Shown here: positions 1 through 25,248 of the stretch, piece after piece
Numbering within the stretch: the stretch's first letter is position 1
Layout of the letters: every line of letters begins with the position of its first letter
IMG/VR virus record: IMGVR_UViG_3300038825_000845
Span: 10,207-35,454 of that record
Source: a virus
Length of the DNA stretch: 25,248 nucleotides
Direction: 5' to 3' (one strand)
Made by a program: the position numbers and the translations under genes
Notes under the pieces: generated by a model
The model's database searches: none
The model's input: the letters and a program-made list of their open reading frames with translations, nothing else
Told to the model about the DNA's origin: nothing

Positions 1-14
1 TGGATTCACCGTGT

Positions 15-31
15 GCGTCGCGTAGCGACGC
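15..31. repeat. GC-rich hairpin with GCGTAGCGA core
   Basis: Seven bases at 15-21 (GCGTCGC) pair perfectly with 25-31 (GCGACGC) around a 3-nt loop. The word GCGTAGCGA at 20-28 recurs at 572-580 inside another inverted repeat. It lies in gene-free sequence at the window edge. It may be an RNA terminator stem for a gene to the left or a protein-binding site; no T-run follows closely, so termination is not shown. Confidence 0.5.
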
Positions 32-38
32 GTCCAGC

Positions 39-58
39 GATAGTAAGTACTTACTATC
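39..58. repeat. Perfect 20-bp palindrome
   Basis: Positions 39-58 are a perfect palindrome with half-site GATAGTAAGT. The flanks AGCG (36-39) and CGCT (60-63) can extend the stem past a small bulge. It lies about 80 bp upstream of the TATACT box of the first gene. It could be an operator or a hairpin; the sequence alone does not decide. Confidence 0.55.
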
Positions 59-116
59 ACGCTAAAGCGACCAGCTACGACGCTTAAAAAATAAATGACT
101 TTTTTTATGATTAGGT

Positions 117-145
117 ATTTACTTTATATATACTTGGGCTATACT
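117..145 (+). promoter_or_regulatory. Putative promoter of the 78-aa gene
   Basis: A TATACT box at 140-145 is preceded by TTTACT with a 16-nt spacer, a plausible sigma70-type pair. TATACTATTT at 140-149 also matches the sequence around the -10 box of the promoter near 1731 on the other strand. It sits about 46 bp upstream of the start codon at 191, which has an AGGAGAATATT ribosome-binding site. Confidence 0.5.
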
Positions 146-190
146 ATTTAAATAGTTAGGAATTACCCTACCTATTTAAAGGAGAATATT

Positions 191-427
191 ATGACTAAGT
201 CTAATACTACTAAAGCTGTAAAAACTATCGCTCCTAGCGTTAGTGCTCAAACTCTTTCTTACGTGTCTGGTAAAGCTAGGTCGGAAGAAAATATCAAGCG
301 TGCTAAAGCCGTCTCTGGTATGTCAATGGAAAAAGCGTTAGCTCATTATGCTACGCTCTATCCTAAAGGTGCTAAAACTCACCTCAACTACGATATTTCT
401 AAAATCTGTAGTCTCAAGCTAGGTTAA
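191..427 (+). CDS. Small basic protein, paralogue of the gene at 4132-4401
   Basis: This 78-residue basic protein has no function I recognise. The N-terminal half is rich in Lys, Ser, Thr and Ala. The C-terminal half contains KAVSG followed by a helix-like stretch and the ending NYDISKICSLKLG. This aligns with the 89-aa protein at 4132-4401 (VKAVSG, then RYDIEKVKTLKIA), so the two are probably diverged duplicates. The ATG follows AAAGGAGAATATT, a near-ideal ribosome-binding site also used by that paralogue. The gene stands alone, with its own promoter upstream and a strong terminator at 439-468, as expected for a highly expressed early protein. A nucleic-acid-binding role would fit its charge but is inference. 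Confidence 0.8.
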   Translation: MTKSNTTKAVKTIAPSVSAQTLSYVSGKARSEENIKRAKAVSGMSMEKALAHYATLYPKGAKTHLNYDISKICSLKLG

Positions 428-438
428 TCCTAGCTTTT

Positions 439-468
439 AAAGGGTGGCTAATAAGTCACCCTTTTTTT
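439..468 (+). terminator. Intrinsic terminator after the 78-aa gene
   Basis: AAAGGGTG (439-446) pairs with CACCCTTT (457-464); a G-T and a C-G pair extend the stem to 10. The loop is TAATAA. A run of seven Ts follows at 462-468. It lies 12 bp after the stop codon on the plus strand and is a textbook rho-independent terminator. Confidence 0.9.
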
Positions 469-520
469 ATACACGACACACAGATCATGATCCATGGTCC
501 ACCGTCCTTCGTTTATGTGG

Positions 521-556
521 TTTTCTTCGTTTTCTTCGTTTTCTTCGTTTTCTTCG
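521..556. repeat. Tandem repeat, 4 x TTTTCTTCG
   Basis: Four uninterrupted, identical 9-bp units run from 521 to 556. One strand is almost pure pyrimidine. The array sits in non-coding sequence between GATC-rich segments. Slippage-prone repeats of this kind occur in origins and in variable intergenic DNA. Confidence 0.95.
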
Positions 557-561
557 ACCGT

Positions 562-589
562 GGGTCGCCGAGCGTAGCGAGGCGATCCC
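562..589. repeat. Imperfect inverted repeat containing GCGTAGCGA
   Basis: GGGTCGCC (562-569) pairs with GGCGATCCC (581-589) with one bulged base. The centre (572-580) is GCGTAGCGA, identical to 20-28 at the left edge of the window. This gives two related GC-rich hairpins about 550 bp apart, both in non-coding DNA. Confidence 0.55.
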
Positions 590-853
590 GATCATGATCG
601 CCATGGTGATGTTGATCGTGATCTTCTTCGACGGATCATGGTGCACGGACCGTGGTTCTTGGTCCTTGGTTCGTGGTCTGGGGAGCGGAGGGAAGGATAC
701 CCTCCCCCCTTTTCGTGGTCCAGGGATTTTTGTGCGTGGTCTGTGTCCCCCCCTTTTCCTAGTTCTCTCTTATATAGGAACTGTTGCAGTCTTTACAGCA
801 ATCGTAAAACCATTCTCATCCTTTATGTGAGGTATACCACGTACCACCCACCA

Positions 854-964
854 AGTACCCTATTACCTGCTTACAGCCAATAGGTCGCTAATAGGTTAGC
901 CAATAACCATAATAGAAGGACTAGTGGAAAGACTTTAACCAACACACCCTATTGGCATATTGGC
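854..964. repeat. Iteron-like repeats (GYYAATAGG), array A
   Basis: Related 9-mers occur as GCCAATAGG (876-884), GCTAATAGG (887-895), GCCAATAAC (899-907), and in inverse orientation CCTATTGGC (948-956) and TATTGGC (958-964). Start-to-start spacing of 10-12 bp is close to one helical turn. The same words occur at 23117-23205. The 14-mer ACCCTATTGGCATA (946-959) is identical at 23192-23205, and AGTACCCTATT (854-864) is identical at 23189-23199. This fits binding sites for a phage initiator or regulator. Confidence 0.6.
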
Positions 965-1028
965 TAAAGTGCTTGAAAAATGAAAAAAGTTTTTTCTTCG
1001 AAGAGTTCCTATAATAGGCAGGGGTTTT

Positions 1029-1340
1029 TTATGACATGTTCTGGTGTCTGACCAAGTACGCATAATCTTCATCAGCATAAGTATAATGGCAGATAAATAT
1101 ATATTCATCGGTCGTAAAGGTATATATATGAATACCATTTACGTCGCCATGGTCTTTAAATTTAAAGTTATAAAGTTCTTCCGCATCTTTGACTTCAGAC
1201 AATATCTGTTGAATATACTCCGCAACAATTGAAGGGTCTTCTTCTATTTCATCAATGTAAACTACGTCTACAGATCTATGGCCAATTTCGTCGCAAGATT
1301 CCCAATTAAAGCAATCCCCAAATTCAATATTTATACTCAT
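1029..1340 (-). CDS. Hypothetical acidic protein (103 aa)
   Basis: This small acidic protein is not recognised. It has a Glu/Asp-rich middle (YIDEIEEDPSIVAEYIQQIL) and an aromatic C-terminal half with several Tyr and Phe, suggesting a small soluble alpha/beta fold. No signal peptide, membrane segment or catalytic motif is visible. The ATG lies 1 bp after the stop of the 118-aa gene, and the ribosome-binding site (ATTAGG) lies inside the end of that gene, so the two are translationally coupled. It is the last gene of the leftward run; the gene-free repeat region follows. Confidence 0.7.
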   Translation of the reverse strand: MSINIEFGDCFNWESCDEIGHRSVDVVYIDEIEEDPSIVAEYIQQILSEVKDAEELYNFKFKDHGDVNGIHIYTFTTDEYIFICHYTYADEDYAYLVRHQNMS

Positions 1341-1341
1341 A

Positions 1342-1698
1342 TTAAAACCTAATGTATTCTGTTAGAGCGGACGCTAAGCTAGAGCCATTTAAACTAATAG
1401 CTACAACAAAGTAAGGGTTAGTTTTTTCTTCATCCTGAGCTATTGAAACAATACTATAATCGCCAATACCTGGAATCCTTGAGCTATCATACACCGTATG
1501 AAAAGTAAGCGTTTCTAGATATTCTTCAACATGGTCTCGTGTATCATGAACTTCGCTAAAATACCAACTAATTTCAGTTGGGTTTTTAAAAGCAAGTATG
1601 TCTTCTATAACACCAGCCACTCGTTGACCGTCAGGATAATTACCTACTTGACTTTGAAGTTCGGCAATAAACTCTTTAGTATTAAGTGGTTCTATCAT
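1342..1698 (-). CDS. Hypothetical protein (118 aa)
   Basis: No family is recognised. The protein is soluble and acidic. It contains a run of predicted helices in its first half (TKEFIAELQSQVG, VAGVIEDILAF) and a beta-rich C-terminal half (YSIVSIAQ, YFVVAISLNG). It is the first gene of a two-gene unit with the 103-aa gene. Its start ATG follows AAGGAGAACTAATT, and the shared promoter (TGATCA, 4 nt, TATACT) lies about 35 bp upstream, so the pair appears to form its own mini-operon. Confidence 0.72.
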   Translation of the reverse strand: MIEPLNTKEFIAELQSQVGNYPDGQRVAGVIEDILAFKNPTEISWYFSEVHDTRDHVEEYLETLTFHTVYDSSRIPGIGDYSIVSIAQDEEKTNPYFVVAISLNGSSLASALTEYIRF

Positions 1699-1730
1699 AA
1701 TTAGTTCTCCTTTATAAATTAACTATAAAT

Positions 1731-1746
1731 AGTATAGGTTTGATCA
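1731..1746 (-). promoter_or_regulatory. Putative phage promoter (TGATCA-N4-TATACT)
   Basis: On the minus strand TGATCA (1746-1741) is followed after exactly 4 nt by TATACT (1736-1731), about 35 bp upstream of the 118-aa gene. The same fixed arrangement occurs upstream of three other minus-strand genes in the window. There is no convincing -35 hexamer. Confidence 0.6.
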
Positions 1747-1760
1747 CTTACAGGGTATAT

Positions 1761-1789
1761 AAAACTCAAGCGATAACTACTTGAGTTTT
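1761..1789 (-). terminator. Intrinsic terminator of the 57-/72-aa gene pair
   Basis: AAAACTCAAG (1761-1770) and CTTGAGTTTT (1780-1789) form a perfect 10-bp stem with a 9-nt loop. On the minus strand the 5' arm is the last codons of the 72-aa gene, the stop codon is in the loop, and the 3' arm ends in TTTT followed by ATATA. This separates two mini-operons. Confidence 0.7.
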
Positions 1790-1995
1790 GACCGCATAAG
1801 ACCTTTTACGCTTAGAGTTTTATCCCAGCGTTCTTGCATTTCCTCGTTCCATAGAGTATCAAAATAGTCGGCAGGACACGCAGGATGGTCTTCTTTCATA
1901 GTACTTATGAACATCTTGTAGGTATAGCCTTCTCCATGTATCAGGCACTGGGCTGTGGCTTGTGCATCAATCATTACGTCTTTTAGTCTACTCAT
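1777..1995 (-). CDS. Hypothetical protein (72 aa)
   Basis: This small protein of unknown function has two Cys (CLIHGEGY, HPACPADYF), several His and a Trp-rich helix in its second half (LWNEEMQERWDKTL). Cys/His spacing does not match a standard zinc finger. The ATG overlaps the last codons of the 57-aa gene (GATGAGTAG), so translation is coupled. The end of the gene forms one arm of an intrinsic terminator. No membrane segment or signal is visible. Confidence 0.7.
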   Translation of the reverse strand: MSRLKDVMIDAQATAQCLIHGEGYTYKMFISTMKEDHPACPADYFDTLWNEEMQERWDKTLSVKGLMRSKLK

Positions 1996-2161
1996 CGTTT
2001 TTCTCGGTTATTGATTCTATATCTACGTCTGTTGAAGTAGCTTCGCCACCACTAGAGTAGCCGTAAACTTCGCCTTGGGCTATAGCATGTTTTTTACTCT
2101 CAGCCTCTACAGTGATGTAATGCGTATTAGTCACTATTACTTTTACTTCGTATTCTTTCAA
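1988..2161 (-). CDS. Small hypothetical protein (57 aa), TTG start
   Basis: This short gene begins MKEYEVKVIVTNTHYITVEA and ends ITEKNDE. The start is TTG at 2161, chosen because it is spaced correctly after AAAGGAGAATATT, the strong ribosome-binding site reused throughout the window. The N-terminal half predicts two beta strands followed by a helix (EAESKKHAIAQGE). This strand-strand-helix pattern is common in small phage proteins, but I cannot assign a function. The stop overlaps the start of the 72-aa gene. A TGATCA-N4-TATTAT promoter lies just upstream. Confidence 0.75.
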   Translation of the reverse strand: MKEYEVKVIVTNTHYITVEAESKKHAIAQGEVYGYSSGGEATSTDVDIESITEKNDE

Positions 2162-2188
2162 AATATTCTCCTTTTAAGTTATAAATAA

Positions 2189-2204
2189 ATAATAGGGGTG
2201 ATCA
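2189..2204 (-). promoter_or_regulatory. Putative phage promoter (TGATCA-N4-TATTAT)
   Basis: Minus-strand TGATCA (2204-2199), 4 nt (CCCC), then TATTAT (2194-2189). It lies about 30 bp upstream of the TTG start at 2161 and has the same geometry as the promoter at 1731-1746. Confidence 0.55.
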
Positions 2205-2223
2205 TTAGTAAGGTAAAGGAACG

Positions 2224-2433
2224 TCAAGTTTTAAACAGCTGTTCTATATCTATACTATCTTTATTCTGGGTTCCGTAGTGGTAACCAGCGTAGTATTGGT
2301 CAGCAAACTCTCGGTAGCAATCACTACCATTTTTGCGTTCCCTACCATTGACAGCGTCTTGTACGCCATATCGGTAAGCATTTTGTTGAGCCTTGTACTT
2401 GGCTTTTGTTTCTGGGTCTAATTTATCATACAT
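2224..2433 (-). CDS. Possible ribosome modulation factor (RMF)-like protein
   Basis: This 69-aa basic/aromatic protein has the pattern AYRYGVQDAVNGRERKNGSDCY, then FADQYYAGYHYG. The layout (aromatic-G-x-x-A-x-x-G-R near residues 19-31, a Cys-Tyr, then a second helix ending in G-aromatic-x-x-G) resembles RMF, the small bacterial protein that dimerises ribosomes into inactive 100S particles. Similarity is by pattern only and is weak, and the C-terminal tail (DIEQLFKT) is extra. If correct, it could act on host ribosomes. The start follows GGAAAAAATA, a modest ribosome-binding site. It is placed 1 bp after the cytidylyltransferase gene, in the same operon. Confidence 0.6.
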   Translation of the reverse strand: MYDKLDPETKAKYKAQQNAYRYGVQDAVNGRERKNGSDCYREFADQYYAGYHYGTQNKDSIDIEQLFKT

Positions 2434-2434
2434 A

Positions 2435-2866
2435 TTATTTTTTCCTATCGGTCTTGTGTGGTTTAGAAACTACTCGGTCACGCAAACCACTGGTGCTAAA
2501 ACTATGAGTTCTGGAGGTAAAGTATATTTCTCCAGACTCCCTACTTATTTCCATGCCAGTAAAGCCACGGTCTTTGTAATCATCTCCTACAAATCTTATA
2601 TCTATATGAGTAGACTGTAGTAAATCACAAAGGCTAAGTTCAGTGTCGTAAGGCAGTATTTCATCCACATACCTTACAGCCCTTAGTTGTATGTAGCGTT
2701 CGTACATACTTTGAACAGGGTAATTTTTATTTTTGCGGTCTAGGGTGGGGTCGGTTTGTAAACCTACTATGAGCCAGTCACAATTTTCTTTAGCTTCTTT
2801 AAGCATAACAATATGACCAGCGTGTAGTAAATCAAACGCTCCGCAGGTAAAACCTATCTTATTCAT
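2435..2866 (-). CDS. Cytidylyltransferase-like nucleotidyltransferase (TagD/RfaE family)
   Basis: Members of this family join a nucleotide (usually CTP) to a phosphorylated alcohol or sugar such as glycerol-3-phosphate or heptose-phosphate. The protein is 143 aa, the usual length. The signature GAFDLLHAGH (residues 9-18) carries the HxGH motif (H15, H18). The C-terminal STSxLRxR motif is at residues 124-131, and FVGDD at 92-96 is also typical. The ATG overlaps the end of the mazG-like gene by 8 bp, so both are in one operon. Substrate is not readable from the sequence. A CDP-activated group for glycan or DNA decoration is possible but inferred. Family assignment is secure. Confidence 0.88.
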   Translation of the reverse strand: MNKIGFTCGAFDLLHAGHIVMLKEAKENCDWLIVGLQTDPTLDRKNKNYPVQSMYERYIQLRAVRYVDEILPYDTELSLCDLLQSTHIDIRFVGDDYKDRGFTGMEISRESGEIYFTSRTHSFSTSGLRDRVVSKPHKTDRKK

Positions 2867-3170
2867 CTTTCTTAAACAAGCCGTCTTCTAACGTACCTGT
2901 ACGGTCTTTAATTTCATCGTATGCTTGGCTTACACACTCGGTAAGACTTAGGTCAAGTTGCTCAGCTAGTACTACTAAGCAAACAAACACATCACCTATG
3001 CCGTCAGAGGTAGACCACTTGTCTCGGTAGGCTATGCCTTTAGCAAGTTCGCCTACTTCTTCAACCAGTTTAAGCATTTGTTTTTCAGGCTGAACGTCAG
3101 CGGTCAACAGACCACGTTGCCTAGCCCATGTAGTAATAACTTCTTCTAATAGAGTTAAGTCTCTTTGCAT
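2859..3170 (-). CDS. MazG-like nucleotide pyrophosphohydrolase
   Basis: MazG-type enzymes hydrolyse nucleoside triphosphates, including non-canonical dNTPs, to monophosphates and PPi. The 103-aa sequence has the all-alpha MazG core: EEVGELA at residues 37-43 and DGIGDVFV at 56-63 supply the acidic Mg2+ ligands (E38, E41, D56, D60). It has a single-domain length. It leads the operon with the cytidylyltransferase and the RMF-like gene, behind a TGATCA-N4-TATAAT promoter and AAGGAGAATAT ribosome-binding site. In a phage that may use modified thymine, a role in clearing dUTP or unwanted dNTPs is plausible, as is control of host nucleotide signals. Confidence 0.85.
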   Translation of the reverse strand: MQRDLTLLEEVITTWARQRGLLTADVQPEKQMLKLVEEVGELAKGIAYRDKWSTSDGIGDVFVCLVVLAEQLDLSLTECVSQAYDEIKDRTGTLEDGLFKKDE

Positions 3171-3198
3171 ATATTCTCCTTATATTAACTATACATAT

Positions 3199-3214
3199 AT
3201 TATAAGTTTGATCA
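3199..3214 (-). promoter_or_regulatory. Putative phage promoter (TGATCA-N4-TATAAT)
   Basis: Minus-strand TGATCA (3214-3209), 4 nt, then a perfect TATAAT (3204-3199), about 30 bp upstream of the mazG-like gene. Same fixed geometry as at 1731 and 2189. Confidence 0.65.
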
Positions 3215-3236
3215 ACCACACCTAAAAGGTTTATCG

Positions 3237-3338
3237 TTAGAGGTCTTCTAAGTGCCTAACGATTAAATAGACAGCCAAAACTATAAAAAGCCAGATTATA
3301 AACCCAGCTCCAAAAATGTAACCAATTATTTCTATCAT
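3237..3338 (-). CDS. Possible 33-aa single-pass membrane peptide
   Basis: A short open frame encodes a peptide beginning MIEIIGYIFGAG and ending VRHLEDL, with about 22 hydrophobic residues in the centre and a charged C-terminus, i.e. one transmembrane helix. It fills most of the gap between the 61-aa gene and the mazG promoter. There is no clear ribosome-binding site before its ATG, which lowers confidence. A two-hairpin structure lies immediately upstream. It could be a small membrane effector or a chance frame. Confidence 0.4.
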   Translation of the reverse strand: MIEIIGYIFGAGFIIWLFIVLAVYLIVRHLEDL

Positions 3339-3354
3339 AAAATTAAAAGACGCA

Positions 3355-3384
3355 TGGCACTGGAACTTATGAACACCAGTGCCA
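3355..3384. repeat. 9-bp stem-loop, first of a tandem pair
   Basis: TGGCACTGG (3355-3363) pairs with CCAGTGCCA (3376-3384) around a 12-nt loop. It lies between the 61-aa gene and the small membrane peptide. No strong T-run follows on either strand, so it may be an RNA structure rather than a simple terminator. Confidence 0.6.
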
Positions 3385-3391
3385 CACTAGT

Positions 3392-3430
3392 AAGAACAGG
3401 ACTAACATGAAAGGAGGAAAACCTGTTCTT
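3392..3430. repeat. 9-bp stem-loop, second of a tandem pair
   Basis: AAGAACAGG (3392-3400) pairs with CCTGTTCTT (3422-3430) around a 21-nt loop. Read on the minus (transcribed) strand, the loop carries TCCTCC, complementary to a Shine-Dalgarno sequence; read on the plus strand it carries AAAGGAGG. It lies just downstream of the 61-aa gene. Confidence 0.6.
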
Positions 3431-3442
3431 CGTTAATTGCAT

Positions 3443-3628
3443 TTAAAAACTTGCCTCCTGAAGTACCACATCTTTTTTGCGTTTATCTAAATAGGATCTT
3501 ACTATTTTCCCGTCTGGGTAGTGTAAGTCCCAAAAATCATCTTGTACGTTATGCATCATAGTCGGGAGGTTGTGTTTTTCCTGAGCTATTTCTTCTCTGC
3601 GTAAATCTACTATGTGTTTATATTGCAT
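3443..3628 (-). CDS. Hypothetical protein (61 aa)
   Basis: This small charged protein is unrecognised. It has a Lys/Arg/Glu-rich helix at the N-terminus (VDLRREEIAQEKHN), an aromatic middle (DDFWDLHYPDG) and a basic region (SYLDKRKKDVV). The start lies 2 bp after the stop of the 131-aa gene; AGGAGTATAAAG lies in and just after the end of that gene, giving a ribosome-binding site and coupling. No membrane segment is visible. Confidence 0.68.
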   Translation of the reverse strand: MQYKHIVDLRREEIAQEKHNLPTMMHNVQDDFWDLHYPDGKIVRSYLDKRKKDVVLQEASF

Positions 3629-3630
3629 CT

Positions 3631-4026
3631 TTATACTCCTAAAGGGTCAACAGGTATGAACTGCATAAAAGGTTCTTCTTTGTACCCTTCTTGTATCCAT
3701 CTAACATATTTATCTTCTACGCTTCTAGGATGATATGTGGCGTCAGTAGTTTCGCCTTCATCATTATAGCCAACTATTACTGCTTTACCAGCAAAGTTGT
3801 AATTACTGGGCACCCACCTAAAATATCTATTAGGGTTTCTACATAAACCGTCATCATCTACAATGAGCATGTTGTTATCATCTAGAGTAACGATATCAAT
3901 GTGGTCAATTTCCATCCACTTTTTTATTTCTGACATGTAATCGTCAAGGGGTGGGTGAGCTACTCGTATTTTTTCTTTAAAAGGGTCAATAAGTATTGCT
4001 CTTAATCCGTTTAGTTCTTCTTTCAT
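3631..4026 (-). CDS. DUF3846-like protein (131 aa)
   Basis: The order of features fits the DUF3846 family of small phage and plasmid proteins. It starts with LRAILIDPFKEKI (residues 8-20), then a weakly conserved helix, then DDNNMLIVDDDGLCRNPNRYF (about 49-69; shown in pieces as NMLIVDDDGL and NPNRYF), then AGKAVIVGYNDEGE. The family's role is not known to me. It is first in a two-gene unit with the 61-aa gene and has a GGAGG ribosome-binding site. A partial match to the recurring promoter lies about 40 bp upstream. Assignment is by motif order and is moderately sure. Confidence 0.65.
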   Translation of the reverse strand: MKEELNGLRAILIDPFKEKIRVAHPPLDDYMSEIKKWMEIDHIDIVTLDDNNMLIVDDDGLCRNPNRYFRWVPSNYNFAGKAVIVGYNDEGETTDATYHPRSVEDKYVRWIQEGYKEEPFMQFIPVDPLGV

Positions 4027-4063
4027 AAACTACCTCCATAGTTATTTTTATTAAGATATATAA

Positions 4064-4079
4064 ATAATAAGGTAGATGT
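4064..4079 (-). promoter_or_regulatory. Weak match to the recurring phage promoter
   Basis: Minus-strand ACATCT (4079-4074), 4 nt, TATTAT (4069-4064). The upstream element matches TGATCT at only four of six bases, but spacing is the same as in the clear cases. It is positioned upstream of the 131-aa gene. Confidence 0.35.
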
Positions 4080-4094
4080 ATATAGGATAAAAGG

Positions 4095-4121
4095 AAGGTG
4101 GGGCGATAAAAACCCCACCTT
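4095..4121 (-). terminator. Strong hairpin after the 89-aa gene
   Basis: AAGGTGGGG (4095-4103) and CCCCACCTT (4113-4121) form a perfect 9-bp GC-rich stem with a 9-nt loop, 10 bp after the stop of the 89-aa gene. On the minus strand it is followed by CCTTTTATCC, a weak U-tract. It most likely ends that transcript. Confidence 0.75.
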
Positions 4122-4131
4122 ATGAGGTGCT

Positions 4132-4401
4132 TTAAGCAATTTTGAGAGTCTTAACTTTCTCAATGTCATACCTTAAATCAGCCATTGAATACAGTCCTGT
4201 AGCTATCGCTTCCTTGACTGTTTTACCACTAACAGCTTTGACACGGTCATTGTTTGCCTCAGCTGTCACCTTTTTACCTGTAGCACTAACAATGCTATCA
4301 GGATTAAATTTGCCAAACCTCACTTTAGGTGTTGCTTTGGCTACTGTGCTTTGCTTTTTAGCAGAAGCAAGAGTAGGTTTTTTTGCTAATGATTTAGCCA
4401 T
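4132..4401 (-). CDS. Small basic protein, paralogue of the gene at 191-427
   Basis: This 89-aa protein is Lys/Ala/Thr-rich at its N-terminus (AKSLAKKPTLASAKKQST), histone-tail-like in composition. Its C-terminal half (NNDRVKAVSGKTVKEAIATG, then LYSMADLRYDIEKVKTLKIA) aligns with the 78-aa protein at 191-427. A related ending (INDIKYDIKLGYV) closes the 181-aa protein at 9107. The ATG follows AGGAGAATATATT. Like its paralogue it is monocistronic, with an own upstream promoter-like region and a strong terminator. The C-terminal motif may be a small DNA-binding or docking module; this is inference. Confidence 0.8.
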   Translation of the reverse strand: MAKSLAKKPTLASAKKQSTVAKATPKVRFGKFNPDSIVSATGKKVTAEANNDRVKAVSGKTVKEAIATGLYSMADLRYDIEKVKTLKIA

Positions 4402-4433
4402 AATATATTCTCCTATATATGTTTACTATATAT

Positions 4434-4439
4434 AGTATA
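4434..4439 (-). promoter_or_regulatory. Putative -10 box of the 89-aa gene
   Basis: Minus-strand TATACT (4439-4434) is followed by ATATATAGT, much like the promoter near 1731, and lies about 33 bp upstream of the start codon. The TGATCA element seen elsewhere is absent here. Confidence 0.4.
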
Positions 4440-4477
4440 TACACAGTAAAGGAATGTAAAGGATAATCAACTAGTAA

Positions 4478-4852
4478 TTAGTTTTTATTTTGAATGTATG
4501 CTTGCTTAGAAAGGTAGAAAGTTTTTAGAGCATCTTTAACACGTAGAGCTTCATGTTCTCTGGCTTCGTATTGATCATGTTCTTCACGTATCTCCGCCAG
4601 TTGCATTATACCCTCAGGTACAGCATACTCATCGCCGTAGCAATTTACATACTGAAATAGAAGATCTTTTGAGCCTTCGTAAATACCATTAGGACCTGCA
4701 CCAAAGGCATCAACAGGTTTATATGGACTTTTGTGTTTATTGGCTTGTTCGTTTCTTAAACACTCTTGACTACAGTATTTTGCCCAAATACCTACATCAG
4801 TTTTATGAGGAATAATTTCCCCACAACTCATGCAGATAGGCTTACTGGACAC
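4478..4852 (-). CDS. Small zinc-binding protein (CxxC...CxxxC)
   Basis: The protein has CMSC near the N-terminus and CSQEC about 20 residues later, a four-Cys zinc knuckle resembling the treble-clef type of phage and restriction-associated proteins. A helical, charged C-terminal half follows (LAEIREEHDQYEAREHEALRV in pieces: REEHDQYEAREHEAL). I chose the GTG at 4852 (reading MSSKPICMSCGE); the open frame continues 9 codons further to a TTG at 4879 without a ribosome-binding site. It overlaps the end of the 55-aa gene, which carries its own CxxC. The function is unknown; DNA or protein binding is likely. Confidence 0.7.
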   Translation of the reverse strand: MSSKPICMSCGEIIPHKTDVGIWAKYCSQECLRNEQANKHKSPYKPVDAFGAGPNGIYEGSKDLLFQYVNCYGDEYAVPEGIMQLAEIREEHDQYEAREHEALRVKDALKTFYLSKQAYIQNKN

Positions 4853-5009
4853 AACCCTGAGGAGTAGTTGATTTAACAACTGGTTTTTTATCTAGGGGAG
4901 ATGTATCCCCAAGGCTATGTGTTCTTTTACCACACTTTTCGCACTCATAAATATGTGCTAGAGTGCCTAGTTTAGTAATGGTGTGCGAGTTAACCCACTG
5001 ATGACTCAT
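4842..5009 (-). CDS. Small protein with one CxxC zinc-ribbon half (55 aa)
   Basis: A short gene encodes MSHQWVNSHTITKLG, then YECEKCGKRTHSLGD and ends TPQGCVQ. The CEKCGK knuckle at residues 23-28 is typical of half a zinc ribbon; a third Cys is at residue 53. Its ATG lies within the last codons of the 65-aa gene (GATGAGTCATCAG) and its end overlaps the zinc protein downstream, so three genes are chained by overlaps. It could bind zinc as a dimer or together with its neighbour. Function is unknown. Confidence 0.7.
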   Translation of the reverse strand: MSHQWVNSHTITKLGTLAHIYECEKCGKRTHSLGDTSPLDKKPVVKSTTPQGCVQ

Positions 5010-5187
5010 CTTTACCTAGCATTTTATCAACAACGTCTCTGTACATATCACCGACACGCAAACCGATTTTGATATTATTTAAAGCACCGTGAATACTAGA
5101 CCCACGCAAAGCGTCTGGTTCTTTTTCTAGTAATTCGTTAACTGCTTTCTCTATTATTATCATAGCGTCTTCTACTTCTGGTCTCAT
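4990..5187 (-). CDS. Hypothetical helical protein (65 aa)
   Basis: This acidic, mostly helical small protein (VEDAMIIIEKAVNELLEKEPD, then a second helix VGDMYRDVVDKMLG) is not recognised. It starts at an ATG with the strong AGGAGAATATT ribosome-binding site and is the first gene after a TGATCT-N4-TATAAT promoter. It is followed, with overlap, by the 55-aa zinc-ribbon and zinc-knuckle genes. No catalytic motif is visible. Confidence 0.72.
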   Translation of the reverse strand: MRPEVEDAMIIIEKAVNELLEKEPDALRGSSIHGALNNIKIGLRVGDMYRDVVDKMLGKDESSVG

Positions 5188-5216
5188 AATATTCTCCTAA
5201 ATTAAAGTATACCTAA

Positions 5217-5232
5217 ATTATAATATAGATCA
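5217..5232 (-). promoter_or_regulatory. Putative phage promoter (TGATCT-N4-TATAAT)
   Basis: Minus-strand TGATCT (5232-5227), 4 nt (ATAT), TATAAT (5222-5217), about 30 bp upstream of the 65-aa gene. Same geometry as the promoters at 1731, 2189 and 3199. It overlaps the end of the 99-aa gene. Confidence 0.6.
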
Positions 5233-5529
5233 CTTAGTTCCCATAACTTCATCAAAAGACTTTTCTTTTATCTCATAAAAGTCCACGTTCCTTACTAACA
5301 CGTCATCGGTAGGTATATCTAAGCTCTCGTAAACAGCGTTGGTTTTAGTTTCTTCAAGAGTCACACGTTTCTCTAAGCGTTCAAATTGTCCTTGGTTTGC
5401 TTTCATGATTGCTTGCTCAGGGCTGGTAGCCTTGACTGGAAAAAAATCCACTTGCATAATAGTAAAAGGAACATAATAAGTATTAAGTTCTGTGTTATCG
5501 TGTACGAGAGTGAGTTTTGGTTTTGACAT
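5230..5529 (-). CDS. Hypothetical protein (99 aa)
   Basis: The first half (KLTLVHDNTELNTYYVPFTIMQVDFFPVKA in part: YYVPFTIMQVDFFPV, then ATSPEQAIMKANQG) has the strand-strand-helix pattern of small phage proteins that resemble DpnD/PcfM-like folds, with the helix beginning TSPEQAI. The second half is acidic. No function is assigned. The start follows AAGGAAATAAC. A 229-bp non-coding leader separates it from the oxygenase gene. Confidence 0.7.
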   Translation of the reverse strand: MSKPKLTLVHDNTELNTYYVPFTIMQVDFFPVKATSPEQAIMKANQGQFERLEKRVTLEETKTNAVYESLDIPTDDVLVRNVDFYEIKEKSFDEVMGTK

Positions 5530-5758
5530 GTTATTTCCTTATATAAAAGCGTGGGGCTATGATAGATCTACTAACAACCACCCCACTAAGTTAAACTGCG
5601 TTTTATGGCGACTTGAGTTTCACACTTAGCCACTTATGGATTCTTCACCTCTTACAAAGTAGCGTTTTCCTTCTCGGCGACTTTCGGCTTACGCTTAACC
5701 TAGTTTTATTAAAGCTTAGATCTAAAATAGATAAAAGCTTCTTCTTTAGATTATTATA
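5530..5758. other. Non-coding spacer with hairpins and a repeated octamer
   Basis: No open frame with a usable start is seen on either strand. The spacer contains a GTGGGG/CCCCAC stem (5551-5556 with 5581-5586), a direct repeat of GGCGACTT (5607-5614 and 5676-5683) and a hairpin near 5712-5740. It is the longest gap within the leftward gene run up to 21 kb and could encode an untranslated RNA. Confidence 0.5.
5712..5740 (-). terminator. Possible terminator of the oxygenase operon
   Basis: AAGCTT at 5712-5717 and 5735-5740, with ATCTA/TAGAT inside, forms a two-part stem. On the minus strand it is followed by TAATAAAAC, only a weak U-tract. It starts about 19 bp after the oxygenase stop codon. 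Confidence 0.4.
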
Positions 5759-6466
5759 CTAGTCAAATGCTCCTAATAACCAAAAGACTAGTAAATATCT
5801 ATCACCTTTTTCTACTGGCAAGCCACGGTGCATGTGAGTGAAGCTAGGAAACATTAAAGCAGTTCCGCTAGGCAAAGGATCTACAATCCCTCTACCATGA
5901 AACTCAGTTCCGCCTCCTGTATATTCCCCAGTGTTGAGAGGCACTACAACACTAAGATCGGCTGAGGAGTCATGATGCCACGCTCCTTGTTGTTTGTCTA
6001 CTATATTATAGTTAGCTATTTGAATACTTCCTGGGCGAGCAGCATGTCTTTGCCATATAGACATAAACGCAGGGTTCAAGTAGTTAAGTGCCACGCTCCA
6101 AAGGTTATCAAATAACGGAGGACAGTTATCGTGCAGGGTTATTTCTGGTATCTGCCTTAGTACATCTTCCTCAGGGTTAGGGTTGAATCCCAGATATTCT
6201 TCCATGTGTTTTATTTCATCTAACATCATAGTGCAAAATTCTGGAGTAAATAAAGGCATAGTATAAACATCAGGGAGCACTTGCGTAACATACTCACCTA
6301 ACGTTGTTTTTAGATCTTTTTGTCCTTCGTGTATTTCGTAATCTTCAAAATCTGCCTCGGCATCTTGTATAAGTGCTAAAGTTGTTTTATTAACACACCA
6401 CTCACTATTGACACCTAACAGTGTATTCCTTAGTCTGTATGGAGCTAGTTCTTTAATTCTTGACAT
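5759..6466 (-). CDS. 2-oxoglutarate/Fe(II)-dependent oxygenase (prolyl-4-hydroxylase-like)
   Basis: This soluble enzyme class hydroxylates a protein, small molecule or nucleobase using 2-oxoglutarate and O2. The jelly-roll C-terminal part carries WHHDSSADLSVVVPLN, giving the HxD pair (H164, D166 counted from the ATG chosen). SFTHMHRG supplies the distal His (H213) and GDRY supplies Arg (R223), 10 residues on, for 2-oxoglutarate. The roughly 120-residue N-terminal part is not recognised. I chose ATG at 6466 because GGAAAA precedes it; a TTG four codons upstream is less likely. It is downstream of an AlkB-like gene, so two such oxygenases are clustered. The substrate is unknown; marine phages often carry related genes. 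Confidence 0.85.
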   Translation of the reverse strand: MSRIKELAPYRLRNTLLGVNSEWCVNKTTLALIQDAEADFEDYEIHEGQKDLKTTLGEYVTQVLPDVYTMPLFTPEFCTMMLDEIKHMEEYLGFNPNPEEDVLRQIPEITLHDNCPPLFDNLWSVALNYLNPAFMSIWQRHAARPGSIQIANYNIVDKQQGAWHHDSSADLSVVVPLNTGEYTGGGTEFHGRGIVDPLPSGTALMFPSFTHMHRGLPVEKGDRYLLVFWLLGAFD

Positions 6467-6481
6467 ACTATTTTCCAAATT

Positions 6482-6691
6482 TTATTTAGTCGACTTGACT
6501 TCATCAGTAGATGAAATTTGTTGTATAAATCTCTCATGTTGTTCTCTTTCTTCTTTACTGGGTCTCTTAATTGAGAAGCCCATAACTTTACCTGAGTGTA
6601 ATGCTTTACTGGCTGCAGATCTAATCTCAGGATACTCAGACTCTACAGCATCTTCCATTTCAAAAATCATTTTTACTATGTCTCTAGTCAT
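6482..6691 (-). CDS. Hypothetical helical protein between two oxygenases (69 aa)
   Basis: A small, charged, helical protein (MIFEMEDAVESEYPE, then RPSKEEREQHERFIQQI) with no recognised family. The ATG overlaps the last bases of the AlkB-like gene by 4 bp, and its stop is close to the start of the second oxygenase, so it is co-translated with both. Its conserved-looking placement suggests a helper or regulator, but nothing in the sequence shows this. Confidence 0.7.
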   Translation of the reverse strand: MTRDIVKMIFEMEDAVESEYPEIRSAASKALHSGKVMGFSIKRPSKEEREQHERFIQQISSTDEVKSTK

Positions 6692-7281
6692 AGCCCAGAC
6701 CTAAAAGTTAAATTAATTCTTTCTTCGGCTAAAGGTAAATCAGGCACAGCGTGAGTGCTTTTCATTTGACTGTGTCCGTCAAATATAAGTACATCACCAT
6801 GCTCTAAAATATAAAATGTTTCTTCGTTAAGAAAATTTTCTTCAAAAAATATATCGCTAGTATTAGTGTGTTTTTTGATAGGGTTTTGGTAAGTACGCCA
6901 AGCAAACACACGAGGACCACCAAAACTAATTGAAACTACAATGTCTTCTAAAGTAGGTACTGTATCACTGTGATGAGGTATACCTACACCGTTGTCCCCA
7001 TAGTAACCACAAAGACAAAAGGTAAACTTAACTTCTTTATTGTATACATCACTAGCTAACGCTTCAGCTCTTTCTTTTATAAGTTTCATTTTGTAAGTCC
7101 ACGGTTCTGGTTCCATGTACTTACCAGCATACTCAAACGGTGCGTCACCAAAGCCACGACTAGGTCTACCATAGACCATACCGTTCTTAGTTTTACGAAC
7201 TACAGGTTCATCCCAACGATCAAACTCAGGTTGAAAGTAGCTAAACGCTCCCTTTAGGTAGTGTATATTCTTTGTCATCAT
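6688..7281 (-). CDS. AlkB-like 2OG-Fe(II) dioxygenase
   Basis: AlkB-type enzymes remove alkyl groups from damaged bases by oxidation. The 197-aa sequence has the family pattern in order: CLCGYYGDNGVGIPHHSD with the HxD pair H104/D106, IVVSISFGGPRVFAW after it, LEHGDVLIFDG, the distal His in STHAVP (H177), and the closing RINLTFR (R188, R194), the hallmark RxNxTxR motif. Length is typical of viral AlkB. The start overlaps the terminase small subunit gene by 41 bp, so an internal later start cannot be excluded. Repair of methylated phage DNA is likely; action on a hypermodified base is possible but speculative. Confidence 0.88.
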   Translation of the reverse strand: MMTKNIHYLKGAFSYFQPEFDRWDEPVVRKTKNGMVYGRPSRGFGDAPFEYAGKYMEPEPWTYKMKLIKERAEALASDVYNKEVKFTFCLCGYYGDNGVGIPHHSDTVPTLEDIVVSISFGGPRVFAWRTYQNPIKKHTNTSDIFFEENFLNEETFYILEHGDVLIFDGHSQMKSTHAVPDLPLAEERINLTFRSGL

Positions 7282-7741
7282 CTTCTATCTCTGCTTCTAT
7301 TATCTTACCACTAGGGAGTATGCCCCCAGTTTCTTGATAGAGTTGTTTCATACGTTCTAATACTTCTTCTTTAGACATAACATCAACTCTATTTACAGTC
7401 ATCTCACTACGAGTTACATATAGTCCTGCTGCTTTACCCCTAGCCACTTCCGCAGCAACTGCAGCAGACCACGCACCATTACGCATAGCTCCTTCTCGTA
7501 TATCTTTTAAGTCTACTAAATGGGTAGCTAAATCTAGTTCTACTCTTTTACTGGCTTTTTCTTGTAAAGCTTGTATCTTTTGTTGTACTAAAGGGTTCTC
7601 GTCACTAGCCAGTACATACCCTGCTTTTACAGCATTCTTTTCACTGTACCCTGCATCTATGGCTGCATCTTTTTGAGACATGCCTTTTGCCACGTTCTGT
7701 GCAAATTTTTCTTGTTTGGGGGTTAATTTCTTTTTCTTCAT
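7241..7741 (-). CDS. terS: Terminase small subunit (Terminase_2-like)
   Basis: The small terminase recognises phage DNA for packaging and hands it to the large subunit. The N-terminus LTPKQEKFAQNVAKGMSQKD, then AAIDAGYSEKNA (residues 6-37) is the characteristic helix-turn-helix domain. A helical oligomerisation region (LDLATHLVDLKDIREGAMRNG) and an acidic C-terminal tail follow. At 166 aa the length is normal. No large subunit is present in the window, which is unusual since the pair is usually adjacent; here it sits among early-type small genes. It overlaps the 62-aa gene upstream by 4 bp and the AlkB gene downstream. Confidence 0.85.
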   Translation of the reverse strand: MKKKKLTPKQEKFAQNVAKGMSQKDAAIDAGYSEKNAVKAGYVLASDENPLVQQKIQALQEKASKRVELDLATHLVDLKDIREGAMRNGAWSAAVAAEVARGKAAGLYVTRSEMTVNRVDVMSKEEVLERMKQLYQETGGILPSGKIIEAEIEDDDKEYTLPKGSV

Positions 7742-7926
7742 TCGTTAAGATACTTAAAAGCTAATATTAATTTAAGATTATTATGCCTACGTTCAACAAA
7801 CTTTTCAAAATCTTCGTTCTTGTCTACTAACATTAATATGTCAATAGGTACAGCATAGTCATATAAATCCCAATCCTCGTAGGGGAGGAAACCTTCAGTA
7901 ATCCAATTTTTCTTAGCCATGCTCAT
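7738..7926 (-). CDS. Hypothetical acidic protein (62 aa)
   Basis: This small protein has an aromatic/acidic centre (LPYEDWDLYDYAVPIDILML) and a basic helix near the end (VERRHNNLKLILAFKYL). No family is recognised. It overlaps the terminase small subunit by 4 bp, and its ribosome-binding site (TTAGG) lies in the end of the 121-aa gene upstream, so the three are coupled. Confidence 0.68.
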   Translation of the reverse strand: MSMAKKNWITEGFLPYEDWDLYDYAVPIDILMLVDKNEDFEKFVERRHNNLKLILAFKYLNE

Positions 7927-7934
7927 ATTATAAC

Positions 7935-8300
7935 CTAATTCATTTTAAGAATCGTTCTATTTTCTATATCGTATACGTTGAGCTTACTGAATGCTTCGAG
8001 AGGACAATCAAGAACTGCTTCTATAATTAATCCTTCTTCATTAAACGGTCCAATAATTTTAATTCGTATATGAGGTTCAACTGATTCTCCGTTAGCGTGT
8101 TCGTGTAACATCAAAGGTAATACAGGGAAAATAACTGAGTCAGGATTATACCCAAACTTTTTTACAGCTGCAATAAATTTTTTGATGTTGAGGCTTCGGT
8201 TAAAGTTTTTTTCTATGGCTAACTCATTAGCACTTACAAGTTCTTTATAGGACATAATCCTAGCTTGATCAAAAAAGTCATCTTCTATTCTGTTCGCCAT
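7935..8300 (-). CDS. Hypothetical protein (121 aa)
   Basis: An unrecognised soluble protein with a helical N-terminal half (YKELVSANELAIEKNFNR, KKFIAAVKKFGY) and a beta-rich C-terminal half (VEPHIRIKIIG, LIIEAVLDCP). It overlaps the 78-aa gene by 16 bp and is followed closely by the 62-aa gene. It has no membrane segment and no catalytic motif I can name. Confidence 0.7.
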   Translation of the reverse strand: MANRIEDDFFDQARIMSYKELVSANELAIEKNFNRSLNIKKFIAAVKKFGYNPDSVIFPVLPLMLHEHANGESVEPHIRIKIIGPFNEEGLIIEAVLDCPLEAFSKLNVYDIENRTILKMN

Positions 8301-8521
8301 ACTCTCAGCATTTTAGTGCCTTCTTCCTCGGTTGTTCTAGTTACTAATCTAACTCTATGCCTACCTGAATAAGCAGACGCAGCAGTTCGTAAACGTGTGA
8401 CTTCTAGTTCGTTATCCTCAAACGGAATAGCAAAACTGTCACCAATTTCTAAACGATGAAACGACCACTTCTCTTTATAGTTAGGGAGAGGTACATCTAT
8501 ATTTTTCTGTATCTCTACCAT
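8285..8521 (-). CDS. Conserved small phage protein (78 aa), unknown role
   Basis: The sequence has the layout IDVPLPNYKEKWSFHRLEIG, then DSFAIPF, then RLRTAASAYSGRHRVRLVTR and a closing LRVWRTE. Small proteins with this order (polar N-terminus, E-x-G-D-S-F, basic alpha-beta segment, R-V-W-R) are common in phage genomes; I know of no proven role. The basic middle suggests nucleic-acid contact. Its ATG overlaps the stop codon of the ribbon-helix-helix gene (AAATGGTAG), indicating coupled translation. Confidence 0.75.
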   Translation of the reverse strand: MVEIQKNIDVPLPNYKEKWSFHRLEIGDSFAIPFEDNELEVTRLRTAASAYSGRHRVRLVTRTTEEEGTKMLRVWRTE

Positions 8522-8691
8522 TTTGAGTTATCAGTAATATCAAATAATCTTTTACATTCAAGCATATATTTTTTAATTGCTTTCCCAGCAATACCAGCCA
8601 TAGTCATTCCGTGCTCGTCACAAAAATCTTTTAACTCTTTGTGGATATCTGGTTCTATATTGATAAATTTGTTTTTATTATCTTCTGACAT
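8515..8691 (-). CDS. Ribbon-helix-helix-type small DNA-binding protein (58 aa)
   Basis: This short gene encodes MSEDNKNKFINIEPDIHKEL, then KDFCDEHGMTMAGIAGKAIKKYML. The pattern is that of an Arc/MetJ-like ribbon-helix-helix repressor: a short strand (KFINI), helix 1 (PDIHKELKDFCDEHG) and helix 2 (TMAGIAGKAIKKYML). Such proteins dimerise and insert the strand pair in the DNA major groove. It is first in its operon, follows AGGAGAAGAAT, and lies downstream of a promoter-like element at 8723-8738. It may regulate phage promoters in this region; its target is not known. Confidence 0.75.
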   Translation of the reverse strand: MSEDNKNKFINIEPDIHKELKDFCDEHGMTMAGIAGKAIKKYMLECKRLFDITDNSKW

Positions 8692-8722
8692 ATTCTTCTC
8701 CTATTTAATATAACAAAGGTAT

Positions 8723-8738
8723 ATATTAATATAGATCG
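8723..8738 (-). promoter_or_regulatory. Partial match to the recurring phage promoter
   Basis: Minus-strand CGATCT (8738-8733), 4 nt (ATAT), TAATAT (8728-8723), about 32 bp upstream of the ribbon-helix-helix gene. Five of six bases match TGATCT and the spacing is unchanged; the -10 match is weaker. Confidence 0.45.
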
Positions 8739-8856
8739 TATAAAGATAATAGGGCTGATGTATAAATTATATGAGCCTTTTTAAGCGTTTGATCTAATAT
8801 AGGGTAGGTAGGGGTAGGTTTATAAAAAGAACGTCTCTAAAACGGTCACAGTAAGT

Positions 8857-9123
8857 TTACGCTACTTGATCGCTATAAAAAGGTACTTTAAAAACCTTAA
8901 TACATCTGTACTTGCTGGCATTATTTTTAATAGCTTTGACAACACATTGAGCTATTTGATCACGGTGTTCTTCTACCCAAAAATCAAACTCCCCTGCGTT
9001 ATATATCTCAGAGTTTATATCGACTTTGACTAATAATCTAGCAGGGGTTTGTTCAACTTGATTTGGGTTACTGTACACCATTTCCCAAAGCAATACATAA
9101 TTAGGTTTAGCTTTTCTTGACAT
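8857..9123 (-). CDS. Hypothetical protein (88 aa)
   Basis: A small alpha/beta protein (PNYVLLWEMVYSNPNQ, ARLLVKVDINSEIYN, then IAQCVVKAIKNNASKYRCIKVFKVPF) that I cannot assign. Its alternation of strands and a central helix suggests a compact ferredoxin-like fold, but this is weak inference. It overlaps the 181-aa gene by 17 bp. A 165-bp gap follows before the ribbon-helix-helix operon. Confidence 0.68.
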   Translation of the reverse strand: MSRKAKPNYVLLWEMVYSNPNQVEQTPARLLVKVDINSEIYNAGEFDFWVEEHRDQIAQCVVKAIKNNASKYRCIKVFKVPFYSDQVA

Positions 9124-9652
9124 ACCCTAATTTTATATCATATTTGATGTCATTGATATTGAGCACACCTTTGTCTAAAACATCTTGTATGGTTTTAATA
9201 TTTTTATATTGTTTCATACGCTCTTTGTTTTTACTAGACATAGGAACTTTATCAGTACGTGTTAGTTTTTGACTAGTGTCATACGGATCTCTAGCACTAA
9301 TCTCATTACAATAGTTGTTGGGTTTGGGTATATCTATTTGAGTTTTATAACTGCGTTTCATATCAATGTCCTCTGGTTTGATAGCTCGTTTATAAAAAAG
9401 ATTCCAAAGTTTTGTTTGACAATCTTTAGGGGTTTTAAAAGTTTTAATTTTGCGTTTAGCAAATGTGTTGTATATTTCAATGGCTCTACCCTCTGGGGAA
9501 ATACAATTCTTAGCTGACATAAATGCAGGGTCACCAATACGTGGGTAACCCTGAACAATTTTATGTAGCTCCTTCATATGAACTTTCACCACCCTTGAAT
9601 AATCAGGAGTGGTGAAACATAGAAACTCTATAGAATTATGCTGCTTCTGCAT
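9107..9652 (-). CDS. Hypothetical basic protein with C-terminal YDI motif (181 aa)
   Basis: This Lys-rich protein is not recognised. Its C-terminus (KTIQDVLDKGVLNINDIKYD, then IKLGYV) resembles the ends of the two small paralogues at 191 and 4132 (ADLRYDIEKV), so a short shared module may be present in three proteins. A middle section (SPEGRAIEIYNTFAKRKIKT) is also basic. The start is uncertain: the frame opens at 9652, overlapping the DUF932 gene by 17 bp, but an ATG at 9577 lies just after an inverted repeat (9584-9617) and would give 156 aa. Nucleic-acid binding is plausible from charge. Confidence 0.65.
   Translation of the reverse strand: MQKQHNSIEFLCFTTPDYSRVVKVHMKELHKIVQGYPRIGDPAFMSAKNCISPEGRAIEIYNTFAKRKIKTFKTPKDCQTKLWNLFYKRAIKPEDIDMKRSYKTQIDIPKPNNYCNEISARDPYDTSQKLTRTDKVPMSSKNKERMKQYKNIKTIQDVLDKGVLNINDIKYDIKLGYVKKS
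9584..9617 (-). other. Inverted repeat after the DUF932 gene
   Basis: TTTCACCAC (9584-9592) and GTGGTGAAA (9609-9617) can form a 9-bp stem with a 16-nt loop. It starts about 19 bp after the DUF932 stop codon on the minus strand and contains GGTGG that could serve as, or hide, a ribosome-binding site for an ATG at 9577. There is no U-tract. Confidence 0.45.
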
Positions 9653-10664
9653 ACTCTATAGCTTTAGACATAGCTCTAGTTTTTAAACTAGCACGAGCCC
9701 CGAACCATGCGTTATGCATTGCTGCGTCACGGTCATGACCCCACTTATGGTCAACTACAAATGTTACTGCATTCATAGCACCCCACCAAGTACCTTGGCT
9801 TGACTTAAGATTAGCTCCAGGCTGTAACTCAAGAGCCTCGTACATTTTGCTAGGTGTACGCTGGAACTCATCTAGCATAGTAGCACGAGCCACGTATGCT
9901 TTTTCATTCTTAGTATTCTCTAGTATCTTTTGCTCTAGAGCTAACTTAGGTTGCATAAGATCTGCTAGGTAGCTAACAACGGTATCCTTGTTGTATTTTC
10001 TACTACACAAGAACTCTGCTGCTTCTTTGTACTCCTTCATACGGTTGCTTGCTAGACCTAGTGCCTGCTCTGCAGAAACAATAAGGTCTTGGTCAAACAC
10101 TTTAGTATGTGGCATTTTAAAATGTGGCTGAGTTTTATCAGCTAATGCCATAGACAAAGTATTATTACAAACCACACGGACTGGTGTAAACCTAATCTCG
10201 TTAGACTTACCCCACTCATGAGACACAGATACTAATAGGTTGCCTAATATCCTGTCGTCACCAGGCAAGGTAAAGCTTTCATCAACTTTAGCCATGCCCC
10301 ATATCTGACGACCGTCTTTTAGAGAGCCTGCAGTTTCCATGGTCATATTACCTGCGTCAGTAAACTTCTTAAAGAAGGTAAATGCATCACGGTTTTGGGT
10401 TGGTATAAACTTTGGTCCACACGGTCCAAAGATTTGGTTATCACTATCTCTTACAAGTAGTGAGTGGTTAGGTGCCATAATAAGGTCGTCTGCCTTATCT
10501 GGGTCAGCGTTATCATATGTAAATATGTCACGCTTACTTACTGTCCAATCAAGTCCAGCTTGTACTAACATTTCTTCAGGTGTTAAGTTACTGTCAACTT
10601 GTACACCTAGCCCATGCCAGGGAACTTCCCCTGCATAAGCCATAGTTTCGACGGCTGCTGCCAT
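9636..10664 (-). CDS. DUF932 (phage/plasmid-like) protein
   Basis: The 342-aa sequence matches the DUF932/TIGR03299 family, common in phages, plasmids and host genomes, with no proven function. Typical features are the N-terminal METMAYAGEVPWHGLG-type segment (residues 6-20), the middle VRDSDNQIFGPCGPKFIPTQ, then VVCNNTLSMAL and a C-terminal GTWWGAMNAVTFVVDH. Length is normal. It has an AGGAGAATATT ribosome-binding site and a TATAAT-type promoter, and appears to lead its own transcript, suggesting strong early expression. DNA recombination or replication roles have been suggested for the family; this sequence adds no catalytic evidence. Confidence 0.9.
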   Translation of the reverse strand: MAAAVETMAYAGEVPWHGLGVQVDSNLTPEEMLVQAGLDWTVSKRDIFTYDNADPDKADDLIMAPNHSLLVRDSDNQIFGPCGPKFIPTQNRDAFTFFKKFTDAGNMTMETAGSLKDGRQIWGMAKVDESFTLPGDDRILGNLLVSVSHEWGKSNEIRFTPVRVVCNNTLSMALADKTQPHFKMPHTKVFDQDLIVSAEQALGLASNRMKEYKEAAEFLCSRKYNKDTVVSYLADLMQPKLALEQKILENTKNEKAYVARATMLDEFQRTPSKMYEALELQPGANLKSSQGTWWGAMNAVTFVVDHKWGHDRDAAMHNAWFGARASLKTRAMSKAIEYAEAA

Positions 10665-10710
10665 AATATTCTCCTATAAATGCTTATTAATTATTTAATA
10701 AGTACTAATA

Positions 10711-10726
10711 ATTATAAGTATAAAGG
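10711..10726 (-). promoter_or_regulatory. Putative promoter of the DUF932 gene
   Basis: Minus-strand TATAAT (10716-10711), preceded by an overlapping TATACT (10722-10717), about 47 bp upstream of the start codon. The TGATCA element is not present; CACTAG lies nearby. An AT-rich leader follows. Confidence 0.45.
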
Positions 10727-10756
10727 CTAGTGATAAAAGGATAATCTTAAAAGAAT

Positions 10757-11179
10757 TTAAGATTCAATTGAGTATAATCCACCTTGTATAAGGAGTTCTC
10801 TGTTTCTTATGTGGTTTGCTGCTATTTCTTTTTTACTTTGACCTGTGTAATGAACAGCCATGTGATTGAGCACCATCAAATTATTTATATTAATTCCATC
10901 TACTATAACTGAACCTAATACTCTACCGAACTTACCTTTAGAATCTTTAAGTTTAGTTTGAATTATAATTTGTTTGCCTTGTTCTATTTTGTCTTGGAGA
11001 TATTTTTTTGACAATAATCCACGAGCTTTTTCTTCAAGGTTTCGAGTCCTGCTTTCAGGTGTATCAATCCCATACAAACGAACGCGACACTTATGAAGAA
11101 TACTAAAGCCAAGATCCAAAGTAACATCAATGGTGTCACCATCAACCACCCGATTGACTTGACAATTGTACTCATACAT
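10757..11179 (-). CDS. Staphylococcal-nuclease-like (thermonuclease) protein
   Basis: The SNase fold cuts DNA or RNA using Ca2+. The 140-aa protein matches the catalytic core: VVDGDTIDV (residues 11-19), CRVRLYGIDTPES with Arg34, Asp39 and Glu42, and KGKFGRVLG with Arg86. These correspond to Arg35, Asp40, Glu43 and Arg87 of the staphylococcal enzyme. No signal peptide is present, so it probably acts inside the infected cell, for example on host DNA or in DNA processing. Its ATG overlaps the stop of the AT-hook gene (TAATG). Confidence 0.9.
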   Translation of the reverse strand: MYEYNCQVNRVVDGDTIDVTLDLGFSILHKCRVRLYGIDTPESRTRNLEEKARGLLSKKYLQDKIEQGKQIIIQTKLKDSKGKFGRVLGSVIVDGININNLMVLNHMAVHYTGQSKKEIAANHIRNRELLIQGGLYSIES

Positions 11180-11379
11180 TATTTTTTCTTACGAGGTCTG
11201 CCTCTTTTCTTTTTGACTGTGGTGTAGGCTTCGTTTACGTTTGGAGTGCTGGGGTCGTCAGCGACGTATCGACCTTTTTTATTTCTTGCTCTAACAGTTT
11301 CTGTTTCGTGTAAAGGGTTAGGTAATTCTACAGAAGACAGGGGTGTGAAAAATTTTAATACTTTTTTAAACCAACTCAT
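11179..11379 (-). CDS. Small basic protein with C-terminal AT-hook (66 aa)
   Basis: The C-terminus VKKKRGRPRKKK (residues 55-66) is a perfect AT-hook, a short motif that binds the minor groove of AT-rich DNA through its GRP core (60-62). A hydrophobic/basic N-terminus (MSWFKKVLKFF) could be an amphipathic helix. I chose ATG 11379, preceded by AAGGAAAAGAAA; the frame extends 24 codons further into the upstream gene without a better start. It is flanked by nuclease and zinc-binding genes and overlaps both. It could compact or mark phage or host DNA; this is inference. Confidence 0.75.
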   Translation of the reverse strand: MSWFKKVLKFFTPLSSVELPNPLHETETVRARNKKGRYVADDPSTPNVNEAYTTVKKKRGRPRKKK

Positions 11380-11617
11380 TTTCTTTTCCTTCTTGTTCTT
11401 GTAAAAGTTCTCGTTTTTGTCTTGGTAGGTAATCCTCCCAACAACGAACAACTATTAGTTTCTTTTCTACTTCTGTAAAAGTATTCCAGTCCCTAATCTC
11501 TGTGGCTGTTCTACCACAACCTTTACAAGTTCTAGTCATTCCGTACGTTACTGTGCAAATACCGATGCACGGAGAGTCGTGAAGACTAGTCGTTTGATGT
11601 AATGATCTTTGTGCCAT
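11366..11617 (-). CDS. DUF1289-like zinc-binding protein
   Basis: The sequence SPCIGICTVTYG, then CKGCGRTATEIRDWNTFTE matches the DUF1289 family, short proteins with four conserved Cys (C17, C21, C31, C34 from the ATG used) that probably bind a metal. Family members are typically 50-80 aa; this one is 83 aa with an extra charged C-terminal helix (RQKRELLQEQEGKENE). I chose ATG 11617, which follows AGGAG; an upstream ATG at 11644 lies in the previous gene. Phage copies are less usual than bacterial ones. The function is unknown. Confidence 0.8.
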   Translation of the reverse strand: MAQRSLHQTTSLHDSPCIGICTVTYGMTRTCKGCGRTATEIRDWNTFTEVEKKLIVVRCWEDYLPRQKRELLQEQEGKENELV

Positions 11618-11915
11618 CACTTTTACTCCTAATGAGACGGACATTTTTTTCTTTTAGCCATTGTCTCATTTGTTGCTTACGTTCTATTGTACTAATATTT
11701 GCATCGTATAGTAAAGTATTATAGTGGTCAGTATATACCTGATATCCACGGTAATAATCTCCTCCCCCTAACTCATTGAACCTTACTATCTGCCACACAC
11801 GTTGTTTTGACATCTTGTATTTCTTCCCTATTTCTTCAAGCGTCATATCTGTGTTGAGAGTTAACATAAATATTTCAAAATATTTAGCTCTTAATTTTTC
11901 TTTATTACTTATCAT
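11586..11915 (-). CDS. Helix-turn-helix protein (sigma region 4-like)
   Basis: The N-terminal half contains TLEEIGKKYKMSKQRVWQIV (residues 25-44), a helix-turn-helix of the type found in sigma-70 region 4 and related regulators. No other sigma-factor regions are present in 109 aa. The C-terminal half (STIERKQQMRQWLKEKNVRL, then IRSK) is strongly basic. It overlaps the DNA polymerase gene by 4 bp and the DUF1289-like gene by 32 bp. It may regulate phage transcription or bind DNA during replication; the target is unknown. Confidence 0.78.
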   Translation of the reverse strand: MISNKEKLRAKYFEIFMLTLNTDMTLEEIGKKYKMSKQRVWQIVRFNELGGGDYYRGYQVYTDHYNTLLYDANISTIERKQQMRQWLKEKNVRLIRSKSDGTKIITSND

Positions 11916-13792
11916 GCGTAAAACTCCTTGTAGTTTGTTACAGCTGTGCCCCAGCTATTCCCTATTTCTGCGTCAACTTTATTCGGCACAATTAAAGGCA
12001 CACAATCAGCCATTATTTGTATAATTTTTTCACAAGTTTCTTTTGAATCTACAGAGATATCTAACTCGTCGTGTACTTGTGTGTGGGCTAGTATGCCTTC
12101 CTTATATAGCTCTACCATAGCCTTTTTAGTCATGTCAGCAGCAGAGCCTTGTATAAGCCTATTCATAGCCTTGTAAGTAAACGACCGTTTAATATCCTGA
12201 CCATATTTATGTAAAGCGTCTGAGTGTGGTAGAGGAGTTTCTCCGTATTCAAAACGAGGTTCATATAAATTAAACCTACATTTACGTCCTAACACAGTAG
12301 TAATAAACCCACGATTGTTTCCTAGCCTAGCACATTGATCTCGTAAACCTTTAATAAAAGGTACACGTCTATGAAAAGTATCAAATAATATTTCTGCTTC
12401 TTGAGGCGAAATATCTAACTGAGATATAAGTTTGTCTTTACCCATACCATAACTTAAACCAAGATTAATAATCTTAGCTTCTTTACGACTAATGTTAGCC
12501 ATATCTGCCACTACTTGATGAAAGTCTGCGTCTTTATTTCGATAAGCATCTACTGCTTCATCTGCACCTTCTTGCTCAGTTTTATGAGCATAGTGTACAG
12601 TTAGTCTAGGCTCTTGTTGAGAGTAATCAAAAGCTCCCCAGTGCATATTGGTTTCTGGTACAAACACACTACGGATAAGCGGACCAATCTCATCGTGTCT
12701 AGCTGGTACTTGTTGAAGGTTTGGTTTACTACTACTGAATCTACCAGTAACAGTTCCTCCACGGTCAGAGCGTAAAGGATGAAGTTCCCCATGTATTCTA
12801 CCTTTAACATTATGCTCTAGTATCATCTTATCTATAAAAGTAGTTCTTGCTTTATTAAGCTGTCTAGCTCTAGCTATATCTTTAGCAAGTTTATGCTCAT
12901 GTCCTTCAAGCCACGCTGAAGTAAAACTAGGTGCATTTGTTTTAGCAGTTCTTGGATAACTTAAACCAGCACGGTCAAAAACAATAGCAACACTTGCTGC
13001 TGCCCATAAGTCAGGACTCACACCATAGTCTTTTTGTATGCCGAGCATAATAGTTTCTTCTTCTTTCTTTAACTTAGTGCCTACCTTTTCAGCTCTGTCT
13101 AAATCCACAGGCACACCTTTCCACCGCATGTCTAATAATAAAGGAATAAGTGCAGTTTCTAATGCATATATTTTTTGTACGTTTTCTTTAACTAACCCTT
13201 CTTTTAATATACCCCAGAGTTTTAAAGTTAATGCTGCATCTTGCTCAGCGTACTTACCTACATATTTAGCTGGTAGTTTATACATCTCACTTTTAGGATC
13301 TAGCCCAAAAGACTTTGCTGCTTCTTCAAGCATGCTTTCATCTTTTAATTCTCCTACATATCTTTGACCTAATTTATTAAGTGAATAACCAAACTGATTT
13401 TCATCTATAAGAGGTGCAGCAAACATAGTGTCGTGTATAGTTCCTTTAACTTCTATACCTAGACGTCTTAGCCAACCTAAATCATACAAAGAGTTATGAA
13501 AAATTTTGTCATTAGTATATGACATTTGTTTTATCATCCAGTTAGTAACGACTCGCTTGTCTAAATTCCCACCACCGACATGCTGTATAGGTAAATAGAT
13601 AGCAAAATCTTTAGTCGCTATAGCTATACCAGTCACATACCCCTGACCTTCAAAAGCCCATGACGGTCCATGAGACATAAGTAGAGGGTCGTAAGTTTCT
13701 AGGTCAATAGCTACCTCTTTATAGTTAGCTAAGTCAGGTAGACTGCTAGGGGGTGACCAGTCAGTCTCTGGTGCAAACATACTACTTTGCAT
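11912..13792 (-). CDS. polA: Family A DNA polymerase with 3'-5' exonuclease
   Basis: This is the replicative polymerase. The exonuclease domain shows Exo I AIDLETYD (D30, E32), Exo II HNSLYDLG (D104) and Exo III YAEQDA (Y181, D185). The polymerase domain shows motif A WGAFDYSQQEPR (D389), motif B RKEAKIINLGLSYG (R437, K440, Y448) and motif C QVHDEL (D575). There is no 5'-3' exonuclease domain, as in most phage versions; 626 aa is normal. The residue aligning with E. coli Pol I Phe762 is Leu444. This class is described as common in marine viral communities and differs from the Tyr of T7. The start overlaps the DUF1599-like gene; an ATG four codons on is an alternative. Confidence 0.96.
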   Translation of the reverse strand: MQSSMFAPETDWSPPSSLPDLANYKEVAIDLETYDPLLMSHGPSWAFEGQGYVTGIAIATKDFAIYLPIQHVGGGNLDKRVVTNWMIKQMSYTNDKIFHNSLYDLGWLRRLGIEVKGTIHDTMFAAPLIDENQFGYSLNKLGQRYVGELKDESMLEEAAKSFGLDPKSEMYKLPAKYVGKYAEQDAALTLKLWGILKEGLVKENVQKIYALETALIPLLLDMRWKGVPVDLDRAEKVGTKLKKEEETIMLGIQKDYGVSPDLWAAASVAIVFDRAGLSYPRTAKTNAPSFTSAWLEGHEHKLAKDIARARQLNKARTTFIDKMILEHNVKGRIHGELHPLRSDRGGTVTGRFSSSKPNLQQVPARHDEIGPLIRSVFVPETNMHWGAFDYSQQEPRLTVHYAHKTEQEGADEAVDAYRNKDADFHQVVADMANISRKEAKIINLGLSYGMGKDKLISQLDISPQEAEILFDTFHRRVPFIKGLRDQCARLGNNRGFITTVLGRKCRFNLYEPRFEYGETPLPHSDALHKYGQDIKRSFTYKAMNRLIQGSAADMTKKAMVELYKEGILAHTQVHDELDISVDSKETCEKIIQIMADCVPLIVPNKVDAEIGNSWGTAVTNYKEFYA

Positions 13793-14102
13793 TAGTTTTA
13801 TTAGCTTCAGCCTCTTCTAATAAACGAGTAGCATACTCCTCAACTAAAAACAAGTAACATCGTAAATCACGCACATCATCCAGTATACCAGTAGAGCTTG
13901 GGTCATCAAGTATGGCACCGATTACATCCCAATGACAATGCATTGATTGGTTTTCTATACGGTCGAACTTACGTGCTAACATCATAAAAGCACCGACGCC
14001 ACCACGCTTACGCCAACTGTCACCATAACTTTTCTCGGCATGCTGTAACTGAGCTACGTCACGTTGAGCTAACTTTTCTATTTTATCAAAATTTGCAGGC
14101 AT
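13782..14102 (-). CDS. DUF1599-like (nucleotide-modification-associated) protein
   Basis: The 106-aa helical sequence has AEKSYGDSWRKRGGVGAFMM (residues 22-41), then LARKFDRIEN, then GILDDVRDLRCYLFLVEEY. This Y-G-x-S-W, K-x-x-R-I and D-D-x-x-D-L-x-x-Y order resembles the DUF1599/Nmad1 domain, which comparative genomics links to DNA-base modification in phages. The match is by eye and moderate. The gene lies between the DNA polymerase and the PD-(D/E)XK nuclease in a block that also carries a thymidylate-synthase homologue, glycosyltransferase and 5-hmdU-kinase-domain protein, so the context agrees. Confidence 0.72.
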   Translation of the reverse strand: MPANFDKIEKLAQRDVAQLQHAEKSYGDSWRKRGGVGAFMMLARKFDRIENQSMHCHWDVIGAILDDPSSTGILDDVRDLRCYLFLVEEYATRLLEEAEANKTNAK

Positions 14103-14112
14103 ATTTTTCTCC

Positions 14113-14796
14113 TTAGGTTAATCTACTGGGGCATATATTTTGTTTACCAAAATAACACCATTTACATTTACGTTCACTAGGCTTAGCAGGAAACTCTGTA
14201 GTAGTAGTCATAAAAACTGCTCTATCATTTAGCCTCTTTTGTTTAGCCTCAACTGTTTCTTTATCGTATTGATAACGATCTAACTTACCATGGTCAAGAT
14301 ACCACAACTCTGTAGTAATAGTTTTAAGCTCAGGTAATCTATTAAACACAATAGAAGCGTAAAGCTCACACTGTTCTCTATGCCCTTCTTGGTTACCATC
14401 ATACCTACCTGTTTTAAAATCAATTACCCTAGCGTTATCTTCACCCTCTATATGAACAAAAGCATCTACTTTAGCTCTGCCCCATGTGTCACTATCAAAC
14501 CAACCTGTAGGTTCCCACTCTGTGGTAAAAGCCCAGTCGCCTTCACAAAGCACATGACCCTTTAAGTGTAAGTCTTTTAATAACTCAAAAGCTTCCTGAA
14601 ACTCAGTCAACTGTTTAGGCATATCATCAAACCGACCACGTATATACTCTTCACAAAGCTTGTGAATATCTTTACCTCTATCCATAGCTTTATTCCCAGG
14701 TTCTTTAATACGTTGTATGTAGGCATACTCTGCTTTTTTAGGACAGTCTTCAAAAGTTTTTAGTCTACTGTAAGACCATTGTGCTATATTACTCAT
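14113..14796 (-). CDS. PD-(D/E)XK nuclease (Cas4/RecB-like)
   Basis: The fold is a DNA exonuclease or nickase of the RecB family. Motif I surrounds GKDIHKLCEE (H45). The catalytic core is KVDAFVH (D111) and RVIDFKTGRYDG (D126, K128), followed by QCELYASIV (Q142, Y146), the RecB motif. One Cys near the start (C18, in FEDCPKK) plus three at the end (C211, C214, C222 in CKWCYFGKQNIC) match the iron-sulfur cluster layout of Cas4 and AddB-like nucleases. The 227-aa length is typical. It overlaps the thymidylate-synthase homologue by 4 bp. A role in end-processing during replication or recombination is likely; no CRISPR is present. Confidence 0.9.
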   Translation of the reverse strand: MSNIAQWSYSRLKTFEDCPKKAEYAYIQRIKEPGNKAMDRGKDIHKLCEEYIRGRFDDMPKQLTEFQEAFELLKDLHLKGHVLCEGDWAFTTEWEPTGWFDSDTWGRAKVDAFVHIEGEDNARVIDFKTGRYDGNQEGHREQCELYASIVFNRLPELKTITTELWYLDHGKLDRYQYDKETVEAKQKRLNDRAVFMTTTTEFPAKPSERKCKWCYFGKQNICPSRLT

Positions 14797-15815
14797 TTTT
14801 TATTTTCCTTATTTTTAATCGCTCTGTTTAACCAATTAAATCCAGCAGTACACCAATCAGAAGCAGCACAACCCTGAACTTCAATGAGTGCCTCTTCATA
14901 TTCTCCTTGCTTATAAAAATACCACGCATCCTGTAAAGGTACGGCTACCTGCTCAAAGAATGGATCGATAAATGTTTTAGTTTCTAAAGGTTGACGAGTT
15001 AAGAAATTTACTAAATCTCCTTCCCAAATCTCTAATTCTGTATTGACTATAGGATAAGGGTTTATAGCTTTATTCTCATATGGATTTGGTGCGTGTTTAA
15101 TACCATAGTAATCAAAAGCATCGTCAGCAGCAAGTTTGTCATACATCTCATCGTACACGTCTAAATATGCATGGAAGCTGTCACTAATTTGGGTATAACT
15201 ACCCACTTCGACACCTACAAAACTAGCAACATATTCTTGTAGAAAAGCCATATGTACTACGTTAGCACCAAACGTTCCCCATATAACATCGTTAGATCTA
15301 TTACTAACTGTCATCATGAGTTTGTTATTTCGTATTTTAAAATAAATAACAGTATTACAAGGCACATCTACACCTGCTCTATTTAAGTCTGCTTGAGGAT
15401 CCCACATTTGTAGTACACATCTTCTATCCGTAGGATCTTTACGCAATCTTTCTATAATTAAACCTAGCTGATCACCACCAAAATGTTCTCGCCATCTATA
15501 GCCATACGCTCCATGTAGAGTAATGCCATCATCGCTGTACTCTTCCATACGTTTATTATAGTAATGTACATACTCTAGGTCGTTACAACCACCTAACATC
15601 CACAAGCTTTCCATAAAATGAAAGAAAGGGTTAGCTCTACGAATCTCTTCAAATAAAACTTTTTCTTTAGGGTTTAAAAATACAGTAGCTACTGGTCCAT
15701 CAGCCTCGACTACTGTACCCACTCTACTTTCTTTTTCTTTATCTCTATAGTGCTGAAGTAAATCTAGCCCATGTATAAAACCATCGTTAACATTTCTACA
15801 AGTTATAAAATCCAT
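14793..15815 (-). CDS. Thymidylate synthase superfamily enzyme (possible dUMP hydroxymethylase)
   Basis: Enzymes of this fold transfer a one-carbon unit from methylene-tetrahydrofolate to C5 of dUMP or dCMP. The catalytic Cys is C153 in DVPCNTVIYF. SNRSNDVIWG (R173, S174, D176) and N185, with ISDSFHAYLDVY (H215, Y217), match E. coli ThyA Arg166, Ser167, Asp169, Asn177, His207 and Tyr209. The Asn kept at 185 points to a uracil nucleotide rather than dCMP. PCN instead of the ThyA PCH is a change in the pocket. Flanking genes for 5-hydroxymethyl-dU chemistry make dUMP hydroxymethylation an attractive reading; plain thymidylate synthesis remains possible. The 340-aa length is above the usual 264. 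Confidence 0.9.
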   Translation of the reverse strand: MDFITCRNVNDGFIHGLDLLQHYRDKEKESRVGTVVEADGPVATVFLNPKEKVLFEEIRRANPFFHFMESLWMLGGCNDLEYVHYYNKRMEEYSDDGITLHGAYGYRWREHFGGDQLGLIIERLRKDPTDRRCVLQMWDPQADLNRAGVDVPCNTVIYFKIRNNKLMMTVSNRSNDVIWGTFGANVVHMAFLQEYVASFVGVEVGSYTQISDSFHAYLDVYDEMYDKLAADDAFDYYGIKHAPNPYENKAINPYPIVNTELEIWEGDLVNFLTRQPLETKTFIDPFFEQVAVPLQDAWYFYKQGEYEEALIEVQGCAASDWCTAGFNWLNRAIKNKENKK

Positions 15816-16040
15816 TTAAGCTCCTTTATTATTTTGTTGTAATAAAAAATTGACAATTTTTAATTTGTCGGTTATCTCTGCCATTTGACCAACAAGTGCG
15901 TCAATCTCTACAAAAATTTGAGTGTGCTCTGGTATAACTCTTGGTGTATTTAATAATACATCTAAGTTTACACCGACTGTGTTTCTTCTACCTTCTAGTT
16001 CTGTTTTGTATGCTGTTAATATTTCAGAATAACTCACCAT
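15816..16040 (-). CDS. Hypothetical coiled-coil-like protein (74 aa)
   Basis: A small protein whose C-terminal half (FVEIDALVGQMAEITDKLKI, then VNFLLQQ) has heptad-like Ile/Leu/Val spacing, suggesting a short coiled coil. The N-terminal half (YSEILTAYKTELEGRR) is helical. No family is recognised. It overlaps the glycosyltransferase gene by 17 bp and abuts the thymidylate-synthase homologue, so it is made together with the putative modification enzymes and might bridge or regulate them. Confidence 0.7.
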   Translation of the reverse strand: MVSYSEILTAYKTELEGRRNTVGVNLDVLLNTPRVIPEHTQIFVEIDALVGQMAEITDKLKIVNFLLQQNNKGA

Positions 16041-16797
16041 TTTTAGCTCCTGTTTTATATGCTTGTTTCCATTGTACCTTTACATCTTTTCTTATTGCCC
16101 CACCCCACGCAGTTTTAGTTTCTTTTTCTACTACTGAAACTACGTCAGGATGAAGTTCTTTTAAACGCTCGGCTCCTTCTGACTGTACATCTAAAGTACG
16201 CCATTCACTACAACCACCAGCAGCATTACTGCTACCTTGACCTTGAGCATAGTAATAACTCACTTTGCTAGGTAGACCTTTCTTTAATAATTGAAGATTT
16301 ATATCAAAGTCTTCCATAACTTTTACCCTACCTACTTCTACACCATCAAAATGATCTAAGTTATAAGCTAGTACACGCATGTACCTAGTGTTTTCTACTG
16401 ATAAATGCTCTACACGGTTATTACCTTCCCGAGCACTAACACCAACATGAGCGTAATCATCAAGCCACTTATCTATTAAACCAAACATAGCAGGGTACTC
16501 TTCTCCCTCTAAATAACGTAAATGCCAATCGTTATGTTTTTTACGAATATAAAAACGTAAATCATCATCAAGCATTACTATCTTATTAGTAGTAGCGTTC
16601 TCATGTATGTACTTACGTTTAGTTGCTATGTCATGAACAGACTCAGGACATACCATAATTTTACAATCGTATTTAGTGTACTGATCTGCTTCGTCATAAT
16701 CTACAACTAACGTTACTTGTTGACGCAGTTCTTCAGGAAAGTAGGACAACGTAACTTGCTGGTCAGCTCTCCCCCTTGTGGGTATGTATATATTCAT
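16024..16797 (-). CDS. GT-A glycosyltransferase, TET-associated (TAGT)-like
   Basis: The 257-aa sequence begins MNIYIPTRGRADQQ and has MLDDDLRFY (D77-D79, the metal- and nucleotide-sugar-binding DxD) after a predicted Rossmann-like half. These features, with VMEDFDINLQLLKKGLPSKV and the C-terminal basic tail, resemble the glycosyltransferases found next to TET/JBP or 5-hmdU-modifying genes in phages. In those systems the enzyme puts a sugar on hydroxymethyl-pyrimidine in DNA. Its neighbours here are the thymidylate-synthase homologue and a 5-hmdU-DNA-kinase-domain protein. The sugar is unknown. A different acceptor (protein or small molecule) is possible. It overlaps both neighbours. Confidence 0.8.
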   Translation of the reverse strand: MNIYIPTRGRADQQVTLSYFPEELRQQVTLVVDYDEADQYTKYDCKIMVCPESVHDIATKRKYIHENATTNKIVMLDDDLRFYIRKKHNDWHLRYLEGEEYPAMFGLIDKWLDDYAHVGVSAREGNNRVEHLSVENTRYMRVLAYNLDHFDGVEVGRVKVMEDFDINLQLLKKGLPSKVSYYYAQGQGSSNAAGGCSEWRTLDVQSEGAERLKELHPDVVSVVEKETKTAWGGAIRKDVKVQWKQAYKTGAKNGELF

Positions 16798-17624
16798 TTA
16801 TTTACCTTATATTTTGCACGTGGTCTGCCTTCACCCAAACGTGTACGTTCATATTTATCGAACTCACAAAGGCAGTGTTCGATATCTCTCATCTCTAGTG
16901 GTAACATGTGTCCTTGTAAATAATCAGGAGAGCAATCTAGTAACTCTTTCATCTCAGTATTTAATTGTTCTTTTTTAATTGTTTTATTTAGATCCCTATG
17001 ATGTATTCTATTCAAACCACGCTGAGCTCCAGGTCCAGGATTAGCCCAAGTCATAATATCTTTAGCATTCTTTAACCATTTAGTGTGGCGTAGATCTGTC
17101 ACCACCTCGTAAGCCATAAACCCACTAAAACCAGCATGTTTTAAATAACCTTTCCATGTTTCTTCTAGTGAGTCTTCTATCATAGGTGGGTGATTATTGT
17201 ATAACGGTGTTAATATTTTATCTATAGTTTGTTCTATTTTAGAACCACCTAACGTCCCTGTCAACATGTACGCACCAGTGTAGACTTTTTCTTTTCTAGC
17301 CATTCTACCCTGCATTATAGCTTTTAACCTTTCAGGATTCCAATGCTCAGGAAAACCAAGCTCTTGTAAAGTGTCTGGCCAATTGATTTGTCTAGCCACA
17401 GCCATAGCAAAAGGTAAATTATAATGGTCAGCGTAAGGCTCTCGCCAGTTAATTCGTATCCATTCTGTAACTCTATCTAGTTCACGGTACACGTTACAAA
17501 AACTATACTCATTTAATATCGCATCACTAGTCCACGGATACTTAACACCGTTCTGTCGACGTAAGTATATGATATGACGTTCGTTTAAATAATTAAAAAA
17601 CTTTTGTACTTCTTCTTGATTCAT
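16794..17624 (-). CDS. 5-hmdU DNA kinase helical-domain protein (HMUDK_hel/aGPT-PPlase type)
   Basis: Proteins of this family act on 5-hydroxymethyl-dU in DNA, where pyrophosphorylation activates the base for further additions. The match is strong: NERHIIYLRRQNGVKYPWTS, then DAILNEYSFCNVYRELDRVT (about residues 14-53), INWPDTLQELGFP, KVYTGAYML, GFSGFMAYEVVTDL and NPGPGAQRGLNRI follow in the family's order. No Walker A (GxxxxGK[ST]) is found, so the P-loop kinase part seen in fused versions is missing and would need to be separate or replaced. The 276-aa length suits the stand-alone helical domain. The gene overlaps the glycosyltransferase and the 164-aa gene by 4 bp each. Confidence 0.88.
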   Translation of the reverse strand: MNQEEVQKFFNYLNERHIIYLRRQNGVKYPWTSDAILNEYSFCNVYRELDRVTEWIRINWREPYADHYNLPFAMAVARQINWPDTLQELGFPEHWNPERLKAIMQGRMARKEKVYTGAYMLTGTLGGSKIEQTIDKILTPLYNNHPPMIEDSLEETWKGYLKHAGFSGFMAYEVVTDLRHTKWLKNAKDIMTWANPGPGAQRGLNRIHHRDLNKTIKKEQLNTEMKELLDCSPDYLQGHMLPLEMRDIEHCLCEFDKYERTRLGEGRPRAKYKVNK

Positions 17625-18115
17625 GCTACTTCTTTAACCCACCAGTCAGGTTTAGGTGTACATTTATTCCACTCAGCGTAGTGCTTTTCATTAATTAAAT
17701 AGTTACGATAAGCTTTAATAGGGTCAGCGTCTTTATACTGGTCTGGCATAGCTTGGGCAGGGGAATAAAATTTATACTTAGGTATTTGAGTAGGCACTTC
17801 TGCTAGTTTATCTTTTAGTTTAGTCCAACTAGCATGTACTTTACCATAGCGTTTAGTGTACTCGTCGGATAAACCGTTAAAGTGATTATAAAGCCATTTA
17901 TAATTCATAACACTTTCCCTAGCCCAGATAGTGCAGGGGTGATTAAGGTGAGCAGTTTTATAAATACCGTTGAAGTCACAGTAAGCGTCACCGTTATAAA
18001 CACGGTGCACAGTAGATAACATTTGAGCACTTTCTAAAGGCATCTTGACTACTAACTTATCAGGTAGCATACTTGCAGCTTTGAAAGGATCTTTATGTAC
18101 ATAAAATATATTCAT
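17621..18115 (-). CDS. Conserved phage protein of unknown function (164 aa)
   Basis: I do not know a function. The sequence begins MNIFYVHKDPFKAASMLPDK, then LVVKMPLESAQMLSTVHR, continues with the His-rich KTAHLNHPCTIWARESVMNY and ends with PDQYKDADPIKAYRNYLINE, then KHYAEW. Similar proteins with this order are common in marine phage genomes. Conserved Lys, His, Glu and Arg residues suggest an enzyme rather than a structural protein. It is the first gene of the putative base-modification run, overlaps the 5-hmdU-kinase-domain gene by 4 bp and follows an AGGAGAAATTAT ribosome-binding site, with an AT-rich gap upstream that may hold a promoter. Confidence 0.8.
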   Translation of the reverse strand: MNIFYVHKDPFKAASMLPDKLVVKMPLESAQMLSTVHRVYNGDAYCDFNGIYKTAHLNHPCTIWARESVMNYKWLYNHFNGLSDEYTKRYGKVHASWTKLKDKLAEVPTQIPKYKFYSPAQAMPDQYKDADPIKAYRNYLINEKHYAEWNKCTPKPDWWVKEVA

Positions 18116-18170
18116 ATAATTTCTCCTATATATAATAAAATTTTACTTTACTTGTAAATAAAAAGTAAAG

Positions 18171-19670
18171 CTAAATCATCACTTTAAACTCTTTCCTAGT
18201 TCTCCCTTGTATTACATGTAAGTTTTGTTTAGTCCTAGTTACCCCTACATAAAACGCTCGACACTCGTTATCAGGGTTGATATAGAGCTCATCAAAAGTT
18301 TTAGTAGCCATGTCAGTAATAAGTACTACATTTTCACACTCCCCACCTTTAGTAGCATGTATAGTGTTCAACTTAATTCGTGAAGAATTTACTTTTTCTC
18401 CTTTACGAAGGCATGAAATAATATACTCACGTTGAGCATCTCCTATTAAAGCAAACGACTTGTGCCAGATACCATCTACTAATAAACCATAACTTTGTTT
18501 TAACTGATTAATATCTAACATTAATTCTGGGTCAGCTTGTTTCATTGTTTTATACCCAGTGCGCACACCTTGACCTGCTTTCATAAAACCGTAAATTCTT
18601 TTTATATTATGAGCTTTAATCTTTTCTCCCTCACGTAATCTTTCCCAGTCTAATATAGCGTGTATTAAATTTTCATTAACAGAAGATTTATTGCTCTTAG
18701 TATAAAAATATCCCGCAGTTCTTAAATGGTCTTCTACTTTATTCAGTAGATAATTATTACGAGCTAAGAACAACCAATCACCAGAACTGTAATCTAAATG
18801 TTCAAAGCTGTTGTGGTAGGTTACGCTTCCTTCATCTTCTCTAGGTATCCATGTTTTATGCCTACGATTTTTTATACGTTTAACAATATTTAAAGCTACG
18901 TCATGGACTTTTTTAGGTACACGATAACTTTGTTCTAGATATATTTCATTACCTCTTAAATTAATAAAGTGGTCAGGGTCGGCACCTGCCCATTTATATA
19001 TTGCTTGGTCATCATCCCCAGCTATGTAAACATGATCTACACCTTGAGCTAATTTATGTATACATTTCCACTGTAACGCAGAAAGATCTTGAGCCTCATC
19101 TACAATTAATGCTTTGAGAGGTGGCACACTGTCAAAATCTACAAAACCAGAAAGCATGTCTGTATAGTCCATTAAGAAATTAGTTTGTTTATAATTTGTG
19201 TAACTCTTACAAAACCAATCAAAGTGCATCCAACCTATATCTGTTTTAGCCCTTGACCATGTTTCTCTATATCCTTCACATTTATTCCTAGCCATATTTT
19301 CTAAGAATAACATACTATCACCTTTAGAGTTTAACGCCATTAAATTCTCACCGTCCCAAGCTGAGTTAATACGTTCTCCTACAATTTTACTAAACGCTCG
19401 TAAGTCTTTACGATCCATAATATCAGATTTATTTAGACCTTGCCAAAAATAACAAAGTGAATGAATAGTTCTAAAATATATTAATTGATCAGGTTCGTAT
19501 TGAAATTTATCTACAGCTCTAGTAAGAGCTTCAGTTGCAGCTTTTTTAGTGAAAGCAAGATATGCTAACTCGTAAGGTTTTATATCTTTTTTAAATAGTT
19601 CTTCTACAGTCTTTAATAAAAAAGTAGTTTTACCAGTGCCTGGTGGTCCAAGAACTATATTCCAACTCAC
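18171..19670 (-). CDS. UvrD/PcrA-like superfamily 1 DNA helicase
   Basis: This ATP-driven helicase unwinds DNA in the 3'-5' direction in known relatives. All SF1A motifs are seen: Walker A GPPGTGKTT (residues 8-16), motif Ia LAFTKKAA, motif II VDEAQD (190-195), motif III AGDDDQAIYKWAGA (217-230), motif IV EQSYR (246-250), motif V LNTIHATKGGE (434-444) and motif VI FYVGVTR (473-479). At 499 aa it is shorter than bacterial UvrD (about 720), with reduced 1B/2B domains. It overlaps the primase gene by 4 bp, which suggests cooperation in replication, perhaps in place of a DnaB-type helicase. Confidence 0.93.
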   Translation of the reverse strand: MSWNIVLGPPGTGKTTFLLKTVEELFKKDIKPYELAYLAFTKKAATEALTRAVDKFQYEPDQLIYFRTIHSLCYFWQGLNKSDIMDRKDLRAFSKIVGERINSAWDGENLMALNSKGDSMLFLENMARNKCEGYRETWSRAKTDIGWMHFDWFCKSYTNYKQTNFLMDYTDMLSGFVDFDSVPPLKALIVDEAQDLSALQWKCIHKLAQGVDHVYIAGDDDQAIYKWAGADPDHFINLRGNEIYLEQSYRVPKKVHDVALNIVKRIKNRRHKTWIPREDEGSVTYHNSFEHLDYSSGDWLFLARNNYLLNKVEDHLRTAGYFYTKSNKSSVNENLIHAILDWERLREGEKIKAHNIKRIYGFMKAGQGVRTGYKTMKQADPELMLDINQLKQSYGLLVDGIWHKSFALIGDAQREYIISCLRKGEKVNSSRIKLNTIHATKGGECENVVLITDMATKTFDELYINPDNECRAFYVGVTRTKQNLHVIQGRTRKEFKVMI

Positions 19671-21172
19671 ATCATATCCTCTGTAAAGTCATGACCGTCT
19701 AAAGTTTCATCCATATAATCAAACTCAGGTATGTACCAGACGTTAGTACCTCTACCTTTTAAATTCCAGAACACATGTTTAGCTTTCATGTCTCGTAGTT
19801 TACTAGCTATCTTATTTGTTTCTAGGTCTGTGAATCGGTGTTTAACTAAAAATTCTTTTAAATCTTTTATTCTAAAATAAGTATAACCTTTTTCTGTGTA
19901 TGGCTTACCCAACAATACTTCCTCACGTGTACTGGCTTGTGCTAAATCTGTACAGAAAGATTCTAGTAATTCTTTAAACTGACCGTCAAGAGATATGTCA
20001 TTACTAACTTCTATAATTTCCATACCACCATCCATAAGAGTTTGAATCTGAGCTTGCCATGCACGTTCATTAGTTTTAGGTGGCATAATGTTTAACGTTT
20101 CCATACAGATACGTTGAAACTTAGTTTGATTTTGTAGTTGTTCTGTAGTTAATTCTAAACGCTTATCGTCAATAGACAAGAACCACAAAGGAGGTTTAGC
20201 ATCTAACTTAGCTAGACTAGAAAACGTTGGTGAAGTATTACCTTTACCTACCCCAAACTTACACGTACGACACTTCTGGACGTCACAGTAAGAGCGTATA
20301 GGCTCATCACTACACTTATAGTTGTATTCTTTTTTATCTAGTGTACCTATTAAAGTGAGTACTTCTTTAGCTGGTAAAGGTGGGCTCACAAACTTACGAT
20401 TATATTCTTCTATTTCTGTTTGCCATTTTTCAGGAGTAGCTTGTTTTAAATATACCCCTACATTAAACAAACCATTATTACGAGTACCTTCAGGGAAACC
20501 TTGTTTGAGTAATGTTTTTAAACACGGTGGTCCATCTTTTAATTCATCTACTTCTGGCACTGAAAGATTCATTAAGTCTTCGTGAGTTACCTTTCGTTTA
20601 TTAACAAATTTGATAAAGTCTTGAGGACTTAAAGAATTACCTTTAGGATCAAATCCATATCTTATAGAAGTCTCACCTTCAAAATATGGCATATTTAACC
20701 AACTACCAATATCACCACGGTCAACTAACACTTCTCTTTGTTTAGGGAATATTTCTACCCCACCATAACCAAGTCCTGCTGCTAGTTCTCTAAGTTTATC
20801 TTGCATGTCACCAGCACTAACCCAATCAGTAGTGAAACAAAATATATGAGCACCACCACTTTTACTTCTACAAACGACTAAGGGTAGTTTAAAGTTTTCA
20901 ATCTTTTTTACTAATGCTGGTAAGTCTAGTGGGTAAGTGTCTACATCTACTACACCCCACTTAACTAAGTTATCTTCATTGATAGGTATAATACCTAAAC
21001 CTGTTTTACCTTCTAAATGATCTTGCCAGTTTTGTAGAGTTGCTCCTACAGTTTTTATGGTTCTGGCGACACCTTGTTTCTTTTGACCACTGCCTTCAGT
21101 ATTTACATTAAATGTACCGTGGGCACGTTTAGAGCCGTCAAATATCTCATTAAATTGTTCTGTTAAATCCAA
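19667..21172 (-). CDS. Archaeo-eukaryotic-type primase / primase-polymerase
   Basis: The N-terminal domain matches the AEP primases found in phages and conflict systems: VVDVDTY with metal ligands D76 and D78, RSKSGGAHIFCF (S103-H109) and VEIFPKQ (E140-Q145). A middle PriCT-like stretch contains EGTRNNGLFNVG (residues 228-239). A Cys cluster (C287, C296, C301, C304) probably binds zinc. The C-terminal 170 residues are not recognised and end in an acidic tail; no helicase or P-loop motif is present. The enzyme should make primers and may extend them. It overlaps the SF1 helicase gene by 4 bp and is preceded by a structured 137-bp gap. Confidence 0.88.
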   Translation of the reverse strand: MDLTEQFNEIFDGSKRAHGTFNVNTEGSGQKKQGVARTIKTVGATLQNWQDHLEGKTGLGIIPINEDNLVKWGVVDVDTYPLDLPALVKKIENFKLPLVVCRSKSGGAHIFCFTTDWVSAGDMQDKLRELAAGLGYGGVEIFPKQREVLVDRGDIGSWLNMPYFEGETSIRYGFDPKGNSLSPQDFIKFVNKRKVTHEDLMNLSVPEVDELKDGPPCLKTLLKQGFPEGTRNNGLFNVGVYLKQATPEKWQTEIEEYNRKFVSPPLPAKEVLTLIGTLDKKEYNYKCSDEPIRSYCDVQKCRTCKFGVGKGNTSPTFSSLAKLDAKPPLWFLSIDDKRLELTTEQLQNQTKFQRICMETLNIMPPKTNERAWQAQIQTLMDGGMEIIEVSNDISLDGQFKELLESFCTDLAQASTREEVLLGKPYTEKGYTYFRIKDLKEFLVKHRFTDLETNKIASKLRDMKAKHVFWNLKGRGTNVWYIPEFDYMDETLDGHDFTEDMM

Positions 21173-21197
21173 AGTTGCTCCTTATAAACATATAAAA

Positions 21198-21270
21198 GCT
21201 AGTGTAGTGGGAAGCCCTATTTAGTGGAGGACAAAGACTTGGAGGCTTCCCACCTCTCAGCATCACTAGC
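21198..21270 (-). ncRNA. Structured RNA element between the SSB-like and primase genes
   Basis: GTGGGAAGCC (21207-21216) pairs perfectly with GGCTTCCCAC (21244-21253), and an outer GCTAGTG (21198-21204) pairs with CACTAGC (21264-21270). The two-tier stem is 73 nt long. On the transcribed minus strand the loop contains TCCTCC, complementary to a Shine-Dalgarno sequence. It lies within a 137-bp gap upstream of the primase start. It could be a transcription attenuator, translation switch or small RNA; only the stems are certain. Confidence 0.5.
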
Positions 21271-21309
21271 AAGACTGAAATAAATCCCAAGCCTTGTCAA
21301 ACTAATAAA

Positions 21310-22077
21310 TTAGAATGGAGCATCTTCAGTAGTAGATTCACTATTAGATGAACCTAAATTAATATCACCTACGGTAGAAGAAAAGTCTTTTGCTGCCTCG
21401 TAGTATAACATCTCACTTTCTGCTAATGGTCCTAGCAAAGTAACGTTCCAACCAAACCACGTACCACGGTCATTAGACTCTTGCACAGTTTTCATAACGT
21501 ACTTGTGGCTAAAACTAGGTGGGGTAAACACCTTATTATCAGACCGCATTTTAATACTCGCCATTACTGAGTTCCATGTACGAGACTTTTTAAGCTGTGT
21601 ACCAGCCATAGGTATCATGGCTTGATCATAACTACCGTCTGAATTTAATACAAGTACAAAATGGTTAGCACTAGTCTGAATGTAGTTACCGTTTTCTAAC
21701 ATATCTTGACCTATTTGATTCTTAGTAGTTTGACTAAGTATCGCTTGGTCTTCATGCTGTTTAACTAAACCACCACCAGACTCACGAGGTTGCCACTCTA
21801 AAAATAAACGTTTATAGGAGACAGGTAAAACTATCAACTCGTTATCTTCATTGTACAACTTACTAGTCACGGTATTAATAACGTCACCAGCCGAAGCACC
21901 ATCGACATACTTACCATCACGCTTATTAACTTCTGGGCTTAACGCTTGAAGTATTTTTAAACGAGGAATAGTAAGATCCTCTGCGGTTATATTTTCTAGA
22001 CCACTGTTAGCGTCTTCCATAAAGGCAGACGGAACTGCGATACTAGTATTTTCTTTTTCACTTATTTCTTTTGTCAT
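21310..22077 (-). CDS. ssb: Putative single-stranded DNA-binding protein
   Basis: The 255-aa protein ends SNSESTTEDAPF. An acidic tail ending in a hydrophobic Pro-Phe is the hallmark of SSB-type proteins, used to recruit replication partners. The body has a beta-rich centre (LIVLPVSYKRLFLEWQPRES, later NHFVLVLNSDGSYDQAMIPM) consistent with an OB-like fold, though I cannot prove it. Similar proteins sit in marine phage replication modules. It is placed between the primase and a coiled-coil protein, with 4-bp overlap upstream. An alternative is a recombination mediator. Confidence 0.75.
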   Translation of the reverse strand: MTKEISEKENTSIAVPSAFMEDANSGLENITAEDLTIPRLKILQALSPEVNKRDGKYVDGASAGDVINTVTSKLYNEDNELIVLPVSYKRLFLEWQPRESGGGLVKQHEDQAILSQTTKNQIGQDMLENGNYIQTSANHFVLVLNSDGSYDQAMIPMAGTQLKKSRTWNSVMASIKMRSDNKVFTPPSFSHKYVMKTVQESNDRGTWFGWNVTLLGPLAESEMLYYEAAKDFSSTVGDINLGSSNSESTTEDAPF

Positions 22078-22607
22078 TTTTTAATTATCCTTGTTTTTTG
22101 ACCTATATAAACATTAAAAGTTTCTAAGGGCAGGTCGGAACCCTTTTCCACTTGTTCCCGTACAAAAGCTTTTAGAGTCATAGGTTCTACCCACTTCTTT
22201 TGAGCAGTGCTGAACCCATTCCCTTCAAGCTCTTCTGCGAGCTTTTTAGCAGAGTTATCTTCCTCTCTACCAAAACTTACTGAAACTGTATTTTTAATAA
22301 TATCTCCAAAGCCATTATCACCTAGCCATTGAAAAGCTTCGTCACGTTTATCTTCACTGATACGTGCCGAGTAATAAGTAGAAGTGCTTATTTTATTACC
22401 ATCTTTTAAAGTAATCTCACTGAGTCCTAATTCACTTAACATACTTGGTATATCAACTTCACTAAGCTCTCTATACTTTGCTTTGACCTGACCTAGCTTT
22501 TCTTCAAGGTTTTTGATATTTTCATCAAGTTCTTGTATTTCATTTGCTTTATCAGATAACGCTTTAAGGGAAGCGTCGCCCATTGGTTTATCTATTGGTT
22601 CAAACAT
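22074..22607 (-). CDS. Conserved coiled-coil phage protein (177 aa), replication-module partner
   Basis: The N-terminal 50 residues (IQELDENIKNLEEKLGQVKA, then KYRELSEVDIPSML) form a clear coiled coil. Then comes ELGLSEITLKDGNKISTS, a beta segment typical of a family of phage proteins often found near single-strand-binding proteins, and an alpha/beta C-terminal half. Function is not known to me. It overlaps the SSB-like gene by 4 bp and the 103-aa gene by 8 bp. A role with the SSB-like protein in replication or recombination is suggested by position only. Confidence 0.8.
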   Translation of the reverse strand: MFEPIDKPMGDASLKALSDKANEIQELDENIKNLEEKLGQVKAKYRELSEVDIPSMLSELGLSEITLKDGNKISTSTYYSARISEDKRDEAFQWLGDNGFGDIIKNTVSVSFGREEDNSAKKLAEELEGNGFSTAQKKWVEPMTLKAFVREQVEKGSDLPLETFNVYIGQKTRIIKK

Positions 22608-22911
22608 TTGTATTTACCTCTATTTTAAAATAATTAAACTCACGGTTATCCCATTTAAGTAAGTTAGCCTTACCTCCGTTACATAGTAAAGCATAATGTA
22701 CACAAATACCTATAACAGCAGGATCACCGATTAAAAGTAGACAATCGTCATCAGAAAATTTTTGTAGTTTTTTACGAATCTTCGCTACAGTTGGTCCAGG
22801 GCTGAAGATCATATCTGGGTTGTTATCTAAAATAACTTCAAAGTCTCCAAACTTTGCAGCCGAGAGAATGTTCTTTTTGCCGTCGGGCTTTTGTACTACA
22901 TATACTGTCAT
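22600..22911 (-). CDS. Hypothetical protein (103 aa), first gene of the replication run
   Basis: An alpha/beta protein (MTVYVVQKPDGKKNILSAAK, then FGDFEVILD, VAKIRKKLQKFSDDDCLLLI, GDPAVIGICVHYALL) with a possible nucleotide-like GDP turn, but no recognised motif. It is the first gene leftward from the divergent intergenic region, so it probably marks the start of the replication operon. Its leader carries a GGGCTAC/GTAGCCC hairpin. The start follows GAGAAAAAGAGACAAG, a weak ribosome-binding site. Confidence 0.72.
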   Translation of the reverse strand: MTVYVVQKPDGKKNILSAAKFGDFEVILDNNPDMIFSPGPTVAKIRKKLQKFSDDDCLLLIGDPAVIGICVHYALLCNGGKANLLKWDNREFNYFKIEVNTNV

Positions 22912-22934
22912 CTTGTCTCTTTTTCTCTAAAGTC

Positions 22935-22956
22935 GGGCTACCGTTACCAGTAGCCC
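22935..22956 (-). promoter_or_regulatory. Leader hairpin of the leftward operon
   Basis: GGGCTAC (22935-22941) and GTAGCCC (22950-22956) form a 7-bp stem with an 8-nt loop, 24 bp upstream of the first gene on the minus strand. It may act as an attenuator or stabilise the message end; no U-tract follows. Confidence 0.45.
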
Positions 22957-23116
22957 TATATATTTGGAGAATATATATGATTATGAACTAACCTTAATTA
23001 GCTTTATCTAAGTTAAGTATATACGAGAAGTTAAAAAAATAAAGTACTATGTAACTATTCCCTATATATAAGTACAGTGGAAATAAAAAATAAAAATTTA
23101 AAAAATTTTAATTTTA

Positions 23117-23205
23117 GCTAATAGCGTCAATAGGATTTTTGTAAGCCCTAATAGATATTAGGGCTGGAGCGTATTGACAAAACCTATTAGTACCCTATTG
23201 GCATA
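23117..23205. repeat. Iteron-like repeats, array B, flanking a palindrome
   Basis: GCTAATAGC (23117-23125) and GTCAATAGG (23126-23134) lie left of the palindrome; CCTATTAG (23183-23190) and CCTATTGGC (23194-23202) lie right, in inverse orientation with 11-bp spacing. ACCCTATTGGCATA (23192-23205) and AGTACCCTATT (23189-23199) are identical to copies in array A near 0.9 kb. Confidence 0.6.
23144..23165. promoter_or_regulatory. 22-bp palindrome, candidate operator
   Basis: AGCCCTAATA and TATTAGGGCT are perfect inverse arms around a 2-bp GA centre. The palindrome sits between two outward-facing TTGAC boxes, the arrangement expected for an operator controlling divergent promoters. It contains the CTAATAG word of the iteron-like repeats. 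-10 boxes at the right distance are weak. Confidence 0.6.
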
Positions 23206-23271
23206 AAACACATAATAATATTTTGGAAATTTATTGAAGTAGTTTATAGTTACCTATAAGAGACGAGACTA

Positions 23272-24717
23272 ATGACAGATTTTAAATTTAAGACAAAACC
23301 ATATGAGCATCAGCTTGATGCATTAATGGCTTCTCATGATAAAGATGAGTATGCTTTATTTATGGAGATGGGGTGTGGTAAATCAAAAGTAGTAATTGAC
23401 AACTTTGCTTCTTTGTACGCTACAGCTAAAATCTACAACGTATTAATTGTTGCACCTAAAGGTGTATACGACAACTGGTACTCAAAAGAGATACCTATAC
23501 ACCTACCAGACCACATACCATACGACATGGTCAAGTGGCAAAGTAACCACACGAAAAAGTTTACTAAAGAAGTAGAAAATTTGTTTACTATAGATCACAA
23601 TATGAAAATACTTGTGATGAACATAGAAGCTTTTAGTACTAAGAAAGGTGTACAGTTTGCTAATAGATTTTTACAACATAATAAAACTATGTTTATAATA
23701 GATGAAAGCACAACTATAAAAAATCCAGAAGCCAAAAGAACTGCTAGCTGTGTACGTTTAGGTAAGTACGCATATTACAGAAGAATACTCACAGGTTCGC
23801 CAGTAACTAAAAGCCCATTAGATTTATATAGTCAATGTATGTTTTTAAATCCAGCACTTTTAGGATTTAGTAGTTTTTATTCTTTCCGTGCTAGGTATGC
23901 AGACATGGTAGAAAAACGTGGTCAAGGTAGAACTTTTAAATTTGTCACAGGTTATAAAAACATGGACGAGCTGAATGAGTTAATAAATAAATTTAGCCAC
24001 AGAGTTTTGAAAAAAGATTGTTTAGACTTACCAGAAAAAGTATATATAAAAAGAACTATAGAGATGACAGCTGAACAACAGAAAGCGTATAAAGAATTAC
24101 AACGCTTTGCTGTTACTTTATTAAAAAATTCTAAGACAGTAACCATCAACCATGTTATAACGCAAATCATACGTTTACATCAAATTTCATGCGGATTCAC
24201 AGTAACTGATGACGGAGTTACTACCGAAATAAAATCTCAGAGGCTTCCAGAATTGCTGTCTATATTAGAAGAAACCGATGGAAAAGTGATTATTTGGGCT
24301 AATTATAGATACGACATAAAACGTATAGAAAAAACATTAAAAGAAATTTATGGTGCTAATTCAGTAGGAACTTACTACGGTGGAGTAGAACAAGTTGAAC
24401 GTGAAAGAGTTATAAACGAGTTTCAAGATCCTAATAGCCCTCTAAGATTTTTTGTAGGCAATACTCAAACAGGTGGTTATGGTATTACTTTGACTGCTGC
24501 TAGTACAGTGGTATACTACAGTAACAACTATGACTTAGAAAAACGTTTACAGTCTGAAGACCGTGCTCATCGTATTGGTCAAACTAATAAAGTTACTTAT
24601 ATAGATATAGTTTGTGAAAGAACTGTAGATGAAAAGATAGTAAAAGCTTTGCGTAAAAAACAATCTATTGCTAACTTAGTATTAGGCGAAGAAACGTTTA
24701 CTGATTGGTTAAAATAA
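23272..24717 (+). CDS. SNF2-type superfamily 2 helicase
   Basis: SNF2-family proteins use ATP to move along double-stranded DNA and remodel protein-DNA contacts or branched DNA. The 481-aa sequence shows YEHQLDAL (motif Q/0), Walker A MGCGKS (residues 33-38), IIDESTTIKN with DEST at 144-147 (motif II), LTGSPV (motif III), and in the second RecA domain TQTGGYGITLT (motif V) and RAHRIGQ (residues 431-437, motif VI). This is the compact phage form without extra domains. It is the only large plus-strand gene, divergent from the replication operon, and ends 1 bp from a convergent gene, with no room for a terminator. Confidence 0.95.
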   Translation: MTDFKFKTKPYEHQLDALMASHDKDEYALFMEMGCGKSKVVIDNFASLYATAKIYNVLIVAPKGVYDNWYSKEIPIHLPDHIPYDMVKWQSNHTKKFTKEVENLFTIDHNMKILVMNIEAFSTKKGVQFANRFLQHNKTMFIIDESTTIKNPEAKRTASCVRLGKYAYYRRILTGSPVTKSPLDLYSQCMFLNPALLGFSSFYSFRARYADMVEKRGQGRTFKFVTGYKNMDELNELINKFSHRVLKKDCLDLPEKVYIKRTIEMTAEQQKAYKELQRFAVTLLKNSKTVTINHVITQIIRLHQISCGFTVTDDGVTTEIKSQRLPELLSILEETDGKVIIWANYRYDIKRIEKTLKEIYGANSVGTYYGGVEQVERERVINEFQDPNSPLRFFVGNTQTGGYGITLTAASTVVYYSNNYDLEKRLQSEDRAHRIGQTNKVTYIDIVCERTVDEKIVKALRKKQSIANLVLGEETFTDWLK

Positions 24718-24718
24718 T

Positions 24719-25248
24719 TTAACGACCGATAGTAGCTCTAGTATCACTAGGCACTAGACTAGTGATACCACTAAATACAGGAAAGTCCATAGTACCATAA
24801 CCTCTATTATAGATATTATTTAATATTCCTTGTTGAAAATCTTGTGCTGGGTTGTAAGCAGTGTAATAATTACCTATGTTATCAAATCTATAACCATCTC
24901 CTACTACCCCTGAACCAGCGTCCCCTTCTGCTGGAGCTGTGCCTGTGTCTGGGCTAGGAGCAGGAGCAGGTGTCGGTGCATATAAAAAATTACCGTAAGT
25001 TTGCCTTTGCATTTGTAATAATCTATCCATGTCTGTGGTAGCTGGTCTGCTATATCCAGGATCAACTATTTGATCAATTTGTGGAGCTGTAAAGTAGCTA
25101 CCTAAACCAGTCATACTGCCTTCTGGTACTTCTACATTAGGAGTAATTAAATTTCTATCATCAACTACAGGTGTAGCAGTAGTTATACCACCGTCCACGA
25201 TTGTTGGGCTAGGTTCGGAAAAAACTGAAGGCGGAGGAGGAGCAACAT
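24719..25248 (-). CDS. Proline-rich protein, N-terminus outside the window (partial)
   Basis: The frame is open to the right edge, so the beginning is missing; a GTG at 25198 could be read as a start, but the upstream in-frame residues (VAPPPPSVFSEPSPTIV) continue the same proline-rich style. The visible part has Pro/Ala/Gly-rich linkers (APTPAPAPSPDTGTAPAEGD) between tyrosine-containing segments (YRFDNIGNYYTAYNPAQDF). There is no catalytic motif. Low-complexity linkers of this kind occur in virion or scaffold proteins, so this may mark the start of structural genes; that is inference. It converges on the SNF2 gene with a 1-bp gap. Confidence 0.7.
   Translation of the reverse strand, partial: VAPPPPSVFSEPSPTIVDGGITTATPVVDDRNLITPNVEVPEGSMTGLGSYFTAPQIDQIVDPGYSRPATTDMDRLLQMQRQTYGNFLYAPTPAPAPSPDTGTAPAEGDAGSGVVGDGYRFDNIGNYYTAYNPAQDFQQGILNNIYNRGYGTMDFPVFSGITSLVPSDTRATIGR

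Follow-up and report, generated by a model that had tools for sequence, protein, structure and literature searches.

A phage gene cassette predicted to glycosylate 5-hydroxymethyldeoxyuridine in DNA pairs a constant core with partner enzymes that exclude one another

What would a marine phage make with a relative of thymidylate synthase (TS) and a glycosyltransferase encoded in one compact gene run? The question is raised by a window of 25,248 nt (positions 10,207 to 35,454 of IMG/VR record IMGVR_UViG_3300038825_000845) from a contig that is a 35-kb fragment, in which seven tightly packed genes occupy 13782–18115 on the minus strand, most neighbours overlapping by 4 nt or abutting. A preliminary description of this DNA gave the same positions and packing but counted six genes, having overlooked the 227-aa open reading frame at 14113–14796 (minus strand), which encodes a PD-(D/E)XK (RecB/Cas4-like) nuclease (PF12705, E 2.2e-21). 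The cassette is flanked by genes, also on the minus strand, for a 499-aa UvrD-like helicase (18171–19670) and a 626-aa DNA polymerase A (PolA, 11912–13792), the latter 54% identical to that of phage 023Pt_psg01 and 49% to that of Pelagibacter phage HTVC027P; DSL-LC04 has no cassette at this place, its UvrD and PolA genes overlapping each other by 4 nt. We compared 200 loci (a redundant set) in which the whole UvrD–PolA interval is covered and which carry either the TAGT glycosyltransferase (126) or a methyltransferase (74). A core of HMUDK_hel, hydroxymethylase and p106, all described below, recurs in 200 of 200, so the gene order is not due to chance, and the operon is real.

The 340-aa TS-superfamily protein (14793–15815, minus strand; phrog_5131) matches PF00303 (E 4.5e-22); its homology to thymidylate synthase and its dUMP-type Asn had been noted earlier. 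Enzymes of this kind carry Asn at the base-discriminating position when they act on dUMP and Asp when they act on dCMP. The residue three before the catalytic Cys separates hydroxymethylases (Asp or Glu) from thymidylate synthases (Leu; PMC6400193). Across 108 homologues, catalytic Cys153 and the conserved Glu69 are invariant, Asp150, at Cys153 minus three, is found in 108/108, and Asn185, at the base-discriminating position, in 107/108. The best PDB match is the CMP 5-hydroxymethylase MilA (E 1.9e-26, against 2.6e-15 for the best thymidylate synthase). We reject an ordinary thymidylate synthase on the signature residues and on scores under every NCBIfam thymidylate-synthase cut-off. With Asp at Cys minus three and the dUMP-type Asn, the protein is probably a dUMP 5-hydroxymethylase making 5-hmdUMP, in keeping with the thymidine modification via 5-hmdU and a glycosyltransferase that had been proposed for this locus.

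The 276-aa protein encoded at 16794–17624 (minus strand) was correctly placed in the 5-hmdU-DNA-kinase helical-domain family, HMUDK_hel (PF18723, 158.8 bits versus a cut-off of 25, E 2.4e-46), a family formerly named aGPT-Pplase1. It is 42% identical over its full length to ORF055 of phage M6. A genome scan with the M6 HMUDK_hel found no more than three loci, and an HMUDK_hel profile had no match among PDB sequences. HMUDK_hel itself gives no P-loop kinase match and is rejected as a kinase, the kinase being a separate protein or domain; in SBSphiC the two are fused in a 636-aa protein. The AF2 model (pLDDT 93.3) aligned in VIA-align with PUGT (8z2n) at Z 11.4 and with many HhH glycosylases at Z 8–10.5, nearly all of the top 50 matches coming from the HhH superfamily. 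Helical models can arrive at such Z values by chance, and the Foldseek match is middling (E 0.14); the fold is tentatively predicted to be HhH-DNA-glycosylase-like. Fifteen residues are invariant across homologues of all partner classes, as expected if HMUDK_hel handles a substrate common to all of them, and it may be a shared 5-hmdU-DNA-handling subunit. This role is not backed by coevolution: in a mirror-tree test on 44 TAGT-class loci, the evolutionary distances of HMUDK_hel and TAGT were correlated no more strongly than background genes would lead one to expect (partial r -0.07), and a tight binding interface between the two is therefore not supported.

The gene at 16024–16797 (minus strand), which at its start shares 4 nt with the HMUDK_hel stop, encodes the 257-aa TAGT, a member of the TET-associated glycosyltransferase family. 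The match to PF20691 (E 3.5e-20, 73.2 bits versus a curated cut-off of 27.5) extends over the full profile, positions 1–205 of 205, and upholds the earlier assignment; the protein also matches phrog_842 (E 6e-53), and nothing significant among PDB sequences. Asp77–79 (the GT-A metal-binding motif), Asp163 and Gly-Gly-Cys (194–196) are invariant across 22 homologues, and relatives are encoded in 352 IMG/VR stretches. In many contigs TAGT lies between HMUDK_hel and the hydroxymethylase, here with overlaps of 4 nt and 17 nt. We propose that it glycosylates 5-hmdU in DNA. It need not act on the base directly: the TAGT of Tequatrovirus T6, likewise a PF20691 glycosyltransferase in phage DNA modification, belongs to a cytosine-based system, its assigned step being the attachment of a second glucose to glucosyl-hmC (PMC13390438). 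HMUDK_hel is not needed universally either, since MW202897 has TAGT without it, adjoining a pyrimidine hydroxymethylase.

Which enzyme accompanies HMUDK_hel varies. Among 101 loci (non-redundant at 95%), 47 carry TAGT, 38 a SAM methyltransferase (MTase), 9 a kinase and 7 none of these, while two classes together occur in none, and whole-contig checks agree. In a redundant set, a distance of no more than 100 nt separates HMUDK_hel from TAGT in 114/169 loci, from the MTase in 74/79 and from the kinase in 7/10. Base activation before sugar addition, as envisaged in the preliminary description, finds no counterpart here: neither a P-loop kinase (PF18748) nor an amino acid:DNA transferase (ADDT, PF18724) occurs in 22 TAGT-class contigs, namely that of the window, a fragment, and 21 relatives reaching 63.6 kb, many of 45–64 kb. 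Both are also missing from Brevibacterium phage LuckyBarnes and from the contig of TAGT locus L096, and identical searches did recover both in M6 and two M6-like contigs. An apparent TAGT/kinase swap between the sister loci L096 and L193 was discarded, L193 being a 6.4-kb contig that ends just after HMUDK_hel. HMUDK_hel and the hydroxymethylase form a core that stays constant while its partners exclude one another, a pattern that seems to be new. That close relatives keep this core but have a methyl- or phosphate-adding enzyme in place of the sugar-adding one suggests an interchangeable DNA-protection module.

The sequences themselves show the families, signature residues, cassette order and mutual exclusivity; from there we infer each reaction, the sugar, the use of DNA as acceptor and base presentation by HMUDK_hel in the pathway that we favour, to which we assign a probability of about 0.55. 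The TS-superfamily enzyme would convert dUMP to 5-hydroxymethyl-dUMP, which would be phosphorylated to 5-hmdUTP and then incorporated by the phage polymerase. Once the DNA is made, HMUDK_hel would bind the duplex and expose 5-hmdU, and TAGT would glycosylate the 5-hydroxymethyl oxygen with an NDP-sugar as donor. Some thymidine positions would then hold a base-J-like 5-(glycosyloxymethyl)deoxyuridine, and the sugared base would protect the phage DNA against host nucleases. In this reading the cassette is an insertion between the UvrD helicase and PolA genes of a phage related to HTVC023P-type pelagiphages. The transferase that works with the core would differ between phages: M6-like phages would use a kinase, this one TAGT and sister phages a SAM methyltransferase. 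More tentatively, and with the odds somewhat against it, HMUDK_hel could be an HhH-glycosylase fold repurposed as a general subunit that presents the base of 5-hmdU DNA to alternative transferases; the kinase would give 5-phosphomethyl-dU, TAGT base-J-like glycosyl-hmdU and the SAM methyltransferase 5-methoxymethyl-dU. We know of no report of base-J-like glycosyl-hmdU or of 5-methoxymethyl-dU in phage DNA. Should the prediction be confirmed, base-J-like DNA would be a common feature of marine phages, given the number of IMG/VR stretches with TAGT relatives; the partner swaps also offer a testable role for a phage protein so far known as no more than a "helical domain", and they predict a third, methyltransferase-made class of modified thymine.

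Known systems resemble this one in part. Pseudomonas phages M6, YuA and PaMx11 carry 5-NedU and related bases, made with a kinase, HMUDK_hel and an amino acid:DNA transferase. M6 shares a homologous hydroxymethylase with the same signature and the HMUDK_hel of 42% identity, both near PolA, but it has a P-loop 5-hmdU kinase and an ADDT and no TAGT over the cut-off, whereas the cassette of the window has TAGT and lacks kinase and ADDT. Kinetoplastid base J (JBP1/2 and JGT) is comparable in predicted product class, O-glucosylated 5-hmU, whatever sugar and linkage are used here; it begins at thymine in DNA via a dioxygenase (PMC6449724), whereas here 5-hmdUMP would precede incorporation. The combination of genes had been called new, which overstates the case. 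In 2022, TS and aG/PT-PPlase1 were briefly mentioned in HTVC023P-type pelagiphages as "DNA hypermodification partner AMGs", in some cases joined by a 5'-deoxynucleotidase and by a glucosyltransferase that carries the annotation beta-glucosyl-HMC-alpha-glucosyltransferase (PMC9599517). These phages share the TS and aG/PT-PPlase1 pair and a PolA 48–54% identical to that of the window, but the passages of that source dealing with these genes treat the enzyme as a thymidylate synthase and say nothing of a mechanism, of signature residues, of partner exclusivity or of a class with a methyltransferase. The cultured LuckyBarnes likewise encodes TAGT and HMUDK_hel alongside a TS-superfamily protein in a single gene run (TS-GT-GT-HMUDK_hel) in a genome without the PF18748 kinase, but with two tandem TAGT genes, a 517-aa TS-fold protein and a distant HMUDK_hel (~30% identical).

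Three other explanations bear on the division of labour. HMUDK_hel could itself be a catalytic, PUGT-like transferase that alters the 5-substituent, with TAGT glycosylating the installed group and a more complex final base; its best fold match is indeed PUGT, a 5-PmdU glycinyltransferase, its invariant residues (Arg, Asp, Lys, Glu and Tyr) could form an active site, and the TAGT loci L096 and L194 have radical-SAM/SPASM enzymes or a further glycosyltransferase-like gene. However, the substrate of PUGT is a phosphorylated base and TAGT-class contigs lack the kinase; M6 has a transferase of its own, gp51 (PF18724), and its HMUDK_hel lies next to the kinase; and the kinase–HMUDK_hel fusion ties HMUDK_hel to the phosphorylation step. 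We consider this explanation unlikely.

It is similarly doubtful that HMUDK_hel and TAGT act independently, TAGT alone glycosylating 5-hmdU and HMUDK_hel serving as a reader, repair-blocking or maturation factor for 5-hmdU DNA, with exclusivity left by lineage history and not by partners being swapped on a single subunit. The direct adjacency of the partner in most loci and the fusion in SBSphiC speak against such independence; the missing coevolution signal, MW202897 and the HMUDK_hel tree, on which four changes suffice to explain the partner label and the MTase class falls into one clade, speak for it. Some phage glycosyltransferases modify lipopolysaccharide. Action of this sort is mentioned for other pelagiphages in the relevant passages of PMC9599517, and a TAGT unrelated to DNA (directed, for example, at host surface polysaccharide) would leave the remaining genes to make unsugared 5-hmdU or a partial system. 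This is very improbable for a DNA-modification-associated family that is mutually exclusive with DNA-acting kinases and whose gene, in many contigs, is flanked by those for HMUDK_hel and the hydroxymethylase.

The constant all-helical 106-aa protein p106 (13782–14102, minus strand) had been likened to DUF1599, which we reject, as PF07659 matched neither the contig (E ≤ 10) nor 30 homologues (E ≤ 1). Its AF2 model (pLDDT 86.6) reached Z 5–6.4 with 2p06, DCTPP1, 4qgp, 2yxh and 1vmg; the top matches thus include MazG-type NTP pyrophosphatases, a weak resemblance that lies within noise. A small protein and a conserved unknown had been placed at the two ends of the operon. The small one (74 aa, 15816–16040, minus strand; phrog_1811, E 2.1e-6) lies inside it and is variable between relatives, a homologue being recognisable in closer TAGT-class relatives only. 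The "unknown", a 164-aa protein at 17621–18115 (minus strand), is indeed terminal but is T4-endonuclease-V-like (Pyr_excise PF03013, E 4.9e-9, 36.9 bits versus a cut-off of 23; phrog_624, E 6e-56). T4 endonuclease V uses its N-terminal Thr2 as nucleophile; here, Asn2 is invariant (17 homologues) instead. In the redundant set of full-length cassettes this protein is frequent but not constant (115/126 TAGT-class, 43/74 MTase-class), and the PD-(D/E)XK nuclease is present in 125/126 TAGT-class versus 0/74 MTase-class cassettes.

The block at positions 13782-18115 of the window holds seven minus-strand genes, which encode Pyr_excise (T4 endonuclease V-like), the 276-aa PF18723 protein HMUDK_hel, the 257-aa PF20691 glycosyltransferase TAGT, a 74-aa protein, a TS-superfamily enzyme (14793-15815), a PD-(D/E)XK nuclease (14113-14796) and the all-helical 106-aa protein p106 (13782-14102), and is flanked by the UvrD helicase and PolA genes. 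The consecutive genes that the preliminary description had placed here are present, with the addition of the nuclease, which it had overlooked; the DUF1599 family that it assigned to one of the proteins was not detected. In two complete ~60-kb relatives the same site is empty or almost so, the UvrD and PolA genes overlapping by 4 nt in DSL-LC04 and being separated by just two small genes in 023Pt_psg01, and hence the block is a discrete cassette.

Hydroxymethylases are marked by Asp or Glu three residues before the catalytic Cys, where thymidylate synthase has Leu, and Asp versus Asn decides their specificity for dCMP or dUMP (PMC6400193). The marker Asp was found in all 108 homologues of the TS-superfamily enzyme, and the dUMP-type Asn, correctly read in the preliminary description, in 107 of the 108. 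The enzyme scored below all NCBIfam thymidylate-synthase cut-offs, and its top PDB match was the CMP 5-hydroxymethylase MilA (E 1.9e-26), with thymidylate synthases far behind (2.6e-15). It shares the hydroxymethylase signature with gp58 of Pseudomonas phage M6; the presence of a 5-hmdU-derived base has been reported for the DNA of that phage (PMC6449724). Judged by these sequence features, it is probably a dUMP hydroxymethylase.

The assignment of the glycosyltransferase to the TAGT family was well supported by its profile match, and Asp77-79, Asp163 and a Gly-Gly-Cys motif were invariant among 22 homologues. TAGT also occurs with a pyrimidine hydroxymethylase but without HMUDK_hel in MW202897. 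For HMUDK_hel, 15 residues were invariant in homologues from loci of all partner classes (TAGT, SAM methyltransferase or the P-loop kinase PF18748). Aligned over 219 residues at 3.9 A, its AlphaFold2 model (pLDDT 93.3) matched the 5-PmdU glycinyltransferase PUGT with Z 11.4; the matches to many HhH DNA glycosylases had Z 8-10.5, and Foldseek alone gave E 0.14. That HMUDK_hel is itself the kinase could be ruled out: in M6 the P-loop kinase PF18748 is a separate protein, gp54, HMUDK_hel being gp55 and the amino acid:DNA transferase PF18724 (ADDT) gp51. In Bacillus phage SBSphiC (L113:4053-5963), the 5-hmdU kinase and HMUDK_hel are fused in one 636-aa protein. Directly before HMUDK_hel in Acinetobacter phage nACB2 lies a gene for a macro-domain protein (L109:4212-4907).

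Among 101 HMUDK_hel loci, non-redundant at 95% identity, the partner was TAGT in 47, a methyltransferase in 38, the kinase in nine and none of these in seven, and no locus combined two classes. Searches of whole records found HMUDK_hel and TAGT, with kinase and ADDT both absent, in 22 TAGT-class contigs (the window's included), Brevibacterium phage LuckyBarnes and the L096 contig; M6 and two M6-like contigs had kinase and ADDT, with no TAGT over the cut-off. The kinase also occurred without TAGT in Pam3, RHph_I72, SBSphiC and LysYB2. Neither TAGT nor kinase exceeded the cut-off in 20 methyltransferase-class contigs of 46-84 kb, and the methyltransferase was found in none of the 20 TAGT-class contigs tested, all from the family of the window's phage. 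In the redundant set of full-length cassettes, HMUDK_hel, hydroxymethylase and p106 were present in 200 of 200, whereas the nuclease was present in 125 of 126 of the TAGT class but in 0 of 74 of the methyltransferase class. On the HMUDK_hel tree the three partner labels require four changes (mean of 22 when shuffled) and the methyltransferase class forms a single clade, with several long branches unsure, and these partner choices therefore represent few independent events.

In sister phages (loci L101, as at 5138-5980 on the + strand, and L197-L276), the SAM methyltransferase gene lies directly before HMUDK_hel, in place of TAGT, and the resulting base may be 5-methoxymethyl-dU. Two TAGT loci (L194:5865-8373 and L096:5973-9328) have radical-SAM/SPASM-type enzymes beside the glycosyltransferase, which suggests more elaborate bases; the former has an additional FkbM-like methyltransferase, and the latter a 429-aa protein of GT-B-like appearance without a Pfam match.

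As the most likely mechanism, we propose that the TS-superfamily enzyme, given its signature, would convert dUMP to 5-hmdUMP, which would be phosphorylated and then incorporated into DNA. HMUDK_hel, considering its fold, its fusion to the kinase and the exclusivity of its partners, would present 5-hmdU in duplex DNA, and TAGT, as its family implies, would add a sugar. The 'base activation' step invoked in the preliminary description is not supported in its known form, since no kinase was found in this or the other TAGT-class contigs. As for the novelty claimed there for the gene combination, TS with aG/PT-PPlase1, sometimes plus a glucosyltransferase, was already noted in HTVC023P-type pelagiphages in a 2022 study (PMC9599517); what appears undescribed is the partner swap and the methyltransferase class. 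No published description of the three-way swap or of this class was found in the literature covered, which lay outside Lee 2022 (metagenomic combinations).

Coevolution of HMUDK_hel with TAGT was not above background (partial r -0.07), which counts against a tight interface between the two. The evolution of p106 was moderately correlated with that of the hydroxymethylase (partial r 0.51 after controlling for PolA, UvrD and primase), unexpectedly for a helical protein of unknown function, and hints at a role for p106 in a nucleotide-pool step.

The window spans bases 10207-35454 of the 35,454-bp virus record (G+C ~36%). Its PolA is 54% identical to that of phage 023Pt_psg01 and 48-49% to those of Pelagibacter phages HTVC027P and HTVC023P, which places the phage near the HTVC023P-type pelagiphages. 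Elsewhere in the window, the plus strand encodes an SNF2-type helicase (23272-24717), the long operon being on the minus strand. A cytidylyltransferase-like nucleotidyltransferase (PF01467; 2435-2866) is in principle a possible source of an activated donor. There are also two 2OG-Fe(II) oxygenases, one OGFOD2-like (PF13640; 5759-6478) and one AlkB-like (PF13532; 6688-7281), the latter type also being encoded near HMUDK_hel in many relatives.
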